Below are positions 1-64,000 of a DNA stretch of 64,000 bases, piece by piece; position 1 is the first letter of the stretch, and every line of letters starts with the position of its first letter. The notes beneath the pieces are model-generated. The model was not told the DNA's origin. It did no database searches and saw only the letters and a list, made by a program, of their open reading frames with translations. Origin of the DNA: Paragemmobacter straminiformis (GTDB lineage: Bacteria > Pseudomonadota > Alphaproteobacteria > Rhodobacterales > Rhodobacteraceae); contig NZ_JACLQD010000002.1 in NCBI RefSeq assembly GCF_014243445.1, positions 434,001-498,000 of the forward strand, written 5' to 3'. The translations under genes and the position numbers were made by a program.

Positions 1-153
1 ATATTTGGGGCAAGAGGAAGGCGGCAGGCGCTTCGGAGCGGCGTTGCGGTTGCGCGGGAGCTGGCCTGAACCATGCTGCAGAGCAGCAACGTGCTTTGCC
101 CGGCGTGAAAGCGGTGCTAGACAGGGCGGGTTCGCGGGGGTAAAAGCGGCGGC

Positions 154-165
154 GTTAGCGCTAAC
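154..165. promoter_or_regulatory. LacI-family-type operator palindrome upstream of zwf
   Basis: GTTAGCGCTAAC is a perfect 12-bp palindrome with a central CG step, 36 bp before the zwf start codon. This architecture is typical of LacI-family operators, including those of alphaproteobacterial sugar catabolism. That a LacI-type repressor acts on zwf-pgl-pgi here is inference; no regulator gene is present in the window. Confidence 0.5.
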
Positions 166-201
166 AACGCAGCGCACGACCAGCAGCAGCGAGGGAATTC
201 A

Positions 202-1656
202 ATGGTTTCGCGTGTCATTCCGGTCGACGCCTTCGACCTTGTGATTTTTGGCGGGACGGGAGACCTTGCGCGGCGCAAGATCCTGCCGGGTCTTTACCGG
301 CGGTATCTGGCCGGCCAGATGCCCGAGACGAGCCGGATCATCGGTGCGGCGCGGGCCGATCTGACCGAGGCGGCCTTCCGTGACACGGTGCGCGAGGCCA
401 TCGTCGAATTCGTTCCCGCCGAGCGGCAGGACAAGGCGGCGATCGACGCCTTCATCGGGCGGATCGGCTATGTCTCGATCGACGCCAAGGGCACCGGCGG
501 CTGGACCGAGTTGAAGGCGATGATGCGCGAGAATGTCGTGCGGGCCTTTTACTTTTCAGTGGCGCCCGCGCTGTTCGGGGATATTGCGGAGCGGTTGCAC
601 CAGCATGGCATCGCCGATGCCTGGAGCCGGATCGTTGTCGAAAAGCCCTTCGGGCGCGACCTTGCCTCGGCCCGGGCGCTGAACGGGACTTTGGCCAAGC
701 ATTTCAACGAACAGCAGATCTACCGGATTGACCATTATCTGGGCAAGGAGACGGTCCAGAACCTGATGGCGGTGCGCTTTGCCAATATCCTGTTCGAGCC
801 GCTGTGGAAGGCCGAATACATCGACCATGTGCAGATCACCGTGGCCGAGACCGTCGGTGTCGAGGGGCGTGGAGCCTATTACGACAAGTCGGGCGCGATG
901 CGGGACATGGTGCAGAACCACCTGATGCAGTTGCTGTGTCTGATCGCGATGGAGCCGCCCTATCACTTTGACCCCGATGCCGTGCGGGACGAGAAGCTGA
1001 AGGTGATCCGCGCGCTTGACGCGGTGCGCCCCGAGGACATCGTGCGGGGGCAGTATCTGGCCGGCGGCGGGCAGGGCGGCTATGTCGAGCATTCGGAAAA
1101 CCCCGCGAGCAAGACGGAAAGCTATGTCGCGCTCAAGGTGCATATCTCGAACTGGCGCTGGAAGGGCACGCCCTTTTACCTGCGCACGGGCAAGCGGCTT
1201 CGTGCGCGCGCGTCCGAGATTGCCATCACCTTCAAGGAACCGCCGCATTCGATCTTTGACGATGCCGAAGGCTGGCGCGAGAATGTTCTAGTCATCCGGT
1301 TGCAGCCCAACGAGGGCATGAACCTGATGATGATGATCAAGGAACCGGGACCGGGGGGCATGCGTCTGATGCAGGTGCCGCTGGACATGGCCTTTGCCGA
1401 TGCCCTTGGCGCGGATGCCGAGGATATTCCCGACGCCTACGAGCGGCTGATCATGGATGTGATCCGCGGCAACCAGACCTTGTTCATGCGCGGCGACGAG
1501 GTCGAGGCCGCCTGGGCCTGGGCCGACCCGATCATCCAGGGTTGGGAAGAGCGTGGCCAGAAGCCGCAGGGATATGATCCGGGATCCAGTGGCCCCGAAG
1601 ATGCGTTGATGCTGATGCATCGCGACGGGCGGCGCTGGAGGGAGATCAAGGAATGA
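202..1656 (+). CDS. zwf: Glucose-6-phosphate 1-dehydrogenase
   Basis: Oxidises glucose-6-phosphate to 6-phosphogluconolactone with NAD(P)+, the cytosolic entry step to the pentose-phosphate and Entner-Doudoroff routes. At 484 aa it has the usual bacterial length. Visible motifs are the N-terminal dinucleotide-binding GGTGDLARRK stretch (about residues 15-25), the VVEKPFGRD segment, and the substrate-binding/catalytic RIDHYLGKE motif near residue 180. The start at 202 is supported by GAGGG six bases upstream. It is first in an operon with pgl (ATGA overlap) and pgi, which supply the next and preceding reactions. A LacI-type palindrome lies just upstream and may control all three. Confidence 0.97.
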   Translation: MVSRVIPVDAFDLVIFGGTGDLARRKILPGLYRRYLAGQMPETSRIIGAARADLTEAAFRDTVREAIVEFVPAERQDKAAIDAFIGRIGYVSIDAKGTGGWTELKAMMRENVVRAFYFSVAPALFGDIAERLHQHGIADAWSRIVVEKPFGRDLASARALNGTLAKHFNEQQIYRIDHYLGKETVQNLMAVRFANILFEPLWKAEYIDHVQITVAETVGVEGRGAYYDKSGAMRDMVQNHLMQLLCLIAMEPPYHFDPDAVRDEKLKVIRALDAVRPEDIVRGQYLAGGGQGGYVEHSENPASKTESYVALKVHISNWRWKGTPFYLRTGKRLRARASEIAITFKEPPHSIFDDAEGWRENVLVIRLQPNEGMNLMMMIKEPGPGGMRLMQVPLDMAFADALGADAEDIPDAYERLIMDVIRGNQTLFMRGDEVEAAWAWADPIIQGWEERGQKPQGYDPGSSGPEDALMLMHRDGRRWREIKE

Positions 1657-2324
1657 AGCTGGAGACCTATCCCGACCGCGAATTCCTCATGCTCGGGCTT
1701 GCGAATGTGATCGCGGGGCAGCTTGCGGATTTTCTGCGGCGGGAGGGCAAGGCTTCGCTTTCGGTGCCGGGGGGAACCACGCCGGGGCCGATCTTCGACA
1801 CCTTGTCGGGGGTCGACATCGATTGGGGCAATGTCGCCGTCTTCCTGAACGACGAGCGCTGGGTCGACGAGGGCAGCCCGCGGTCGAACACGCGCCTGTT
1901 GCGCGAGCGGTTCCTGCGCGGCAAGGCGGCGGCGGCGCGGCTGGTGCCGCTTTACGCGCCCGTGCCCGCGCCCGAGCAGGCGCTCGAGGCATTGTCCGAA
2001 GGCATCGCCGCCCATCTGCCGATTTCGGTCCTGCTGCTGGGGATGGGGGCCGATATGCACACGGCCTCGCTTTTTCCCGGGGCTGACCGGCTGGAGGAGG
2101 CTTTGGCCGCCGATGCGCCGGTGCTGATGGCGCTGCGGGCAGAGGCGGCGGGAGAGCCGCGCATCACGCTGACCGCGCCGGTCTTGCGCGGGGCGATGAA
2201 TATCCATGTGCTGATCACCGGAGCCGAGAAGCGTGCGGCACTCGAGCGGGCGATGGAGCTGTCACCTCTCGAGGCGCCGGTGCGGGCGGTGCTGGACAAC
2301 GCAACCGTGCATTGGGCGGAGTGA
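1653..2324 (+). CDS. pgl: 6-phosphogluconolactonase (DevB type)
   Basis: Hydrolyses 6-phosphogluconolactone, the product of Zwf, to 6-phosphogluconate. The 223-aa length fits the NagB/DevB-fold lactonases. Recognisable are SVPGGTTP near residue 37 (sugar-phosphate loop), FLNDERWV near residue 64, and [14 protein letters not shown] around residue 131, the family signature with its active-site His. The start codon overlaps the zwf stop (ATGA), so the two are probably translationally coupled. The pgi gene begins 4 nt after its stop. Confidence 0.95.
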
Positions 2325-2328
2325 GACG

Positions 2329-3930
2329 ATGAAAGAGATCTGGCAGGCGCTTTCGGCGCATCACGAGGGCGTCGCGGGGCGGTCGATCCTGTCGCTGTTC
2401 GACGACGCGACGCGGGCCGAGCATTTCACCGCGCGGGCGGGCGAGATGGTCTTTGACTGGTCCAAGACCAATATCGATGCCGATGCGCGGGCGATGCTGG
2501 TGGCGCTGGCCGAGGCGTCAGGCGTGGCGGCGAAGCGGGCGGCCATGTTCACGGGCGAGACGATCAACGAGACCGAAGGCCGCGCCGTGCTGCATACGGC
2601 GCTGCGCAATCTGGATGGAACGGTGATCGTCGGGGGCAAGAACGTGGTCCCCGCCATCGTTGAGACACTGGAGCGGATGGAGGCCTTTGCGCGCGACGTG
2701 CGCGAGGGGCGTTTTGCGGGGCAGGGCGGGCGCATCACCGATGTGGTCAATATCGGCATCGGCGGGTCGGACCTTGGCCCTGCGATGGCGACGCTGGCGC
2801 TGGCGCCCTATCATGACGGTCCGCGCTGCCATTATGTCTCGAATGTCGACGGGGCGCATATCGCGGATGTGCTGCGCGGGCTGAACCCGGAGACGACGCT
2901 GGTGATCGTGGCGTCCAAGACCTTTACCACCATCGAGACGATGACCAATGCCATGACCGCGCGCGACTGGATGGCGCGGGTGGTGAAGAACCCCGCCGCG
3001 CAATTTGCCGCCGTGTCGACGGCGGCCGACAAGACGGCAGCCTTTGGCATCGATGCCAGCCGCGTCTTCGGCTTCGAGGATTGGGTCGGCGGGCGCTATT
3101 CGATGTGGGGGCCGATCGGTCTTGCGCTGATGCTGGCCGTTGGCCCCGAGGATTTCCGCGCCTTCCTTGCCGGTGGGCGGGCGATGGACGAGCATTTCCT
3201 GACGGCCGGCTTCGACGAGAACCTGCCCGTGCTGCTGGCGCTTGTGGGCATCTGGCACAACCAGATCTGCGGCTATACCACGCGGGCGGTGCTGCCCTAT
3301 GACCAGCGGCTGTCGCGGCTGCCCGCCTATCTGCAACAGCTCGAGATGGAGAGCAACGGCAAGCGCGTGGCGATGGACGGGTCAGACCTGACGATCCATT
3401 CGGGGCCGGTGGTCTGGGGCGAGCCGGGGACCAACGGGCAGCATGCGTTTTACCAGCTGATCCATCAGGGCACGCGGGTGGTGCCTTGCGAATTCCTTGT
3501 CGCGCGGCAGGGGCACGAGCCGCATCTGGCGCATCAGCACGTGCTGCTTGTGTCGAACTGTCTGGCACAGGCCGAAGCGCTGCTGCGCGGCCGGTCGCTG
3601 GCCGAGGCGCGGGCGATCATGGCGGCCAAGGGGCTGGCGGGCGACGAACTCGACCGGCAGGCGCGGCATCGGGTGTTTCCGGGCAACCGGCCCTCGACGG
3701 TGCTGGCCTATCCCAAGCTGACGCCCTTTGTGCTGGGCCAGATCATCGCGCTTTACGAACACCGCGTCTTTGTCGAGGGCGTGATCCTCGGCATCAATTC
3801 CTATGACCAATGGGGGGTCGAGCTGGGCAAGGAGCTGGCCCTGGCCTTGCAGCCGATCCTTGAAGGCAAGCAGTCGGCGGCGGGCAAGGACGGGTCGACG
3901 CAGGCGCTGGTCGAATATCTGAAACCCTGA
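2329..3930 (+). CDS. pgi: Glucose-6-phosphate isomerase
   Basis: Interconverts glucose-6-P and fructose-6-P in the cytosol. At 533 aa it is a full-length PGI. The sequence shows the sugar-phosphate loop GIGGSDLGP, the SKTFTT segment, the signature [18 protein letters not shown] with its catalytic Glu and His region, and the C-terminal signature [10 protein letters not shown] with the active-site Lys. The frame is open upstream to 2233, but that stretch lies inside pgl. The ATG at 2329, four bases after the pgl stop, gives the normal N-terminus MKEIWQAL. It is third in the zwf-pgl-pgi operon and channels fructose-6-P back to Zwf. Confidence 0.97.
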
Positions 3931-3988
3931 CCCCTTCACCTTTGGGCAAATACTCTCAGGGGGGTGCGGGGGGCAGAATGCCCCCCGC
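3931..3988 (-). repeat. Dispersed intergenic repeat with hairpin (copy 2), probable bidirectional terminator
   Basis: Read on the minus strand this ends in GAGAGTATTTGCCCAAAGGT, closely matching the element at 58093-58138 and the first 20 bases of the window. It contains a hairpin with 10-bp arms, GCGGGGGGCA and TGCCCCCCGC (3966-3988, 3-nt loop), between the convergent pgi and RidA-like genes. A terminator role is inferred from position; there is no long T-run. Confidence 0.5.
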
Positions 3989-3995
3989 TTCCGTC

Positions 3996-4349
3996 TTACT
4001 TCAGCGCGGCAGTCACGATCACTTCGACGCGATAGGCGGGAGTGGCGAGTTTGGCTTCGCCCGTGGCGCGGGCGGGGGTGTGGCCCTGCGGCACCCATGC
4101 ATCCCAGACGCTGTTCATCTCGGCAAAGTCGGCCATGTCAGCCAGCCAGATCTGCGCCGACAGGATGCGCGTCTTGTCGATGCCCGCGCCGGCAAGGATG
4201 CGGTCCACTTCCGCAAGGCAGGTGCGGGTCTGGTCGGCGACCGAGTCGCCCGGTTTGCCGACCTGTCCGGCAACCCATAGGATTCCGTTATAGGCCACGC
4301 CTTCCGACATGCGCGGGCCGGTGCCGTAGCGGGTGATATCGCTGTTCAT
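3996..4349 (-). CDS. RidA family protein (YjgF/YER057c/UK114)
   Basis: This 117-aa protein belongs to the RidA superfamily of small trimeric enzymes. RidA proper hydrolyses reactive enamine/imine intermediates from PLP enzymes; other subfamilies have different or unknown substrates. It shows GILWVAGQVG near residue 22 and the C-terminal family block PARATGEAKLATPAYRVEV, in which the Arg of PARAT corresponds to the conserved substrate-carboxylate-binding Arg. This looks more like the COG0251 subfamily with DQTRTCLAEVDRIL than classical RidA, so the exact reaction is not certain. It stands alone and is convergent with pgi across a hairpin. Confidence 0.88.
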   Translation of the reverse strand: MNSDITRYGTGPRMSEGVAYNGILWVAGQVGKPGDSVADQTRTCLAEVDRILAGAGIDKTRILSAQIWLADMADFAEMNSVWDAWVPQGHTPARATGEAKLATPAYRVEVIVTAALK

Positions 4350-4431
4350 CTGGAAAACCCCTGTCTTGACGATGCCAGATGCCTAACGCCGGACGCGGGC
4401 GAAGGGAAGGGCAGGCGAAAGGAAGGATTGG

Positions 4432-4502
4432 AGCGGGTGAAGGGAATCGAACCCTCGTATTCAGCTTGGGAAGCTGCTGCTCTGCCATTGAGCTACACCC
4501 GC
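4432..4502 (-). tRNA. tRNA-Gly, anticodon CCC
   Basis: The minus strand folds as a cloverleaf: acceptor GCGGGTG with CACCCGC, D-arm GCTC/GAGC, anticodon loop TTCCCAA (anticodon CCC at 4468-4470), T-loop TTCGATT in a GAGGG/CCCTT stem. The discriminator is T and the 3' CCA is not encoded. It decodes GGG glycine codons. The 27-43 pair of the anticodon stem is a G-A mismatch. Confidence 0.95.
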
Positions 4503-4564
4503 CTGCGGGGTTTGAGGTAAGCGATGGGGCGGGCGGCGTCAAGCGGGAACGGGCAATGCGGAAC

Positions 4565-4590
4565 GGGGGGACCGAGTGACCGGTCCCCCC
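4565..4590. terminator. GC-rich hairpin between fasciclin gene and tRNA-Gly
   Basis: Perfect inverted repeat GGGGGGACCG and CGGTCCCCCC with a 6-nt loop AGTGAC. It sits about 90 nt past the stop of the leftward fasciclin gene. No T-run follows on either strand, so termination is likely but not certain. Confidence 0.45.
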
Positions 4591-4679
4591 GCAAGGCCGC
4601 CCGGGACTTGCGCGGGGACATATGCGCAAGCCCGGGGGCTTTGGGATGCGGGGCGGTGGGGGCCGCCCCTGTTACGTGA

Positions 4680-5237
4680 TCAGCCCTTGGGCAGCATGAC
4701 CGTGTCGATCACGTGGATGACGCCGTTCGACTGCTTGACGTCGGCGATGGTGACGGTGGCGACGTTGCCGTTCTCGTCGGTGAGCTTGATCATGTCGCCT
4801 TCGTAGCTGGCCTGCAGGGTGCAGCCGCCCAGGGTCGGGACCGGGTGCTTGCCGTTGTCATCCATGATCATCTTGTTCAGCGCCTCGGCCAGAACGGCCT
4901 TGCCCACGACGTGGCAGGTGAGAACCTTGACCAGCGTGTCCTTGTTCTCGGGCTTCAGCAGGGTTTCGACCGTGCCTGCCGGCAGTTTGGCGAAAGCCTC
5001 GTTGGTCGGGGCAAAGACGGTGAAGGGGCCCGCGCCTTGCAGCGTCTCGACCAGACCCGCGGCCTGAACGGCGGCGACGAGGGTGGTATGATCGGCCGAG
5101 TTCACGGCGTTCTCGATGATGTTCTTGTCGGCGAACATCGCGGCCCCGCCGACCATCGGGTTTTCACCGCTGTGCGAGGCGGCGAAGGCGACGGAAGCGG
5201 TCAGGGCGAGGATGGCGGTGGCCATGCGGAATTTCAT
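4680..5237 (-). CDS. Secreted fasciclin (FAS1) domain protein
   Basis: A 185-aa exported protein with one FAS1 domain. The first 22 residues (MKFRMATAILALTASVAFA) form a signal peptide. The mature part carries FAS1 hallmarks: TLVAAVQAAGLVETLQGAGP with FTVFAPTNEAFAKLP (H1), and NGVIHVIDTVMLP at the end (H2). FAS1 proteins mediate adhesion or act as small envelope proteins; the specific role is unknown. The start at 5237 has GGAGA upstream, whereas the longer frame to 5267 lacks one. The adjacent leftward genes encode an anti-sigma and an ECF sigma factor, and a candidate ECF promoter precedes this gene, so it is a likely regulon member. Confidence 0.9.
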   Translation of the reverse strand: MKFRMATAILALTASVAFAASHSGENPMVGGAAMFADKNIIENAVNSADHTTLVAAVQAAGLVETLQGAGPFTVFAPTNEAFAKLPAGTVETLLKPENKDTLVKVLTCHVVGKAVLAEALNKMIMDDNGKHPVPTLGGCTLQASYEGDMIKLTDENGNVATVTIADVKQSNGVIHVIDTVMLPKG

Positions 5238-5285
5238 GTGTCTGTCTCCGGTACTGCGGCGGGCCAATCCCGCCTTGCATCAGGA

Positions 5286-5314
5286 CTTACGGGGGGTGGT
5301 GGGGGGAAGTTTCA
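5286..5314 (-). promoter_or_regulatory. Candidate ECF-type promoter of the fasciclin gene
   Basis: On the minus strand TGAAAC (5314-5309) and CGTAAG (5291-5286) are separated by 17 bp, a spacing usual for ECF sigma promoters with AAC-type -35 and CGT-type -10 elements. It lies about 50 nt before the fasciclin start codon. I did not find a convincing second copy in front of the sigma gene, so this is weak. Confidence 0.3.
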
Positions 5315-5321
5315 GGGGGAT

Positions 5322-5347
5322 GAAAATTTTTCGGAGAAAAAATTTTC
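5322..5347. repeat. AT-rich hairpin element
   Basis: Perfect inverted repeat GAAAATTTTT and AAAAATTTTC with a 6-nt loop, strikingly AT-rich for this genome. It lies between the anti-sigma stop and the fasciclin promoter region and could end the sigma/anti-sigma transcript. Two similar hairpins lie at 10044-10101. Confidence 0.6.
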
Positions 5348-5410
5348 GGCACGGCGCGGTGCGGTGCAGCCCGCCCCTCTGCCGCGCAAGGCGGAGAGGG
5401 GGGGCGGGGG

Positions 5411-6070
5411 TTACAGGTCGGTGATCGTGCCTGCGGCCAGCACGGGGCCGGTGGGCGCGCCCGTGGGCGAGCCGCCTTCGGGTTCCAGCGACACGGCGAG
5501 GGTCCAGCCTTCGGGCGTGTCGGGATAGGCCACGGCAAGGGGCGCGTCGGTCAGCAGGCCGAGTGAGACCGGCGCTGCATCGGGCGCGATGATCCAGAGT
5601 TCCTGCACCTGCCCAGCCGGAGCGGGCGTTCCCGCAACGCGGGTGACGACAAGCGTCTGGCCATCGTGCCGCGCCTCGAACCGCAGCGGATCGGCTTCGG
5701 CGCCCAAGGTCGCCACAAGCGGCGCGGGGGCGGGCGGGACCAGCAGGGCCACGGCGGCAATCGCCACGGCGGCTGCGGCGATGGCCCCCGCAAGCCAGCC
5801 GAAAAGCGGGCGGCGGCGCGGCGCGGGCGTTCCGAAAAGCCGCGCCTCGATCTGCGGCAGCAGGTTCGGGGCGGGGGCTTCGGCGAAACCCCCGTTGAGG
5901 TCTGCAAGCCGGTTTTCCCATGCGGTGATGCGGGCGGCAAAGGCCGTGTCGGTCTTGGCGCGTGTCTCGACCGACAGGCGTTCGGGCAGGTCCAGCACGC
6001 CAAGCACATATTCGGCGGCGAGGACGTCGTCCTTGTCTTGCGGGGTCATGGCGAGATCATCGGAGGTCAT
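5411..6070 (-). CDS. Anti-sigma factor, RskA-like, membrane-bound
   Basis: A 219-aa protein that most likely sequesters the ECF sigma factor encoded just before it. The N-terminal 70 residues are cytoplasmic and contain an anti-sigma-type helical block (LAAEYVLGVLDLPER, then a WENRLADL motif). A single membrane span lies at about residues 89-111. The periplasmic C-terminal part has the RskA-domain pattern PAGQVQELWIIAPDAAPVSLG. The chosen ATG overlaps the sigma stop codon (ATGA), so the pair is coupled. I see no zinc-binding HxxxCxxC motif, so release probably follows regulated proteolysis or another membrane signal rather than direct zinc/redox sensing, as inferred from RskA relatives. Confidence 0.85.
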   Translation of the reverse strand: MTSDDLAMTPQDKDDVLAAEYVLGVLDLPERLSVETRAKTDTAFAARITAWENRLADLNGGFAEAPAPNLLPQIEARLFGTPAPRRRPLFGWLAGAIAAAAVAIAAVALLVPPAPAPLVATLGAEADPLRFEARHDGQTLVVTRVAGTPAPAGQVQELWIIAPDAAPVSLGLLTDAPLAVAYPDTPEGWTLAVSLEPEGGSPTGAPTGPVLAAGTITDL

Positions 6071-6612
6071 TGGTCGAGACACTCCCGCAATTTGAGAAGG
6101 CTGCGGCGCAGCCATGTGCGCATGGTGTTCAGCGGCACGGCGTAGCGGTCGGCAAGATCGGTATAGGCCAGCCCGTCGAGATAGGCCCCGCGCACGGCGG
6201 CGGCGCGGTCGGGTTCGAGCGTGGCGAAGCAATCGGAAATGCGCCGGGCCTCGCCCTTGGCAATAAGGCTGCCTTCGGCGGAAAGGGAGGTGTCGGCCAC
6301 GCTGTCCAGTTCGTCGCCGTCATCGCCTGCGGCGGCGGGGGAACGGCTGCGCAGGCGGTCGATGGCATGGTTGCGCGCGATGGCGATGAGCCATGTCATG
6401 CCGCGCCCCTTTTCGGGATCGAAGCGTCCGGCGCGGAGCCAGACACGGGTGAACACTTCCTGCAATGCATCTTCAGCCTCGGATCTTGTGCCGAGGATAC
6501 GCAGAAGCGTGCCCATAAGTTTCGACGAGGTCGCGGAATAGAGGTCGCGAAAGGCGGCGCGGTCTGCGGCGGCCACCTTTGCGATCAATCCGGCAACCGT
6601 ATCTTCTTCCAT
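6067..6612 (-). CDS. ECF RNA polymerase sigma factor (SigK/RpoE-like)
   Basis: A 181-aa group-4 sigma factor. Region 2 runs from about residue 25 (FRDLYSATSSKLMGTLLRIL) through DALQEVFTRVW and GMTWLIAIARNHAIDRLR, which contact the -10 element and core polymerase. A linker follows, then region 4 (LEPDRAAAVRGAYLDGLAYTDLADRYAVPLNTMRTWLRR), a helix-turn-helix for the -35. I take the ATG at 6612 because AGGA lies five bases upstream; the ATG at 6618 is also possible. It forms an operon with the RskA-like anti-sigma gene, followed by a fasciclin gene, an order reminiscent of actinobacterial SigK regulons. Confidence 0.92.
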   Translation of the reverse strand: MEEDTVAGLIAKVAAADRAAFRDLYSATSSKLMGTLLRILGTRSEAEDALQEVFTRVWLRAGRFDPEKGRGMTWLIAIARNHAIDRLRSRSPAAAGDDGDELDSVADTSLSAEGSLIAKGEARRISDCFATLEPDRAAAVRGAYLDGLAYTDLADRYAVPLNTMRTWLRRSLLKLRECLDQ

Positions 6613-6691
6613 GTCCATCCTGTCGGGTTGATCGGGTTATAAGGCAGGACGACGAAAAGGAAAGAAGGTTGAGGCAGGGCGCGATTTTTCC

Positions 6692-8728
6692 CTAGCGCCG
6701 CCGTCTGCGCCCTTCGCTGCCCGCGCCGCCCGCGTTGAAGCTGACATCGGGCAGGGTGACGATGGCGTTGAGGTTGGGGAAGGGGTCGGTCTTGTGCGGG
6801 ATGGCGTTGGCCGCGACGAAATGTTCCTGAAAGCGCGGTTCGATCGCGGTTTCGACCTTGTGGATGTCGTGGACGGTCGCCTCGATCTGGTTGCGCAGGC
6901 CGATGTTGCACAGCGCCATGCGCGCGCCCGTGCCTGCGGCGTTGCCGGCACTTGTCACCTTGTCCAGCGGCACGTCGGGGATCATGCCCAGCACCATCGC
7001 GTGTTTGGGGCTGATATGCGCGCCGAAGGCCCCGGCAAGGGTGACGCGGTCGACATGGTCGATGCCCATTTCGTCCATCAGCAGGCGCGCGCCGGCGTAG
7101 AGGGCGGATTTGGCAAGCTGGATGGCGCGGATGTCGCCTTGGGTGACCATGATCCTTGCCCCGCCTTCGGCGCTGGCGTCGTGCAGGACATAGCTGTGGG
7201 TGCGCCCCTCGGGGGTGCAGCGCCAGGTTCCGGTCTGTTCGGGGCTGCCGATGAGGCCGCCCGGATCGAGCAGGCCCGCAAGGCGCAGCTCGGCCACGGC
7301 CTCGATGATGCCCGAGCCGCAGATGCCGGTGATGCCGGATTGTTTGGTCGCCTCGGCAAAGCCCGCGTCGGTGGACCAGAGGTCGGAGCCGATGACCTTG
7401 AAGCGCGGCTCTTTGGTGACGGGGTCGATCTCGACGCGTTCGATGGCCCCCGGTGCGGCGCGCTGGCCCGAGGAGATCTGCGCCCCCTCGAAGGCGGGGC
7501 CGGTGGGTGAGGAGCAGGCGAGGACGCGGGTTTCGTTGCCAAGCAGGATCTCGGCATTGGTGCCCACATCGACGATGAGGACCATGTCCTTGGATTTGTT
7601 CGGCTCTTCCGACAGGGCCACGGCGGCGGCATCGGCCCCCACATGGCCCGCGATGCAGGGCAGGATATAGACGCGGGCGGCGGTGTTGATGTTGGTCAGG
7701 TCCAGTTCGCGCGCATCGAGCGACATCGAGCCCGAGGTGGCAAGCGCAAAGGGCGCCTGACCGAGTTCGACAGGGTCGATGCCCAGAAGCAGGTGGTGCA
7801 TCACCGGGTTGCAGACAAAGACCACCTCGTAGATCAGGGCGGGGTCGATCTGCGCCTCGGCCGCGATGGAGGTGGCGAGGGCGTTGATCGCCTCGCGCAC
7901 GGCGCGGGTCATTTCCACATCGCCGCCGGGGTTCATCATGGCGTAGGAGACGCGGGACATGAGGTCTTCGCCGAAGCGGATCTGCGGGTTCATCAGGCCC
8001 GAGGAGGCAAGCACCGATCCGTCGCGCAGGTCGCACAGATGCGCCGCGATGGTGGTGGAGCCAAGGTCGATGGCAAGGCCGTAGAGCCCGCCTTCGTAGA
8101 AGCCGGGGAAAATGTCGAGGATGCGGGGGCGGGCGTCGTGGTTGCCCTTGTGCAGCGCCACGGTGACCTTCCATTCGCCCTTGCGCAGGGCGGGTTGCAG
8201 GCGGCGCATGAGCGGCAGGCCTGCGGTAAGGTCCTGCACCTGCCACTGGTCGCGCAGGGCATTTGCGAGGCGTTCGAAATCGCCCGTGGGTTCGTGCATG
8301 TCGGGTTCGGCCACCTCGACGTACAAAAGGCGGGTGGCGGGGTCCATCACGATGTCGCGCTGGGTGGCGGATTTGCGGATGACCTGCTTGTGGACCTGTG
8401 ATTCCGGCGGCACGTCGATGACCACATCGCCCATCACCTGCGCCTGACAGCCGAGCCGGCGACCGGGGGCCATGCCGCGCTTGGACTTGTAGCGTTCCTC
8501 GACCGAGTTCCATTCGGTCAGCGCGTCGGATTCGACGCTGACGCCATGCTTGGGGAAATCGCCGTAAGAGGGCGTGATCTGGCATTTCGAGCAGATGCCG
8601 CGCCCGCCGCAGACGGAATCGAGGTCAACCCCCAGCTGGCGGGCGGCAGTCAGCACGGGAGTGCCGAGCGGGAAGCGCCCGCGCTTGCCCGAAGGGGTGA
8701 AGATCACGAGGGCATCTTGATTGGACAT
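6692..8728 (-). CDS. ASKHA-domain corrinoid activation protein (RamA/RACE-like ferredoxin, DUF4445)
   Basis: A 678-aa protein predicted to reductively reactivate a corrinoid protein oxidised to Co(II) during methyl transfer. The N-terminus is a plant-type [2Fe-2S] ferredoxin domain with Cys40, Cys46, Cys49 and Cys94. From about residue 215 (LYGLAIDLGSTTIAAHL) an actin-like ATPase (ASKHA) fold follows, with LIVDVGTNAEILLGN as a second phosphate motif and ICGSGIIEAVAEL later. The C-terminus ends in GGAGSEGRRRRR, an Arg-rich tail also seen in its partners. It is the last gene of a leftward one-carbon operon that includes a methyl-THF:corrinoid methyltransferase. The electron donor is unknown. 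Confidence 0.88.
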   Translation of the reverse strand: MSNQDALVIFTPSGKRGRFPLGTPVLTAARQLGVDLDSVCGGRGICSKCQITPSYGDFPKHGVSVESDALTEWNSVEERYKSKRGMAPGRRLGCQAQVMGDVVIDVPPESQVHKQVIRKSATQRDIVMDPATRLLYVEVAEPDMHEPTGDFERLANALRDQWQVQDLTAGLPLMRRLQPALRKGEWKVTVALHKGNHDARPRILDIFPGFYEGGLYGLAIDLGSTTIAAHLCDLRDGSVLASSGLMNPQIRFGEDLMSRVSYAMMNPGGDVEMTRAVREAINALATSIAAEAQIDPALIYEVVFVCNPVMHHLLLGIDPVELGQAPFALATSGSMSLDARELDLTNINTAARVYILPCIAGHVGADAAAVALSEEPNKSKDMVLIVDVGTNAEILLGNETRVLACSSPTGPAFEGAQISSGQRAAPGAIERVEIDPVTKEPRFKVIGSDLWSTDAGFAEATKQSGITGICGSGIIEAVAELRLAGLLDPGGLIGSPEQTGTWRCTPEGRTHSYVLHDASAEGGARIMVTQGDIRAIQLAKSALYAGARLLMDEMGIDHVDRVTLAGAFGAHISPKHAMVLGMIPDVPLDKVTSAGNAAGTGARMALCNIGLRNQIEATVHDIHKVETAIEPRFQEHFVAANAIPHKTDPFPNLNAIVTLPDVSFNAGGAGSEGRRRRR

Positions 8729-8819
8729 GGGTCACCGGTTCTACGTTCGCGCATGCTCTTCTTAAGCCGCGTTGGGGCGGGGGCAATGTCTGTTCGCGGC
8801 AGAAAAGGCTTAAAGCGCG

Positions 8820-9971
8820 TCAAGCGGGGTGATCGAGCCAGTCGAGGATGGCCGCGCGGTCGCCGTCGAGGGTGGGGGCGGGGGGACGGGCCGACTGTTC
8901 GGGCAGGGTGGACATCTTGATCGGATTGCCCGCAGCGGTGAAGGCGGGGCCGCCGCCGTCGCGCGGGGTGACGGGCAGCACCATGTTGCGGGCGAGGATC
9001 TGGGGATCGGCCAGCGCCTGCGCCATGTTCTGCACGCGTCCGGTGGGGATGCCTGCGGCATCGAGCGTGGCGATCCAATGGGCCACGGGCTGTTGCAGCG
9101 TGACCGTCTCGATCAGCCGTTTCAGCAGGTGGACGTTGTCGCAGCGCAGGCCGTTGGTGGCAAAGCGCGGATCGGCGGGATCGAGGCCGAGGGTGGTGCA
9201 GAGCTTGCCAAAGAGCGCGTCGTTTCCGGCGGCGATGACGAAAAAGCCGTCGGCGGCGCGGAAGGTGGAAAAGGGCGTGATCGTCGGATGGCGCGCCCCT
9301 GTCGGGCCGGGCGGGTGGCCGGTTGCTGTCGCGATGGCGATGGCGTGTTCCTGTATCGGGATCTGGGCGTCGAGCATGGCGATGTCGATCTTGGCGCCTT
9401 CGCCCGTCTTCTCGCGGGAATAGAGGGCTGCAAGCACGCCTTGGGCCAGATACATGCCCGCCACGATGTCGCCGATCGAGGCGCCGACGCGGACGGGGGG
9501 GCCGCCTTCCTCGCCCGTGATCGACATGACGCCGCCGCGGGCTTGCACGACCATGTCATAGGCGGGTTTGGCCGCATCGGGGCCGGTATGGCCAAAGCCC
9601 GACACCGCGCCGTAGATCAGGCGGGGAAAGCGGGCGTGCAGGCTGTCGTAGCCGTAGCCCAGACGCTCCATCACGCCGGGGCGGTAGTTTTCAAGCAGGA
9701 TATCGGCGCGGCCGAGCAGGCGGTCGAAGATTGCGCGGTCGGCGGGCTGTTTCAGATCGAGCGCGATGGAGTGCTTGCCCGCATTCAGGGCCGCGAAATA
9801 GGCGGATTCGCCGCCGAGAAAGGGGGGGAAGGCGCGGGTGTCATCGCCCGTGACGGGGCGTTCGACCTTGATGATTCTGGCGCCGAGGTCTTGCAGCGTG
9901 GACGAGCAGAAGGGACCGGCAAGGACATGGGTGAGATCGAGGACGGTGATGCCGGAAAGGGGGGCGGGCAT
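8820..9971 (-). CDS. CaiB/BaiF family (class III) CoA-transferase
   Basis: A 383-aa class III acyl-CoA transferase, which moves CoA between carboxylates. It begins with the family block ITVLDLTHVLAGPFCSSTLQDLGA and shows KVERP, LLENYRPGVMERLGYGYD, and Asp139 in the AYDMVVQARGG motif, the expected catalytic aspartate. Substrate cannot be read from sequence. It sits between the small gene at 10110-10334 and the corrinoid reactivase, 91 nt upstream of the latter, and is separated from the small gene by two AT-rich hairpins, so it may be transcribed separately. It could handle an acid produced from the demethylated substrate, but that is inference. Confidence 0.9.
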   Translation of the reverse strand: MPAPLSGITVLDLTHVLAGPFCSSTLQDLGARIIKVERPVTGDDTRAFPPFLGGESAYFAALNAGKHSIALDLKQPADRAIFDRLLGRADILLENYRPGVMERLGYGYDSLHARFPRLIYGAVSGFGHTGPDAAKPAYDMVVQARGGVMSITGEEGGPPVRVGASIGDIVAGMYLAQGVLAALYSREKTGEGAKIDIAMLDAQIPIQEHAIAIATATGHPPGPTGARHPTITPFSTFRAADGFFVIAAGNDALFGKLCTTLGLDPADPRFATNGLRCDNVHLLKRLIETVTLQQPVAHWIATLDAAGIPTGRVQNMAQALADPQILARNMVLPVTPRDGGGPAFTAAGNPIKMSTLPEQSARPPAPTLDGDRAAILDWLDHPA

Positions 9972-10043
9972 GGGCGGGACCTGTGCGTGGCTTCGCGGCG
10001 AGCAAAGCGTTAACCTGCGCTTATTGCAATGCCGCGCCTCAAC

Positions 10044-10062
10044 GATTTTTCTGCGAAAAATC
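10044..10062. repeat. AT-rich hairpin element
   Basis: Inverted repeat GATTTTTC-TGC-GAAAAATC, 8-bp arms and 3-nt loop. It is one of two adjacent hairpins between the small leftward gene and the CoA-transferase gene. Terminator or attenuator function is inferred only from position. Confidence 0.55.
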
Positions 10063-10081
10063 AGAGGCGGTCACATGGCCT

Positions 10082-10101
10082 GAATTTTCGCCAGAAAATT
10101 C
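10082..10101. repeat. AT-rich hairpin element
   Basis: Inverted repeat GAATTTTC-GCCA-GAAAATTC, 8-bp arms and 4-nt loop, directly downstream of the stop of the leftward gene at 10110. It resembles the neighbour at 10044 and the hairpin at 5322 in having a TTTTC/GAAAA core. Confidence 0.55.
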
Positions 10102-10109
10102 GTTGGCCG

Positions 10110-10334
10110 TCAGAAGAGCAGATGGATTGCGCCGGAATGGCAAACCACGATGAACTGGTCGGACGTCTGGATAAGGTGAAACCCCCGCGCGCGCACTTCG
10201 CGCAAGAACCTGTCGCGACCGACCTCGCGGTCGATCCAGTCGACGTTGCGTCGGATCACATGGCCATCGGCGGCCTTGGCCGAGAATATCAGCCTGATCC
10301 AGGTGTCTGCGGTACTTAGGCGACTCATCTGCAT
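10110..10334 (-). CDS. Small conserved protein of unknown function
   Basis: A 74-aa frame between the methyl-THF methyltransferase (38 nt upstream) and the CoA-transferase. It contains DTWIRLIFSAKAADGHVIRR, then a VDWIDREVGRDRFLREVRARGFHLIQTSDQ-like block, predicted mixed alpha/beta, with no signal peptide or membrane span. Similar short proteins occur in Rhodobacteraceae and are sometimes labelled as phosphoribosylanthranilate isomerase, which at this length is not believable as an enzyme. Two starts are possible (10334 and 10328) and neither has a clear ribosome-binding site. I cannot assign a function. Confidence 0.6.
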   Translation of the reverse strand: MQMSRLSTADTWIRLIFSAKAADGHVIRRNVDWIDREVGRDRFLREVRARGFHLIQTSDQFIVVCHSGAIHLLF

Positions 10335-10372
10335 GGGGCGACCCTAGCCGCCCCATGCTTAACAAAGCCTTA

Positions 10373-11353
10373 TCAGGCGCGGCCGCGACGGCCGCCACGG
10401 CGGCCACCGGCGGCCTGGCTTGCGGCGGCAGAGGCTTCGGCAAAGGTCATGCCGCCCTCGACCGCTTCCAGAACCTTGGAAAAGCGGATCCATTCGCCGC
10501 CATTGGCGTCGTGGTTCATCAGCATGTTGGCGGCGCGGATCGCCTCCATTTCCTGCTGACGCACGGGGTTCATGATGGCGCTGGTCATGCCGGCGCCGAT
10601 GGCCATCGGCAGGAAGGCCCCGTTCACGCCGTGACGGTGCGGCAGGCCGAAGGAGATGTTCGAGGCACCGCAGGTCGTGTTCACGCCCAACTCCTCGCGC
10701 AGGCGGCGGACGAGGGCGAAGACCTGCTGTCCGGCCGAGGCCATCGCGCCCACGGGCATGACCAGCGGGTCGACCACGATGTCATGGGCGGGAATGCCGA
10801 AATCGGCGGCGCGCTGCACGATCTTTTTGGCCACGGCAAAGCGGACGTCGGGATCGGGCGAAATGCCGGTGTCGTCGTTGGAAATCGCCACGACCGGCAC
10901 GTTGTATTTCTTGACCAGTGGCAGGACGAGTTCGAGCCGCTCTTCCTCGCCCGTGACCGAGTTCAGCAGCGGACGCCCCTCGCAGGCGAGAAGGCCGGCC
11001 TCCAGCGCGCCGGGAACGGAGCTGTCGATGCAGAGCGGCACGTCGACGGTTTGCTGCACGATCTCGATCAGCGCCTTCATCAGCGGCGGTTCGACGAAGT
11101 TGTTGTCGGCATAGCGCGGGTCTTGCGCCATCATGTTGGTAAAGACGGCGCCCGAGTTGATGTCGAGCACGGTCGCGCCACAGGCAACCTGTTCCAGCGC
11201 GTCACGGATGACGGTGTCGTAATTGCCAAGCTCGAGCTCGGCGGCGAGCTTCTTGCGCCCGGTGGGGTTGATGCGCTCGCCGATGACGCAGAAGGGTTCG
11301 TCGAAACCGATGATGACGGTTTTCGTTTTCGATTCCAATACAGTGCGGGTCAT
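10373..11353 (-). CDS. Methyltetrahydrofolate:corrinoid methyltransferase (MtrH/MetH-type pterin-binding)
   Basis: A 326-aa pterin-binding TIM-barrel protein. It is predicted to transfer the methyl group between a methyl-corrinoid protein and tetrahydrofolate, here most likely toward methyl-THF. Family features are FCVIGERINPTGRKK at residues 21-35 and GATVLDINSGAV, with the conserved Asp and Asn of pterin sites, followed by PLCIDSS and LLNSVTGEE. The C-terminus is a basic Gly/Arg tail (GGRRGGRRGRA) beyond the barrel. It follows the MTHFR-like gene by 15 nt. The order points to a catabolic route: substrate methyl to corrinoid, to THF, to methylene-THF. Confidence 0.9.
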   Translation of the reverse strand: MTRTVLESKTKTVIIGFDEPFCVIGERINPTGRKKLAAELELGNYDTVIRDALEQVACGATVLDINSGAVFTNMMAQDPRYADNNFVEPPLMKALIEIVQQTVDVPLCIDSSVPGALEAGLLACEGRPLLNSVTGEEERLELVLPLVKKYNVPVVAISNDDTGISPDPDVRFAVAKKIVQRAADFGIPAHDIVVDPLVMPVGAMASAGQQVFALVRRLREELGVNTTCGASNISFGLPHRHGVNGAFLPMAIGAGMTSAIMNPVRQQEMEAIRAANMLMNHDANGGEWIRFSKVLEAVEGGMTFAEASAAASQAAGGRRGGRRGRA

Positions 11354-11368
11354 TCTGAAACCTTTGCG

Positions 11369-12289
11369 TTAAGCTTGGCTGGCGGGAACGCCAGAGGCGC
11401 CGCCGTTTTCGGTGGCCCAGGTGGCATTGGTCTTGATGCCGCCAAGGGGGAAGAAGTGGACGGATTCGATGCCGAAGCCGGGGTTCGCCGCCTTGTGCGC
11501 GGCAAGGGCCTGCACGAATTCGGTCGGCTCGTAGGGCATCAGAAGCTTGGTCACGTCCATCGCGCGCTTTTGCAGGACGCGCAAGCTGGGGCCGACGCCG
11601 CAGGCGATGGCGAATTTGATCAGGGTTTGCAGCTTGGCAGGGCCCGCCACGCCGATGTGGACGGGCAGGTTGACGCCTTCGGCCTTGAGGCGGTCGACCC
11701 ATGCGATCACGGGGTCGGCCTCGAAGCAGAACTGGGTCGCCATTGCCATCTTGGCATCGGTCCGCTCGGCAAAGGCCGATTTCCAGCGGGCGGCCTCCAT
11801 CACGGCGCGGTCGGAGCCATCGGGGTCGATGTCCTTGTTGCCTTCGGGGTGGCCCGCGACGTGGAGCCGTTCGAACCCGTCGAAGGCGCCGGATTCGAGA
11901 AGCTGCATCGAAGTGTGGAAATCACCCGCGGGCTGCGCCACGCCGCCTGCGAGCAGAAGGCCCTGCTTGACGCCGGCTTCACCCTTGTAGCGGGCGACCC
12001 AGTCGAGAAGCGTCGCCTTGTCCTTGATGATGCGCGCGGGGAAGTGCGGCATCACGGGGAAACCTTCGGCGTTCAGGCGCTTGGCGGTGGCGACCATGTC
12101 CTCGATCGGGGTGCCGTCGATATGGGCGATGTAGACGCGGGTGCCTGCGGGCAGGATGTCGCGGAAGCTGTCAACCTTTTCGGCGGTGCGCGGCATGACC
12201 TCGATCGAATAGCCCTTGAGGAAGGCTTCGAGCGCGGCGGAAGCCGGTGCGGGAGCGGTCGCCTCGCGGCGGAAGTTGAAGAGGGCCAT
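11369..12289 (-). CDS. Methylenetetrahydrofolate reductase-like protein
   Basis: A 306-aa protein of the MTHFR fold (TIM barrel), which interconverts methyl-THF and methylene-THF. It is short and begins MALFNFRRE, unlike canonical MetF. Visible are YSIEVMPRTAEKVDSF (substrate/flavin-barrel start), VYIAHIDGTP, GFPVMPHFPARII, and LPVHIGVAGPAKLQTLIKFA. In this setting it probably runs in the oxidative direction on methyl groups delivered by the next gene. The start at 12289 has GGAGA five bases upstream; an ATG at 12310 overlaps the preceding stop as ATGA and is an alternative. Confidence 0.85.
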   Translation of the reverse strand: MALFNFRREATAPAPASAALEAFLKGYSIEVMPRTAEKVDSFRDILPAGTRVYIAHIDGTPIEDMVATAKRLNAEGFPVMPHFPARIIKDKATLLDWVARYKGEAGVKQGLLLAGGVAQPAGDFHTSMQLLESGAFDGFERLHVAGHPEGNKDIDPDGSDRAVMEAARWKSAFAERTDAKMAMATQFCFEADPVIAWVDRLKAEGVNLPVHIGVAGPAKLQTLIKFAIACGVGPSLRVLQKRAMDVTKLLMPYEPTEFVQALAAHKAANPGFGIESVHFFPLGGIKTNATWATENGGASGVPASQA

Positions 12290-12306
12290 GAGGGTCTCCG
12301 TGAGGG

Positions 12307-12621
12307 TCATGCGGAACGGGGGGTGGACCAGCCGTCGGCGTCGATCAGCGTCTTGATGCGGGCGGTGTCGAATTCGGCTTCGAGCCGGTCGGCTTCGGCG
12401 CGGGCGATGGCGGCGGGGTCGTCGCCTTCGACCGTGTAGGAGGGGGCCTTGCGCCATTCGGCCAGATAGCTGTCGGTGTCGCGTGCGCCGACTTTCATGG
12501 CGCAACGGTCGATCGCCTGCTCGAAGCGTTCGGGAAGCTGGACCTTCGATCCGCTGCGCCCCTTGCCCACGATCACCTGGGCGGGGATGTCGCGCCAATA
12601 CACCACTGTCACTTCCGGCAT
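12307..12621 (-). CDS. Virulence factor family protein, first gene of the one-carbon operon
   Basis: A 104-aa cytosolic protein that matches the small family named 'virulence factor', found in alphaproteobacteria beside MTHFR-like and corrinoid methyltransferase genes. It begins MPEVTVVYWRDIPAQVIVGKG and includes KVQLPERFEQAIDRCAMKVGA and DSYLAEWRK. No catalytic motif or membrane segment is seen. Despite the family name, the location at the head of a one-carbon operon suggests an accessory role in methyl transfer. The chosen start leaves the upstream 27 codons as non-coding leader, which contains an inverted repeat at 12675-12691 further up. Confidence 0.75.
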   Translation of the reverse strand: MPEVTVVYWRDIPAQVIVGKGRSGSKVQLPERFEQAIDRCAMKVGARDTDSYLAEWRKAPSYTVEGDDPAAIARAEADRLEAEFDTARIKTLIDADGWSTPRSA

Positions 12622-12674
12622 CCGAGTCACCCTGTTTTTGTCCGTTCCGTAATAGCGCCAATGCGCGACCCGCG

Positions 12675-12691
12675 ATGTCGGTTTTCGACAT
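12675..12691. promoter_or_regulatory. Candidate operator upstream of the one-carbon operon
   Basis: Perfect inverted repeat ATGTCG-GTTTT-CGACAT, 54 bp before the start of the leftward virulence-factor-family gene, in the divergent region shared with ppx. A partial match (GATGTCG followed by five T) lies at 58173-58184, about 100 bp before mttB, the other half of the predicted pathway. A common regulator is speculative. Confidence 0.35.
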
Positions 12692-12887
12692 GGCGGACGC
12701 ATGTAGCGACCCTGCTGCGGGCTGCGCCTTGACTATCGCAAAAGAGCGCGTCGGGCGACGGGCAAGTTGGCGCGGAATTCATCGAAATTTTCAACTTGGT
12801 CATGAGTGCCGCGCGGGCGGGCATCGCGGTCTTGCGTCAGGGGGACGCAGGGGCTAGGCTTGATCCAACCACTTATGGAGGGCGATC

Positions 12888-14024
12888 ATGGCGCCCGAGC
12901 GTCCCCGGGAGGCGGACGCGATCCCGCAGGCTGCCGAGTTTTTTCCGGTTGTGCCGTCGGTCGAACCGTCACCTCCCGCAGAACCCGGACCGGGGCTGCT
13001 TTATGCGGCGCTCGATCTGGGCACGAACAGTTGCCGGATGCTGATTGCCCAACCGAAGGGCAGCCAGTTTCAGGTCGTGGACAGCTTTTCAAAGACTGTC
13101 CAGCTTGGCGTCGGGCTGGAAGCCAGCGGCCGGCTTTCGCGCGCGTCGATGTCGCGGACGGTGCAGGCCTTGCGCATCTGCCAGAAGAAGATCGAGAAGC
13201 ACGGCGTGCGCAACATGCGGCTGGTGGCAACCGAAGCCTGCCGCCGTGCGCGCAATGCCAAGGATTTCATCCGGCAAGTGCGGCGGGAAACGGGCTTGCA
13301 GCTTGAAATCATCGCACCCGAGGAAGAGGCGCGGCTGGCGGTGATTTCCTGCGCGCCGCTGGTCAACCCCAAGACCGAGCAATTGCTGGTGGTCGATATC
13401 GGCGGCGGATCGACCGAGCTGGTCTGGATCGACCTGAGCCGCGTGCCGCCCGAAGAACGGCCGCGGTCGATCATGCGGCTGCATCGGGGCTTTCACGCCC
13501 AGGGCGAGGCCGAGGCGCGGGTGGTGGACTGGATTTCGGTGCCGCTGGGGGTGGCGACGCTGAAGGACCAGTTCGCGGATGTCGATGACGACGGCGCGCG
13601 CTTTGCGCTGATGTCGTGGTTCTTCGAGGAAAACCTGTCGAGCTTTTCGCCCTACAATGCCGAGAACCCGCGCGACGGGTTCCAGATCATCGGCACCAGC
13701 GGCACGGTGACGACTGTTGCGGCCAGCTATCTGAACCTGCGCCGCTATGACCGGACCAAGGTGGACGGGTTGCAGATGACCTCGGACCAGATCGACCTTG
13801 TGATCCGCGAATATCTGGCGCTGGGGCCGGAAGGGCGGCGGACTGACCCGCGCATCGGGCGGGACCGCCACGCGCTGATCATGTCCGGGGCGGCTATCCT
13901 TCAGGCGCTGATGCGGATATGGCCCACGGATCGCCTGAGCGTGGCCGACCGTGGCCTGCGCGAAGGGTTACTTTATGCACAGATGAGCGCCGATGGCGTT
14001 CTTGAGGACGGACCTTACGCATGA
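12888..14024 (+). CDS. Ppx/GppA family phosphatase (exopolyphosphatase or pppGpp phosphohydrolase)
   Basis: A 378-aa ASKHA-fold phosphatase that removes terminal phosphate from polyphosphate or from pppGpp; which one cannot be told from sequence. Motifs are [14 protein letters not shown] at about residues 43-56 (phosphate 1), [13 protein letters not shown], and [15 protein letters not shown] (phosphate 2). The first 40 residues are Pro/Glu-rich and probably disordered. GGAGG lies before the ATG. It is shorter than E. coli Ppx and lacks the C-terminal HD-like domain. The stop overlaps the rlmE start (ATGA). A PPK2 gene at 48 kb belongs to the same polyphosphate theme but is unlinked. Confidence 0.9.
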
Positions 14025-14749
14025 CGGCTATCAAGGGATCATCGGGACGCGGGCAGCGCGAGCTGCGGGTGCGGGTCAAGACGGCCAAGGGGCGCAAGCT
14101 GTCCTCGACGCTGTGGCTCGAACGGCAGTTGAATGACCCCTATGTCATTCAGGCCAAGAAGGACGGCTATCGCGGGCGGGCGGCCTACAAGATCCTCGAA
14201 CTCGACGACCGCTACGGGTTTCTGAAGCCGGGCTGTCGGGTGGTCGATCTTGGCTGCGCGCCGGGGGGCTGGACGCAGGTGGCTGTCGCGCGGGTGAACG
14301 CCCTTGGCGAGAATACGAAAAAGCCGGTGGGCACGGTGCTGGGGATCGACCTGCAAGAGGTCGAGGCGATACCGGGGGCCGAGCTGCACCAGCTCGATTT
14401 CCTGTCGGATGATGCGGATGAGCTGGTCAAGGGCTGGCTGGGCGGCCGCGCCGATGTGGTGATGAGCGACATGGCGGCGGCGGCTTCGGGGCACAAGGGC
14501 ACCGACCACCTGCGCATCATCGCGCTGGTGGAAGCCGCACTCGCCTTTGCCTTCGATGTGCTGGAGGATGGCGGAACCTTTGTCGCCAAGGTTCTGGCCG
14601 GTGGCGCCGAAAACGAGATGCAGACCATGCTGAAGAAGAACTTCAGGAAGGTCGCAAACGTGAAACCGCCGGCGAGCCGCGCGGACAGTTCGGAGAAGTT
14701 CGTGGTGGCGCAGGGGTTCCGCGGGCGTCAGGCCGAGAGCGGGGAATAG
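14021..14749 (+). CDS. rlmE: 23S rRNA (uridine-2'-O)-methyltransferase RlmE (FtsJ/RrmJ)
   Basis: A 242-aa SAM-dependent methyltransferase that modifies U2552 in the ribosomal A-loop late in 50S assembly. It has an N-terminal basic region ([15 protein letters not shown]), [21 protein letters not shown] with the first catalytic Lys, [15 protein letters not shown] as SAM motif [30 protein letters not shown] (catalytic Asp), and a [14 protein letters not shown] block with the second catalytic Lys. It is coupled to ppx/gppA by an ATGA overlap, a pairing I believe is common in this family. Two tandem palindromes follow. Confidence 0.95.
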
Positions 14750-14750
14750 G

Positions 14751-14796
14751 GCAAATTCCTTCGAAGGAATTTGCAAAACTCTTCGAAGAGTTTTGC
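14751..14796. repeat. Two tandem 24-bp perfect palindromes, probable bidirectional terminator
   Basis: Positions 14751-14774 and 14773-14796 are each perfect 24-bp palindromes with no loop, sharing one GC dinucleotide and both centred on TTCGAA. They lie between the convergent rlmE and DUF882 genes. Each can form a 12-bp hairpin on either strand, flanked by TTTTGC or AAAAC, so termination in both directions is plausible. Confidence 0.7.
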
Positions 14797-14801
14797 CTGT
14801 G

Positions 14802-15371
14802 TCAGCCGCCCCAATGGCGCAGCGGGCCGCAATCCATGTGGACGAAGTTCGAGCGGGGGTAGCGGCCGACGCCGCCTGCGGCGCAAGCCTCGGCCGCTTT
14901 AGCCATCTGGCCGACCGAGCGGGATTTCAGGCGCAGGTCGGCGGCCTGACCCTTCATGTGCAAGGAGTTGCGGGCGACCCCGCGCGAGGATTCCCGCAGC
15001 ATGGCGTTGGTCTTGGGGCAACGGTAGCCGGACAGGAGCATGTAAGGCTCGCTCACATCCATCAGGCTGTGGGCTGCGGCGATGATGTCGACGGTGCGGG
15101 GATCGATCACCTTGGTTTCGTTGGTGCGCCAGTCGCGCATGAAATGGGTGATCTCGTCCATGACCTCGGGGATATACTCACCCTCGACCCAGTAGATCGT
15201 ATCGAGGGTTTCACCGGTGCGGCCCGAGTACATCTTGACGCGGCGGATATCGCCCGCCCCGCGCAGAAGGCCGAAGGCGTTGGCGTAGGTGGGGGCCGCT
15301 GTCACGAGGGTGGCCGCGAACACGCCCAAGAGTCCACGCCGAGTGACGCCCGATTTTGCCGTGTTGGTCAT
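14802..15371 (-). CDS. DUF882/YcbK-type M15-like murein peptidase, Tat-exported
   Basis: A 189-aa periplasmic protein with a twin-arginine signal (TRRGLLGVFAATLVTAAPTYA, Arg11-Arg12). The mature domain shows LAS-family zinc-peptidase features: SGYRCPKTNAMLRE, SLHMKGQAADLRL with the His and Asp ligands, and a C-terminal FVHMDCGPLRHW with the third His. By analogy with E. coli YcbK/MepK it would cleave peptidoglycan cross-links. The frame extends upstream but MTNTAKSGVTRRG at 15371 gives a proper Tat leader. It is divergent from an L,D-transpeptidase, whose 3-3 cross-links MepK-like enzymes cut. Confidence 0.88.
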   Translation of the reverse strand: MTNTAKSGVTRRGLLGVFAATLVTAAPTYANAFGLLRGAGDIRRVKMYSGRTGETLDTIYWVEGEYIPEVMDEITHFMRDWRTNETKVIDPRTVDIIAAAHSLMDVSEPYMLLSGYRCPKTNAMLRESSRGVARNSLHMKGQAADLRLKSRSVGQMAKAAEACAAGGVGRYPRSNFVHMDCGPLRHWGG

Positions 15372-15686
15372 GAAAAGCCTGTCCCCAGTTTCGCCTTGTT
15401 GCCGCCTGTATCGGCAGCTTTCGTGCCACTTATCCCCAAGTGCCCGAACTTTATGGCACAGGATCACTTTCAGCCCAAGCCGCGATTGTTGCCGGATCAC
15501 GGACTTTGCCCGCATCGGCAAATTCTTGCCCAAAGGCAGGGAACCAATCGGGGATTTCCGCAACTGTTGCCTCTGTGCCGCTTTGACGGGGCGCCGCACG
15601 GCACGCGCGGGTTGTGAATGGACAGGCGCGGAGAATTGGTTAACACCTGTAATTATTGGGTTTTCACGAGAGATGACGAGGTGGCG
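15372..15686. other. Divergent intergenic region
   Basis: 315 bp between the DUF882 peptidase gene and the L,D-transpeptidase gene, which are divergent and related in function. It must hold promoters for both. I see no convincing -35/-10 pair, repeat or small gene. Confidence 0.5.
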
Positions 15687-17297
15687 ATGGCCGTGGTTTC
15701 CAAGTCTTACCTACTTTCGCATGTGGCTGCTGCGGCTGTCGGCGTGGCCCTGTCGTTTGGTCTGGGGGCGGGGGTGCTGCAGGCCGAAGTACCTGCTTAT
15801 GTGCAGTCTTTGGGCGAGTCTGTATCGGAAGATGCGGCGATTTCCGCCTTTTACCAGGGCCGGAATTTCGCGCCGATCTGGACCGGTGCGCAAGATGCCG
15901 CGCGGCGGTCGGCCCTGCTGAACGTGCTGGCGCGGGCGGGGGACCACGGGCTTCCGGTCAGCCGCTACGATGCCGGCGCCTTGGTCGCCGCGATCGAGGC
16001 GGTCAAGACCGAGGGCGACAGAGGCCGGATCGAGGCTGCGCTGACGCGCGCCTTTCTGGCCTATGCGCATGATGTGAAGAGCGGTGTGCTCGAGCCTGCC
16101 AAGGTAGACCCCGGCATCTTGCGGGTGGTCGAACGGCCCGACGAGGCGCGGTTGCTGGCGGCTATCGCCGGGGCGGACCCGATGGCGGTCTTGCTGGACC
16201 TGCCGCCGAAAGCGCCGGAATATGCGCGCCTGATGAAGGAAAAGCTGGCGCTTCAGGGCGCGGTGGCCGCCGGCTGGGGGCCAGAGGTCGCAGCCGAGAA
16301 GCTGGAGCCGGGTGATACCGGCCCTGCGGTCATCGCGCTGCGCGACCGTCTGGTGGCGCTTGGCTATATGCCGGTGTCGGCGACGGCGGTCTATGACGCG
16401 GCGATCACGGCGGCGGTGCAGCGGTTCCAGAGCGACCACGGCTTGTTGCCCGACGGCGTCGCGGGGGCCGGAACGGTGGCCGAGATCAACATCGGCCCCG
16501 AAGCGCGGCTGAAATCGGTGGTCGTCGCGATGGAGCGGCTGCGCTGGATGGGCGATTTCGACCGCAGCGGGCGTTACATCTGGGTGAACCAGCCCGATTT
16601 CACGGCGCAGATCATCGACCACGGTCGGGTGACGTTCCAGACGCGCTCGGTCGTCGGCAAGAATTCGGTCGATACGCGCAGCCCCGAGTTTTCCGACCAG
16701 ATGGAACATATGATCGTGAACCCGAGCTGGGGGGTGCCGCGGTCGATCATCGTCAAGGAATATCTGCCGCTGTTGCAGCAGAACCCGCAGGCGGTGGGGC
16801 ATTTGCAGGTGGTTGACCGCCAGGGCCGCGTGGTGCCGCGCGAGCAGATCGATTTCGCCTCGTTCACGGCCAAGAGCTTTCCCTTCGGGCTGCGGCAGCC
16901 GCCTTCGGACGGCAACGCGCTGGGGAAGGTGAAGTTCATGTTCCCGAACCCCTATAACATCTATCTGCACGACACGCCCGCCAAGGACCTGTTCGCCAAG
17001 GAAGTGCGCGCCTATAGCCACGGCTGCATCCGGCTGGCCGATCCGTTCGATTTTGCCTATGCGCTGCTGTCGGCGCAGTCGGATGACCCGAAGGGCGTGT
17101 TCAAGGCGGCGCTCGACCGGTCTGGGGAGCAGATGCTCAAGCTCGATCGTCCGGTGCCGGTGCATCTGGTCTATTTCACCGCATGGCCCACGTCGAAGGG
17201 GCAAATGACATGGCGGCGGGATGTCTATGGCCGCGACGGGCGGATTTTCGACGCGCTGACCGAGGCCGGGGTGGTCTTGGGCGGCGTTCAGGGGTAA
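15687..17297 (+). CDS. L,D-transpeptidase with peptidoglycan-binding domain (YcbB/LdtD type)
   Basis: A 536-aa envelope enzyme that forms 3-3 cross-links in peptidoglycan or attaches proteins to it. An N-terminal hydrophobic segment (residues 11-33) is a signal peptide or anchor. A scaffold region follows (FYQGRNFAPIW near residue 56), then a PG_binding_1 repeat at about 208-270 (DTGPAVIALRDRL, VQRFQSDHGLLPDG), then the YkuD domain at about 298-460. This last has HMIVNPSWGVP, IYLHDTP and the catalytic YSHGCIRL motif with Cys447. ATG 15687 has GAGG five bases upstream. It is divergent from a DUF882 peptidase. Confidence 0.93.
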   Translation: MAVVSKSYLLSHVAAAAVGVALSFGLGAGVLQAEVPAYVQSLGESVSEDAAISAFYQGRNFAPIWTGAQDAARRSALLNVLARAGDHGLPVSRYDAGALVAAIEAVKTEGDRGRIEAALTRAFLAYAHDVKSGVLEPAKVDPGILRVVERPDEARLLAAIAGADPMAVLLDLPPKAPEYARLMKEKLALQGAVAAGWGPEVAAEKLEPGDTGPAVIALRDRLVALGYMPVSATAVYDAAITAAVQRFQSDHGLLPDGVAGAGTVAEINIGPEARLKSVVVAMERLRWMGDFDRSGRYIWVNQPDFTAQIIDHGRVTFQTRSVVGKNSVDTRSPEFSDQMEHMIVNPSWGVPRSIIVKEYLPLLQQNPQAVGHLQVVDRQGRVVPREQIDFASFTAKSFPFGLRQPPSDGNALGKVKFMFPNPYNIYLHDTPAKDLFAKEVRAYSHGCIRLADPFDFAYALLSAQSDDPKGVFKAALDRSGEQMLKLDRPVPVHLVYFTAWPTSKGQMTWRRDVYGRDGRIFDALTEAGVVLGGVQG

Positions 17298-17328
17298 ATC
17301 CGGCGGGACGTGACCCGGAGACCTGAAG

Positions 17329-18423
17329 ATGGCCCATACGATCCGCGAGATTGCAGCCGCCCTTGGGGCCGAGGCTGCCGGCGACCTGAGCCTTGTGGTG
17401 TCGCGGGCCGCCGAGCCGCGCGCGGCGGGGCCGGATGCGCTGGCGCTGGCGATGGACCCGAAATACGCGGGCGGGCTTGCTGAAGGGCAGGCGCAGGCGG
17501 CGCTGCTGTGGGCGGGGGCGGATTGGCAGGGGCTTGGGCTGAAAGCCGCGATCTTCGCGCCGCGCGGACGGCTGGCGATGGCGGGCCTGACGGTGCTGAT
17601 GGATGCGGGGCCGGAGATTGCGGCGGGTGTGCATCCGATGACGGTGATCCACCCCGAGGCGGTGATCGGCGAGGGTGCGGCCATCGGCCCCTTTGTCACC
17701 ATCGGGCGCGGGGCGCGGATCGGCGCCGGGGCACGGATTGCGAGCCATGTGTCGATTGCCGAAGGCGCGCGCATCGGCGCGCAGGCGCTGCTGTGCCAGG
17801 GCGTGCGGATCGGGGCGCGGGTCACCATCGGTGACCGCTTCATCGCGCAACCGGGGGCGGTGGTGGGGTCGGACGGGTTCAGCTTTGTCACGCCCGAGAA
17901 ATCGGGGGTTGAAGAAATTCGCGAAACCCTTGGAGAACGCAGCGAAATCCGCGCGCAGAGCTGGACACGGATCCACTCGCTCGGGGCGGTGACGATCGGG
18001 GATGATGTGGAGTTGGGGGCCAATGTCTGCATCGACCGGGGCACGATCCGCGATACTGTGATCGGGTCGGGCAGCAAGCTCGATAATCTGGTGCATATCG
18101 GGCATAATGTGCAGATCGGGCGGGATTGCCTGCTGTGCGGGCAGGTCGGCATCGCCGGATCGGCGCGGATCGGGGACCGTGTGGTGCTGGCGGGCCAATG
18201 CGGGGTGAACGACAACATCTTCGTGGGTGACGATGTGATCGCGGGCGGGGCGACGAAGATCTTCACCAATGCGCCTGCGGGGCGGGTGCTATTGGGATAT
18301 CCGGCGGTGAAGATGGAAAGCCATGTGGAAATCCAGAAGGCGCTGCGCCGCCTGCCGCGTCTGGCGGCACGGGTGGCCGAGATCGAGAAAGCTGTCACCG
18401 CGCGTTTACCCGAGGCAGAGTAG
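17329..18423 (+). CDS. lpxD: UDP-3-O-acylglucosamine N-acyltransferase
   Basis: Adds the second 3-hydroxyacyl chain, from acyl-ACP, to UDP-3-O-acyl-glucosamine in lipid A synthesis. At 364 aa it has the N-terminal uridine-binding domain (residues 1-100), then a left-handed beta-helix of hexapeptide repeats (IGEGAAIGPFVTIG onward). KLDNLVHIGHNVQIG carries the catalytic His, most likely His259. The C-terminal helix supplies trimer contacts. Unusually it is not in the bamA-fabZ-lpxA cluster; it is followed by a NodF-like ACP and a NodE-like ketoacyl synthase, which suggests a dedicated acyl donor supply. Confidence 0.95.
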   Translation: MAHTIREIAAALGAEAAGDLSLVVSRAAEPRAAGPDALALAMDPKYAGGLAEGQAQAALLWAGADWQGLGLKAAIFAPRGRLAMAGLTVLMDAGPEIAAGVHPMTVIHPEAVIGEGAAIGPFVTIGRGARIGAGARIASHVSIAEGARIGAQALLCQGVRIGARVTIGDRFIAQPGAVVGSDGFSFVTPEKSGVEEIRETLGERSEIRAQSWTRIHSLGAVTIGDDVELGANVCIDRGTIRDTVIGSGSKLDNLVHIGHNVQIGRDCLLCGQVGIAGSARIGDRVVLAGQCGVNDNIFVGDDVIAGGATKIFTNAPAGRVLLGYPAVKMESHVEIQKALRRLPRLAARVAEIEKAVTARLPEAE

Positions 18424-18452
18424 GAAGGGCCGGACGGGTGCAGGAGATGGAC

Positions 18453-18707
18453 ATGCGTGACAGGATCATCGCAATCATCGCCGAACAGGCGGTGCTGGAT
18501 GTGGCGGATGTGACGCCGGAGAGCCGCCTTGCCGAACTTGGGATCGACAGTCTGGGGCTGGTCGAGGCGATTTTCGCCATCGAGGAAGCCTTCGACATTT
18601 CGGTGCCGTTCAACGCCAATGATCCGGCGGCGGGCGGGTTCGATCTGACCTCGGTCGGTTCGGTCATCGCGGCGGTCGAGGGGCTGGTCGCGCAGAAGGC
18701 GGCATGA
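18453..18707 (+). CDS. Acyl carrier protein, NodF/AcpXL-like
   Basis: An 84-aa carrier protein whose Ser33 in ELGIDSLGL is the 4'-phosphopantetheine site. The sequence is closer in pattern to specialised carriers than to AcpP: LGIDSLGL followed by VEAIFAIEEAFDISVPFNAND resembles NodF and AcpXL. I choose the ATG at 18453, which has AGGAG six bases upstream; a GTG at 18438 and an ATG at 18447 are in frame but poorly placed. It sits 29 nt after lpxD and its stop overlaps the following ketoacyl synthase start. It probably carries an unusual fatty acid for lipid A or another envelope lipid. Confidence 0.88.
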   Translation: MRDRIIAIIAEQAVLDVADVTPESRLAELGIDSLGLVEAIFAIEEAFDISVPFNANDPAAGGFDLTSVGSVIAAVEGLVAQKAA

Positions 18708-19912
18708 GGCGGGTTGTCATCACGGGGGCCGGAACGGTCAACGCGCTGGCGCAGGACCTGCGCGGCACGATGGCGGCGATGGCCGAGGGGCGCTCGGGGA
18801 TCGGGCCGCTGCAATTGCCCGATGTGGACCGGCTAAGCGTGAAGATCGGCGCGCAGGTGGCGGGCTGGCAGCCCGAGGCGCATTTCGCCCGGCAGGAGCT
18901 GGCGCTTTGCGACCGGTTCACGCAGTTCACCCTTGTCGCCGCGCGCGAGGCTGTGGCGCAGTCGGGGCTGGACTTGGCCGGTGAGGCGGGGCTTGGCGCG
19001 GGGGTTGTGCTTGGCACGGCGGCGGGGGGTGTGACCACCTGGGACGAGAGTTACCGCGCCGTCTATGCCGAGGGGAAGAACCGCGTGCATCCCTTTGTGG
19101 TGCCGAAGCTGATGAACAGTGCCGCCGCCTCGCATGTGAGCATGGCCTTTGGCTTGCGCGGGCCGGTGTTCACGGTGTCGACCGCCTGCGCGTCGAGCAA
19201 CCATGCGATGGGCCTGGCCTTTCAGATGATCCGCGCGGGCAATGCCGAGGTCATGCTGACCGGCGGGGCCGAGGCGATGCTGTGTTTTGGCGGGATCAAA
19301 GCCTGGGAGGGGTTGCGCGTCATGTCGCCCGATGGCTGCCGTCCGTTCAGCGCCGATCGCAACGGCATGGTGATGGGCGAGGGGGCGGGGGTCTTTGTCT
19401 TCGAGGAATATGACCACGCCCGCGCGCGGGGGGCGGTGATTCTGGCCGAAGTGGCGGGATTTGCCATGACCTCGGACGCGGGCGATATCGTCATGCCATC
19501 GGTCGAGGGGGCATCGCGGGCGATTGCGGGGGCGCTGCGCGATGCGGGGCTGGCGGCCGGTGATGTGGGCTATATCAACGCGCATGGCACGGGGACGGCG
19601 GCGAATGACCGCGTGGAATGCGCGGCGGTGCGGGCCGTTTTCGGTGCCGCCGCAGAGCGGGTGATGATCAGCTCGACCAAGGCGATGCATGGCCATGTGA
19701 TCGGCGGCACGGGGGCGGTCGAGATGGTCGCCTGTCTGATGGCGCTGCGGGACGGGGTGATCGCGCCGACCATCGGCCACAGCGGGACCGACCCCGATTG
19801 CGCGCTGGATGTGGTGGCGAATGCGGCGCGGCAGGTGCGGGTCGGGGCGGTTTTGTCCAACGCCTTTGCCTTTGGCGGGCTGAACGCGGTGCTTGCCCTG
19901 CGCCGGATATGA
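18704..19912 (+). CDS. Beta-ketoacyl-ACP synthase, KAS II/NodE-like
   Basis: A 402-aa condensing enzyme elongating acyl-ACP with malonyl-ACP. The catalytic triad is complete: Cys162 (STACASSNHA), His294 (NAHGTGTAANDR) and His331 (STKAMHGHVIGGTGA), with Lys326. Length and motifs fit KAS II, but pairing with its own carrier protein suggests a dedicated NodE-type or FabF-XL-type role rather than bulk synthesis. It is coupled to the ACP gene by ATGA overlap and is the last gene after lpxD, followed by a terminator. Confidence 0.92.
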   Translation: MRRVVITGAGTVNALAQDLRGTMAAMAEGRSGIGPLQLPDVDRLSVKIGAQVAGWQPEAHFARQELALCDRFTQFTLVAAREAVAQSGLDLAGEAGLGAGVVLGTAAGGVTTWDESYRAVYAEGKNRVHPFVVPKLMNSAAASHVSMAFGLRGPVFTVSTACASSNHAMGLAFQMIRAGNAEVMLTGGAEAMLCFGGIKAWEGLRVMSPDGCRPFSADRNGMVMGEGAGVFVFEEYDHARARGAVILAEVAGFAMTSDAGDIVMPSVEGASRAIAGALRDAGLAAGDVGYINAHGTGTAANDRVECAAVRAVFGAAAERVMISSTKAMHGHVIGGTGAVEMVACLMALRDGVIAPTIGHSGTDPDCALDVVANAARQVRVGAVLSNAFAFGGLNAVLALRRI

Positions 19913-19913
19913 A

Positions 19914-19939
19914 AAAACCCGCGCCGGGGCGCGGGTTTT
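19914..19939. terminator. Bidirectional rho-independent terminator
   Basis: Inverted repeat AAAACCCGCGCC and GGCGCGGGTTTT (12-bp arms, 2-nt centre) immediately after the ketoacyl synthase stop. A-rich 5' and T-rich 3' sides suit both the rightward gene and the convergent IalB gene. Confidence 0.8.
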
Positions 19940-19958
19940 CGGGATGGTTCGTAAAGGA

Positions 19959-20588
19959 TTACGGTTTGGGCAGGGCTTCGTTCGAGGCTTTGACCGCATC
20001 GAAACCGGCGGTGAACCCCTTGAGCGAGACGTCGAGGACGACGGTTTCCTTGGGGGCGACGGCGGGCACGATGGTCAGCACGCCCTTGGCGCCCTTTTTG
20101 AACGAGGCCAGTTCGTCGGCGGTGAAGCCGATGCGGGCCACGCAACCGATCTGGGCGCAGAAGGTGAAGGGGTAGACCTTGGGTTCGGCGGTGTCGATGG
20201 CAAAGCGCAGACCGGCGGTCAGCAGGGTTTCCAGCGGTACGATGACCGTGGCGCCCGCAGCGGCCTGTCCGCCCTCGGGAAGCGAGAACATGTTGATCTC
20301 GGCAACCGAGGTGCCCTGTGCATCTTTCAGAAGCTGGTAGAGCTGGCAGGGATCATTCCCGTCGGCGGTCTTGACGCAACGCTGTTCCCAGAGTTCGAAT
20401 TTTTCCTTGGTATAGGTGCTGCCGACGCCATCGGCGGGTTGCTGGCCCATCGAGAGGTTGTCGGTGGTCGCGGCATCGGCGGCGGGCGCTTCGGGCGCGG
20501 GCGTGGCCTCTTGGGCGGAGATCGCGGAAGAGGTCAGCGCGACGAAAGCCGCTGCGGACAGAATGCGGGAGAGGATGCTCGACATCAT
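19959..20588 (-). CDS. Invasion-associated locus B (IalB) family protein
   Basis: A 209-aa exported protein. A signal peptide (MMSSILSRILSAAAFVALTSSAISAQ) precedes an Ala/Pro/Glu-rich linker, then the IalB domain. This has FELWEQRCVKTADGNDPCQLYQLL with a paired Cys, a GATVIVPLETLLTAGLRF block and the CAQIGCVARIG segment with two more Cys, which suits disulphides in the periplasm. The family was named for Bartonella IalB but is widespread in free-living alphaproteobacteria, where its role is unknown. ATGs at 20588 and 20585 are the likely starts; neither has a clear Shine-Dalgarno. Confidence 0.88.
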   Translation of the reverse strand: MMSSILSRILSAAAFVALTSSAISAQEATPAPEAPAADAATTDNLSMGQQPADGVGSTYTKEKFELWEQRCVKTADGNDPCQLYQLLKDAQGTSVAEINMFSLPEGGQAAAGATVIVPLETLLTAGLRFAIDTAEPKVYPFTFCAQIGCVARIGFTADELASFKKGAKGVLTIVPAVAPKETVVLDVSLKGFTAGFDAVKASNEALPKP

Positions 20589-20689
20589 GCGGGTCCAGTT
20601 CACTGTTGTTTTGCCGCGCGTCTAGCATGACGGGGCAGCACTGTCAGCGGGGAAATCCGGCTTGCGCGCTGTCGTGAACGGGGCAGGGC

Positions 20690-20769
20690 ATCAAAAGCGA
20701 GAAAGGGCCGGAGTGACCGGCCCTTTCCATCGTTATTATTTGCTCCCTGTCGGACTGGCCGACTTCATG
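20690..20769 (-). ncRNA. Candidate small RNA ending in a rho-independent terminator
   Basis: On the minus strand a sigma-70-like promoter (TTGACG, 17 bp, TAGCGT at 20804-20776) is followed by a stem GTCGG-CCAGT-CCGAC (20763-20749). Then comes an 11-bp terminator hairpin (20727-20701) and CTTTT. This predicts a structured transcript of about 80 nt. A 10-codon frame (ATG at 20768, stop at 20736) is inside it. The transcript is inferred; there is no family match I can name. Confidence 0.35.
20701..20727. terminator. Rho-independent-type hairpin
   Basis: Perfect inverted repeat GAAAGGGCCGG and CCGGCCCTTTC with loop AGTGA. The minus strand continues TCGCTTTT, a better T-run than the plus side, so it most likely terminates a leftward transcript. 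Confidence 0.65.
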
Positions 20770-20775
20770 GCAGGG

Positions 20776-20804
20776 ACGCTATTCGGGAAAAGGGAATGCG
20801 TCAA
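20776..20804 (-). promoter_or_regulatory. Candidate sigma-70 promoter of the sRNA locus
   Basis: TTGACG (20804-20799) and TAGCGT (20781-20776) are spaced by 17 bp on the minus strand. The same -10 hexamer and spacing occur in front of the FadL-like porin gene (53098-53126). Confidence 0.4.
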
Positions 20805-20996
20805 CAGGAATGTGACAGTCCGTGAGGTCTCTGAAATCGTTGTATAATTGGCATATATTGGCGGATTCGCGGCGGGCTGTCCGGGCGACAGGGGGCAAGA
20901 TCGCTGTGGCGGGACAGCGCGAAGCATGTATCTTCGGGCTGAAACCGGCGCGGCGGGAACGCGCCTTGCGTGTGTGACAGGGTAAGGAGACGGGCA

Positions 20997-22568
20997 ATGA
21001 CCGAAGAGGCCAGCATTTTCGTGGGCGGTGGCGGCGAAGGTCATGCAGAGCCGCAGTCGCTGCTGTTGCGCTATGGCAACCGGCACGGGCTGATCGCGGG
21101 GGCGACCGGAACCGGCAAGACCGTGACGCTTCAGGTTCTGGCCGAAGGGTTTTCGGCGGCGGGGGTGCCGGTGTTCATGGCCGATGTGAAGGGCGATCTG
21201 GCGGGGATTTCCGCGCCCGGATCGGTGACGCACAAGCTGCACGAGCCGTTCATGGCGCGGGCCAAGACCATCGGGCTTGACCTGCAATACCGCGCCTTTC
21301 CGGTGACCTTCTGGGACATGTTCGGCGAACAGGGCCATCCGGTTCGGGCCACGGTGGCCGAGATGGGGCCGCTGCTGCTGTCGCGGCTGCTGGAATTGAC
21401 CGAACCGCAAGAGGGGGTTCTGAACGTGGCCTTCCGTCTGGCGGACGAAGAGGCCTTGCCGCTTCTGGACCTGAAGGACCTTCAGGCGCTGCTGGTGTTC
21501 ATCGGCGAGAATGCCGACACGATTTCCACGCGCTACGGGCTGGTTGCGACCTCGTCCATCGGGGCGATCCAGCGGCGGCTTCTGGTGCTTGAGAACGAGG
21601 GCGGGGCGAAGCTGTTCGGAGAGCCTGCGCTTGATCTGGCCGACCTGATGCTGGTGGATGCGCAGGGGCTGGGGCGGGTCAATATTCTGGCGGCCGACAA
21701 GCTGATGCAGAGCCCGCGGCTTTATGCGACATTCCTGCTGTGGCTGCTGTCGGAGCTGTTCGAGGATTTGCCCGAAGTGGGCGACCCCGAGAAACCGAAG
21801 CTGGTTTTCTTTTTCGACGAGGCGCATCTGCTGTTTCAGGACGCGCCGCGCGCGCTTGTCAGCAAGGTCGAGCAGGTGGCGCGGCTGATCCGGTCGAAGG
21901 GGGTGGGGGTCTATTTCATCACCCAGAACCCCGCCGACGTGCCGGAGACGATTCTGGGCCAGCTCGGCAACCGTGTGCAGCACGCGCTGCGGGCCTTTAC
22001 CGCCAAGGACCAGAAAGACCTGAAGATGGCGGCAGAGACCTATCGGGACAATCCGGCCTTCAAGACGGATGAGGCGATCCGCGATGTCGGGACGGGCGAG
22101 GCGGTGACGAGCTTCCTCGAGGCCAAGGGGATTCCGGGGATCGTGCAGCGCACGCTGATCCGGCCGCCGTCGAGCCAGCTGGGGCCGGTCGATCCGGCCT
22201 ATCGGGCGCAGTTGATGGTCTCCTCGCCGGTCAAGGGGAAGTATGACGCGGTGGTCGACCGCGAAAGCGCCTATGAGAAGCTGCGGGCGCGGGCGGATGG
22301 TGCGGCGAAGGCGGCGGCCGAGGCGGAGGCCGCGAAAGCTGCGCCACAGGCTTCGCCCTGGGAGCGGCCCGCTGCCGAGGATGACGGCCTGCGCAATGCA
22401 CGGCGCTACGATGGCGGCCCGCGCGAGGCCGCGCCGAAGCGCAGCACGGCGGGCCGGTCGGATTCGATCGGGACGGCGATGGCCAAGAGCTTTGCGCGGC
22501 AGATCGGCACGAAGGCGGGGCAGGCCGTCGTGCGCGGCATTCTGGGGTCGCTGTTCAAAAGCCGCTAG
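20997..22568 (+). CDS. HerA-like helicase/ATPase, DUF853 family
   Basis: A 524-aa cytosolic ATPase of the HerA/FtsK superfamily (E. coli YjgR relatives). Walker A is GATGTGKTVTL near residues 35-45, Walker B is KLVFFFDEAHLLF near 265, and YFITQNPADVPETILGQLGNRVQHALR holds the sensor and arginine-finger-like residues. The last 110 residues are Ala/Glu-rich, probably disordered, ending in a small basic helix. DNA translocation or repair is inferred from HerA; no nuclease partner (NurA) is adjacent. ATG 20997 has AAGGAG upstream. Its stop overlaps the convergent CorC gene stop within CTAG. Confidence 0.9.
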   Translation: MTEEASIFVGGGGEGHAEPQSLLLRYGNRHGLIAGATGTGKTVTLQVLAEGFSAAGVPVFMADVKGDLAGISAPGSVTHKLHEPFMARAKTIGLDLQYRAFPVTFWDMFGEQGHPVRATVAEMGPLLLSRLLELTEPQEGVLNVAFRLADEEALPLLDLKDLQALLVFIGENADTISTRYGLVATSSIGAIQRRLLVLENEGGAKLFGEPALDLADLMLVDAQGLGRVNILAADKLMQSPRLYATFLLWLLSELFEDLPEVGDPEKPKLVFFFDEAHLLFQDAPRALVSKVEQVARLIRSKGVGVYFITQNPADVPETILGQLGNRVQHALRAFTAKDQKDLKMAAETYRDNPAFKTDEAIRDVGTGEAVTSFLEAKGIPGIVQRTLIRPPSSQLGPVDPAYRAQLMVSSPVKGKYDAVVDRESAYEKLRARADGAAKAAAEAEAAKAAPQASPWERPAAEDDGLRNARRYDGGPREAAPKRSTAGRSDSIGTAMAKSFARQIGTKAGQAVVRGILGSLFKSR

Positions 22569-23371
22569 AGCGGGCGGATCTTGAGCCGCGACAGGCGGTT
22601 CTCGCGCCGCTGCACCACCTCGAAGCGGTAGCCGTGGAAGCGGAAGGCCTGTCCTTCGTTGGGGATGGACTGGGCCTCGTGGATCACGAGGCCCGCGACG
22701 GTGTTCGCCTCGTCGTCGGGAAGGGTCCAGTCGAGGGCGCGGTTGAGGTCGCGGATCGTCATTGCGCCATCGACGAGGTAATCGCCGGTTTCGGTTTGCG
22801 AGAGTTTGCTGCCGCGCGGTGTCACGTCGAATTCGTCGGTGATCTCGCCCACGATCTCTTCGAGGATGTCTTCGAGGGTGATGAGCCCCTGAAGCGCGCC
22901 GTATTCGTCGACGACAAGCGCGAAATGGGTGCGGCGGCGCAGGAACTGGCGCATCTGTTCGTCAAGCGCGGTGGTTTCGGGGACGAAGTAGGGCTTCATC
23001 GCCACCTTGACGATATCGAGGGCTTCGAGCCCCTCGCCCTCGCCCCGCACGAGGCGGTCAACCTCGCGCAGAAGGTCTTTGGCATGGACGACGCCGAGGA
23101 TGTTTTCGTCGCTTTCGCGAAAGACCGGAAGCCGCGTGTAGGGCGAGGCAAGGATTTGCGTCAGGATCGCATCGGGCGATTTGTCGGCGTCGATCATCTC
23201 GATCTCGCGGCGGTGGCGCATGATTTCGTCAACCGTGCGCTGGTCGAGGTCGAGCGCCCCGATCAGGCGGTCGCGGTGTTCCTTTTCCATCGGGCCGACA
23301 AGGATGTCTTGACGCAGGGTCGTCGCATCCTCGCGGCGGAACAGGCGGCGGACGAGGGAGGGCATCTTCAT
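22565..23371 (-). CDS. HlyC/CorC-type CBS-domain protein, no membrane domain
   Basis: A 268-aa soluble protein with two CBS domains (about residues 55-185; PDAILTQILASPYTRLPVFRE and a second ending LVVDEYGALQGLITLEDILEEIVGEI). A CorC/HlyC C-terminal domain follows (YLVDGAMTIRDLNRALDWTLP to the C-terminus). Relatives act in Mg2+/Co2+ efflux or as regulators; the transmembrane DUF21 part of CorB is missing, so this is the CorC-like short form. The start overlaps the xerD stop (ATGA), so both may be in one transcript. The stop codon shares CTAG with the opposing DUF853 gene. Confidence 0.88.
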   Translation of the reverse strand: MKMPSLVRRLFRREDATTLRQDILVGPMEKEHRDRLIGALDLDQRTVDEIMRHRREIEMIDADKSPDAILTQILASPYTRLPVFRESDENILGVVHAKDLLREVDRLVRGEGEGLEALDIVKVAMKPYFVPETTALDEQMRQFLRRRTHFALVVDEYGALQGLITLEDILEEIVGEITDEFDVTPRGSKLSQTETGDYLVDGAMTIRDLNRALDWTLPDDEANTVAGLVIHEAQSIPNEGQAFRFHGYRFEVVQRRENRLSRLKIRPL

Positions 23372-24303
23372 TTGCGGGCAAGCGGATGATGGTCGAGGAC
23401 GAGGGATTTCAGATGCTCGTCAAGGACATGGGTGTAGATTTCGGTGGTTGCAAGATCGGCATGGCCGAGCAGGGTTTGGATCACGCGGAGGTCGGCCCCG
23501 CCTGCCAGCAGATGCGTGGCAAAGGCATGGCGCAGGGTATGGGGCGTAACATTGGCCGGAGAGATGCCCGCAAGCACGGCAATGTCCTTGAGCATCAGGT
23601 GCAAATGCTGGCGGGTGAGGTGGCCTGCGCTGCCCGGACCGGGGAAAAGATAGCGCGAGGGGGGCGTGCCCTGTTTGCGGGCAAGGTCTTCGGCCGTGTC
23701 GCGGTGGTCGAGCCATGCGCGCAGGGCGGCGCGGGCGGGGGTGGACAGGGGAACCATGCGCTCTTTGCCCCCCTTGCCACGCACGAGGATCATCGCCGGA
23801 TCGCCCCGGATGGCCGCGACCGGCAGTTCGACCAGTTCCGACACGCGCAGGCCCGTGGCGTAGAGGAGTTCGAGCAGGGCATAGTTGCGCAGGCGTTCGC
23901 CTTCGGTCCGGCCCTTGGTCTTGGCGGCGGCAAGAAGGCGTTCGACGTCGGCCATGTCGAGCGTCTTGGGCAGGGATTTGCTGGCGCCGGGGCCATGCAG
24001 GCGCAGGGCGGGGTTTTCGGAACGCCAGCCTTCCTCGTGCGCGAAGCGGTAGAGCTGGCGGATCGAGGAGAGACGGCGCGCGCGCGTCGCCTTGGACAGG
24101 CCCGAGGCTTCGCAGGAGACAAGGTAGGATTCGACCGCTGCGCGGTCGGCTGTGGCGAAATCGCTGCCGCGACGGGCCAGCCAGTCGGCGAAATCCTTGA
24201 GGTCGCGGCCATAGGCCAGTTGCGTGTTGCGGGCCGAATCGAGTTCGGCCGCGATGGCGGCGAGGAAGGTGGAAATCCACTGGTCGGCTGTGGCGGGTGC
24301 CAT
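23368..24303 (-). CDS. xerD: Tyrosine recombinase XerD
   Basis: A 311-aa site-specific recombinase that resolves chromosome dimers at dif with XerC. The N-terminal SAM-like core-binding domain covers about residues 1-95, with YGRDLKDFADWLARRG. The catalytic domain holds the tyrosine recombinase residues: Arg in YATGLRVSELVEL, Lys in VRGKGGKERMVPL, HTLRHAFATHLLAGG, LLGHADLATTEIYTHV with the final Tyr. I pick the ATG at 24303, just after the upstream stop; an ATG at 24321 overlaps that gene by 17 nt. No att site or mobile cargo is near, so this is the housekeeping enzyme. Confidence 0.93.
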   Translation of the reverse strand: MAPATADQWISTFLAAIAAELDSARNTQLAYGRDLKDFADWLARRGSDFATADRAAVESYLVSCEASGLSKATRARRLSSIRQLYRFAHEEGWRSENPALRLHGPGASKSLPKTLDMADVERLLAAAKTKGRTEGERLRNYALLELLYATGLRVSELVELPVAAIRGDPAMILVRGKGGKERMVPLSTPARAALRAWLDHRDTAEDLARKQGTPPSRYLFPGPGSAGHLTRQHLHLMLKDIAVLAGISPANVTPHTLRHAFATHLLAGGADLRVIQTLLGHADLATTEIYTHVLDEHLKSLVLDHHPLARK

Positions 24304-24304
24304 G

Positions 24305-25849
24305 TCAGCCGCGCCGTTCAAGCAGCATGAGTTCCAGCCCCGCGCGGCGGGCGATACGGTCCTGACCCACGGCGCGCAGCAGGGCCAGACCTTCGGTCAC
24401 CTTGCCCAAATCGCCCTGCACGCCGCTTTCGATGCGGTCGATGGCCGACAGGATCGCTTCGCCGGTGCGGTTCTCGTCAAGCAGGGTTTGCAGGTCGGGG
24501 GGCAGGGGGGCGGTGCCGGTAAAGGCCGGTTTGATGGCGCGCGACAGGCTGTCGGGGGCGGGGACGGCGGTAAGATCGCCCTTGGCGAGGCCGATCAGGA
24601 ACAGCTCGCGCGGCGAGGCTGCGACGTGGTTGGTGGCGATGGTGTCGAAGGCCGGCGAGAGCAGCCCCGCTTCAAAGGCGATGCGGCGGGCATCGCCGGT
24701 CAGGCCCAGCGTGTCGAGACGTTCGCCGTAAAGCTCGGCGAAGGGGGATTCGAGTTCGGCCTCGGCCAGACGCTGCCAGAGTTCGGGCAGGATCTTTTCG
24801 ACATCGAGGCGCTTGACGCCGGTCAGGGCGGTTTCGAACCGCTGGAAGGCATCGACCCGGTCCCAGACCCCGCCCGAGGCGGCGGGCGCGCGTTCGGTGT
24901 AAAGGCCGAGCAGCAGGTTGGGGGCGATGGCGCCGGCGCGCGACAGGCGTTCGGCCGCTTCGATCTGGCTTTTCCAGCCGGCCTGCGGGCGCAGTTCGGC
25001 ATGGGCGAAGGCGATGGGAAGCGGGGCCGTGGGCAGGGGTTCGCCGATGGCCTCGAACATGCGCCAAGCCAGCGGGGTGACGCGTTCGGGTGCGGCAAGC
25101 GCGGGATCGCCCTCGTACAGGTCGGGGTCGAGGAAGCGCGACAGAAGCGCATCTTCTTCGGGTGTGACGTAGCCGAGGGCTTGCGCGGTGCGCAGCGTCA
25201 GGGCGGCGGCGTTCCAGTCGCCCGAGCGGGCAAGGCAGAAGATGCGGGCGGGGAAGGTCGGGGCAAGGCCGGGAGAGGAGATCATCACGCGGCAGCCGCG
25301 GTCTTCCTCGCCGGTCAGAAGTGCCACGTCGAAGCTGCGGCGGAACAGCTCGGGGCTGCGCGCGCCCGAGGCGTCGAGGAGGGCGCGTGCCTGATCGAGC
25401 GCGCCGAGGTCGAGCAGCTTGTCGATGCGTGCCACCAGAAGGCGCGCGCCGGGCTGGCTGTCGGCGGGGGGATCGGCCTCGGCCAGCAGGACCGACATGA
25501 GAAGGCCGCGCAGGGCGGGCAGGGTGGTGATGCGTTCGGCCGCGATGGACTGGATGATGCCGTCGGTGGACCCCAGACCCCAGAGGTTGGCGGGAAGCCC
25601 CGTCACATCGGGACGCAGCAGCCCCACGGCATCGAGCGAGGGGCCGCCGATGACCGAGACCGAGACATCGCCATTGCTGACGCCTTCGGAAACGGGGGGT
25701 TCGTTCAGGCCGGGTTTGGCGGCAGAGGCGGGTTGCGAGACGGATTGCGACAGCCAGTCGATGGCGGAAAGCGGGTCTTCGGCCCAAGCCTTGGGGGCCG
25801 CAAGCAGCGAGAGGGAAAGCAGCAGCCAGAGCCGCGCGTCAATCGGCAT
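24305..25849 (-). CDS. Conserved exported protein of unknown function
   Basis: A 514-aa protein with a signal peptide (ARLWLLLSLSLLAAPKAWA). The mature part is almost entirely helical, Ala/Leu-rich and built of repeated short helices (DKLLDLGALDQARALLDASG, RIFCLARSGDWNAAALTLRTA), which suggests a TPR/SEL-like superhelix. I recognise no catalytic motif. It lies between a tiny membrane protein (11-nt overlap) and xerD (1-nt gap), an arrangement that looks operonic and is likely conserved in the family. A role in the periplasm or in a secretion/assembly complex is possible but unsupported. Confidence 0.75.
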   Translation of the reverse strand: MPIDARLWLLLSLSLLAAPKAWAEDPLSAIDWLSQSVSQPASAAKPGLNEPPVSEGVSNGDVSVSVIGGPSLDAVGLLRPDVTGLPANLWGLGSTDGIIQSIAAERITTLPALRGLLMSVLLAEADPPADSQPGARLLVARIDKLLDLGALDQARALLDASGARSPELFRRSFDVALLTGEEDRGCRVMISSPGLAPTFPARIFCLARSGDWNAAALTLRTAQALGYVTPEEDALLSRFLDPDLYEGDPALAAPERVTPLAWRMFEAIGEPLPTAPLPIAFAHAELRPQAGWKSQIEAAERLSRAGAIAPNLLLGLYTERAPAASGGVWDRVDAFQRFETALTGVKRLDVEKILPELWQRLAEAELESPFAELYGERLDTLGLTGDARRIAFEAGLLSPAFDTIATNHVAASPRELFLIGLAKGDLTAVPAPDSLSRAIKPAFTGTAPLPPDLQTLLDENRTGEAILSAIDRIESGVQGDLGKVTEGLALLRAVGQDRIARRAGLELMLLERRG

Positions 25850-25973
25850 TCAGGGTCACCGGGACCTTCACTTCGCCCGTGGCAGGGCTGAGATCTGCGA
25901 CATAGGCATAGCCCGTGAGGGCGACCAGAGCCAGCAGCGCCAATACCAGAAGTGCCTTGATGATCCGGCCCAT
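25839..25973 (-). CDS. Small single-span membrane protein
   Basis: A 44-aa protein: MGRIIKALLVLALLALVALTG is a membrane helix (residues 4-22), followed by a short acidic periplasmic tail ending PVTLNAD. The longer frame upstream is Arg-rich and looks like non-coding leader. It overlaps the next leftward gene by 11 nt and is divergent from aroK. The family is conserved in Rhodobacteraceae by my recollection but has no known function; it may anchor or escort the 514-aa partner. Confidence 0.65.
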   Translation of the reverse strand: MGRIIKALLVLALLALVALTGYAYVADLSPATGEVKVPVTLNAD

Positions 25974-26211
25974 GCCTGCCCCTTTGCCCTTGCGTCTGCC
26001 CTGTGCCGCTTTTCGGCGGCCGGAATTGGCGGCGCGCCTGCGACTTTGGCCTGTGATAGCCCTTTTTCCGCGCGAATGCCACGGCATCCGCTGTTTTTAT
26101 ATATGGCTTTCGGGCGGCGTTCACGCCATTCAGAGAGCTTGGGGCAGTGTAGGATGCGGCGGGTTCCTGCCGGATGGGCTGCGCCGGAATTTTGGACGGA
26201 CGAGGCAAGGC

Positions 26212-26754
26212 GTGCTGCGGCTGAAGAAGACGGTCGTCATGGTCGGGATGATGGGCGCGGGCAAGACGGCCGTGGGAACGGCGGTTGCGCGGCAACTCGG
26301 GGTGCCTTTTCTCGATTCGGATGAAGAGATCGTCAAAGCGGCGCACCGCTCGATCGCCGAGATATTCGCGCGGGATGGCGAGCCGTTCTTCCGCGCCCGC
26401 GAGACCGAGGTGCTGGGCCGCCTGCTGCGGGGGGAGCCTTGCATCCTGTCGACGGGGGGCGGGGCGTTCCTGTCGCCGGTCAACCGCGACCTGATCCGCG
26501 AGGCGGGTGTTTCGGTCTGGTTGCGGGCCGACCTCGACCTGCTGTGGCAGCGGGTGCGGCACAAGACGACGCGGCCGCTTTTGCGCACCGAGAACCCGCG
26601 CGAGACCCTGCGCCAGCTTTACGAGGCCCGCGTGCCGCTTTATGCGATGGCCGATATCGCGGTGGACTCGGCTGCGGACCTGTCGGTCGAGGATATGGCG
26701 AGCAAAGTGGTCGCGGCACTGGCCGAACGGGCCGAGGTGCTGGGGAAGGATTGA
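26212..26754 (+). CDS. aroK: Shikimate kinase
   Basis: Phosphorylates shikimate with ATP, step five of the chorismate pathway. At 180 aa it has normal length from the chosen GTG start, which has GAGG six bases upstream; no ATG exists before the Walker motif that would keep the N-terminal strand (LRLKKTVVMVGMMGAGKTAVG). Other motifs: FLDSDEEIVKAA (Asp for shikimate/Mg), the FFRARETEVL helix with its Arg, and CILSTGGGAFLSP. It forms an operon with aroB, whose ATG follows its stop by 5 nt. Confidence 0.93.
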   Translation: MLRLKKTVVMVGMMGAGKTAVGTAVARQLGVPFLDSDEEIVKAAHRSIAEIFARDGEPFFRARETEVLGRLLRGEPCILSTGGGAFLSPVNRDLIREAGVSVWLRADLDLLWQRVRHKTTRPLLRTENPRETLRQLYEARVPLYAMADIAVDSAADLSVEDMASKVVAALAERAEVLGKD

Positions 26755-26759
26755 GGGAT

Positions 26760-27884
26760 ATGGGCATCGATACCGTCGCCGTGGATCTGGGTTCACGGTC
26801 CTATGAGGTGCGGATCGGTCCCGGCCTGATCGGGCGGGCGGGGGCAGAGATTGCGCCCCTGCTGAAGCGGCGCAAGGTGGCGGTCGTCACGGACGAGACG
26901 GTGGCCGCAGCGCATCTGGCGGCGCTGGTGGCCGCGTTCGAGGCCGAGGGCATCGCCGTGTCAGCACTCGCTTTGCCGCCGGGGGAAGGCACCAAGGGCT
27001 GGCCGCAGTTCTCGCGCACGGTGGAATGGCTGCTTGAGGAAAAGGTCGAGCGGCGCGATGTGGTGGTGGCCTTTGGCGGCGGGGTCGTGGGCGATCTGGT
27101 CGGCTTTGCCTGTGCGGTCTTGCGGCGGGGTGTGCGCTTCGTGCAGCTTCCCACGACGCTGCTGGCGCAGGTCGACAGTTCGGTCGGCGGCAAGACGGGG
27201 ATCAACACCGCGCAGGGCAAGAACCTTGTGGGCGCGTTTCACCAACCCTCGCTTGTGCTGGCGGATATCGATGTGCTGGCCACGCTGCCCGCCCGCGATT
27301 TTCTGGCCGGCTATGGCGAGGTGGTGAAATACGGGCTGCTGGGCGATGCCGCCTTCTTCGACTGGCTCGAGGCGAACGGGCCGCGCATGGCGGCGGGCGA
27401 TGCCGTGGCGCGGCAATTCGCGGTGCGCCGTTCGGTCGAGATGAAGGCCGGGATCGTGTCGCGCGACGAGACGGAAGAGGGCGAGCGCGCGCTTCTGAAC
27501 CTTGGGCATACCTTCTGCCATGCGCTGGAAAAGGCCACGGGCTACGGCGAGCGGTTGCTGCATGGCGAGGGGGTCGCCATCGGCTGCGCGCTGGCCTTCG
27601 AGCTGTCGCAGCGCATGGGCCTGTGTTCGCAGGAAGCGCCGAGCCGCGTGCGGGCGCATTTGCGCGGCATGGGGATGAAGGTCGATCTGGCCGATATTCC
27701 GGGTGATCTGCCAGATGCCGCCGCATTGGTGGCGCTGATGGGGCAGGACAAGAAGGTGATCGACGGGCGGCTGCGCTTTGTTCTGGCGCGCGGCATCGGC
27801 GAGGCCTTTGTCGCCGAGGATGTGCCGCCCGGTCTGGTGACCGGGCTGCTGGCCGAGGCGTTGGATCAGAAAAGCAGGCGGTAG
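26760..27884 (+). CDS. aroB: 3-dehydroquinate synthase
   Basis: Converts DAHP to 3-dehydroquinate (NAD+, divalent metal), step two of the shikimate route. The 374-aa protein starts MGIDTVAVDLGSRSYEVRIG. Signatures are FGGGVVGDLVGFACAVLRRG (nucleotide loop), PTTLLAQVDSSVGGKTGIN, YGEVVKYGLLGDA with a metal-binding Glu, and LLNLGHTFCHALE with metal-binding His residues. It is co-transcribed with aroK. Its 3' end overlaps the opposing lipoprotein gene by 19 nt. Confidence 0.95.
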   Translation: MGIDTVAVDLGSRSYEVRIGPGLIGRAGAEIAPLLKRRKVAVVTDETVAAAHLAALVAAFEAEGIAVSALALPPGEGTKGWPQFSRTVEWLLEEKVERRDVVVAFGGGVVGDLVGFACAVLRRGVRFVQLPTTLLAQVDSSVGGKTGINTAQGKNLVGAFHQPSLVLADIDVLATLPARDFLAGYGEVVKYGLLGDAAFFDWLEANGPRMAAGDAVARQFAVRRSVEMKAGIVSRDETEEGERALLNLGHTFCHALEKATGYGERLLHGEGVAIGCALAFELSQRMGLCSQEAPSRVRAHLRGMGMKVDLADIPGDLPDAAALVALMGQDKKVIDGRLRFVLARGIGEAFVAEDVPPGLVTGLLAEALDQKSRR

Positions 27885-28321
27885 GTGTTGCCGCGCGTGT
27901 CGGTCGCCTGACCGGTGCCGCTGGTGGTGCCGCTGCCCATGACGAATTCGCCCTGAACCTGCGTGTTGTCGCGGCAGACGGCGAACAGCTCGCCCGGGTT
28001 CACGCCGCCGACGGTTTCGATCTCGCGACCGTAGTCGCCGCCGGGACCCGAGAGGCGCAGCGAGAGGCCGCGCTTCTTCGAGACGACCTTGGGCGCGACC
28101 GAGGCCCAGGTGCCGGCGCAGCGGGTGCCGTCGGGCAGGCGGAAGGTCAGGTTGCCCGAGGCTTCCTTGGCGTTCTTGGCCGAGGCTTCGATCACGGGAA
28201 GCGGTTGTTCCTGCGACAGCGGGCCCGAGACGGGATACATGCGGATTTCGGTCGTCGCGCCGCAAGCGGTAAGCGCTGCGGAGGCGACGAGGGCAAAGGA
28301 TACGGGCAGGATACGGGACAC
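27866..28321 (-). CDS. Putative outer-membrane lipoprotein, unknown function
   Basis: A 151-aa protein with a lipoprotein signal peptide: ILPVSFALVASAALTACG, lipobox LTAC with Cys20. The mature domain is beta-rich (LTFRLPDGTRCAGTWASVAPK, RLSGPGGDYGREIETVGG, ELFAVCRDNTQVQGEFVMGSG) and holds two further Cys that may pair. I cannot name a family with confidence. The 3' end overlaps aroB by 19 nt on the opposite strand, so termination between the two genes must occur inside coding sequence. Confidence 0.75.
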   Translation of the reverse strand: MSRILPVSFALVASAALTACGATTEIRMYPVSGPLSQEQPLPVIEASAKNAKEASGNLTFRLPDGTRCAGTWASVAPKVVSKKRGLSLRLSGPGGDYGREIETVGGVNPGELFAVCRDNTQVQGEFVMGSGTTSGTGQATDTRGNTYRLLF

Positions 28322-28492
28322 GTTGAAATCCTTGCGGTTCTGGCCGGTGAAAGCCTTTGGCGGCAGTTCGGGGTTCGGGGGGTGTGGACCAGCCTTGGGG
28401 GCGTGTCAAGAATGCAGGGGCTGCGGCAGGGCGCGGCATGCCGCGCGCCGGTGCGGGTGGCAATCTCTCGCCGATGCCTGTGGCGGGCCGGT

Positions 28493-29620
28493 TCAGCCGC
28501 GCGACAGGGTTTCCACGCAAAGCACCGTGGGCAGATGGTTCGCCACGGCCTGCCAGCTTTCGCCCGCGTCATGGCTGGCAAAGACGCTGCCCGAGTTGGT
28601 GCCGAAATAGACGCCTGCAGGTGTGTTGTGATCGGTCGCCATCGCCTGACGCAGCACGGTGAAATAGCAGTTGCGGTCTGGCAGGCCCGCGCCGAAGCCC
28701 TGCCATGTGTCGCCCCCGTCGCAGGACCGCCAGACAAGCGCGCGCGCGTCGGGTGGAAAGCGGCCCTTGGTGTCGCCGTTCAGCGGCAAGGTCCAGATCA
28801 TGCGCGGATCATGCGGGTTCACCGCGATGGGGAAGCCGAAGCTCGAAGGCAGGCCTGCCGTGATGTCGTGCCACGAGCGGCCGCCATCGGGGCTGCGGAA
28901 AACGCCGTGGTGGTTTTGCTGGTAGATGAGGTCGGACCCCGTGGCCCGCGCCATGTTATGCACGCAAAAGCCGATGTCATGGCCGCAATCGCCGTGGTCG
29001 GCGGGTTCGTTGGCAAGACGGTTCCGCCGCTCCCATGTGGCGCCGCCGTCCTCGCTGGCAAAGACCCCTGCGGCAGAGATGCCGACCCAGAGGTGCGCGG
29101 GGCGGGCAGGGTCGTGCAGGATGGTATGCAGCACAAGGCCCGCGGCCCCCGGCTCCCAGCTTGGCCCCGAGGGGTGGTTTGTCAGGCCCTCGACCGGTTC
29201 CCATGTGACGCCGCCGTCATGGCTGGCAAAGAGCGTGGCAGGCTTGGCACCCGCGTAAAGCGTGTCGCCCGCCATGTGCAGCGACCAGATGTCGGAAACG
29301 CGGCCCGTATAGGGGGCAGGGGGCGCGGCTGTCTGGCCGATCTGCGCCGCGATTTCGGGATGTTCGGCAAGGAAGGCGTCACCCTTGCCGTTCGAGAGCT
29401 TGGACAGGGTCCAGCTTTCGCCGCCATCGGTCGACCGCCAGATGCCCGCCCCGTTCCATTCGCCCCCGCCTGCGGCCCAGAGGTTCCGGCCACGGCCCAC
29501 CATGTGGTTGATTGGCCAGCGGTCGCAGAAGGGACCGCGCAGCGCCCAATCCTTGTTCGCGGTGCGTTCAAGCAGGAAGGCGCCCTTGGTGGTGCCGACC
29601 AGAAGTGTGGGATCTTGCAT
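28493..29620 (-). CDS. BNR/Asp-box repeat beta-propeller protein (sialidase-like fold)
   Basis: A 375-aa protein with at least six Asp-box motifs of the form SxDxGxxW: STDGGESW, SHDGGVTW, SEDGGATW, SPDGGRSW, SCDGGDTW and SHDAGESW, spaced through the length as in a six- to seven-bladed propeller. There is no signal peptide, so it is likely cytosolic. Annotation pipelines call such proteins exo-alpha-sialidase, but sialidase catalytic residues cannot be shown here. Related proteins resemble plant photosystem II stability factor HCF136/YCF48. Substrate and role are unknown. It is monocistronic. Confidence 0.8.
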   Translation of the reverse strand: MQDPTLLVGTTKGAFLLERTANKDWALRGPFCDRWPINHMVGRGRNLWAAGGGEWNGAGIWRSTDGGESWTLSKLSNGKGDAFLAEHPEIAAQIGQTAAPPAPYTGRVSDIWSLHMAGDTLYAGAKPATLFASHDGGVTWEPVEGLTNHPSGPSWEPGAAGLVLHTILHDPARPAHLWVGISAAGVFASEDGGATWERRNRLANEPADHGDCGHDIGFCVHNMARATGSDLIYQQNHHGVFRSPDGGRSWHDITAGLPSSFGFPIAVNPHDPRMIWTLPLNGDTKGRFPPDARALVWRSCDGGDTWQGFGAGLPDRNCYFTVLRQAMATDHNTPAGVYFGTNSGSVFASHDAGESWQAVANHLPTVLCVETLSRG

Positions 29621-29709
29621 GGCGCCCTCTGCAACCGGCCCGGATAAGACAGGTTACGCCGGTTGCGCGAATTTTCCACCGGTTTTGCGCGGCGGCGTGG
29701 TGCGGCGTT

Positions 29710-30639
29710 TCAGGGGGCGGCGCGGAACGGGTCGGGGAAGCGGGCAAGGTAGCTGTGCATCCGCCCTGCGCTGATGGCATGGCGGAGGAGCGAGCTTGCC
29801 AGTTTGTCGGGCCATCCCAGCGCCGAAGGATCGGCGGTGCAGATGTCAGGGCGGTCGGGGTAGTGGCGGGTCTGGAAATCGCGGTAGGTCCGCCGGAACG
29901 AGGCCGGAAGCTGGTTCTTCAGGTCGGCCCAGGGTTTGCGCGACCCGATGAAATGCAGCAGGCGCGGTTCGGCCAAGGCCGCGAAATGGCGCGAGGCCGA
30001 GGTGTATTGCCAGTTCCACACGGGGCTGAGTTCGGCCCAGTCATCGCGCAGCAGCAGGTTCAGCAGGGATTGGTCGTGGCGAAGCAGCACTTCGGGCTTG
30101 CCCCGCATGAGGGCGATTGCCCTGGGCAGAACCTCTTTCGCCGCGAAGCGCGCGACGTCGATCAAAAGCACTCCGGCGTTGAAATAGCCGGCTTGGGGCA
30201 GGCCCATCCGCCTGAATTCCGCGACCTGCCGCGCGGGGTTGCGCCATTGCTGGTGGTCGCGCACCGCCCCGATGGCACGGCCATGCAGATCGGCCCGCAT
30301 GAGCCGGTCAAGTCCACCGCCGTGCAGGAGGATGTCGCTGTCGAGGTAAAGGATGCGGTCGTAGCTTTGCCCGAGATGCTGCGGCACGAGCAGGCGCAGA
30401 TAGGTGGAATGCCCGTGGCGGCTGGGGTTCGGGATGTCGAGAAAGGGGTTGTCGGCCCCGAGCGTGACGAGCCGCAAGCCAAGCGCCGCGAGCGAGGGGG
30501 GAAGCGCCAGGGCCTCGTCGGAAAAGATGCAGATGTCGAAATCGCGGTCCGGATGGGCGCGGGCGATCTGTTCGGCCATGCAAAAGGCATAGGGCGCATA
30601 GCCCGCGTTGCAGGCCATGACGACGGCATGAGAGGTCAT
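29710..30639 (-). CDS. Glycosyltransferase family 8 protein
   Basis: A 309-aa retaining GT-A enzyme of the LgtC/galactosyltransferase kind, which adds a sugar from a nucleotide donor to a lipopolysaccharide, exopolysaccharide or capsule. Motifs: AVVMACNAGYAPYAFCMAEQ at the start (nucleotide-binding strand), YDRILYLDSDILL with the metal-binding DxD, GYFNAGVLLIDV, HDQSLLNLLL and LLHFIGSRKPW. No membrane segment. It overlaps the upstream pyruvyltransferase-like gene by ATGA, so both modify the same polysaccharide, most likely. Confidence 0.9.
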   Translation of the reverse strand: MTSHAVVMACNAGYAPYAFCMAEQIARAHPDRDFDICIFSDEALALPPSLAALGLRLVTLGADNPFLDIPNPSRHGHSTYLRLLVPQHLGQSYDRILYLDSDILLHGGGLDRLMRADLHGRAIGAVRDHQQWRNPARQVAEFRRMGLPQAGYFNAGVLLIDVARFAAKEVLPRAIALMRGKPEVLLRHDQSLLNLLLRDDWAELSPVWNWQYTSASRHFAALAEPRLLHFIGSRKPWADLKNQLPASFRRTYRDFQTRHYPDRPDICTADPSALGWPDKLASSLLRHAISAGRMHSYLARFPDPFRAAP

Positions 30640-31652
30640 TCCAGCCCCTTCCGCGATTTGCGGCCCTGACGGTAGAGGATCCAGCGCCGCCGGATCTCGT
30701 TCGAGAGCGGCGAGCCGAGCGCGGCGGACCGCTTGCCCGCCTGCGCCTCAAATGCCGCAGCGAAGGCCGCGTCGAACCCGTCGAGCTGGCGCATCGCCGC
30801 TTCGGCTGCGGCGCGTGCCTCGGCCTTTGCCCCGGGGGAGAGGCAGCGCGACAATGCGGCATCGAGCGCCGCGTCGGAGACGGTTTCCGCGTCGAACACC
30901 TCGGGCCAGCCGAGGGCGCGGGCCTGTTGCGTGACCTTGTCACCACCGGCGATGGCGTCGATGGCGATGACCGGCACCGCATTCTTGAGCGCCAGCACCG
31001 TGCCGTGAAGCCGCGTGGTCAGAAGCACATCGACCCGCGCGAGCAGGGATTCGAATTGCGCGGGCGTGGCGGTGCCCTGCCTGTTGCGCCATGCGGGCCA
31101 TTTCGTATCAAGGTCCAGCACTGCCGCGCCGTGGCGCTGTGCGAGGGCGCGCAGTCTGCTTTCGGCAAGGCCGTGGCGCTGGCGCTTGCCGTATTCGGGT
31201 TGGCGACCGGCAAGGCACAGACCGACGACCGGAACGCGCGCGACGGGTTCGAGCAGGCTGAGATCGGGCTTGGCCCCCTTTGCGCTGTCGCGTTCGAGCA
31301 GGGCATCGAAGGGATCGAAGCGGTCGGTCGGGTCGATCATCGACAGGTTGACGCCGATCCAGACGCAATTGGCGAAGCGGGCATAGATGTCGCGCTGCTG
31401 GCGCATCAGGAATTCGGAGAAGGGGCCGCAGACCACGATCAGATGCGTGTAGCGCGCGGGATCGACGCGGCGGGCATCGACCCAAGCGGAATTGGCGGCC
31501 CTGACGCGTTCGACGAAGGGGGCGACGTCATAGGCAAGGCCCCGTTGCCGCAGGCGGGATTCGACCTGCGACAGAACCTCGATATCGCCCACGGTCGACA
31601 GGAAGCCGATGACGAGGGCCCGCTTCTCGACAGGGACCGGATTGGCGGACAT
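30636..31652 (-). CDS. Polysaccharide pyruvyl transferase family protein
   Basis: A 338-aa protein of the CsaB/WcaK-type fold, which places pyruvate ketals (or related groups) on surface sugars. It begins with ALVIGFLSTVGDIEVLSQVE, continues with LIVVCGPFSEFLM and ANCVWIGVNLSMID, and shows the C-terminal family signature LLTTRLHGTVLALKNAVPVIAID. The chosen ATG (31652) has GAGGA upstream; the frame remains open further but without a site. It is coupled to the GT8 gene. The donor is inferred to be phosphoenolpyruvate. Confidence 0.85.
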   Translation of the reverse strand: MSANPVPVEKRALVIGFLSTVGDIEVLSQVESRLRQRGLAYDVAPFVERVRAANSAWVDARRVDPARYTHLIVVCGPFSEFLMRQQRDIYARFANCVWIGVNLSMIDPTDRFDPFDALLERDSAKGAKPDLSLLEPVARVPVVGLCLAGRQPEYGKRQRHGLAESRLRALAQRHGAAVLDLDTKWPAWRNRQGTATPAQFESLLARVDVLLTTRLHGTVLALKNAVPVIAIDAIAGGDKVTQQARALGWPEVFDAETVSDAALDAALSRCLSPGAKAEARAAAEAAMRQLDGFDAAFAAAFEAQAGKRSAALGSPLSNEIRRRWILYRQGRKSRKGLE

Positions 31653-32012
31653 GCATCCTCGGGGTGAACACTTGTTAACCTGTGGCTGTCTTGGTCGCAT
31701 ATGTTTCCGCGCGCCGCAACCGGGCGCCCCCATCACGGCGCGCATGACGCGGATCGATCCCTGCCGGAAGCGATGCGCTGCGCGGGTTTGGGGCCGCCCT
31801 GTCGGTCAAGCCGTCATGCCCCCCCCGCCGCCGCGCTGCCGTGCATGCCAAAGGGCAGACGACCGCCCGATCCTTGGCACCCGCCAATGCCGCAGGCCGC
31901 GCCCCGCTGGCCAAGAAAGCCCGCCGACCAAGACGCCGCATGACCCGACGACGCAGACGCGCACAGATCCTTGCGGGCAAGCCACTGATATCGCTGGTTT
32001 CAAGGAGAGTTT
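31653..32012. other. Intergenic region, nothing recognised
   Basis: 360 bp upstream of the pyruvyltransferase gene and downstream of tRNA-Gln. It has several open frames but their translations are Arg/Pro-rich with no codon bias or start signal, so I regard them as non-coding. No repeat or clear promoter was found. Confidence 0.5.
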
Positions 32013-32087
<75 letters not shown>

Positions 32088-32191
32088 ACCGTGGGGGGGT
32101 TATTAGCGAAGGGTGCGGGGGGCTGCAAGGGGGATTTGCCGAAAAAAAGCAGCCGATTGCACGTGCTTGCCGCGAAGGGTAGGTCTGGGGC

Positions 32192-33370
32192 ATGCAACGC
32201 TATGATGTCATCGTCCTCGGGGCCGGAGCGGCCGGAATGTTCGCCGCGATCGAGGCCGGTCGGCGCGGGCGGCGGGTGCTGGTGATCGACCATGCCAAGG
32301 CCGCGGGCGAGAAGATCCGCATCTCGGGCGGGGGGCGGTGCAATTTCACCAACCTCGGCGTCGGGGCCGAGCGGTTCATCAGCCGCAACCCGCGTTTCGC
32401 GCTTTCGGCGCTGAAACGCTACACGGCGCGCGATTTCGTGGCGCGGGTCGATGCGGCGGGAATCGCCTGGCATGAAAAGACCCTGGGCCAGCTGTTCTGC
32501 GACGGGTCGGCCACGCAGATCGTGCAGATGCTGCTGCGCGACATGGCGCAGGCGGGCTGCGAGCTGTGGCTGGGCTGCGCCCTGTCCGCGGTGCGGCGGG
32601 TGGAGACCGGCTTCGAGGTCGATACCGCGCGCGGGCCGGTCGGGGGGGCCTCGGTCATCGTGGCGACGGGGGGCAAGTCGATTCCGAAGATGGGGGCGAC
32701 GGGCTTCGGCTATCGGGTGGCCGAGGCGTTCGGGCTGCCGCTGGTCGAGACGCGGCCGGGCCTTGTGCCGCTGACCTTTGCCGCGCAAGAGCTGGACTGG
32801 ATGCAGCCGCTGTCCGGGGTGGCCCTGCCGGCGCGGGTGAGTTGCGGCAAGACGGGTTTCGACGAGGCGGTGCTGTTCACGCATCGGGGGCTTTCGGGGC
32901 CTGCGGTGTTGCAGATCTCGAGCTATTGGCGCGAGGGCGAGGCGGTGGTGCTGAACCTTGCGCCGGGGGTGGATGTGGCGGCCTTTCTGCGGGGCGAGAA
33001 GCAGGCGGCGGGGCGGGCGATGCTGCGCACGGCGTTAGGCAAGCTGCTGCCCGAGCGGCTGGCGCGGCATGTCGAGGCGCAGGCGGGTGTAGCGGGGCCG
33101 ATGGCCGAGATGGGGCGCGCGACGCTGGATCAGGTGGCGCAGGCGGTCGGGGCCTGGCGTCTGGTGCCCGTGGGGTCCGAGGGCTACCGCACCGCCGAGG
33201 TGACGCTGGGCGGCGTCGACACCGACGCGCTTGACGGGCGCAGCATGGAGGCGAAGGGGGTTCCCGGTCTTTACTTCGTGGGTGAGGTTGTCGACGTAAC
33301 CGGTTGGCTGGGCGGGTATAATTTCCAGTGGGCCTGGTCATCCGGCTGGGCTGCGGGGCAGGTCGCCTGA
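32192..33370 (+). CDS. HI0933/BaiN-type FAD-dependent oxidoreductase (NAD(P)/FAD family)
   Basis: A 392-aa flavoprotein of the HI0933 family. The N-terminus has the dinucleotide fold YDVIVLGAGAAGMFAAIEA, then GEKIRISGGGRCNFTN, the family-specific stretch. Later blocks are VIVATGGKSIPKMGATGFGY and the C-terminal GLYFVGEVVDVTGWLGGYNFQWAWSSG, which closes the FAD site. The physiological substrate is not known; distant relatives include BaiN. It is monocistronic between tRNA-Gln and a convergent methyltransferase gene, with 3 nt between the stops. Confidence 0.9.
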   Translation: MQRYDVIVLGAGAAGMFAAIEAGRRGRRVLVIDHAKAAGEKIRISGGGRCNFTNLGVGAERFISRNPRFALSALKRYTARDFVARVDAAGIAWHEKTLGQLFCDGSATQIVQMLLRDMAQAGCELWLGCALSAVRRVETGFEVDTARGPVGGASVIVATGGKSIPKMGATGFGYRVAEAFGLPLVETRPGLVPLTFAAQELDWMQPLSGVALPARVSCGKTGFDEAVLFTHRGLSGPAVLQISSYWREGEAVVLNLAPGVDVAAFLRGEKQAAGRAMLRTALGKLLPERLARHVEAQAGVAGPMAEMGRATLDQVAQAVGAWRLVPVGSEGYRTAEVTLGGVDTDALDGRSMEAKGVPGLYFVGEVVDVTGWLGGYNFQWAWSSGWAAGQVA

Positions 33371-33373
33371 CCC

Positions 33374-34177
33374 CTAGCTTGCGGGTGGTTCGGTGATGAC
33401 CATCGAATGGGTCGGGCGATGGGTCTGCGCCTTGTCGAGGACGACGATGGAATCGTGGAGGTGGATGCCCGCGCACCAGTCCGAGACAGCGGCGTGACGC
33501 TTGCCCTTGCTGTGATAGGTGGCGTGCATGTCGTCGACGATTTCGCGGACCAGATGGAAGAAATTCGTCCGGCGCAAATAGCCGCCGCCGTAAAGGCGCC
33601 AATAGGCGGTGTGCAGGTCTTCGACCATGTAGGTGCCGCCGACGGACAGCAGCGGAAACAGGGTTTCGAGGCTTGTCCGGATATGGCCCATCATATGGCT
33701 GCCATCGTCAAGCACCACATCGACACCACCCATTTCCTCGACCACGCGGCGCAGGAAATCGGGGTCGTCCTGCGAGCCGATGCGGACCTGCGCTTCCGGC
33801 CCGTTGAAGGCCGCGCAGGCGGGGTCGATGTCGATGCCGTAGATGATAGCCTCGGGGCCGAGATAGCGGCGCCACATGGAAAGCGACCCGCCCTTGAACA
33901 CGCCGATTTCGAGAAAACGCACAGGCTTGCCGCGCCATCTGGCGAAATACTGGTCGTAGATCGGGATGTAGTGGTGCCATTTATGCACGAGGCGCGGCGA
34001 GCCTGTGGTGTAGATGTCGAGCAGATCGCCGGAGAAGCCGTATTTCTCGCGGATGTCGGCGGCAATGTCCGGTCCGGTGAAAGCCGTGTCGAGCAGGCCG
34101 GCGGTGGTCCGGCGCAGGATGGCATCGGTCAGCCATGCGGGAAGCATGCGTTTCACGGTGGCTTTGAACGAGGTCAA
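33374..34177 (-). CDS. Class I SAM methyltransferase (CmcI/macrocin O-methyltransferase-like)
   Basis: A 267-aa protein with KPVRFLEIGVFKGGSLSMWRR (SAM motif I), IIYGIDIDPACAAF (motif II), and VDVVLDDGSHMMGH with metal-binding-like acidic residues, followed by GGTYMVEDLHTAYW. This is the pattern of sugar O-methyltransferases of the cephalosporin-hydroxylase/macrocin family. I place the start at the TTG 34177, which has GGAGA six bases upstream; ATGs at 34219 and 34147 are alternatives. Given nearby polysaccharide genes, O-methylation of a surface sugar is a reasonable inference. Confidence 0.8.
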   Translation of the reverse strand: MTSFKATVKRMLPAWLTDAILRRTTAGLLDTAFTGPDIAADIREKYGFSGDLLDIYTTGSPRLVHKWHHYIPIYDQYFARWRGKPVRFLEIGVFKGGSLSMWRRYLGPEAIIYGIDIDPACAAFNGPEAQVRIGSQDDPDFLRRVVEEMGGVDVVLDDGSHMMGHIRTSLETLFPLLSVGGTYMVEDLHTAYWRLYGGGYLRRTNFFHLVREIVDDMHATYHSKGKRHAAVSDWCAGIHLHDSIVVLDKAQTHRPTHSMVITEPPAS

Positions 34178-34325
34178 GGATACTCTCCACAAGGAACATT
34201 GCGCGCGCGAAGGTTTCACAGAACGCGATAGGCGGCAAGCCGGAGCGTGGCAAAAGCCGAAGCCCGCATGGGCTGGCCCTGTCCGAGGGGTGCGGTTTCG
34301 GGGTTAAGGCTTCAGGTTTGGGGCT

Positions 34326-35015
34326 TCAGGGCTGGCGCTTGCAAAAGACGATGTCGCTGAAATTCAGGAGCGGAAAGAGGAAGCGAGCCTCGACGTCGTA
34401 GCCGTATTCGGCCAAGATGCGGACGGGATCGAGCTCGGAGCCCGAGTAGATGCGGTAGCTTGCCTGCTCGATCTGGACGGCCGTGATATCATGCGTTGCA
34501 AAGAGGTTGCGCGCGCCGCGCAGAACCTCGCCCTCGGCGCCCTCGACATCGATCTTCAACAGGATGCGCGCGCCTGCCGGAATGCGGTTGGCCAGCGCTG
34601 TGTCGAGGGTCTGCACCGCCACCGTCGTCTTGCCCTTGATCAGCGTGCCGCCGAGCAGCGCGGTCTTGAAGCGGATCCACGGGCTGCCTGATGCGGGTGC
34701 CTTGATCGAGGATGTCGAGGACAGGCTGTTGAGGTAGAAATCGACGGTTCCGACCCTGTCGGAAACGGCACAGTCGAAATATTCGATGACATTCTTGTCG
34801 GCCGTGTTGCGCTTCAGCTCGTCCCGCACGGCGGATTGCGGCTCGAACGAGTAGATTGGCGTGCGGCCTGCCACCACGAGGTTGATGAACTCGCCCTTGT
34901 GCGAGCCGACATCGATGACGGCATCGAAGGATTTTGTCGCGTAGAACCTGCGCAGGCGGCGGGTATGGAGCTGATCGAAAAGATTGTAGGTCGTTTCGAC
35001 AATCGCTGAAAGCAC
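34326..35015 (-). CDS. FkbM family methyltransferase
   Basis: A 229-aa SAM-dependent O-methyltransferase. Motif I is DAVIDVGSHKGEFINLVV near residue 31, followed by IYSFEPQSAVRDELKRN, then ILLKIDVEGAEGEVLRGA, the FkbM hallmark, and QIEQASYRIYSG. Full length for the family. It lies between the CmcI-like methyltransferase gene and rpsI on the same strand but with gaps of about 130-150 nt, so separate promoters are likely. The substrate is probably a glycan; this is inference from context. Confidence 0.88.
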   Translation of the reverse strand: MLSAIVETTYNLFDQLHTRRLRRFYATKSFDAVIDVGSHKGEFINLVVAGRTPIYSFEPQSAVRDELKRNTADKNVIEYFDCAVSDRVGTVDFYLNSLSSTSSIKAPASGSPWIRFKTALLGGTLIKGKTTVAVQTLDTALANRIPAGARILLKIDVEGAEGEVLRGARNLFATHDITAVQIEQASYRIYSGSELDPVRILAEYGYDVEARFLFPLLNFSDIVFCKRQP

Positions 35016-35097
35016 CTAGGATTTCTCCCTGACCACACGGCCGGAAGGGTAGCTTTTCGGCTTTCCGCCTGTCAAGCGAAGTGCTGCGCGCAAAGCA

Positions 35098-35123
35098 AAA
35101 GGCCCGCCGTGGGGCGGGCCTTT
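35098..35123. terminator. Rho-independent terminator of rplM-rpsI
   Basis: Inverted repeat AAAGGCCCGCC and GGCGGGCCTTT with a 4-nt loop, 20 nt past the rpsI stop on the minus strand and followed by TTTTGC. Confidence 0.8.
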
Positions 35124-35143
35124 CGGAAGCTTGGGTCCAGCGA

Positions 35144-35632
35144 TCAGCGCTTGGAGAACTGGAAGGAACGGCGGGCTTTGGCCTTGCCGTACTTTTTCCG
35201 TTCCACGACGCGGCTGTCGCGGGTCAGGAAGCCTGCGGCTTTCAGAGCGCCACGCAGCGAGGGTTCGTAGAGTTGCAGGGCTTTGGAGATGCCGTGCTTG
35301 ACCGCGCCGGCCTGACCCGAAAGACCGCCACCGGCGACCGTTGCGAAGACGTCGAACTGGCCTTCCACATTGGCGATGGTGAAGGGCTGCTTCAGGATCA
35401 TCTGCAGCACGGGACGGGCGAAGTAGACGGCCATTTCCTTGCCGTTCACCACGACCTTGCCGGTGCCGGGCTTGACCCAGACGCGGGCGACCGCGTCCTT
35501 GCGCTTGCCGGTCGCATAGGAGCGGCCGAGCGAGTCGCGCTGCGGGGTCTTGGGGGCAGCGGCTTCGGCCACGGCGGGGGCGGAACCGGCAACAGCCGAT
35601 TTCAGATCGTCGAGAGACTTGATGTCAGCCAT
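35144..35632 (-). CDS. rpsI: 30S ribosomal protein S9
   Basis: A 162-aa S9 with the conserved core [21 protein letters not shown], a [19 protein letters not shown] block, and the C-terminal tail [10 protein letters not shown] that reaches the P-site tRNA. The first 35 residues are an Ala/Val/Asp-rich extension common in alphaproteobacteria. It starts 2 nt after the rplM stop, the standard L13-S9 operon. Confidence 0.97.
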
Positions 35633-35634
35633 GA

Positions 35635-36099
35635 TCAGGCGCTCCGCGTGTTCTTCGGGTTCAGGACCTTGAGGTCGAGAACGGTGGGCTGCTGGGCTTC
35701 GTGCGGATGGGCTGCACCGGCATAGACGCGCAGGTTGGTCATCTGCTGACGGCCAAGGCTGTTGCGGGTGATCATACGCTCGACCGCTTTGGTCACGACG
35801 CGCTCGGGGTGGGCGCCTTCGAGCACCTGACGCGCGGTGCGGAACTTGATCCCGCCCGGGTGGCCGGTGTGCCAGTAGTAACGCTTGTCTTCGCGCTTGT
35901 TGCCGGTCATCTGGATCTTGTCGGCGTTGATCACGATGACGTTGTCACCCATGTCCATATGGGGGGTGAAGGTCGGCTTGTTCTTGCCGCGCAGGATGTT
36001 GGCGACGATCGTGGCGAGGCGGCCCAGAACGATGCCTTCGGCATCGATCAGGATCCACTTCTTCTCGATGTCCGCCGGAGTAGCGGTGAAGGTTTTCAT
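35635..36099 (-). CDS. rplM: 50S ribosomal protein L13
   Basis: A 154-aa L13: [22 protein letters not shown] at the start, [18 protein letters not shown], and the signature [26 protein letters not shown] precedes the ATG at 36099 by six bases; upstream in-frame ATG 36183 lies in the leader. A sigma-70 promoter is visible at 36155-36183, and a GGGGG-CCCCC hairpin in the 5' leader (36121-36137) could serve L13 autoregulation, as known for L13 leaders elsewhere. Confidence 0.97.
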
Positions 36100-36154
36100 A
36101 TTGAACCCTATGAGTGAAGCGGGGGTTTCGCTCCCCCGGGATCTTGGATGGCGG

Positions 36155-36183
36155 CTTATCGCGTGAAGCGGCTGCGGGGTCAA
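36155..36183 (-). promoter_or_regulatory. Sigma-70 promoter of rplM-rpsI
   Basis: On the minus strand TTGACC (36183-36178) and GATAAG (36160-36155) are separated by 17 bp. The start site would be near 36148, giving a leader of about 49 nt with the hairpin at 36121-36137. Confidence 0.6.
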
Positions 36184-36338
36184 GGGGTTGGTTTGGTATA
36201 AAATCGTTCAATAACAGTGTCTTGCAAAAACGGTATTATATTACCCCATAAATTAGCGCCGATCTTGCGGGTGAAAACCGCGCCCGCCACCACCTTTGCG
36301 ATGCAGGGGGCCATCCTTGGCCGGGGGGATGGCGCGCG

Positions 36339-37145
36339 TCAGCGCAGGCGCGGGGGGCGGTCGGGGTCCATCCCCGGGGCTGCGGGGGCAATGGGTTCGG
36401 TGCGGAGGGGTTCGGGCAGGTCGAAGCGCAGGGCCGCGCGCAGCAGGGCCGTTGCGGCAGGGTCGGTCGCGGCAAGGAAGGTCACGTCCATCTCGCCTGC
36501 GTCGAGGCCCGAGAAGGTCAGCGCCTCGGAGGCGGCGCGGGCGAGCGCGTCATGCGCCGCCGGAGAGGCATCGAGGAAGGCCAGCATATGGCTGCGGCGG
36601 CCATCGCTGTAATCGACGGCCGCAAGATGCGCGCTGCGGGCAAGCCCCCCCGCGCGGGCGAGTTTTTCCGACAACGCGGCGATCAGCCGTTCGGGCGCCT
36701 TGGGGGCGGCGAAGGCGACAGGGGTCGCTGTGGTTTCGGTCGGTCCGCCCGAAAGGGTGGCGGCAAGCCAGTCCATCGCCTCGGCCGGAAGGATGAGCGA
36801 GGGGTCGCTGCCGAGGTTCAGGCCAAGCCCGGTCTCTTGCCCGGCAAGTTGGGCGGCGATGATGCGACCGGGCAGGGCCGCATAGGGGGCGGGGCCTTCG
36901 GCAAAGGCGGCAAGTCGTTCCTCGAGGTCGAAGGCAAGGAGGACGGGACCGTCCTCGAGCCCGAAGACGCGGGGGATGACGGTGTCTTCGCTGGCTTCGG
37001 CCTGAAGCAGAAGGAAGAGTTCGGCATCGGCAAGGGTGCGATAGAAGCGCAGGCGCGCGGCATCGTCGGAAGGATGGGCGAGCATGTCGGCAAGGGCGGC
37101 GTCGAGAGGCGTCACGGTGGGCGGCGTCATGTTGGGCGGCGTCAT
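36339..37145 (-). CDS. SseB family protein
   Basis: A 268-aa cytosolic protein with an N-terminal SseB domain (FYRTLADAELFLLLQAEA, IPRVFGLEDGPVLLAFDLEERL, AALPGRIIAAQLAGQETGLGLNLG) and a C-terminal SseB-like half (RLIAALSEKLARAGGLARSAHLAAVDYSDGRRSHMLAF). Relatives were described as enhancers of serine sensitivity; the biochemical function is unknown. It begins inside a run of MTPP repeats; the ATG at 37145 overlaps the preceding uracil-DNA glycosylase stop (ATGA). The alternative ATG at 37130 would give MTPPTVTPLDAALADML. Confidence 0.85.
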   Translation of the reverse strand: MTPPNMTPPTVTPLDAALADMLAHPSDDAARLRFYRTLADAELFLLLQAEASEDTVIPRVFGLEDGPVLLAFDLEERLAAFAEGPAPYAALPGRIIAAQLAGQETGLGLNLGSDPSLILPAEAMDWLAATLSGGPTETTATPVAFAAPKAPERLIAALSEKLARAGGLARSAHLAAVDYSDGRRSHMLAFLDASPAAHDALARAASEALTFSGLDAGEMDVTFLAATDPAATALLRAALRFDLPEPLRTEPIAPAAPGMDPDRPPRLR

Positions 37146-37756
37146 GGGGCGTTCCTGAGGGCGAGGGCGACGGCTATGCGAAGGGCGGGCAGAAGTTCGG
37201 CCGCGAACCACGGGTTGCGTTTGAGCCATCCGGTATTGCGCCACGAGGGATGGGGCAAGGGCCAGATGCCGCGCGCGGCATGGCTGCGCCAATCCGCCAC
37301 CGTCTGCGAGACCGTGGCGGCCGAGGGTCCGATGTGCCAGCGCATCGCCGCCCCGCCTATGGCGAGGGTCAGGCGCAGGTCGGGTAAGGTCTGCATCACA
37401 CGGGCGCGCCATGTCGCGGCGCAAAGCGGCGGGGGCGGCAGGTCGGCCCCTTTGTCATCGTAACCCGGAAAGCAGAAGGCCATGGGCACGATGGCGATGC
37501 GGGTCATGTCGTAAAAACAGGCTTCGGTCAGGCCGGTCCAGTCGCGCAGGCGGTCGCCCGAGGGATCGGTGAAGGGGCGGCCCGATGCGTGGACCCGCGC
37601 GCCGGGGGCTTGCCCTGCGATCAGGATGCGGGCGGTCGGCGCGAACCACGGCACGGGGCGCGGAGTATGGGCGGTGGCGGTGGCCGAGAACCGCGCGGCG
37701 CAGAGGGTGCAGGCGCGGATTTCGGCCACCAGATCGGGGAAGGGCGGGCTTTGCAT
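37142..37756 (-). CDS. Uracil-DNA glycosylase family protein, probable [4Fe-4S] type
   Basis: A 204-aa DNA-repair glycosylase of the UDG superfamily (PF03167). Motif A is AGQAPGARVHASGRPFTDPSGDRL and motif B is LPHPSWRN. Four cysteines fit the iron-sulphur pattern of UDG families 4/5: Cys16-x2-Cys19 near the N-terminus, then a Cys-x16-Cys pair in FCFPGYDDKG...PPLC. Motif A GQAPG differs from family 4 GEAPG, so uracil specificity is not assured. It is coupled to sseB by ATGA overlap and divergent from the NhaA-like gene. The start at 37756 is chosen because the upstream frame is not coding-like. Confidence 0.85.
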   Translation of the reverse strand: MQSPPFPDLVAEIRACTLCAARFSATATAHTPRPVPWFAPTARILIAGQAPGARVHASGRPFTDPSGDRLRDWTGLTEACFYDMTRIAIVPMAFCFPGYDDKGADLPPPPLCAATWRARVMQTLPDLRLTLAIGGAAMRWHIGPSAATVSQTVADWRSHAARGIWPLPHPSWRNTGWLKRNPWFAAELLPALRIAVALALRNAP

Positions 37757-37885
37757 CGCGCTAGGATGGCGCGCGCATGGCTGCGGGGCAACACCCGTGG
37801 CGCAATCGCCAAGGTTGCCTTGTCTGCGCCCGCGCAGAGGCGTAGGCGGCAAGCAACTTCATCCCCTTTAACGTGACGGTTTTCG

Positions 37886-39097
37886 ATGTATCGCGTCTCG
37901 CCCTTTGTTCGCCGCTTTGCCTGGGCGTTGCTGGGTGGCATCGCGCTGGCGACGGTTTGGGTCAACCTGTGGCCGGGAAGCTATTACGACGCCATCGAAT
38001 GGCGGCTGATCGACCGGCCTTTGCCCGCGTGGATTGCGGGGGATGCGGTGGTCGTGACGCCGATGGCCATCGTGTCGGATGTGCTGATGTCGCTGTTCCT
38101 GTTCTTTGTCGGCAAGGAATTGTGGGAGGCGCTTGTCCTGTCGCGCGGGGCCTTGGCGGGACGGCGCGCGATGCTGCCCGCGGGGGCCGTGCTGGGGGCG
38201 ATGCTGGGGTCGGTTCTGGTCTGGCTGCTGTATGGCGCAAGGTTCGAGACGGCCTACGAGGCGACGGCGGGGGCCGGGTGGCCCGTGCCCATCGGGTCCG
38301 AGATCGTGATCGGCTATGTCGTGGGCCGGCGGGTGTTCGGCGGCGGGCATCCGGCGCTGCATCTGCTGCTGCTGACCACGATCGCCAGCAATATCCTTGG
38401 CACGCTGATCCTTGGCTTTGCCTATCCGGCGACGGGGTTGAAACTGCTGTGGCTGCTGTTGCCCATTCTGGCCTGCGGGCTGGTCTATCGCAGCTACGGG
38501 CGGATGCCTGTAGCGGGGCGGACCGAGTTGGCGCGGCGGCGGGCGATGGTGCTTTGGCCCTATGTCGCGGCGGGGATCGCAAGCTGGATCGGGGTGGCGG
38601 CCTCGGGTCTTCCGGCGGAGCTGGGGTTGTTGCCGGTGCTGGTGGTGATTCCCCATGCCGACCGCGCCTTTGGCCTGTTCGCCGAGGCCGAGGAATTCCT
38701 GCACGATCCCTTGAACCGGCTTGCGCATATGATGGTGCGGCCCTTGGCGCTGGTCTTGTTCCTGTTCGGGCTGACGCGGGGCGGAATCGACTTGCAGGCC
38801 TATGCGCCGACGACGCTGACGGTGCTAGCGGCGCTGTGGATCGGCAAGCCCGTCGGGCTGGTGCTGGGGGCCTTGCTTGCGGCGCGGCTGTTCCGTCTGC
38901 CCATGCCTGCGGGGGTGCGGATCCGCGACCTTGTGCTGATCGCGGTGATTTCGGGAATGGGCTTCACCGCGCCGGTTCTGGCCATAGACACGGCCCTTCC
39001 GGGCGGTGCCATGTCTGAAGCGGCGCGCCTTGGTCTGGCGATTTCGCTGCTGGCCGGACCCTTTGCGCTGGGGCTGTCGCGCATCATCGGGCGCTGA
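37886..39097 (+). CDS. NhaA-family antiporter-like membrane protein with altered ion site
   Basis: A 403-aa, roughly 11-12 span membrane protein that aligns along its length with E. coli NhaA (GxxGWxxP in TM4, IGKPVG in TM10 with Lys321, and SGMGFTAPV in TM11). The Na+/H+ site residues are changed: the TM4 Asp133 position reads Glu139 in IGSEIVIG, and the TM5 Asp163-Asp164 pair is replaced by Ser168-Asn169 in TIASNILG. Transport of Na+ by the known mechanism is therefore doubtful. It could be a different cation carrier or a regulator. Monocistronic; divergent from the glycosylase gene. Confidence 0.85.
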   Translation: MYRVSPFVRRFAWALLGGIALATVWVNLWPGSYYDAIEWRLIDRPLPAWIAGDAVVVTPMAIVSDVLMSLFLFFVGKELWEALVLSRGALAGRRAMLPAGAVLGAMLGSVLVWLLYGARFETAYEATAGAGWPVPIGSEIVIGYVVGRRVFGGGHPALHLLLLTTIASNILGTLILGFAYPATGLKLLWLLLPILACGLVYRSYGRMPVAGRTELARRRAMVLWPYVAAGIASWIGVAASGLPAELGLLPVLVVIPHADRAFGLFAEAEEFLHDPLNRLAHMMVRPLALVLFLFGLTRGGIDLQAYAPTTLTVLAALWIGKPVGLVLGALLAARLFRLPMPAGVRIRDLVLIAVISGMGFTAPVLAIDTALPGGAMSEAARLGLAISLLAGPFALGLSRIIGR

Positions 39098-39121
39098 AAC
39101 AATCACGCCCGCAGCGGACCA

Positions 39122-39151
39122 TTGTAAATGGTACATCGTTTGCACCATAAT
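39122..39151 (+). promoter_or_regulatory. Candidate promoter for kpsT-kpsE-kdsA
   Basis: TTGTAA (39122-39127) and CATAAT (39146-39151) with an 18-bp spacer, about 100 bp before kpsT. ATGGT/ACCAT arms within the spacer form an imperfect dyad. Confidence 0.35.
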
Positions 39152-39248
39152 GATGCCTTAAAGGATGGCTAATATCATCCCAAAGGCGTCATGAAACGCC
39201 GGTGAGGGCAGTCGGTCCCGACGCCAAGGCGGGCCGCGAGGGTGCTGT

Positions 39249-39908
39249 ATGATCGAGTTCGACAACGTCTCGAAGTCCTTCTGGACCGGCAAGACGCGCA
39301 AGGTGATCCTCGACCGTGCTTCGTTCCGCGTCGATCTGGGCAACTCCCTCGGGATTCTTGCTCCGAACGGCACGGGAAAGACGACGCTGATCAACATGAT
39401 GGCCGGTCTTGAACAGGCGGACGAGGGCACGATCACGCGGCGGTCGCGCATTTCCTTTCCGCTGGGCTTCATGGGCGGGGTGGTGTCGCGCCATTCGGCG
39501 ACAGAGAACGCGCGCTACGTGGCACGGCTTTACGGGCTTGATCCCGACTATGTGGAAAGCTTTTGCCGCTGGGTCTGCGGGATCGGGGAATATTTCGACC
39601 GTCCGGTCGGCACCTATTCGTCGGGGATGCGGTCGCGGTTCTCGTTCTCGCTGCTGCTGGCGCTGGATTTCGACATCTATCTGATCGACGAGGGGATGCC
39701 CAATTCGACCGACCCCGAGTTCAACCGAAAGGCAGGCACGATCCTGCGCGAGAAGCTGGAGAATGCCACGGTGATCGTGGTGTCGCACCAGCCCTCGACC
39801 ATCGAGAAATTCTGCCGGTCGGCGGCGGTGCTGCGCCACGGGCAGTTGTACATGTTCGACACACTCGAAGAAGCGAAACGGCTCTACGATTATGAAACTC
39901 AAGGTTAA
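39249..39908 (+). CDS. kpsT: Capsular polysaccharide ABC transporter ATP-binding protein (KpsT/Wzt-like)
   Basis: A 219-aa ATPase that powers export of a surface polysaccharide across the inner membrane. It begins MIEFDNVSKSFW, Walker A is APNGTGKTTLI, the ABC signature appears as YSSGMRSRF, and Walker B is DIYLIDEGMP, where the usual catalytic Glu region reads DEGM as in KpsT. The partner permease KpsM is not next to it. It overlaps kpsE by 17 nt, implying coupling. Confidence 0.9.
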   Translation: MIEFDNVSKSFWTGKTRKVILDRASFRVDLGNSLGILAPNGTGKTTLINMMAGLEQADEGTITRRSRISFPLGFMGGVVSRHSATENARYVARLYGLDPDYVESFCRWVCGIGEYFDRPVGTYSSGMRSRFSFSLLLALDFDIYLIDEGMPNSTDPEFNRKAGTILREKLENATVIVVSHQPSTIEKFCRSAAVLRHGQLYMFDTLEEAKRLYDYETQG

Positions 39909-41625
39909 GCGGTTCAACACGCGGCGTCCGGATCCGGTGGCCGAGCCTGTGGTCACGGCGGCGCCACGCGTGGCGACGCAGGCGTCGGCGCGGCCCGTGC
40001 CTGCGGCGATTGCGCAAACCTCGACCGCGCCGCGCCAGCGGATCGCGGCGGGGGCAGGGCAGGCCCCGGCACAGGTGCAGGCCGAGCAATTGTTCGAAGT
40101 GGCCGAGGACGGCTTCGGGTCGGAGCCCTTTCCCACGGCACGGGCGCCCGCGCCTGCGACACCCGAGGATGTGGCGGCCAATTCCGATATCGATGCGATC
40201 CGCCGCGAGGGGCTGACGGGGCGGCAACTGCGCATGGCGCGGCGCATGGCGCAGAAATACGGCCTGCCCGCCACCTCGGATTTCGACGCGGTGCGGCTGT
40301 TGCGGGCGGCGGGGATCGACCCGTTCCAGCGCGGCGCGATGATCGAGGTTCTGGCCGAGGACGAGGAAGAGGGTGCTGCCCCGCGCAACACCGCCCTTGT
40401 GCCCGCGCAGCAGCGCCTGCCCGAGACGATCAAGCCGATGAAGCTGCCCGCGCCCGACCAGCGGGCCGAGATGAACCACGCCGCCGAAATCCGCAAGATG
40501 CAGGAAGATCTGGCGCGTCGCCGCAAGCGGCGGTCGTTCCTGCTGATGCTGCGACTGCTGTTCTTTGTCGGGCTGCCCGGACTTTTGGCGGGTATCTACT
40601 ATTACACCATCGCCACACCGCTTTATGCCAGCAAGACCGAGTTCATCATCCAGACCGCGATGCCGCCCACCGCGACGGGCACGTCGATGGGCGGGTTGCA
40701 GTCGAACCCGATGCTGAACATGCAGGATTCCATCGCGATCCAGGGCTATCTGCAATCGCGCGATGCGATGTTGCGGCTGGACCGCGATCTGGGCTTCCGC
40801 AAGGTGTTCAGCGCCGAGAGCATCGACCCGCTGCAACGGCTGGAACCGGATGCGACGGACGAGGCGACCTATTCGCTTTACCAGAAGATGATCCGCATTT
40901 CCTATGACCCGACCGAGGGGATCATCAGGCTCGAGGTCATCACCCCCGATGCGGATCTGTCGGTGCGGATGTCGCAGCAATTGATCGGCTATGCCGAGGA
41001 GCAGGTCGACAAGCTGACGCAGCGCCTGCGCGAAGAGGGCATGAAGGGCGCGCGCGAGAATTATCAGGACGCGGAAAGGGCGCTGCTCGAGGCGCGGCAA
41101 CGGGCGGTGGACCTGCAAGAGCGGTTCAAGGTGCTGTCGTCGGATGTCGAGGTGTCGCTGATCACCAGCCAGATCAGCACGCTGGAAGGGCAGTTGACGC
41201 AGGACCGTCTGTCCATCGCGCAGATCGAGTCGAACAAGAACCCCAATCAGGCGCGGCTCGACCCGCTGAAACGGCGGATCGCGACGCTTGAGAACGAAAT
41301 CTCGCTGTTGCGGGCCAAGCTGGTCGAGAACGACAGCGAGGGCCAGTCGCTGGCGCGGATGAAGAGCGAGATGACGATTGCCGATGCCGATGCGGAGACG
41401 CGGCAGGTGATGCTGTCTAAGGCGCTCGAGACGATGGAGCTGGCGCGGATCGAGGCGAACCGACAGGCGCGCTACGTGTCGATCTCGGTTTCGCCGGTCG
41501 CGCCGGATGTGGCGACCTATCCGCGGGCTTTCGAGAATACGCTGGTGGCACTGATCATCTTTGCCGGTATATACCTGCTCATCTCGATGACCGCCGCGAT
41601 CTTGCGCGAACAGGTCTCGGCCTGA
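39892..41625 (+). CDS. kpsE: Capsule polysaccharide export inner-membrane protein (KpsE/Wzz-like, PCP-3)
   Basis: A 577-aa polysaccharide co-polymerase. The first 190 residues are Pro/Ala-rich and probably disordered in the cytoplasm. A membrane span lies at about 203-222 (SFLLMLRLLFFVGLPGLLAGIYYY), then the periplasmic YASKTEFIIQTA start of the Wzz-like domain. A long coiled coil runs at about 370-520 (LTQRLREEGMKGARENYQDAER onward, TLENEISLLRAKL), and a second span lies near the C-terminus. KpsE links the ABC transporter to the outer-membrane exporter KpsD. The N-terminal extension is much longer than in E. coli KpsE. Confidence 0.88.
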   Translation: MKLKVKRFNTRRPDPVAEPVVTAAPRVATQASARPVPAAIAQTSTAPRQRIAAGAGQAPAQVQAEQLFEVAEDGFGSEPFPTARAPAPATPEDVAANSDIDAIRREGLTGRQLRMARRMAQKYGLPATSDFDAVRLLRAAGIDPFQRGAMIEVLAEDEEEGAAPRNTALVPAQQRLPETIKPMKLPAPDQRAEMNHAAEIRKMQEDLARRRKRRSFLLMLRLLFFVGLPGLLAGIYYYTIATPLYASKTEFIIQTAMPPTATGTSMGGLQSNPMLNMQDSIAIQGYLQSRDAMLRLDRDLGFRKVFSAESIDPLQRLEPDATDEATYSLYQKMIRISYDPTEGIIRLEVITPDADLSVRMSQQLIGYAEEQVDKLTQRLREEGMKGARENYQDAERALLEARQRAVDLQERFKVLSSDVEVSLITSQISTLEGQLTQDRLSIAQIESNKNPNQARLDPLKRRIATLENEISLLRAKLVENDSEGQSLARMKSEMTIADADAETRQVMLSKALETMELARIEANRQARYVSISVSPVAPDVATYPRAFENTLVALIIFAGIYLLISMTAAILREQVSA

Positions 41626-41635
41626 GGATGAGGAT

Positions 41636-42466
41636 ATGAAAACTGTGAAGATCGGCGGGCTGTCGGTTTCGAACGACAGCCCGCTTCTGGTGATTGCCGG
41701 ACCGTGCCAGCTGGAAAGTCTGGACCATGCGCAGATGATCGCGGGGGTGATGGCGGAAGCCTGCGCCAAGGCGGGCGCGCAATACGTGTTCAAGGCCAGC
41801 TACGACAAGGCCAACCGCACCAGCCTGAAGGGCAAGCGTGGCATGGGCATGGAGGCGGGGCTGAAGGTGCTCGAGGCCGTGCGCGGCATGGGAATGCCGG
41901 TGCTGACCGATGTGCATGACCCCGAACAGGCGCGGGCGGCGGCGGCGGTGGTGGATGTGATCCAGATACCCGCCTTTCTGTGCCGCCAGACCGACATGCT
42001 GGTTGCCGCCGGAGAAACCGGCGCGGTCGTCAATATCAAGAAGGGGCAGTTTCTGGCCCCGTGGGATATGGCGAACGTGGCCGAAAAGGTCGCCTCGACC
42101 GGAAATGACCGGATCTTGCTGACCGAGCGCGGCACGAGTTTCGGATACAATACGCTGGTGGCGGACATGCGGTCGCTGCCGACGATGGAGAAGACGGGCT
42201 ATCCGGTGATCATGGATGCCACCCATTCGGTGCAGCAACCCGGCGGGCAGGGCAATTCCAGCGGCGGGCAGCGCGAATTCGCGCCCGTGATGGCGCGTTG
42301 CGCGGTGGCTTTGGGCATTGCCGGCGTGTTCATCGAAACGCACGAGGCGCCCGATACCGCGCCGAGCGACGGGCCGAACATGATTCCGCTTTCGCAGATG
42401 GCGGCGCTGGTCGAAAGCCTGATGGCCTTTGACCGTCTGGCCAAGGCCGATCCGCTGCGGGTGTAA
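41636..42466 (+). CDS. kdsA: 3-deoxy-8-phosphooctulonate (KDO 8-P) synthase
   Basis: Condenses PEP with arabinose-5-phosphate to KDO-8-P, needed for lipopolysaccharide and for the Kdo linker of group-2 capsules. The 276-aa TIM barrel shows LVIAGPCQLESLDHAQ, FKASYDKANRTSLKGKRGMGMEAGL, MPVLTDVHDPEQ, and DATHSVQQPGGQGNSSGGQREF. A Cys at the metal position cannot be judged without alignment. It lies 10 nt behind kpsE, so Kdo supply and capsule export appear co-expressed. Confidence 0.95.
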   Translation: MKTVKIGGLSVSNDSPLLVIAGPCQLESLDHAQMIAGVMAEACAKAGAQYVFKASYDKANRTSLKGKRGMGMEAGLKVLEAVRGMGMPVLTDVHDPEQARAAAAVVDVIQIPAFLCRQTDMLVAAGETGAVVNIKKGQFLAPWDMANVAEKVASTGNDRILLTERGTSFGYNTLVADMRSLPTMEKTGYPVIMDATHSVQQPGGQGNSSGGQREFAPVMARCAVALGIAGVFIETHEAPDTAPSDGPNMIPLSQMAALVESLMAFDRLAKADPLRV

Positions 42467-42521
42467 GAAAAAATGGGCCACGAGGGATCGCGGCCCGTCC
42501 AGTCAGGGGTCCGTTGCCGGA

Positions 42522-42734
42522 TCAGTCGCGCCAGAAGGGTTTGGCGCATTCGAGGGCCGCGCGATCCGCGCCGAGGCCGATGTCATTGAGCAGGTGACCA
42601 TCAAGACGCGCCAGCGACGAGCGTGTGCGGCGGCGGTCTTCCCAAGCGGCAAGCGCCAGCGCGACCGAGACCAGCATGCGCGACAGCGGCGGCAGGCTCG
42701 CGGACTGGGGCAGGGCGTAAGGCCGGGAGGACAT
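42522..42734 (-). CDS. DUF1127 small protein
   Basis: A 70-aa Arg-rich protein. The C-terminal part (RRRTRSSLARLDGHLLNDIGLGADRAALECAKPFW) is the DUF1127 domain, an RNA-binding or interaction module known in alphaproteobacteria for phosphate, arginine or sRNA-related control. AAGGA lies six bases before the ATG at 42734. It diverges from a MocR-type regulator gene across an 84-bp region with a perfect TTGATACA inverted repeat, so it is probably regulated by that protein. Confidence 0.88.
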   Translation of the reverse strand: MSSRPYALPQSASLPPLSRMLVSVALALAAWEDRRRTRSSLARLDGHLLNDIGLGADRAALECAKPFWRD

Positions 42735-42779
42735 GATCTTTCCTTTGTGTCGATACAATTGTTGCGTTTCCGTTGTGAA

Positions 42780-42803
42780 TTGATACAATGCGCCGTGTAT
42801 CAA
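42780..42803. promoter_or_regulatory. Candidate MocR/GntR operator
   Basis: Perfect inverted repeat TTGATACA, 8-bp spacer, TGTATCAA, 16 bp before the MocR start. A further half-site CGATACAAT lies at 42751-42759 nearer the DUF1127 gene. The dyad fits the GntR type of recognition and suggests autoregulation plus control of the divergent gene. Confidence 0.5.
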
Positions 42804-42818
42804 TGCCAGAGGAACATT

Positions 42819-44213
42819 GTGACTGACACAATATGGAAGCCCGATCTGGCACAATATCCGGGTCCGAAATACCTCGCGCTGAGCCGGGCGCTGCGCGAGG
42901 CGATCCGTGCGGGGGAATTGGCCGAAGGGGCGCAACTGCCCACGGTGCGCGACCTTGCCTGGGCTTTGGGGGTGACGGCGGGAACGGTGAGCCGCGCCTA
43001 TGCCCTTGCCACGCAAGAGGGATTGCTTGCGGCGACCGTGGGGCGCGGCACCTTTGTCGCGGCGCGGGTGCCGCGTCTGGGGCCGACCCAACCCTTGATC
43101 ATCGAGCGCGAGAATGGCGGGCGGATCGACCTGCGCGCGCCGCGCCTGCCCGAAGTGGGACAGAGTGAGGCGATTTCGGCGGCGCTGGTGGCCCTGTCGC
43201 GCACCATCGGGCCGGATTGGGTGGACTATACCACGCAGCGGGCCGAAATGCCGCTGCGGGCGGCTGTCTGCGACTGGCTGGGCGACCGGGTTCTGGGGGC
43301 ATTCGGACCCGATGACATCGCCCTGACGGCGGGCGGCCAGAACGCCATCAGCCTGATCCTGCTGTGTTGCCTGCGCGGGGACCGGCCCGTGGTGCTGACC
43401 GAGGATCTGGCCTATCCCGGCTTTCGCTATGCCGCGCGGCTGGCGCGGGCCGATGTTGTGGGGGTCGAGACCGATGCCGAGGGACTGGTTCCCGAGGCGC
43501 TGGAAGCCGCCTGTCGCCGCCACGGGGCGCAGGTGCTTTGCGTGACCCCCGAGGCGCAGAACCCGACCGGCGCGCGGATGTCGCTGGAGCGGCGGCAAAA
43601 GATCGTCGCGCTGGCGCGGCATTTCGACCTTCAGGTGATCGAGGACGATTGCTACAGCCTGTCTGAATCGGATTGGCCGACCTTGCGCGCGCTTGCGCCC
43701 GAGCGGGTCTGGCATGTGGGCAGCCTGTCAAAGACGATCAGTGCGGCACTGCGGTTCGGCTATATCGTCTGCCCCTCGGGCATGGGCGAGACGGGGCGGA
43801 TCACGGCGCAGCACACCTATTTCGCGCTGGCAAAGCCTGTGTCGGACATCTGCCTGCATCTTTTCGAAAGCGGCGCGGCGGCCGAGATCAGGTCGCGCGT
43901 GGCCGAGGAACTGGCGGCCAAGGTCGAGACGGTGGTGGCGGCCCTCGGGCGGTATGATCTGACATGGCAAAGGGGGTTGCGCTTTGCCTTCCTGCGCCTG
44001 CCGCAGGGATGGCGCGGATCGACCTTTACCCGCGAGGCCGAGGCGGCGGGCGTGCTTGTCCGGTCGGCCGACGAATATGCGCTGAGCCATGCGCGGGCGC
44101 CCCATGCGGTGCGTCTGGCCTTTGCGGGAAACATCTCGCCCGAGGCCTTTGGGCGGGGCGTGTCGATCCTGTCGGGCGTGCTGGCAAAACCGCCCTACGA
44201 TCCGGCGGTGTGA
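42819..44213 (+). CDS. MocR-family transcriptional regulator (GntR HTH plus aminotransferase domain)
   Basis: A 464-aa PLP-dependent regulator. The winged helix is at about residues 13-80 (YLALSRALREAIRAGELAEGAQLPTVRDLA, then GTVSRAYALATQEGLL). The rest is a fold-type I aminotransferase-like domain with NPTGARMSLERRQ, VIEDDCYSL and HVGSLSKTISAALRFGYIV, where the Lys binds PLP. GTG 42819 has GAGGA five bases upstream. MocR proteins such as GabR, PdxR or TauR sense amine or vitamin B6 ligands; which one here is unknown. An ABC transporter of the polyamine type follows, a possible target. Confidence 0.93.
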   Translation: MTDTIWKPDLAQYPGPKYLALSRALREAIRAGELAEGAQLPTVRDLAWALGVTAGTVSRAYALATQEGLLAATVGRGTFVAARVPRLGPTQPLIIERENGGRIDLRAPRLPEVGQSEAISAALVALSRTIGPDWVDYTTQRAEMPLRAAVCDWLGDRVLGAFGPDDIALTAGGQNAISLILLCCLRGDRPVVLTEDLAYPGFRYAARLARADVVGVETDAEGLVPEALEAACRRHGAQVLCVTPEAQNPTGARMSLERRQKIVALARHFDLQVIEDDCYSLSESDWPTLRALAPERVWHVGSLSKTISAALRFGYIVCPSGMGETGRITAQHTYFALAKPVSDICLHLFESGAAAEIRSRVAEELAAKVETVVAALGRYDLTWQRGLRFAFLRLPQGWRGSTFTREAEAAGVLVRSADEYALSHARAPHAVRLAFAGNISPEAFGRGVSILSGVLAKPPYDPAV

Positions 44214-44313
44214 CCGATTCGGCGCAGGAGGCGCTGCTCACGCAGGCGTGGGTTGACCGAAAGGCGGGGTTGGACGAGTCTTTTTGCAACAACAAGAGCA
44301 GAAAGACCCTAAC

Positions 44314-44571
44314 ATGGGACAACAGGCATTCTTCCACGCGCCGCATGGCGGTGCGGATTTCCTCGGTTTGCGGACGGGCAAGGGCGGGGCCACGGAAATC
44401 ATCTATGATGATGGCGTGGCGCGGCGCATCGTGTGGCGCGTGGGCGGCAGCCCGAGCGAGGCGCGGTTGAGCGAGGCCCTGCGCGCGGCGGTGGGCGCGG
44501 TGCGGGTGGTTCCGACGCTGCATGACGAGTTGAAAAAGCGCGCCATTGCCGTCGAACGCATCGCGGGTTGA
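44314..44571 (+). CDS. Small hypothetical protein
   Basis: An 85-aa protein beginning MGQQAFFHAPHGGADFLGL with DGVARRIVWRVGGSPSEARLSEALR and LHDELKKRAIAVERI. Predicted alpha/beta, no signal or membrane segment, no family I can name. It lies between the MocR gene (100 nt) and the ABC permease gene (132 nt). A TTG at 44284 would add ten residues. Codon use looks like that of its neighbours, so I consider it real but with modest confidence. Confidence 0.6.
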   Translation: MGQQAFFHAPHGGADFLGLRTGKGGATEIIYDDGVARRIVWRVGGSPSEARLSEALRAAVGAVRVVPTLHDELKKRAIAVERIAG

Positions 44572-44703
44572 TCTAACTGCTTGATTTTCGGGCAGTTGCG
44601 GGGCAAATGAGCGCCCTGCCGCGACGGCGCTTGCTCTTTGCGCGGCGATGCGCATAATTTGATCAAACGCGGCATCTCGTCCGTGTGGCTGTCGACAGGG
44701 GTG

Positions 44704-45579
44704 ATGATGGCGCAGAAGCAGGGCCCGACGGGCGGTCGGTCGGAAGCGGCCAGCGGCTGGTTGCTGATAAGTCCGACGTTCATTTACGCAGTGCTGTTGT
44801 TGGCCGCCCCGCTGGTTGCGGTGCTGGTCTATTCGCTGACGCTGCGCGAGACGGGGGCGGTCAGCTTTGACAACTTCCTGACCGTCTGGACCAAGCCGAT
44901 CTACCAGAAGCTGATGAGCCGGTCGTTGACCGTATCGTTCAGCGTGACGGCGGTGACGGTGCTGCTTGCCTATCCGGTGGCCTATTTCGTCAGCTTCCAC
45001 GTGCAGCCGTCGAAGAAGTCGCTTTGGCTGTTCCTGATCACCATTCCGTTCTGGACCAGCTATCTGATCCGCGTGTTCCTGTGGAAAGTGATCCTTGGCT
45101 ATAACGGTGTGGTCAATTCGGGCCTGCTGAGCCTTGGCGTGATCGACGCGCCGTTGCAGGCGATCAACTACAACGTGCAGGCCATGATCCTGACGCTGGC
45201 CCATGCCTATGCACCCTTTGCCATTCTGCCGATCTTCGTCAGCCTCGAAAAAATCGACCGCTCCTTGCTGGAAGCGGGGCGTGATCTGGGCGAAAGCAGT
45301 TTCATGACCTTCTTCCGCGTGACGCTGCCGCTTTCGATGCCGGGGGTGATCGCGGCAGTGCTGATCGTCTTTATCCCGACGGTGGGCGACTATGTGACGC
45401 CGGACCTGATCGGGGGGGGCAAGCTGCCGATGATCGCCAATATGATCGAGGTGACGATGCTCAAGCAGAATGACCGGCATCTGGGGTCGGCCATCGCGAT
45501 GACCGCCATGCTGATCGTGGCGGTTGTCAGCCTTGTCTTCCTGCTGTTGAACCGCCGCTTCCTGAAGGGGTCGAAATGA
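44704..45579 (+). CDS. ABC transporter permease, spermidine/putrescine type (PotB-like)
   Basis: A 291-aa inner-membrane permease with about six spans. Characteristic stretches are SLTLRETGAVSFDNFLTVW, PFWTSYLIRVFLWKVILG, and the EAA loop SLLEAGRDLGESSFMTFFRVTLPLSMPG, followed by FIPTVGDYVTPDLIGGG, typical of PotB. The start is the ATG at 44704 (44707 also possible). It heads a coupled potB-potC-potA set. The ligand may be a polyamine, GABA or related compound. The regulator next door is of the MocR family, which fits an amine substrate. Confidence 0.92.
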   Translation: MMAQKQGPTGGRSEAASGWLLISPTFIYAVLLLAAPLVAVLVYSLTLRETGAVSFDNFLTVWTKPIYQKLMSRSLTVSFSVTAVTVLLAYPVAYFVSFHVQPSKKSLWLFLITIPFWTSYLIRVFLWKVILGYNGVVNSGLLSLGVIDAPLQAINYNVQAMILTLAHAYAPFAILPIFVSLEKIDRSLLEAGRDLGESSFMTFFRVTLPLSMPGVIAAVLIVFIPTVGDYVTPDLIGGGKLPMIANMIEVTMLKQNDRHLGSAIAMTAMLIVAVVSLVFLLLNRRFLKGSK

Positions 45580-46382
45580 AAAGCCCCGGTTTCCGGCTTT
45601 ATGCCATCGCCTATCTGCTGTTCCTTTATGCGCCGATCATCCTGCTTCCGCTGTTCGCCTTTAACGACAGCAAGGTGATCGCCTTTCCGCTGTCGGGCTT
45701 TACCACAAGCTGGTTCGCGACCATGTGGGAGGACCAGAACCTGTGGAATGCGGCGCAGAATTCGCTGATCATCTCGACCACGACGGCGATCTTTGCCACG
45801 CTTCTAGGGCTGTTCGCGGCGCGGGCGTCGACGCGCTTCAACTTTCCGGGCAGCGGCGGGGCCTTGGGGCTGATCATGCTGCCGCTGGTTCTGCCCGAGA
45901 TGATCGTGGCGATGGCGATGCTGGCGGTGTTGCTGACCATCGGGTTCCCGCTGTCGATCTTTACCATCATTCTGGGGCATGTGCTGCTGTGCACGCCCTT
46001 TGCCGTGGCAATCCTGAGCAGCGCGTTCCAGTCGCTGGACCGGTCGCTGGAGGAAGCGGCGCAGGATCTGGGCGAGACGCCGCTTTCGACGTTCTGGCTG
46101 ATCATCCTGCCGCTGGTGATGCCGGGGATCATCTCGTCCCTGCTGATCTGTTTCACCATCAGCCTCGATGAATTCATCATGGCCTATTTCCTTGGCGGGA
46201 ACGAGCCTGTGCTTTCCACCTATATCTACGGGCAGTTCCGGTTCCCCGCGCGGGTTCCGGCGATCATGGCGCTTGGCACCATCCTTGTCTGTCTGTCCAT
46301 CACCCTTCTTGCGATCGCCGAATGGTTCCGCCGCCGTGGCATCGCGAAATCCGGCGGCACTGATACCGGAGGCTTCCTGTGA
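45576..46382 (+). CDS. ABC transporter permease, spermidine/putrescine type (PotC-like)
   Basis: A 268-aa inner-membrane permease with six predicted spans. It begins with LYAIAYLLFLYAPIILLPLFAFNDSKVIAFP; the EAA loop is SLEEAAQDLGETPLSTFWLIILPLVMPGI and the following FTISLDEFIMAYFLGG is typical of PotC. The start overlaps the potB-like stop (ATGA) and the stop overlaps the GTG of the next ATPase gene, so all three are coupled. Confidence 0.93.
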   Translation: MKSPGFRLYAIAYLLFLYAPIILLPLFAFNDSKVIAFPLSGFTTSWFATMWEDQNLWNAAQNSLIISTTTAIFATLLGLFAARASTRFNFPGSGGALGLIMLPLVLPEMIVAMAMLAVLLTIGFPLSIFTIILGHVLLCTPFAVAILSSAFQSLDRSLEEAAQDLGETPLSTFWLIILPLVMPGIISSLLICFTISLDEFIMAYFLGGNEPVLSTYIYGQFRFPARVPAIMALGTILVCLSITLLAIAEWFRRRGIAKSGGTDTGGFL

Positions 46383-47473
46383 GCACCAAAGACACGATGA
46401 TCGAGTTCCGGGACGTTCATAAGTATTATGGCGATTACCACGCGCTGCGCGGGATCACCGGAACGATCCGGCCGGGCGAGTTCTTTTCGCTGCTGGGGCC
46501 ATCGGGATGTGGCAAGACCACGCTGCTGCGCACCATCGCGGGGTTCGAGGATATCTCGAGCGGCGCGGTTCTGGTCGACGGGCGCGATATGGCGGGGGTT
46601 CCGGCCAACAAGCGGCCGACGAACATGGTGTTCCAGTCCTACGCGATCTTTCCGCATCTGAGCGTGGCGCAGAATGTGGGCTTTGGCTTGCGCAAGGATG
46701 CGCGTTCGACCGCCGAGAAGGAAAAGGCGGTGGCCGAGGCCTTGGAGATGGTCGGGCTGAAAGGCTATGGCGGACGGGCGGCGCATGCGCTTTCGGGCGG
46801 GCAGCGGCAGCGCGTGGCGCTGGCGCGGGCCTTGATCCTGAAACCGAAGGTGCTGTTGCTGGACGAGCCGCTCTCGGCGCTTGACAAGAAGATGCGCGAG
46901 CAGATGCAGATGGAGCTGATCAAGCTGCAACGGCAGGTCGGGATCACCTTTATTCTGGTGACGCATGACCAGGAGGAAGCCTTGGTCATGTCGGACCGGA
47001 TCGCCGTGATGTTCGAGGGCGAGATCGCGCAGCTGGCAGACCCCGAAACGCTGTATCGCCGCCCGGGCAGCCGGAAGGTGGCCGATTTCATCGGAACGAT
47101 GAACTTCCTGCCCGCCAAGGTTCTGGAAGAGGGGGCGGATGCTGTCGAGGTCGATGCGGCGGGCTTCGGACGCATCCATATCGAGGCGCGTCAGGTCATG
47201 GGCGGCAAGACCGACGAAGGCGCGACGGTCGGCTTCCGGCCCGAGACGCTGACGATCCTTTACGAAGGATCGGCGGCGGCAGACCGCGAAAGCATGGCGA
47301 CGATCGAGGAAGTCGTCTATTTCGGGGACATGACCTATTACGACGTGCGGATCGACGGCACCGATGCGCCGGTGCGGATTTCGATGCGCAACGTATTCGG
47401 GCGCCCGGTGCTTGATATCGGCGCGCGCGCGCGGGTGGGCTGGTCGCCGGGGGCGCTGGTGCTGTTCCGCTAG
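46379..47473 (+). CDS. ABC transporter ATP-binding protein, spermidine/putrescine type (PotA-like)
   Basis: A 364-aa ATPase that energises the two permeases. Walker A is GPSGCGKTTLLR, the signature is ALSGGQRQRVALARAL, Walker B is VLLLDEPLSALD, and switch His lies in LVTHDQEEAL. The C-terminal TOBE domain (residues about 280-360) gives FRPETLTILYEG and VRISMRNVFGRP. The start is a GTG overlapping the previous stop (GTGA) with GGAGG six bases before. The periplasmic binding protein of this system is not in the cluster. Confidence 0.93.
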   Translation: MSTKDTMIEFRDVHKYYGDYHALRGITGTIRPGEFFSLLGPSGCGKTTLLRTIAGFEDISSGAVLVDGRDMAGVPANKRPTNMVFQSYAIFPHLSVAQNVGFGLRKDARSTAEKEKAVAEALEMVGLKGYGGRAAHALSGGQRQRVALARALILKPKVLLLDEPLSALDKKMREQMQMELIKLQRQVGITFILVTHDQEEALVMSDRIAVMFEGEIAQLADPETLYRRPGSRKVADFIGTMNFLPAKVLEEGADAVEVDAAGFGRIHIEARQVMGGKTDEGATVGFRPETLTILYEGSAAADRESMATIEEVVYFGDMTYYDVRIDGTDAPVRISMRNVFGRPVLDIGARARVGWSPGALVLFR

Positions 47474-47528
47474 GGACGGGCGCGGTTTTCGTGACGGAAA
47501 GGCGTGGGCCCCTTGGGGGATGCCCGCG

Positions 47529-48140
47529 TCACGCGTCGGGGGGCAGCAGGCCGAGGCCGCGCAGGTAGATGCCTATGCCCGCTTCAAGCAGGTCTTCGGG
47601 AACGAAGGGCGATTTGGCGCCAGCGCCGCGCATGTAAAGTTCCACCACGCCGTGGCTGAGTGCGAGGATATGGGCCGAAAACATCGTGGCCGGGGGGCGG
47701 CGGTCGGCGGGCATCTGGTCGGAGAGGGCAGCGGCGGCGCGTTCGAACACGGCGCGGGCCTTTTGTGCGGCAAGCGCAAGGTCGGGATAGGCGTTGAAGG
47801 AAAGCCCGCTTTCGAACATCGCCATGTAATGGCCGGGATATTTGCGCGCAAAGGCAAGATAGGCGCGGCCCGTCGATTCAAAGGCGGCAAGGGCCGTGGG
47901 TTTGCCGTCGCCATAGGCGTAATCCATGAGGGCAGCGAAAACGTCATAGCCCTGCCGCGCGACCTCGGCGATCAGGTCGTCGCGTCCGGCGAAATGGCGG
48001 TAGACGGCGGCGGGGGTGACATCGGCCTGCTTTGCGGCCTCGGACAGGGTAAAGCCGGTCGGCCCCTTTTCGGCAATGAGGGTAAGCGCGGCATCGACAA
48101 GCGCCTGACGCAGATTGCCGTGATGATAGCCGCGCTTCAT
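47529..48140 (-). CDS. TetR family transcriptional regulator
   Basis: A 203-aa repressor. The HTH is at residues 8-52 (LRQALVDAALTLIAEKGPTGFTLSEAAKQADVTPAAVYRHFAGRDDL) and the C-terminal domain resembles the WHG type (YLAFARKYPGHYMAMFESGL). The ligand is unknown. It begins 1 nt after the stop of the ppk2 gene on the same strand, so it is transcribed behind it and could autoregulate that gene. Confidence 0.92.
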   Translation of the reverse strand: MKRGYHHGNLRQALVDAALTLIAEKGPTGFTLSEAAKQADVTPAAVYRHFAGRDDLIAEVARQGYDVFAALMDYAYGDGKPTALAAFESTGRAYLAFARKYPGHYMAMFESGLSFNAYPDLALAAQKARAVFERAAAALSDQMPADRRPPATMFSAHILALSHGVVELYMRGAGAKSPFVPEDLLEAGIGIYLRGLGLLPPDA

Positions 48141-48141
48141 G

Positions 48142-49017
48142 TCATTCCTTGGGTCGCAGGCCCGGTCCGCCGCAGATCGCGGGGTCTGGCGTGCCGATCA
48201 ACCCTTTGTCGCGCCCCTTGAAATCGACCGCAAGCAGGACTGTCTGGATGGCGGCGATGCGGGCGCGTTTCTTGTCATCCGACAGGACGACGTTCCACGG
48301 GGCATAGTCGAAATGGGATTTCTCCATCGTCTCGTCGATGGCGTGGCAATAGTCGTCCCATTTGCCCAAGCCGTCGATGTCGATGGACGAGAGTTTCCAT
48401 TGCTTCAGCGGGTCGCCTTCGCGGGCGAGGAAGCGGCGGAGCTGTTCGGCGCGGCCCACCTCGAGCCAGAGTTTGACGAGGATGATGCCCTCGTCGACCA
48501 GCATCCGTTCGAAATCGGGCAACTGGCGGAAGAAGCGGGTGCGCTGTTCGGGGGTGCAGAAGCCGAACACCTGTTCGACGATGCCGCGGTTATACCAGGA
48601 GCGGTCGAACATCGCCATTTCGCCCGCGGCGGGAAGCCAGTCGATGTAGCGCTGGAAATACCAGCTTGCGGCCTCGCGGTCCGAGGGTTTCGACAGGGCG
48701 ACGACATTTGCCACGCGGGGGTTCAGGTTTTCGCGCATCGTGTCGATGGTGCCGCCCTTGCCCGCGGCATCGCGCCCTTCGAACACCACGACGACGCGTT
48801 TTCCGGTGGCTTTGACATCGGCAAGCATGCGGACAAGCTGGCGCTGCAACCCTTCGAGCGCGCTGTCGTAATCCTTGCGCTTCATCTCTTCGCGGTAGGG
48901 GTAGGTATCGGTGATGATGGCGTCCTTGCCCGCCTTTTCGATGGCCTTGCGCACGGATTTCGGCGCGCCTTTTTCGAAATAGCGGGTGATTGCGCCGTCA
49001 AAGGGCAGATCTGACAT
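48142..49017 (-). CDS. ppk2: Polyphosphate kinase 2 (class I)
   Basis: A 291-aa PPK2 that phosphorylates a nucleoside diphosphate from polyphosphate, or makes polyphosphate in reverse. Walker A is [15 protein letters not shown], Walker B is [14 protein letters not shown], and the lid region contains [20 protein letters not shown] and [19 protein letters not shown] single-domain length suggests class I (NDP). GGAGG lies five bases before the ATG at 49017. It precedes a TetR regulator gene by one nucleotide. Confidence 0.93.
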
Positions 49018-49063
49018 GAAAGCCTCCATCACAGTCGCGACGAGTTTAGGCGGGGCGGGGCGG

Positions 49064-50023
49064 TCAGCGCAATCCGGCACGGGTTGCTGCGCGGTCAATG
49101 GCGGCAAGCACGGCTTCGGGATCGGCGTGGTGCGGCATGTGGCCGACGCCGGGAAGCACGGTCAGATGCGCGTTGGGCAGGCGGAGGGCCAGCGGGGCCG
49201 AGTGGATGGAAAGCGGAACGATGCTGTCCGCGTCACCGTGAACCAGCTCGATCGGAAGGGTGAGCGAGGGCAGGCGCTGCTCCATCGCGACGATCTGCGG
49301 GCGCAGGCTGTTGATCTGCTGCACATTGGCCGCAAGTGCGGTGCGGCGCAGCGTAAGGTCGGTGCCGAGATGGGCGAGGTAGCCTGCCGGCACGGGCTGG
49401 GGGGCAAAGACGCCGGTCACGGCGGCTTCGACATAGGACTGAGGCACCCATGCCGAGGCGAGCGGGATCAGCAGGGCGCGGCCAAGGGCGGTTTCTGTCA
49501 GCCGGTACCAGGGATCAAGCCCGCCCGGCCAGGGCAGCGAGGGCGAGCCTATGGTCACCAATGCGGCGGCAGGGTGATCGAGCGCCCATGACAGCGCGAC
49601 CGTCCCGCCATAGCTTTGCCCGACGAGGATGGGCCGTGTTGCCCCGAGGCTGTCGGCGGCGGCCTTCAGCACGGCGACCTGCGCCGCAAGCGAGGGGTCG
49701 CCATCGGGGAGCGGATCGGAATAGCCCAAACCGGGGCGATCCATCGCGATCACGCGGTAGTCGGGTGACAGGCGGTCGATCAGATCGAAGCTGAAATCGC
49801 GCAGAGAGCCGGATGCGCCGTGGATCAGCACCAGATCGGGACCGCTGCCTTTGACCAGCACATGCACGCGCGTGCCGTCCACGTCGACGAATTGGCCTTG
49901 GGGCGGATGGGCGACAAGGGCGCGGGCTTCGCGGTTGCCGGCACGGTAAAGCGTTGCCGCCGTCGCAGTGGCTGCGACGGCGGCGAGGAAGGTCAGGCTA
50001 CGTGCCAATCTTTTCAATCTCAT
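49064..50023 (-). CDS. Alpha/beta hydrolase, membrane-anchored or exported
   Basis: A 319-aa hydrolase. The N-terminus ([22 protein letters not shown]) is a signal or anchor. The catalytic triad is Ser in [12 protein letters not shown], Asp in [13 protein letters not shown] and His in [11 protein letters not shown], with the oxyanion hole [10 protein letters not shown]. Substrate unknown. The ATG at 50023 overlaps the preceding metA gene by 26 nt, which is plausible for translational coupling in this compact segment. A start further downstream would remove the hydrophobic leader. Confidence 0.88.
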
Positions 50024-50915
50024 AGGGCGTGGACTGGTAAATCTCGTTGATCCAGTTGCCATATAGAAGGTGGGCGTGGCTTCTCCAGCGATTGAGCGGC
50101 GGCATCGCGGGATTGTCATCGGGATAGTAGTTCATCGGCACGTTGATCGGGGTGCCCGCCGCGATGTCGCGGTCATATTCCTGCTTGAGCGTGTCGCTGT
50201 CATATTCGAAATGGTTGAAGATGTAGAGCGCGCGATGCGCGCTGTCCTCGACCAGACAGGGGCCGACCTCGTCTGACCCGAGCAGGGTGGTCAGGCCGGG
50301 TTTCGCGTCGATCTCGGCCTGCCGCATTTCGGTCCAGCGCGAGACGGGGATGACGAAATCATCCGAGAAGCCGCGCAGGAAGGGCGAGGTCGGGCAAAGG
50401 ATGCGGTGGCGGAAGCAGCCGAATGCCTTGTGCGGCAGCATGTGCTTCTGGACGCCGTGGAAATGGTTGATCATTGCCATCCCGCCCCAGCAGACGCCGA
50501 AGGTGGATTGCACGTTGGTCTGGGTCCAGTCGAAAACCTGTTCCAGCTCTTTCCAATAGGTCACTTCGTGAAAGGGCAGGTGTTCGATGGGCGCGCCGGT
50601 GATGATGAGTCCGTCGAACTTTTCGTCGCGCACGTCCTGAAACGGGCGGTAGAAGGTTTCCATATGCGCGGCAGCGGTGTTGCGGGTCTGGTGTTCGGTC
50701 ATGCGGATCAGGTGCAGGTCGATCTGCAAGGGCGTGGCCCCGATCAGGCGGGCGAACTGGTTTTCGGTCTGGATCTTTTTCGGCATCAGGTTGAGCAGGC
50801 CGATCCGCAGCGGGCGGATATCCTGACGCGCGGCGCGTTCGGGCGACATGACCGAGACGCCCTCGTTCCGCAGAACGTCATAGGCGGGCAGGCTCTCGGG
50901 CAGGGTGATGGGCAT
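49998..50915 (-). CDS. metAA: Homoserine O-acetyltransferase, MetA type
   Basis: A 305-aa MetA-fold enzyme activating homoserine for methionine synthesis. Catalytic Cys142 lies in [10 protein letters not shown] and the His/Glu pair in IFNHFEYD. The acyl-CoA selectivity position, Gly111 in the succinyl-specific E. coli enzyme and Glu111 in acetyl-specific Bacillus proteins, is Glu111 here ([10 protein letters not shown]), so acetyl-CoA is the predicted donor. It is followed by a hydrolase gene that overlaps by 26 nt. No SAM riboswitch is obvious in the 83-bp upstream gap, which holds a short tandem repeat. Confidence 0.93.
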
Positions 50916-50970
50916 GGTGGACCTGAAACTGAACGGGAAGGTTTATTTATGTGTTCCGGCTGGCACGATC

Positions 50971-51030
50971 AAGCACGGTCTGGGCAAGCACGGTCTGGTC
51001 AAGCACGGTCTGGGGAGGCACGGTCCAAGG
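50971..51030. repeat. Short tandem repeat, 15-bp unit, about four copies
   Basis: Units starting AAGCACGGTCTGG occur at 50971, 50986 and 51001, with a degenerate fourth at 51016. The array spans the stop of the leftward ATPase gene (50999) and the upstream region of metA. In the gene's frame the repeat gives the last codons; in the other leftward frames it reads as tandem pentapeptides such as TVLDQ. Confidence 0.75.
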
Positions 51031-51865
51031 CGGCGGCGACAAGGGCGTGAAAGCCCGCCGCATCCTTGACGGTGGCGACTTCCTCGGCGGTGACGGTGAG
51101 GCCCCAGTTGGCCATCGCGGCATAGCGCGGCTGGCGGTGTTCCAGAAGTCGCGCATAGCCGAAACGCAGGAAAGCATCGGGGTCGATGGCGGATCCGGGC
51201 TTGCCGGACGAGAATTCGGCCCAGAGGTCGCGCAGGAATCCGGGCTGGTAATACATGGGCTTGGGCGCGCGGTCGAACCGGCGTTTCAACTCCTCGCGGT
51301 GGGCTTCGGACCCTTTGATCCAGACGAGCAGAAGGTTTTCCGACAGCGTCTTCATCACCGGATCGGCGGGGTTGGCGGCATCGACGACTTCGCAGATCGA
51401 ACCGCCCGAGTCGCAGACGAAATTGTCGTAGCCGTAGATGTCGGACGCCCGGTCGATGAAGCGCGGCGTGTCGAGCAGGGCCGACACCTCGGCTTCGCGG
51501 TGCTGGTCCTGACGTTTGCAATATTCGGCAAAGGGCACGCCGCCACGCGACGGATCGCCCGGTTTGCCAAGATAGGTGGACAGGGGGGCGAGGTTGTCGA
51601 AGGTGATGTTCGAGGCGATGTAGACCGAATCCGTCATCAGCAATTCGCGCAGAAGCGGCACTTTCATCGCCTCGCGCTTGAAGTTGTCGGCGATGAATTC
51701 GCCCATGTAGCGCGTGCCGATGCGGTAATCGATCGAGTAGTGGAACCAGTTTCCGGCATCGCGCAGCAGGTTCGAAAGATGCGTCTTGCCAAGGCCCGAC
51801 ATGCCGAAAAGCAGCACGCGTTTGCGTTTTGCCGCAAGGAATTCGGCGCCGGATGTGTAGATCAT
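50999..51865 (-). CDS. P-loop ATPase/kinase-like protein, unknown function
   Basis: A 288-aa cytosolic protein with Walker A GMSGLGKTHLS at residues 21-31, close to the N-terminus, and a nucleotide-kinase-like layout. Other conserved stretches are WFHYSIDYRIGTRYMGEFI, VPFAEYCKRQDQHREAEVSALLDTPRFI, DNFVCDSGGSICEVVD, and LLLVWIKGSEAHREELKRRF. Annotators usually call it 'ATPase'; the substrate is unknown. Its 3' end lies in the tandem repeat, so C-terminal residues may vary between strains. It is followed at 83 nt by metA on the same strand. Confidence 0.75.
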   Translation of the reverse strand: MIYTSGAEFLAAKRKRVLLFGMSGLGKTHLSNLLRDAGNWFHYSIDYRIGTRYMGEFIADNFKREAMKVPLLRELLMTDSVYIASNITFDNLAPLSTYLGKPGDPSRGGVPFAEYCKRQDQHREAEVSALLDTPRFIDRASDIYGYDNFVCDSGGSICEVVDAANPADPVMKTLSENLLLVWIKGSEAHREELKRRFDRAPKPMYYQPGFLRDLWAEFSSGKPGSAIDPDAFLRFGYARLLEHRQPRYAAMANWGLTVTAEEVATVKDAAGFHALVAAALDRASPDRA

Positions 51866-51931
51866 GGTTCTGCCCCCTTGGTCCCTTGGCGGGTGATAGC
51901 GCGGCGCAGGGGGGATTTCACGCGGAAAACG

Positions 51932-51956
51932 AAAGGGCCCCGCGCGGGGGCCCTTT
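51932..51956. terminator. Rho-independent terminator of the FadL-like gene
   Basis: Inverted repeat AAAGGGCCCC and GGGGCCCTTT with a 5-nt loop, just past the leftward outer-membrane-protein gene and followed by CGTTTTC on the minus strand. Confidence 0.8.
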
Positions 51957-51960
51957 GGTT

Positions 51961-53049
51961 TCAGAACTGGAAGCCGAGCTTGACGCCCACGCCGAGGACC
52001 GAGTTGCCGGACATGGACGCGATGCCCGTGCCGCCGATGGAGGCCACGGCATCGCCGATCTTGGTGTAGTTGAGAGCGGTCGTGACCTTCATGTTTTCAT
52101 GCGTGTAGATCGCGGCCAGCGTGACACCCCTGCGGCCATCGGTCGGGGCGAGGGGGGAAACGGCAGGGTCGATGGGACGTTCGTAGCTGAGAGAGGCCGC
52201 GCCGGACCATGCGTCGTTGAACTTGTGCCCGACGCCCAGCGTGTAGGTGACCGTATCGTCCAGCGTGACGAGGCTTGCCCCGCCAAGCATGAGCGGCGCG
52301 ATTTCGAGCGTGGACCATTGCACCCAGCGGATCTGGCCGAAAAGCAGCGTATCGGCGGCGATGCCCGACTGCGCGTCGAGGTTCAGCGATTGCGGGGTCG
52401 AAACCTCGGTCGTGCTGGAGACAGTTCCGAAGCCGGGGACGACTTCGGTCGTGTCGAAATCATGGGTGATTTCGGAGTTGTAGGTCAGCGCCACGCGCAG
52501 GGCGATTTCGGGCATCTCGTATGAGGCGCCGAGGGTGTAGCCGTAGCCGACATCGTCATCGAGGGTGACGTTGTAGCCGTTCAGCCCGACACCGTTATAG
52601 GCAAAGCCGCCGAGCGCGATGTAGGCATCGGCTTTCTGGGCGCGCAACCCGCCGTGGACGGCGAAGTTGTCGGACAGCTTGTAGCGCAGCAAGACGGTTG
52701 CGGCATGGGATTGCGCCTGTGCCGTCGTGCCCGGAAGGAACAGGCCGCCGCCGTAAAGGATATCGGCGCCGAAGGGTTGGTCGAGGATCACCGCATAGGA
52801 CAGCTTGTCCGTCAGGTCGGCTTTGTAGGCCATGCCGATCTGGCTGTAGTTGCCCGCGACATCGCCCGTCGAGGTCGAAGCAAGGTCGGTGCCTTCGATC
52901 GTGGGTTGGGCGCGGCCGTAGCTGAGTTCGAGCGTGCGGCCCTGCGCGAAGAGAATGTCGATGCCCTGTCCCGACCGGTCGATCCCGCCCGCCTGTGCAA
53001 GGGTGGTGGTGGAAAGCAGAAGTGCCGCCGTCCAGAAATGTTTTGTCAT
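51961..53049 (-). CDS. OmpP1/FadL-type outer-membrane transport protein
   Basis: A 362-aa outer-membrane beta-barrel of the FadL family, which takes up hydrophobic compounds such as fatty acids or hydrocarbons. A signal peptide (MTKHFWTAALLLSTTTLAQA) precedes the plug-like start GGIDRSGQGIDILFAQGRTLELSYG. The barrel shows many alternating strands and ends with a VGVKLGFQF C-terminal Phe motif for BAM recognition. GGAGG precedes the ATG at 53049, and a sigma-70-like promoter (53098-53126) gives a leader of about 45 nt. The hairpin terminator follows immediately. Confidence 0.93.
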   Translation of the reverse strand: MTKHFWTAALLLSTTTLAQAGGIDRSGQGIDILFAQGRTLELSYGRAQPTIEGTDLASTSTGDVAGNYSQIGMAYKADLTDKLSYAVILDQPFGADILYGGGLFLPGTTAQAQSHAATVLLRYKLSDNFAVHGGLRAQKADAYIALGGFAYNGVGLNGYNVTLDDDVGYGYTLGASYEMPEIALRVALTYNSEITHDFDTTEVVPGFGTVSSTTEVSTPQSLNLDAQSGIAADTLLFGQIRWVQWSTLEIAPLMLGGASLVTLDDTVTYTLGVGHKFNDAWSGAASLSYERPIDPAVSPLAPTDGRRGVTLAAIYTHENMKVTTALNYTKIGDAVASIGGTGIASMSGNSVLGVGVKLGFQF

Positions 53050-53097
53050 GAGATCCCCTCCGCGACCGCCGTGTCCCCGCGGCGAATTCATGATTTT

Positions 53098-53126
53098 ACG
53101 CTATGCAGGGGCTTAACACTGGTCAA
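53098..53126 (-). promoter_or_regulatory. Candidate promoter of the FadL-like gene
   Basis: TTGACC (53126-53121) and TAGCGT (53103-53098) on the minus strand with a 17-bp spacer. The same -10 hexamer and spacing are seen at 20776-20804. Confidence 0.45.
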
Positions 53127-53257
53127 CGAAGATTGACTTGACGCGTGATCATGATGGTTACCTGTGTTCAGAAAACGTCAATATGTTCGGTCAACCCGCG
53201 GGCGGACCGCTTGATCTTGTTCAAAGCGTGAAGATTTCGCGTCAGGATTGTGGCAGA

Positions 53258-54553
53258 TCAGCCGCCCGTGCTGGCCGGTGTGGTCGCGGAATGGGCGGTG
53301 ATGGGGCCTGTCTCGTCGGCTCCGTCAAGACGGTCGGCGCGGCGCAGGTCGGGGAACATCCACGCCCAGAGGCCGGTTACGCCGATGGTCCCGATTCCGC
53401 CCACGACCGCCGCCGCGACGGGGCCGATGAAGCGCGACACGACACCGGATTCGAATTCGCCCAACTCGTTCGAGCCCGAGATGAACAGGCCCGACACCGA
53501 CGAGACGCGGCCGCGCATGTGGTCGGGTGTGACGATCTGCACAAGGGTCTGGCGGACGTAGACCGAGATCATGTCGGCGGCACCGAGGGCGGCGAGCGCG
53601 ATGACCGAAAGCCACATGTTGCGCGAGAGGGCAAAGACGATGGTGGCAAGGCCGAAGGCCCCCACGGCAAGGAACATGCGCGCGCCCGCCTTGCGTTTGA
53701 GCGGCCAGCGCGAGAGGGCAAGCGCCATCACCACCGCGCCAAGCGCGGGGCCCGAGCGCAGGATGCCGAAGCCTTCGGGGCCGACTTGCAGGATGTCGGA
53801 GGCGAAGGCGGGCAAAAGCGCGGTCGCCCCGCCCAGCAGCACGGCGAAGAGATCGAGGCTGATCGCGCCGAAGATGATCTTGTTCTGCCAGGTGTAGACC
53901 AGCCCTTCCTTGATCTGCTGGATCTGGCTGCCGGGCTGGCGTTCGGGCGTGGTGTTGGTGCGGATGAAAAGGATGATCGCAAGGCCCGCAAGGTAAAGCG
54001 CCGCAGTCACCCCGTATGAGGTGGCGGTGGAAATGGCGCAGAGCAGGCCGCCGATCCACGGGCCGATGATGACGGCGGTTTGCCATGCCAGCGATTTCAG
54101 GCTGATGGCCTGCGGCATTTCGGATTTCGGCACCAGCATCGGCACCGTGGCCGAGGAGGCCGGAGACAGGAAGGCGCGGGCCGCGCCAAAGACGGCGGCG
54201 ATGGCGAAGATATGCGAGACGTTCGGGCTGGGTTCGAGTGCGACCCCCACAAGGCCCAGCACGCAGACGGCCTCGACCAGCAGGGCAAGCATGACGATGC
54301 CGCGCCGCGAATGGCGGTCGGCCAGCGAGCCTGCCCAGAGCGTCAGCAGGAACAGCGGCACGAATTGCGCAAGGCCGACCATGCCGACCAGAAAGGCGCT
54401 TTCGCCGATGGACATGGTCTGTCGCCCGATGCCGTAGATTTGCCAGCCGATGGTGACGGCCTCGATCTGGACGGCGATGTTCACAAGGAAGATTCCGGCC
54501 CAGAACAGGCCGAAATCCTTGTGGCGGACGGGGAAGCTGCGCGAAAGGTTCAT
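53258..54553 (-). CDS. MFS transporter, EntS-like
   Basis: A 431-aa major facilitator with about 10-12 spans. It begins with FGLFWAGIFLVNIAVQIEAVTIGWQIY, has the MFS loop motif LADRHSRRGIVMLA between TM2 and TM3, and DHMRGRVSSVSGLFISGSNELGEFESG in the second half, as in the EntS/DHA3 group (TIGR00900-like). Substrate unknown; relatives export siderophores or drugs. The ATG at 54553 is preferred; a TTG at 54559 is also in frame. Monocistronic, on the same strand as the dehydrogenase upstream (42 nt gap), so readthrough is possible. Confidence 0.88.
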   Translation of the reverse strand: MNLSRSFPVRHKDFGLFWAGIFLVNIAVQIEAVTIGWQIYGIGRQTMSIGESAFLVGMVGLAQFVPLFLLTLWAGSLADRHSRRGIVMLALLVEAVCVLGLVGVALEPSPNVSHIFAIAAVFGAARAFLSPASSATVPMLVPKSEMPQAISLKSLAWQTAVIIGPWIGGLLCAISTATSYGVTAALYLAGLAIILFIRTNTTPERQPGSQIQQIKEGLVYTWQNKIIFGAISLDLFAVLLGGATALLPAFASDILQVGPEGFGILRSGPALGAVVMALALSRWPLKRKAGARMFLAVGAFGLATIVFALSRNMWLSVIALAALGAADMISVYVRQTLVQIVTPDHMRGRVSSVSGLFISGSNELGEFESGVVSRFIGPVAAAVVGGIGTIGVTGLWAWMFPDLRRADRLDGADETGPITAHSATTPASTGG

Positions 54554-54595
54554 GCGCAAGGTCTAGCGGCGCTTTTGCGGCCTTGCCAGACGCAA

Positions 54596-55591
54596 TCAGC
54601 CCTGCGGCAGGACGATAGCGCGGATTTCGCCCGCGCGCGGCGGGTTGGCGATGGCCTCGGCGGCGTGATCGAGGGTCAGTTTGCGCGAAACCAGCGGGTC
54701 GAGACGGATGCGGCCTGCGGCGATCAGGGCTGCGGCGCGGTCTTGCGTGAAGGGGTTTATGAAAGAGGAGAGGAACTGCACCTCGCGGAACAGAAGGTCG
54801 AAGGGTTCGATCTGCACCCTTTGACCCGCAGGCAGGACGCCAAGGATGACCACGCGCCCCCCCGAGCGGGTGAGGCGGGGTGCCATCTCGACCGTTTCGA
54901 CCACGCCTGCACATTCCAGCGTGATATCCGCCCCTGCGGGCCAGAGGTCGCGGGCTTCCTGTTCGGTGGCGGCGGTCTGCTGCGCGCCAAGGGTCAGCGC
55001 GAGGCTGCGTTTGTCGGCCTGACGGGTGACGAGCATCACTTCGGCCCCCGCGAGGGCCGCGAGTTGCAGGGCAAGCATTCCGATCACCCCGCCACCAAGG
55101 ATGATGACACGCTCGCCCGCCCGCGGGGCCGCGATGTCGAGTCCGTGCAGCGTGCAGGCGAGGGGTTCGGCGAATGCGCCGTGCAGCGGGTTCAGGCCGG
55201 CGGGCAGGACATGGGCCTTGTGCGCGGGAAAGGCGCAGTATTCGGCAAAGCCGCCGTCGCGGCCAAGGCCGGTTGCGATGTTGCGCGCGCAGAGGTTGAC
55301 GCGGCCACGACGGCAGGCCTCGCACTCGCCGCACCATGTGTTCGGATCGCAAGTGACGCGCGTGCCCAAGGGGATGGCAACACCCGCGCCGCAGGCGACC
55401 ACATGGCCCGAGAATTCATGGCCCAGCGTGACCGGCATGGCCGAGGGATATTCGCCCTTGAACAGGTGCCGGTCGGTGCCGCAGATCCCGCAGGCCTCGA
55501 CCTTGACCAGAACCTCGCCGGGGGCGGGGTCGGGAATCGGGATTTCGCACAGTTGCAGGTCGTTCAGGGCCAGAAGGCGAAGCGCGCGCAT
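54596..55591 (-). CDS. Zinc-dependent medium-chain dehydrogenase (sorbitol/threonine dehydrogenase-like)
   Basis: A 331-aa MDR enzyme. Catalytic Zn ligands are Cys in ACGICGTDRHLF and His in TLGHEFSGHVV, structural Zn ligands are the four Cys of CGECEACRRGRVNLC, and NAD(P) binds at VIILGGGVIGMLALQLA. Length is short for the polyol dehydrogenase group but complete. The substrate is a sugar alcohol or secondary alcohol by family. AGGAG lies nine bases before the ATG at 55591. A candidate operator (TGCAGA dyad) lies in the upstream region. Confidence 0.9.
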   Translation of the reverse strand: MRALRLLALNDLQLCEIPIPDPAPGEVLVKVEACGICGTDRHLFKGEYPSAMPVTLGHEFSGHVVACGAGVAIPLGTRVTCDPNTWCGECEACRRGRVNLCARNIATGLGRDGGFAEYCAFPAHKAHVLPAGLNPLHGAFAEPLACTLHGLDIAAPRAGERVIILGGGVIGMLALQLAALAGAEVMLVTRQADKRSLALTLGAQQTAATEQEARDLWPAGADITLECAGVVETVEMAPRLTRSGGRVVILGVLPAGQRVQIEPFDLLFREVQFLSSFINPFTQDRAAALIAAGRIRLDPLVSRKLTLDHAAEAIANPPRAGEIRAIVLPQG

Positions 55592-55677
55592 GGAAATTTC
55601 TCCTATCGGGGGCAGGATGGGGGGAAAGCGGGTGCTGCCGTCAAGGTGCTTTGCCATGCGAAAGTTCTGTTTATCGG

Positions 55678-55695
55678 TGCAGAGGTCTGTCTGCA
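55678..55695. promoter_or_regulatory. Candidate operator between dehydrogenase and nitroreductase genes
   Basis: Inverted repeat TGCAGA, 6 bp, TCTGCA in the 177-bp divergent region. No matching second copy was found, so regulation is speculative. Confidence 0.3.
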
Positions 55696-55768
55696 CTGCG
55701 GCGATCTTGTTTGCAGGTGCAGCAAGAGTATCTTCCCGGGGCAAGTTTCTTGAATGTCAGGTGAAGCC

Positions 55769-56365
55769 ATGAATGCCCCCGTTAAAGATATCCGCGTCGC
55801 AGAACAGCCCGTCGATGCGCAATTCCTTGGCCGCTGGTCGCCGCGTGCCTTTACCGACGCGACCCTTGGCGAGGGCGAAGTCCAGAGCTTGCTGGAAGCG
55901 GCGCGTTGGGCGCCTTCGGCGTCGAACCTGCAACCCTGGCGCTTCGTCTGGGCGCTGCGCGGCGATGCGGCCTTTGCCCGGATCGCCGATGGTCTGGTGC
56001 CGTTCAACAAGGCATGGGCCGAGAAGGCGGCGGCGCTGATCGTCGTGGCGTCGAAGGCGACGGTTCTGAAGGAAGAGGCCGAGGTGGCCAATTCCTTCCA
56101 CGCCTTCGATACGGGCACCGCCTGGGGCTATCTGGCCCTGCAGGCGCATCTGCAAGGGCTGGTCGCCCATGCGATGGGCGGCTTTGACCATGCCAAGACA
56201 GCCGAAGCCGTGGCGCTGCCCGCCAACCATGTGCTGCATGCCGTGGTGGCCGTGGGGCATCGGGGCGACGCGGCAAGCCTGCCCGAGGGGCTGCGCGCCC
56301 GCGAAGTTCCGAGCCCGCGCCTTGCCCTTGCCGAGATTTCGGCGCGTGGCAGCTTTGGCGCGTAA
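55769..56365 (+). CDS. Nitroreductase family protein
   Basis: A 198-aa FMN-dependent enzyme reducing nitro, quinone or related compounds with NAD(P)H. It begins with an RVAEQPVDAQFLGRWSPRAF segment (FMN-binding RxSxRxF-like), then LLEAARWAPSASNLQPWRFV, TAWGYLALQAHLQGLVAHAMGGFD and HAVVAVGHRGD, all typical of the family. Two starts are possible (55754 and 55769); the second has AGGTGA-like spacing. Role is probably housekeeping or detoxification. A 14-bp terminator follows. Confidence 0.9.
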   Translation: MNAPVKDIRVAEQPVDAQFLGRWSPRAFTDATLGEGEVQSLLEAARWAPSASNLQPWRFVWALRGDAAFARIADGLVPFNKAWAEKAAALIVVASKATVLKEEAEVANSFHAFDTGTAWGYLALQAHLQGLVAHAMGGFDHAKTAEAVALPANHVLHAVVAVGHRGDAASLPEGLRAREVPSPRLALAEISARGSFGA

Positions 56366-56389
56366 GCCGTTCTTTTCCTGATCCGAAAG

Positions 56390-56421
56390 GAAAGGGCCGC
56401 GTCTGGTGACGCGGCCCTTTC
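56390..56421. terminator. Bidirectional terminator between nitroreductase and guaA
   Basis: Inverted repeat GAAAGGGCCGCGTC and GACGCGGCCCTTTC with a 4-nt loop, 24 nt past the nitroreductase stop and 20 nt past the guaA stop on the other strand. Confidence 0.8.
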
Positions 56422-56441
56422 GCAATACAGGTCACGGGATG

Positions 56442-58004
56442 TCATTCGAGTTCGATGGTTCCCGGCGGTTTTGACGTGCAATCGTAGAAGACGCGGTTGA
56501 CGCCCTGCACCTCGTTGATGATCCGCGTGGCGGTTTCACCGAGGAAATCGTGGGTGAAGGGGTAATAGTCGGCGGTCATGCCGTCGACCGATGTGACGGC
56601 GCGCAGCGCGAGAGCGTAGTCATAGGTGCGCCCGTCGCCCATCACGCCCACGGTCTTCATCGGCAGGATGGCGGCAAAGGCCTGCCAGATTTCGTCATAC
56701 AGGCCGTGCTTACGGATCTGGTCGATGTAAACGGCATCGGCGCGGCGCAGGATGTCGAGCTTTTCGCGGGTGATCTCTCCGGGGCAGCGGATGGCGAGGC
56801 CCGGTCCGGGGAAGGGGTGCCGCCCGATGAAGGGGACGGGAAGGCCCAGTTCGCGGCCCAAAGCGCGGACCTCGTCCTTGAACAGCTCGCGCAGGGGTTC
56901 GACGAGCTTCATGCCCATCTTTTCCGGCAGGCCGCCCACGTTGTGGTGCGATTTGATCGTGACCGAAGGCCCGCCCGAGAAGCTGACGCTTTCGATCACG
57001 TCGGGGTAAAGCGTGCCTTGGGCAAGGAATTTCGCGCCGCCGATGGATTTGGCGTGTTTCTCGAACACCTCGATGAAGAGCCGCCCGATGGTCTTGCGCT
57101 TCACCTCGGGGTCCGAGACCCCTTCGAGCGCGCCGAGGAACAGGTCGGATTCGTCGGCATGGATCAGCGGGATGTTGTAGGTGTCGCGGAACATCGAGAC
57201 GACCTGTTCAGCCTCGCCCAACCGCAGCAGGCCGTGGTCGACGAAAACGCAGGTGAGCTGGTCGCCGATCGCCTCGTGGATCAGGACCGCCGCGACCGAG
57301 GAATCGACGCCGCCGGAAAGGCCGCAGATTACCTTTTCGCTGCCGACCTGTTCGCGGATCTTGCGGATCGCCTCTTCGCGGTAGGCCCCCATCGTCCAGT
57401 CGCCCTTGAACCCGGCGAGTTTGACGAAGTTTTCGTAAAGCTTCGCGCCCTTGGGGGTGTGATGCACCTCGGGGTGGAACTGGACGGCGTAGAAATGGCG
57501 CGCGGTGTCGGCGGTGATGGCGAAAGGCGCGTTGGGCGAGGTGCCGTAGACGGCAAAGCCGGGGGCGATTTCCGACACGTGGTCGCCGTGGCTCATCCAG
57601 ACCTGTTCGCGCCCGTCGGCAAACCAGCCGGCAAGGATGGGGTCGGTGGCATCGGTGGGGGTGACATAGGCGCGGCCGAATTCGGCCGTGCCGTGGCCGC
57701 GTTCCACCTTGCCGCCAAGGCAATGCATCATGACCTGCTGGCCGTAGCAGATGCCAAGGATCGGCACGCCCAGACCGAAGACCCCGCGCGGCGGCATCGG
57801 CGCGCCATCGGCAAAGACCGAAGCGGGCCCGCCCGAGAAGATCACCGCTTTCGGGGCGAAGGATTTCAGGAAGGCGTCATCCACTTTGTTGAAGGGGTGG
57901 ATTTCGCAATAGACGTTCAACTCGCGCAGGCGACGGGCGATGAGCTGCGTTACCTGGCTGCCGAAGTCGATGATGAGAAGGCGGTCATGCGCGATTTGTG
58001 TCAT
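56442..58004 (-). CDS. guaA: GMP synthase (glutamine-hydrolysing)
   Basis: A 520-aa enzyme converting XMP to GMP. The N-terminal glutaminase has GICYGQQVM with the nucleophile Cys and a [11 protein letters not shown] His/Glu region. The ATP-pyrophosphatase domain has [13 protein letters not shown] (P-loop), and the C-terminal dimerisation domain ends [23 protein letters not shown]-like (PPGTIELE here). Complete; the ATG at 58004 gives [25 protein letters not shown]. Monocistronic. Confidence 0.97.
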
Positions 58005-58092
58005 GCGCCCGCATAGGATGAAGCGCGGAATTCTTCAAGAGGGGGGAAGCGATGGCCCCGAGAGGTTTTCGCCCGCGCCCGCGCTGCGCCAT

Positions 58093-58138
58093 GGGGGTTT
58101 CACCCCCAGACCCCCAGAGTATTTGGGCAAGGATGAAG
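58093..58138 (+). repeat. Dispersed intergenic repeat (copy 3)
   Basis: A GGGGG-TTTCA-CCCCC hairpin followed by AGACCCCCAGAGTATTTGGG and CAAGGATGAAG, matching the element at 3931-3988 (reverse orientation) and the first 20 bases of the window. It lies in the divergent region between guaA and mttB. Confidence 0.5.
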
Positions 58139-58283
58139 CGGGGGGCGGGACAGGTCGCTGCCGTGATGCGGCGATGTCGTTTTTGCACCTCAAGCGCCGT
58201 ATTCGGGGGCGGGGGCTTTGCGTTTCGGGCGCATAAGCGGGTCAAACGGAGGCCGATTTCGGGCCTGAACGAGGAGAATGACG

Positions 58284-59849
58284 ATGGGCGACATGGATGT
58301 TGCGGGTGCGGCAGCGGGCGGACGGCGTTCGGCGCGGGGCGGCGGCGGGTCGGCGCGTCGGGCGGAACGGACGGCGGTCAGCCTCGAGACCGCGAAATTC
58401 ATCCAGCGCAACATTCCCAATTTCGAAATCCTGAACGAGGAAGCGCTTCAGATCATCGAATGGAACGCGGATACGGTTCTGGAAGAGATCGGCGTCAATT
58501 TCGTCGAGAACCCCGAGGCGTTGCGGCGCTGGAAGGAAGCGGGAGCGGATGTGCAGGGCGAGCGCGTGCGGATTCCGCGCGGTCTGGCCCGCAAGCTGTG
58601 CGCCACGGCCCCGTCGCAGTTCACGCAATATGCCCGCAATCCTGACCGCAACGTCGTGGTCGGCGGGCGCAATCTGGTGCTGGCGCCGGTCTATGGCCCC
58701 CCCTTTGTGCGCGATATCGAAGGCGGGCGCCGCTATGCCACCATCGACGATTTCCAGAAATTCGTGAAACTGGGCTATATGTCGAAATGGCTGCACCATT
58801 CGGGTGGCACCGTCTGCGAGCCGACCGACGTTCCGGTGAACAAGCGCCACCTCGACATGCTGCATGCGCATATGGTGCTGTCGGACAAGCCCTATATGGG
58901 GTCGGTGACCGAGCCGAGCCGTGCTGCGGATTCGGTCGAGATGTCGAAGCTGCTTTTCGGGGCGGATTTCGTCGACCAGAACACGGTGATGACCTCGCTT
59001 ATCAACATCAACAGCCCGCTTACCTTTGACGGGATCATGATGGGCGCGCTTGAGGTCTATGCCAAGGCGAACCAAGCGGCGATCATCTCGCCCTTCATCG
59101 TCGGGGGCGCGATGGCGCCGGTGACGGTGGCGGGCACGCTGACGCAGGTGCTGGCCGAGGTTCTGGCGGGTGTGGCCTATAGCCAGTTGATCCGTCCCGG
59201 CGCGCCGGTGATCTTTGGCGCTTTCGTGACCTCGATCGACATGAACTCGGGCGCGCCGACATTCGGCACGCCGGAGGCGTCGCACATCACCTATGGCGCG
59301 GGGCAATTGGCGCGCCGGCTGAACCTGCCTTACCGGTCGGGCGGGTCGTTCTGCGGGTCGAAACTGCCCGATGCGCAGGCGGCCTATGAAACCGCGAACA
59401 GCCTGAACATGGCCTTGCTGGCGGGCGTGAACTTCATGCTGCATGCCTGCGGCTGGCTCGAGGGGGGGCTTGTGTCCTCGTACGAGAAATTCGTGATGGA
59501 CGCCGACCAGCTTGGCACCTTGCACCATCTGGCGCAGGGCATCCACATGGACGCCAACGGGCAGGGCATGGACGCGCTGCGCGAGGTTGGTCCGGGCGGC
59601 CACTTCCTTGGCTGCCAGCATACGCAGGACAATTTCAAATCGGCCTTCTGGCGGTCGGACCTGTTCGACTACAAGCCCTTCGAGACCTGGGCCGAGGAAG
59701 GCGCGCGCGACACGCAGACGCTGGCGGCCGAGCGGGTCAAGAAGATGCTGGGCGACTACCAGCAACCCGCGCTGGACGAAGGGATCCGCGAGTCGCTGGA
59801 CGAGTATGTGGCGAAGAAGAAAGCCTCGATGCCCGACGCTTTCATCTGA
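58284..59849 (+). CDS. Trimethylamine methyltransferase (MttB) family protein, non-pyrrolysine
   Basis: A 521-aa corrinoid-dependent methyltransferase of the MttB superfamily, which transfers a methyl group from a quaternary or tertiary amine to a cognate corrinoid protein. The frame is open throughout, so no amber codon and no pyrrolysine; non-Pyl relatives include MtgB (glycine betaine). Conserved blocks are LTFDGIMMGALEVYAKANQ, PVTVAGTLTQVLAEVLAG and ASHITYGAGQLARRLNLPYRS. The N-terminus is an Arg/Gly-rich tail (about residues 13-30) like the C-tails of the reactivase and methyl-THF enzymes. ATG 58284 has GAGGAG seven bases upstream; 58278 is also in frame. A strong terminator follows. Confidence 0.9.
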   Translation: MGDMDVAGAAAGGRRSARGGGGSARRAERTAVSLETAKFIQRNIPNFEILNEEALQIIEWNADTVLEEIGVNFVENPEALRRWKEAGADVQGERVRIPRGLARKLCATAPSQFTQYARNPDRNVVVGGRNLVLAPVYGPPFVRDIEGGRRYATIDDFQKFVKLGYMSKWLHHSGGTVCEPTDVPVNKRHLDMLHAHMVLSDKPYMGSVTEPSRAADSVEMSKLLFGADFVDQNTVMTSLININSPLTFDGIMMGALEVYAKANQAAIISPFIVGGAMAPVTVAGTLTQVLAEVLAGVAYSQLIRPGAPVIFGAFVTSIDMNSGAPTFGTPEASHITYGAGQLARRLNLPYRSGGSFCGSKLPDAQAAYETANSLNMALLAGVNFMLHACGWLEGGLVSSYEKFVMDADQLGTLHHLAQGIHMDANGQGMDALREVGPGGHFLGCQHTQDNFKSAFWRSDLFDYKPFETWAEEGARDTQTLAAERVKKMLGDYQQPALDEGIRESLDEYVAKKKASMPDAFI

Positions 59850-59885
59850 GCGGCTGCACCACTGCGACTGCACCGCTGCGAATGG

Positions 59886-59914
59886 ACCCGCGCCGGAAAC
59901 GGTGCGGGTTTTTC
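59886..59914 (+). terminator. Rho-independent terminator of mttB
   Basis: ACCCGCGCC and GGTGCGGGT arms (one G-T pair) with a 6-nt loop, followed by a run of five T, 37 nt past the mttB stop. Confidence 0.85.
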
Positions 59915-60228
59915 TATGCGTGCAAGGTCAGGCGCAGTTCGGCCAGAAGGGCGATCAGCACCTCGATATGGCGGGCGAAGGAATAGGTGGCCGCACCGGT
60001 CCGGCGCGCGCTTTCGATCCGCGCCTCGGCCGTGAAAAGCGCGTCGAGCGGCGGCATCCGGCTTTCGGCAAGGGTCAGCAGGCGCGGCAGGTCGCGGTCG
60101 CGGCGGTAGAGCGACAGGCCGTGACGCGCGGCGCTGAGCAACAGGCGCGGGCGGCGGCGGTCGGCCACCCCCTCGGTCGGGGCCAGGGCTTGGGCGGTAC
60201 GTGGCGGGGGGGCGAAGTTGAAGGACAT
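59914..60228 (-). CDS. DUF6477-like conserved protein, divergent from gafA
   Basis: A 104-aa protein resembling the DUF6477 family of Rhodobacteraceae: RRRPRLLLSAARHGLSLYRRDRDLPRLL followed by a helical second half (ALFTAEARIESARRTGAATYS). No enzyme motif, signal or membrane span. The 203-bp region shared with the GafA-type gene holds a CtrA-like site. The consistent pairing with DUF6456 suggests a link to gene-transfer-agent control, but nothing is known of its activity. Confidence 0.7.
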   Translation of the reverse strand: MSFNFAPPPRTAQALAPTEGVADRRRPRLLLSAARHGLSLYRRDRDLPRLLTLAESRMPPLDALFTAEARIESARRTGAATYSFARHIEVLIALLAELRLTLHA

Positions 60229-60373
60229 GGCAACACCTTTGGTCAGGGTGCTGTCAATCTAGCGTGACACAACCTTGCGTTGCGCAATCGGCAGGGCAAC
60301 CGTGCGGTGCTGCGGCACTATTTTAACGCAAATACCTGAATTATTGACAAATTCGTCGCTAAACCCCGTCGTG

Positions 60374-60388
60374 TTAACGGTTCGGTAA
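60374..60388. promoter_or_regulatory. Candidate CtrA-binding site upstream of gafA
   Basis: TTAA-CGGTTCG-GTAA matches the TTAA-N7-TTAA CtrA consensus in seven of eight fixed positions, and the sequence continues CCAT as in known CtrA sites. It is 44 bp before the ATG of the GafA-type gene. CtrA control of gafA has been reported in Rhodobacter capsulatus. Confidence 0.4.
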
Positions 60389-60431
60389 CCATTGCACGTT
60401 GGGGTTGTGTTTACACTTTGGGGGTGTCGAT

Positions 60432-61523
60432 ATGAAAAACGGCCAGCAGGATGGCGGCGAGGGTGCGCCCTTGCCCGGATGGGTGCCCGAAACCGCGCGG
60501 CTTTATCTGGCGCATACCGGCGACGGGGTCTCGCTGCGCGAACTTGCGCGGCAACGGGGGGTGCATGCCTCGACCGTGATGCGGCAGGTGCGGCGCTATG
60601 AAAGCAGGCGCGACGATGTGCTGGTGGACCAGGCGCTTGACGGGTTGAAGGCGGTCAGCGACCCGGACGCGGCCACGCAGGCAGGGACCGGACCCGACCG
60701 GCCCGTGCCGCGTGCGGGTGCGGTGCCGCAAGAGGCGGAGCTGTCGCGCGAGGCGCGGCGGGTTCTGGGGCGGATGGCGGAAACATCGGCGGTGCTGGCG
60801 GTCTCGGCCGATCTCGGGACGGCGGTGGTGCTGCGGCAGGGCGGCGAGGGCAAGACGCAGCGGCTTTGCACGGTCGAGCGGTCTGTGGCGCAGGCCTTTG
60901 CGCTGAAGGACTGGATCACCTGCGACAAGCCGGGCCGGGTTTCGGTTTACCGGCTGACCGTGGCGGGGCGGGCGGCGCTGCGGCGCATGGCGGCCGCGCA
61001 GTCCGACGGCGGCTATGGCGCGCAGCACCGGCAGATGGAGATGCGCGAGATCGACGAGGCGGGCGGGCCGCAGCGCATTCGGGTCAATGTCGCGGAAAGC
61101 CCGATCGTGATGCTGGGGCGCAAGCGCGACAAGGACGGCAAGCCCTATCTGGAGGGCGAGTTGATCCGCGTGGCCGAACGTCTGCGCGAGGATTTCGAAC
61201 TGGCGCAGATGGGGCCGCGCGTGGCGCAGAACTGGGACCGCTTTCTGACGGCGGGCGACAGGGGTGGTTTCCGGTCGGATTCGGGCCTTGCCGAGGGGCC
61301 GAGGGCGGCGCGGGAACGGGTGTTGCTGGCGCTGGCCGATCTGGGGCCGGGGCTTGGCGATGTGGTGTTGCGCGTGTGCTGCTTTGTCGAGGGGATCGAG
61401 ACGACCGAACGGCATATGGGCTGGGCGGCGCGGTCGGGCAAGATCGTGCTGCGCATCGCCTTGCAGCGCCTGAAACGGCATTACGAAGAGCGGTATGGCC
61501 GGTCGGGGCCGCTGTTCGGTTAG
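60432..61523 (+). CDS. gafA: DUF6456 helix-turn-helix protein, GafA-type gene transfer agent activator
   Basis: A 363-aa DNA-binding protein. The N-terminus has an HTH (about residues 31-55, VSLRELARQRGVHASTVMRQVRRYES). A middle domain at about 105-187 looks winged-helix-like (LSREARRVLGRMA, DKPGRVSVYRLTVAGRAALRRM). The C-terminal DUF6456 domain covers about 218-355 (NVAESPIVMLGRKRDKDGKPYLEGELIRVAERLREDFELAQMGPRVAQNW). This arrangement fits GafA of Rhodobacter capsulatus, the direct activator of the RcGTA cluster, and GafZ (DUF6456) of Caulobacter. A CtrA-like site precedes it and a DUF6477 gene diverges from it. No GTA structural genes lie in the window. Confidence 0.75.
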   Translation: MKNGQQDGGEGAPLPGWVPETARLYLAHTGDGVSLRELARQRGVHASTVMRQVRRYESRRDDVLVDQALDGLKAVSDPDAATQAGTGPDRPVPRAGAVPQEAELSREARRVLGRMAETSAVLAVSADLGTAVVLRQGGEGKTQRLCTVERSVAQAFALKDWITCDKPGRVSVYRLTVAGRAALRRMAAAQSDGGYGAQHRQMEMREIDEAGGPQRIRVNVAESPIVMLGRKRDKDGKPYLEGELIRVAERLREDFELAQMGPRVAQNWDRFLTAGDRGGFRSDSGLAEGPRAARERVLLALADLGPGLGDVVLRVCCFVEGIETTERHMGWAARSGKIVLRIALQRLKRHYEERYGRSGPLFG

Positions 61524-62080
61524 GCGCCGAAGCCCTTGGCCAGCAGGCCGAGCGAGAGCAGGCCAAGCCAGCAGGCGGCGGCGCGGCGCATCAGGGCAAG
61601 GCCCGTGCCCGCCGCCGAAGGCAGGCGCTGTCCGATCCAGACCCATGCCACGGCGACAAGAACCACAAGCGCCGTGAAAAGCGCGAACCCCTGTGCCGGT
61701 GCGGTGGCGGGCAGCAGGACAAGGCCGAAGATCAGCGCCTTGGGGTTCAGAAGGGTGGTCACGAAAACGCGGGCCGGGCTGACAAGCGGGCGGTCGCCCT
61801 GATGCGGGCTGACATGCCACAGGCGGATGGCAAGCGACAGAACCCAGAGGCCGGCGATGATGGCGATGGCCGGACGCAGCGCGCCGAGCCACGGGCTTGC
61901 GGCATGGGCCAGCAACGTAAGCGGCACGACGGTGCAAAGATAGGCGGCCAGTTCGACCGGAATGAGCGGCAGCGAGGCGCGCAGCCCGCGGTCGGCACCC
62001 GAAAGCATCATCAGCGTATTGGTCGGCCCCGGCGTAAGCAGAAGCAGCAAGATGGCCAAGGCAATTTCGGGTGTCGGCAT
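61520..62080 (-). CDS. LysE/RhtB family transporter
   Basis: A 186-aa membrane protein with about five to six spans. It begins with TPEIALAILLLLLTPGPTNTLMML, the family start; an LLNPKALIFGLVLLP block follows, also typical. Members export amino acids or related metabolites; the substrate is not predictable. It is shorter than canonical LysE/RhtB (about 205 aa). The stop overlaps the opposing gafA stop by 4 nt. ATG 62080 is chosen because the upstream 20 residues are not membrane-like. Confidence 0.85.
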   Translation of the reverse strand: MPTPEIALAILLLLLTPGPTNTLMMLSGADRGLRASLPLIPVELAAYLCTVVPLTLLAHAASPWLGALRPAIAIIAGLWVLSLAIRLWHVSPHQGDRPLVSPARVFVTTLLNPKALIFGLVLLPATAPAQGFALFTALVVLVAVAWVWIGQRLPSAAGTGLALMRRAAACWLGLLSLGLLAKGFGA

Positions 62081-62277
62081 GTGTGGTTTCCCTGATGTCA
62101 GCCCGACTTGGCAAAAACGGCACCATTCGGGCCATGACATGGATCAAATAGCCGCTTTGCCAAGGGCCGCATAGTCCCGACGCTTGGTTGCGCATGGCGG
62201 GGAAAGGGCTTATCTCGGGGGAAGATCGGCGTTGCCGCGATGTTGGCAGGGGCAGGGCCGGAGCAAGGAGAGCGAGC

Positions 62278-63228
62278 GTGCGCGACCTGAAACTGCCCGA
62301 ACAGCGCCACCCCGAAAAGGCGCACCGGCCCGACAACGAGCAGCCGAAGAAACCGGCATGGATCAGGGTCAAGGCCCCGACCAGCGCGGGCTACAAGCAG
62401 ACGCGCGATATCCTTAAGGAAAAGAAGCTGGTGACAGTCTGCGAGGAAGCGGGCTGTCCCAATGTGGGCGAGTGCTGGAGCCAGGGCCACGCCACCATGA
62501 TGATCATGGGCGAGATCTGCACGCGGGGGTGCACCTTTTGCAACGTGGCGACCGGCAAGCCGCAAACGCTTGACGCTTTCGAGCCGGGTCGGGTGGCGCA
62601 TGCGGTGGCCGAACTTGGTCTGAAACATGTGGTCGTGACCTCGGTCGACCGCGACGATCTCGAGGACGGGGGGGCCGAACATTTCGCCCAGACCATCCGT
62701 GCGATCCGCCACCGCGCGCCTGGAACGACGATCGAGGTGCTGACGCCCGATTTCCTGAAATGCCCGCCCTCGGCGCTTGAGGCGGTTGTCGCGGCGCGGC
62801 CCGATGTGTTCAACCACAACCTTGAAACCGTGCCGGGACTATACCCCGAGGTGCGGCCCGGTGCGCGCTATTTCCATTCGCTGCGCCTGTTGCAGAAGGT
62901 CAAGGAACTTGACCCGACGCTGTTCACCAAATCGGGGATCATGGTGGGCCTTGGCGAGGACCGGCAGTCAGTCTTGCAGGTGATGGACGACATGCGCGCG
63001 GCGGATGTCGATTTCCTGACCATCGGCCAATACCTGCAACCGACGCCCAAGCACCACAGGATCGACCGTTTCGTCACTCCCGACGAATTCAAGGCCTATG
63101 AGACCAGCGCCTATGGCAAGGGGTTTCTGATGGTCTCGGCAACGCCGCTGACGCGGTCGTCCTATCATGCGGGCGACGATTTCGAGCGGCTGCGCGCGGC
63201 GCGGCTGGAAAAACTGGGGCGGGTCTGA
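62278..63228 (+). CDS. lipA: Lipoyl synthase
   Basis: A 316-aa radical SAM enzyme inserting two sulphurs into octanoyl groups on lipoyl domains. Auxiliary cluster ligands lie in [14 protein letters not shown] (CX4CX5C), the radical-SAM cluster in [14 protein letters not shown] (CX3CX2C), and the C-terminal RSSYHAG provides the Ser ligand of the auxiliary cluster. GTG 62278 has AAGGAG seven bases upstream. A GC hairpin spans the stop codon (63216-63236). Monocistronic as seen here. Confidence 0.96.
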
Positions 63229-63236
63229 CCCGCCCC
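63216..63236. terminator. GC hairpin at the lipA stop
   Basis: GGGGCGGGT and ACCCGCCCC arms with a 3-nt loop overlap the lipA TGA and lie 8 nt before the convergent porin gene's stop. No T-run, so termination is uncertain. Confidence 0.4.
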
Positions 63237-63243
63237 GAAGCGA

Positions 63244-64000
63244 TCAGAACTTGTAGCCGACCGAAGCATCCATCAGCACGGTGGAATTGTCTCCGTCGGC
63301 GATGCCGCCGGACAGGTAGGCGCCATTGCCAAAGCCCCAAGCCGCCGTCACGCCGTAAAGATATTCCTCTTCGGTGAAGTCCTTGCGCGCAAGGCTGCCG
63401 CCGATGGTCATGTTGTCGGACAGGCGGTAATCGCCGGAAAGCTGGAAGGTCGTGCCGTCGCCGTCGATGGTCTGGCGTGACAGGTAGGCGGAAACGGTGA
63501 ACTGGCCCTGATCATGCGCCACGCCGATCAGGCCCGAAAAACCGCCTTCGAGGCTTTTGTTCTCGATCATGCCTTCGATCTGCGTCTGGCCCATCGTGTA
63601 TTCGCCGGCAAGCTGGAAGAGCGTGCTGCCGGTTCCCTCGAATTTATGCACCGAAGCGCCGTAGCGGATGGCGCCCGCGCTGTTTGAATAGCGCAGGCCG
63701 TAGCTTTGGCGGTCTTCGCGCTTGGCGATGACGCCGACCATCGACGGCGTGCCGAGGGCGACGTTCTGGCCGGGGATCATGCCGCCCGCGTCGATGCCCT
63801 TCATGCCCGCAAAGGAGGGCACGTCGATCAGCATGTCGGCCACGGATTCGGGTGCGCCGATGGCAAATTCGCCAAAGCCCGAATTGACCAGTGCGGCGGC
63901 GTAGAAGGATTTGAGTTCCGGCCCGTTATCCAGCGCAAAGTCGGAATCGGTGCCAAGTTCGACACCAAGCGCGCCGCCACGGTAGCGCAGCATGGCGTCG
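63244..64000 (-). CDS. Outer-membrane porin, 3' part (5' end beyond window)
   Basis: A porin-type beta-barrel that runs off the right edge; about 252 codons are present. Alternating amphipathic strands dominate (GLRYSNSAGAIRYGASVHKF, LFQLAGEYTMGQTQIEGM, TTFQLSGDYRLSDNMTIGGS) and the protein ends DASVGYKF with the terminal Phe of outer-membrane proteins. ATG 63993 is internal, as the frame continues to 64000. General diffusion for small solutes is inferred from Rhodobacter porins. Confidence 0.85.
   Translation of the reverse strand, partial: DAMLRYRGGALGVELGTDSDFALDNGPELKSFYAAALVNSGFGEFAIGAPESVADMLIDVPSFAGMKGIDAGGMIPGQNVALGTPSMVGVIAKREDRQSYGLRYSNSAGAIRYGASVHKFEGTGSTLFQLAGEYTMGQTQIEGMIENKSLEGGFSGLIGVAHDQGQFTVSAYLSRQTIDGDGTTFQLSGDYRLSDNMTIGGSLARKDFTEEEYLYGVTAAWGFGNGAYLSGGIADGDNSTVLMDASVGYKF

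Follow-up and report, generated by a model that had tools for sequence, protein, structure and literature searches.

The window analysed here, a stretch of 64,000 nucleotides from Paragemmobacter straminiformis, contains a gafA orthologue, a small divergent gene of the DUF6477 family and, between the two, a control region with a CtrA box. The features, in window coordinates, are as follows.

56442–58004, minus strand: guaA, one flank of the published gafA synteny (NF000848, 763.6 bits)
58278–59849, plus strand: MTTB-family trimethylamine methyltransferase gene, in the interval between guaA and the DUF6477 gene (PF06253, E 4.5e-238)
59914–60228, minus strand: DUF6477 gene, 104 aa, four predicted helices (PF20083, E 2.3e-25; model mean pLDDT 85.4)
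60229–60431, no strand: divergent control region common to gafA and the DUF6477 gene, containing the CtrA box
60374–60389, plus strand: CtrA box TTAAC-N6-GTAAC (0 mismatches; ends 42 bp before the gafA ATG)
60432–61523, plus strand: gafA orthologue, 363 aa (open reading frame; DUF6456, E 1.1e-57; the sole DUF6456 match of the genome)
60480–60617, plus strand: N-terminal helix-turn-helix (HTH) region of GafA, residues 17–62 (weak HTH models; helices 20–30, 35–42 and 46–61 in the predicted model)
60729–61034, plus strand: central winged-helix-like part of GafA, residues 100–201 (predicted model and VIA-align rows)
61080–61490, plus strand: C-terminal DUF6456 domain of GafA, residues 217–353, with sigma-4-like helices terminally (profile E 1.1e-57; predicted model and VIA-align)
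61520–62140, minus strand: weak LysE-type transporter-like gene (PF01810, E 0.025, under the cut-off)
62188–63228, plus strand: lipA, second flank of the published gafA synteny (TIGR00510, 366.4 bits)

The product of 60432–61523 is a GafA orthologue with an HTH, central and DUF6456 layout. The original prediction had placed a C-terminal DUF6456 domain at residues 218–355, and the profile match at residues 217–353 bears this out; in the search of whole genomes DUF6456 was also found in Caulobacter vibrioides, which served as the control. The N-terminal HTH and the winged-helix-like middle part that had been claimed are likewise upheld: weak HTH-model matches and modelled helices were obtained at the N terminus, where the DnaA C-terminal model was not among the matches, and the central part is predicted to adopt a winged-helix-like fold, which by analogy with Rhodobacter capsulatus would be the part that binds the omega subunit of RNA polymerase. 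Profile searches place lipA and guaA on either side of the locus, as in the published gafA synteny (PMC6363796), and the locus is an ordinary, standard Rhodobacterales gafA/rcc01866 pair, that is, a published locus type and not a new one. It is like R. capsulatus gafA (rcc01865)/rcc01866 in the three-part layout of the protein, the small divergent neighbour, the TTAAC-N6-GTAAC box and the two flanking genes, but differs from it in having the MTTB-family and LysE-like genes inside the flanks, an arrangement read in this strain alone. Among 244 genomes of the order, of which those listed carry one family label, profile searches gave matches to DUF6456 in 243, to DUF6477 in 240 and to GTA_TIM, a gene of the gene transfer agent (GTA) cluster, in 233.

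A near-consensus CtrA box had been proposed 44 bp before the gafA start, and the box found is better than that, with all ten positions of the R. capsulatus gafA box as published (PMC6363796). A scan of the window allowing up to one mismatch returned 2 matches, compared with 0.27 expected. The position of the box is kept across relatives, since 71 of 78 upstream regions carry a box with 9–10 of the ten positions, against 1.45 from shuffles, and 50 carry the perfect form, against 0.05; these 78 regions are those, from 80 related loci and the window, that had the protein anchor used. It is therefore the place of the box that is conserved, and CtrA probably binds to 60374–60389 in this strain. Many relatives also have a TGTTTA...AAACAAT-like dyad, located approximately 17–42 bp before the CtrA box; 60229–60431 of the window shows no clear copy of it.

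The divergent gene had been described as DUF6477-like, and the PF20083 match agrees with this. It adjoins gafA divergently in 78 of 80 related loci, the remaining two contigs ending before that place. Because it holds the same divergent place in relatives, and because the gene order in phage RDJL phi 1 matches, we infer that DUF6477 proteins are the rcc01866 family, an assignment based on position, phage gene order and profile, with the rcc01866 protein itself compared by description only. In R. capsulatus, rcc01866 adjoins gafA in divergent orientation, and its deletion leads to immature particles and a lack of lysis, a phenotype that resembles that of a cckA deletion; the authors of that study state that no function was predictable for the protein (PMC9638019). 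A paper on D. shibae describes rcc01866 as involved in lytic release (PMC6473078). Given this published late-phase phenotype, and with the gene probably belonging to the rcc01866 family, the earlier statement that the divergent gene has no known role is outdated. A mechanism for DUF6477 was found in none of the partial texts covered by a literature search on DUF6477 and rcc01866, and a structure search with the predicted model gave no fold match clearly exceeding background. DUF6477 is absent from 3 of the 11 genomes without GTA_TIM versus 1 of the 233 that have it (p 2.7e-4 by Fisher's test, which takes no account of kinship). In one genome (G056, L098) GTA_TIM is present and DUF6477 gave no match, and the GTA leader showed neither hairpin nor spacer element in our scans.

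It had also been predicted that a GTA cluster would lie elsewhere in the genome, and one was found approximately 0.4 Mb from gafA on the same contig, with GTA_TIM at C9:881295–882173. Profile searches identified, in order, genes for terminase, portal, S78 protease, capsid, head-tail and baseplate proteins together with GTA_TIM; the NlpC-type g14 is whole, and one open reading frame of the cluster that was tested (L083 9434–10087) matched no Pfam family. In this strain g13 is split over two frames, with TIGR02218 matched by two overlapping pieces, 1–98 and 92–257 (L083 7945–8795; G000:C9 883956–884743, minus strand), which is a difference from R. capsulatus, whose proteins were compared by description only; the split may reflect decay or an assembly error. 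Such a split gene could mean that the GTA of this strain has decayed and that its regulators are relics or are otherwise used, and it would be in line with this that GTA_TIM is absent in 11 of the 244 genomes, 10 of which keep DUF6456. However, the remaining model-matched genes of the cluster each lie in one open reading frame, and the spacer element described below and the CtrA box are both intact here, so that we regard decay as unlikely.

Taken as orthology and pathway, the locus is best explained as the standard gafA/rcc01866 pair, in which CtrA acts on gafA, GafA on the GTA cluster, and the DUF6477 protein late; we give this a probability of about 0.87, which covers orthology and pathway and excludes the anti-termination and DUF6477-with-CtrA steps considered below. 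Orthology, domain layout, CtrA box, flanking genes and the GTA cluster are observed in this strain, and the steps of the pathway would hold here by analogy with R. capsulatus, in which CtrA binds the gafA promoter and GafA binds the GTA promoter and the omega subunit (PMC6363796, PMC9638019). CtrA would thus act at the shared divergent region, GafA would next switch on the GTA cluster 0.4 Mb off, and the DUF6477 protein would be needed late, for maturation and lysis.

Upstream of g1, this genome has TTGACTCGGCGCACGGTCCGATGTA, followed by a hairpin and then g1. We compared 41 leaders, namely that of this genome and 40 others picked among the strongest listed GTA_TIM matches (6 kb each), a set that leans to intact clusters because it was chosen in this way. 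GTA leaders share a promoter whose spacer, from −35 to −10, holds a conserved element; the promoter is followed by a covarying hairpin and T-run. If up to 3 of the 17 fixed bases may differ, 25 of the 41 leaders carry the spacer element TTGAC-N3-GCGnACGGTC-N4-GTA, a candidate GafA-binding element (shuffles 0.03, maximum 1), although the pattern has 8 free bases and was derived from the same 41 leaders, so that this count is not an independent test. In this genome it has one perfect match and nine others with 3 mismatches, a total of 10 versus 16 in a reversed control. An ungapped hairpin with T-run was found in 29 of the 41 leaders, against a shuffle mean of 3.4 (maximum 10 in 200 rounds), and the same scan also matched 18 of 205 coding control windows. 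The hairpin scan fails in 12 leaders and the spacer element in 16; both features occur together in 23.

When 33 leaders (29 from the scan and 4 added by eye) were simply aligned with MAFFT, RNAalifold predicted no pairs. A covariance model built on 12 of these 33, chosen by eye and with the structure supplied from one fold, matches 27 of the 41 leader stretches at E up to 0.002, the 12 model-building leaders included, and finds one place each in 76 of 121 genomes; at a looser limit, 3 of 32 matches are to the wrong strand, the hairpin being nearly palindromic. Covariation was 0.268 in the 12 MAFFT-aligned leaders, compared with 0.160 when shuffled and at most 0.120 when slid, and 0.404 in the 27 structure-aligned leaders, compared with 0.199 shuffled and 0.122 slid, with 18 of 22 pairs changing on both sides, the latter alignment (A6) being fitted to the structure itself, so that its pair counts lean towards that structure. 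None of the Rfam families matched the four leader stretches searched. In 32 of the 35 genomes for which both places are listed, the model match shares contig and strand with GTA_TIM at a distance of 11.0–12.3 kb, the other 41 of the 76 being excluded with GTA_TIM unlisted or listed on another contig. In the small set tested the leader match was not associated with the presence of GTA_TIM (2 of 5 genomes without it versus 74 of 116 with it, p 0.36). In genomes G091 and G095 the leader element was matched and GTA_TIM was not found.

At lambda-type Q promoters such as pR′, an element lies in the spacer and a terminator follows soon after the start of transcription, and the GTA leader is similar in having a spacer element and a terminator-like hairpin soon after the start. 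The proteins, however, are unrelated as far as tested, as a match to the Q-like PHROG was obtained for just one DUF6456 domain out of 26, with an E value of 0.24. Anti-termination in the Bartonella GTA is reportedly the subject of a 2025 paper. In Caulobacter crescentus, GafZ has been shown to anti-terminate, its element lying between −35 and −10, and it has been suggested that R. capsulatus GafA might have anti-termination activity (PMC11150451). The GafY/GafZ pair is like GafA in being a DUF6456 regulator of a GTA cluster with an element in this place; in contrast to the single gene found here, it consists of two genes, is under RogA and IHF control, and has a terminator after the first gene rather than a hairpin before g1 (PMC11150451). 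Based on the GafZ precedent and the Q-promoter-like leader, the DUF6456 domain of GafA might also act in anti-termination in the manner of Q, loading on RNA polymerase at the GTA promoter and allowing transcription to pass the leader hairpin. The leader layout fits this role and does not prove it, and we hold it tentatively, at somewhat less than even odds.

We give even odds to the alternative that GafA acts at initiation only, via the omega subunit, with the leader hairpin serving mRNA stability or processing and not termination. The omega contact and promoter binding seen in R. capsulatus (PMC6363796, PMC9638019) speak for this, and deletion of a stem-loop at −74 to −51 left expression of a lacZ fusion unchanged, while deletion of the promoter reduced it to background (PMC3999984); that deletion test was, however, run in cells whose promoter needs GafA, and it cannot separate the two views. 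The shape of the hairpin also argues for action at initiation: in 4 of 4 leaders folded the stem extends through the T-run and beyond, with the T-run pairing with upstream purines, which exceeds what a plain terminator needs, and a stock scan reported a terminator in just 1 of 3 leaders tested and none in this genome's own, the T-run of which is short. The same scan recorded a consensus sigma-70 promoter in 0 of the 3. On the other hand, GafZ, a DUF6456 protein, does anti-terminate in Caulobacter from an element between −35 and −10 (PMC11150451), and it is that same spacer which the conserved element occupies here. A GCTRG-type motif occurs in 27 of the 41 regions, a raw count without control, and no more than hints at a pause element at the very start of the transcript.

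It has been reported that phage RDJL phi 1 carries homologues of GafA and rcc01866 with a CtrA homologue between them (PMC6363796), and Pfam matches identify gp38 as DUF6456, gp37 as a CtrA-type DNA-binding domain and gp36 as DUF6477, in that order. Three Roseobacter phages, RDJL phi 1, phi 2 and RDJL6, resemble the present locus in having a GafA relative (which Pfam recognized as DUF6456 in phi 1 alone) and a DUF6477 relative close by, but in these phages the genes are co-directional and a CtrA DNA-binding domain is encoded between them; the CtrA-like gene and the DUF6477 gene have 1 to 7 bases in common, and an exonuclease gene comes after them. Since the two genes overlap in three phages, this arrangement suggests a late, CtrA-linked role for DUF6477.

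In a class sample of 289 genomes DUF6477 was found in 7, five labelled as the same family and two weak matches among the remaining 284, whereas DUF6456 was found in 60. One genome from another family of the class (G288, L144 3374–5335) has DUF6477-like, XRE-type HTH, DnaA-C and DUF6456 genes within 2 kb, with the DUF6477-like match just under the profile cut-off; for another with a weak DUF6477 match (G341), DUF6456 was not among the matches listed and no Gaf gene was recognized in the adjoining open reading frames. Of 25 gafZ loci that lie outside the family, 2 have a DUF6477 relative in their flanks of about 1.5 kb, one being a seed of the profile and the other matching at E 2.2e-4. The freshwater phage MW462191 has a weak DUF6477 relative (E 0.018) beside a DUF6456 gene, with a MucR gene, this relative and a DnaA-C/DUF6456 gene pair all adjacent (L137 1279–3570), and one further genome outside the family has a weak relative beside a DUF6456 gene, with a putative MucR gene nearby as read from the open reading frames.

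Based on these neighbours in phages and outside the family, and on the cckA-like deletion phenotype, DUF6477 may have a late regulatory role in which it works with a CtrA-type protein, in this strain with CtrA; we consider this plausible, though on balance doubtful. That it is instead a particle assembly or capsid maturation protein and not a regulator, as the immature particles left by the rcc01866 deletion could indicate, seems to us rather unlikely, as its neighbours are regulators rather than structural genes, both in the relatives seen and in the three phages, and the deletion blocks lysis as well and is cckA-like (PMC9638019).

The two tentative proposals could be joined into one. GafA would then be an activator fused to a Q-like anti-terminator; the GTA clusters of Rhodobacterales would be held by the covarying leader hairpin soon after the promoter and released only when DUF6456 loads at the spacer element; and DUF6477 would long have been, in phages, the late-gene partner of a DNA-binding protein of CtrA type (or linked to MucR), retained next to gafA so as to tie maturation and lysis to CtrA. 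As a whole this is speculative, and we think it improbable. A conserved GTA leader terminator in Rhodobacterales was found in none of the partial texts covered by a search on GTA terminators, stem-loops and anti-termination, and across the literature searched, again in part, neither the conserved leader promoter and hairpin nor the overlap of the phage DUF6477 and CtrA-like genes was found. By itself the locus is a further genomic example of a regulator that has already been studied well. With a promoter and RNA element conserved ahead of GTA clusters, the question put by the Caulobacter authors, whether GafA anti-terminates, can be tested directly; for rcc01866, the order of the phage genes leads to the hypothesis that it may act late and together with CtrA.
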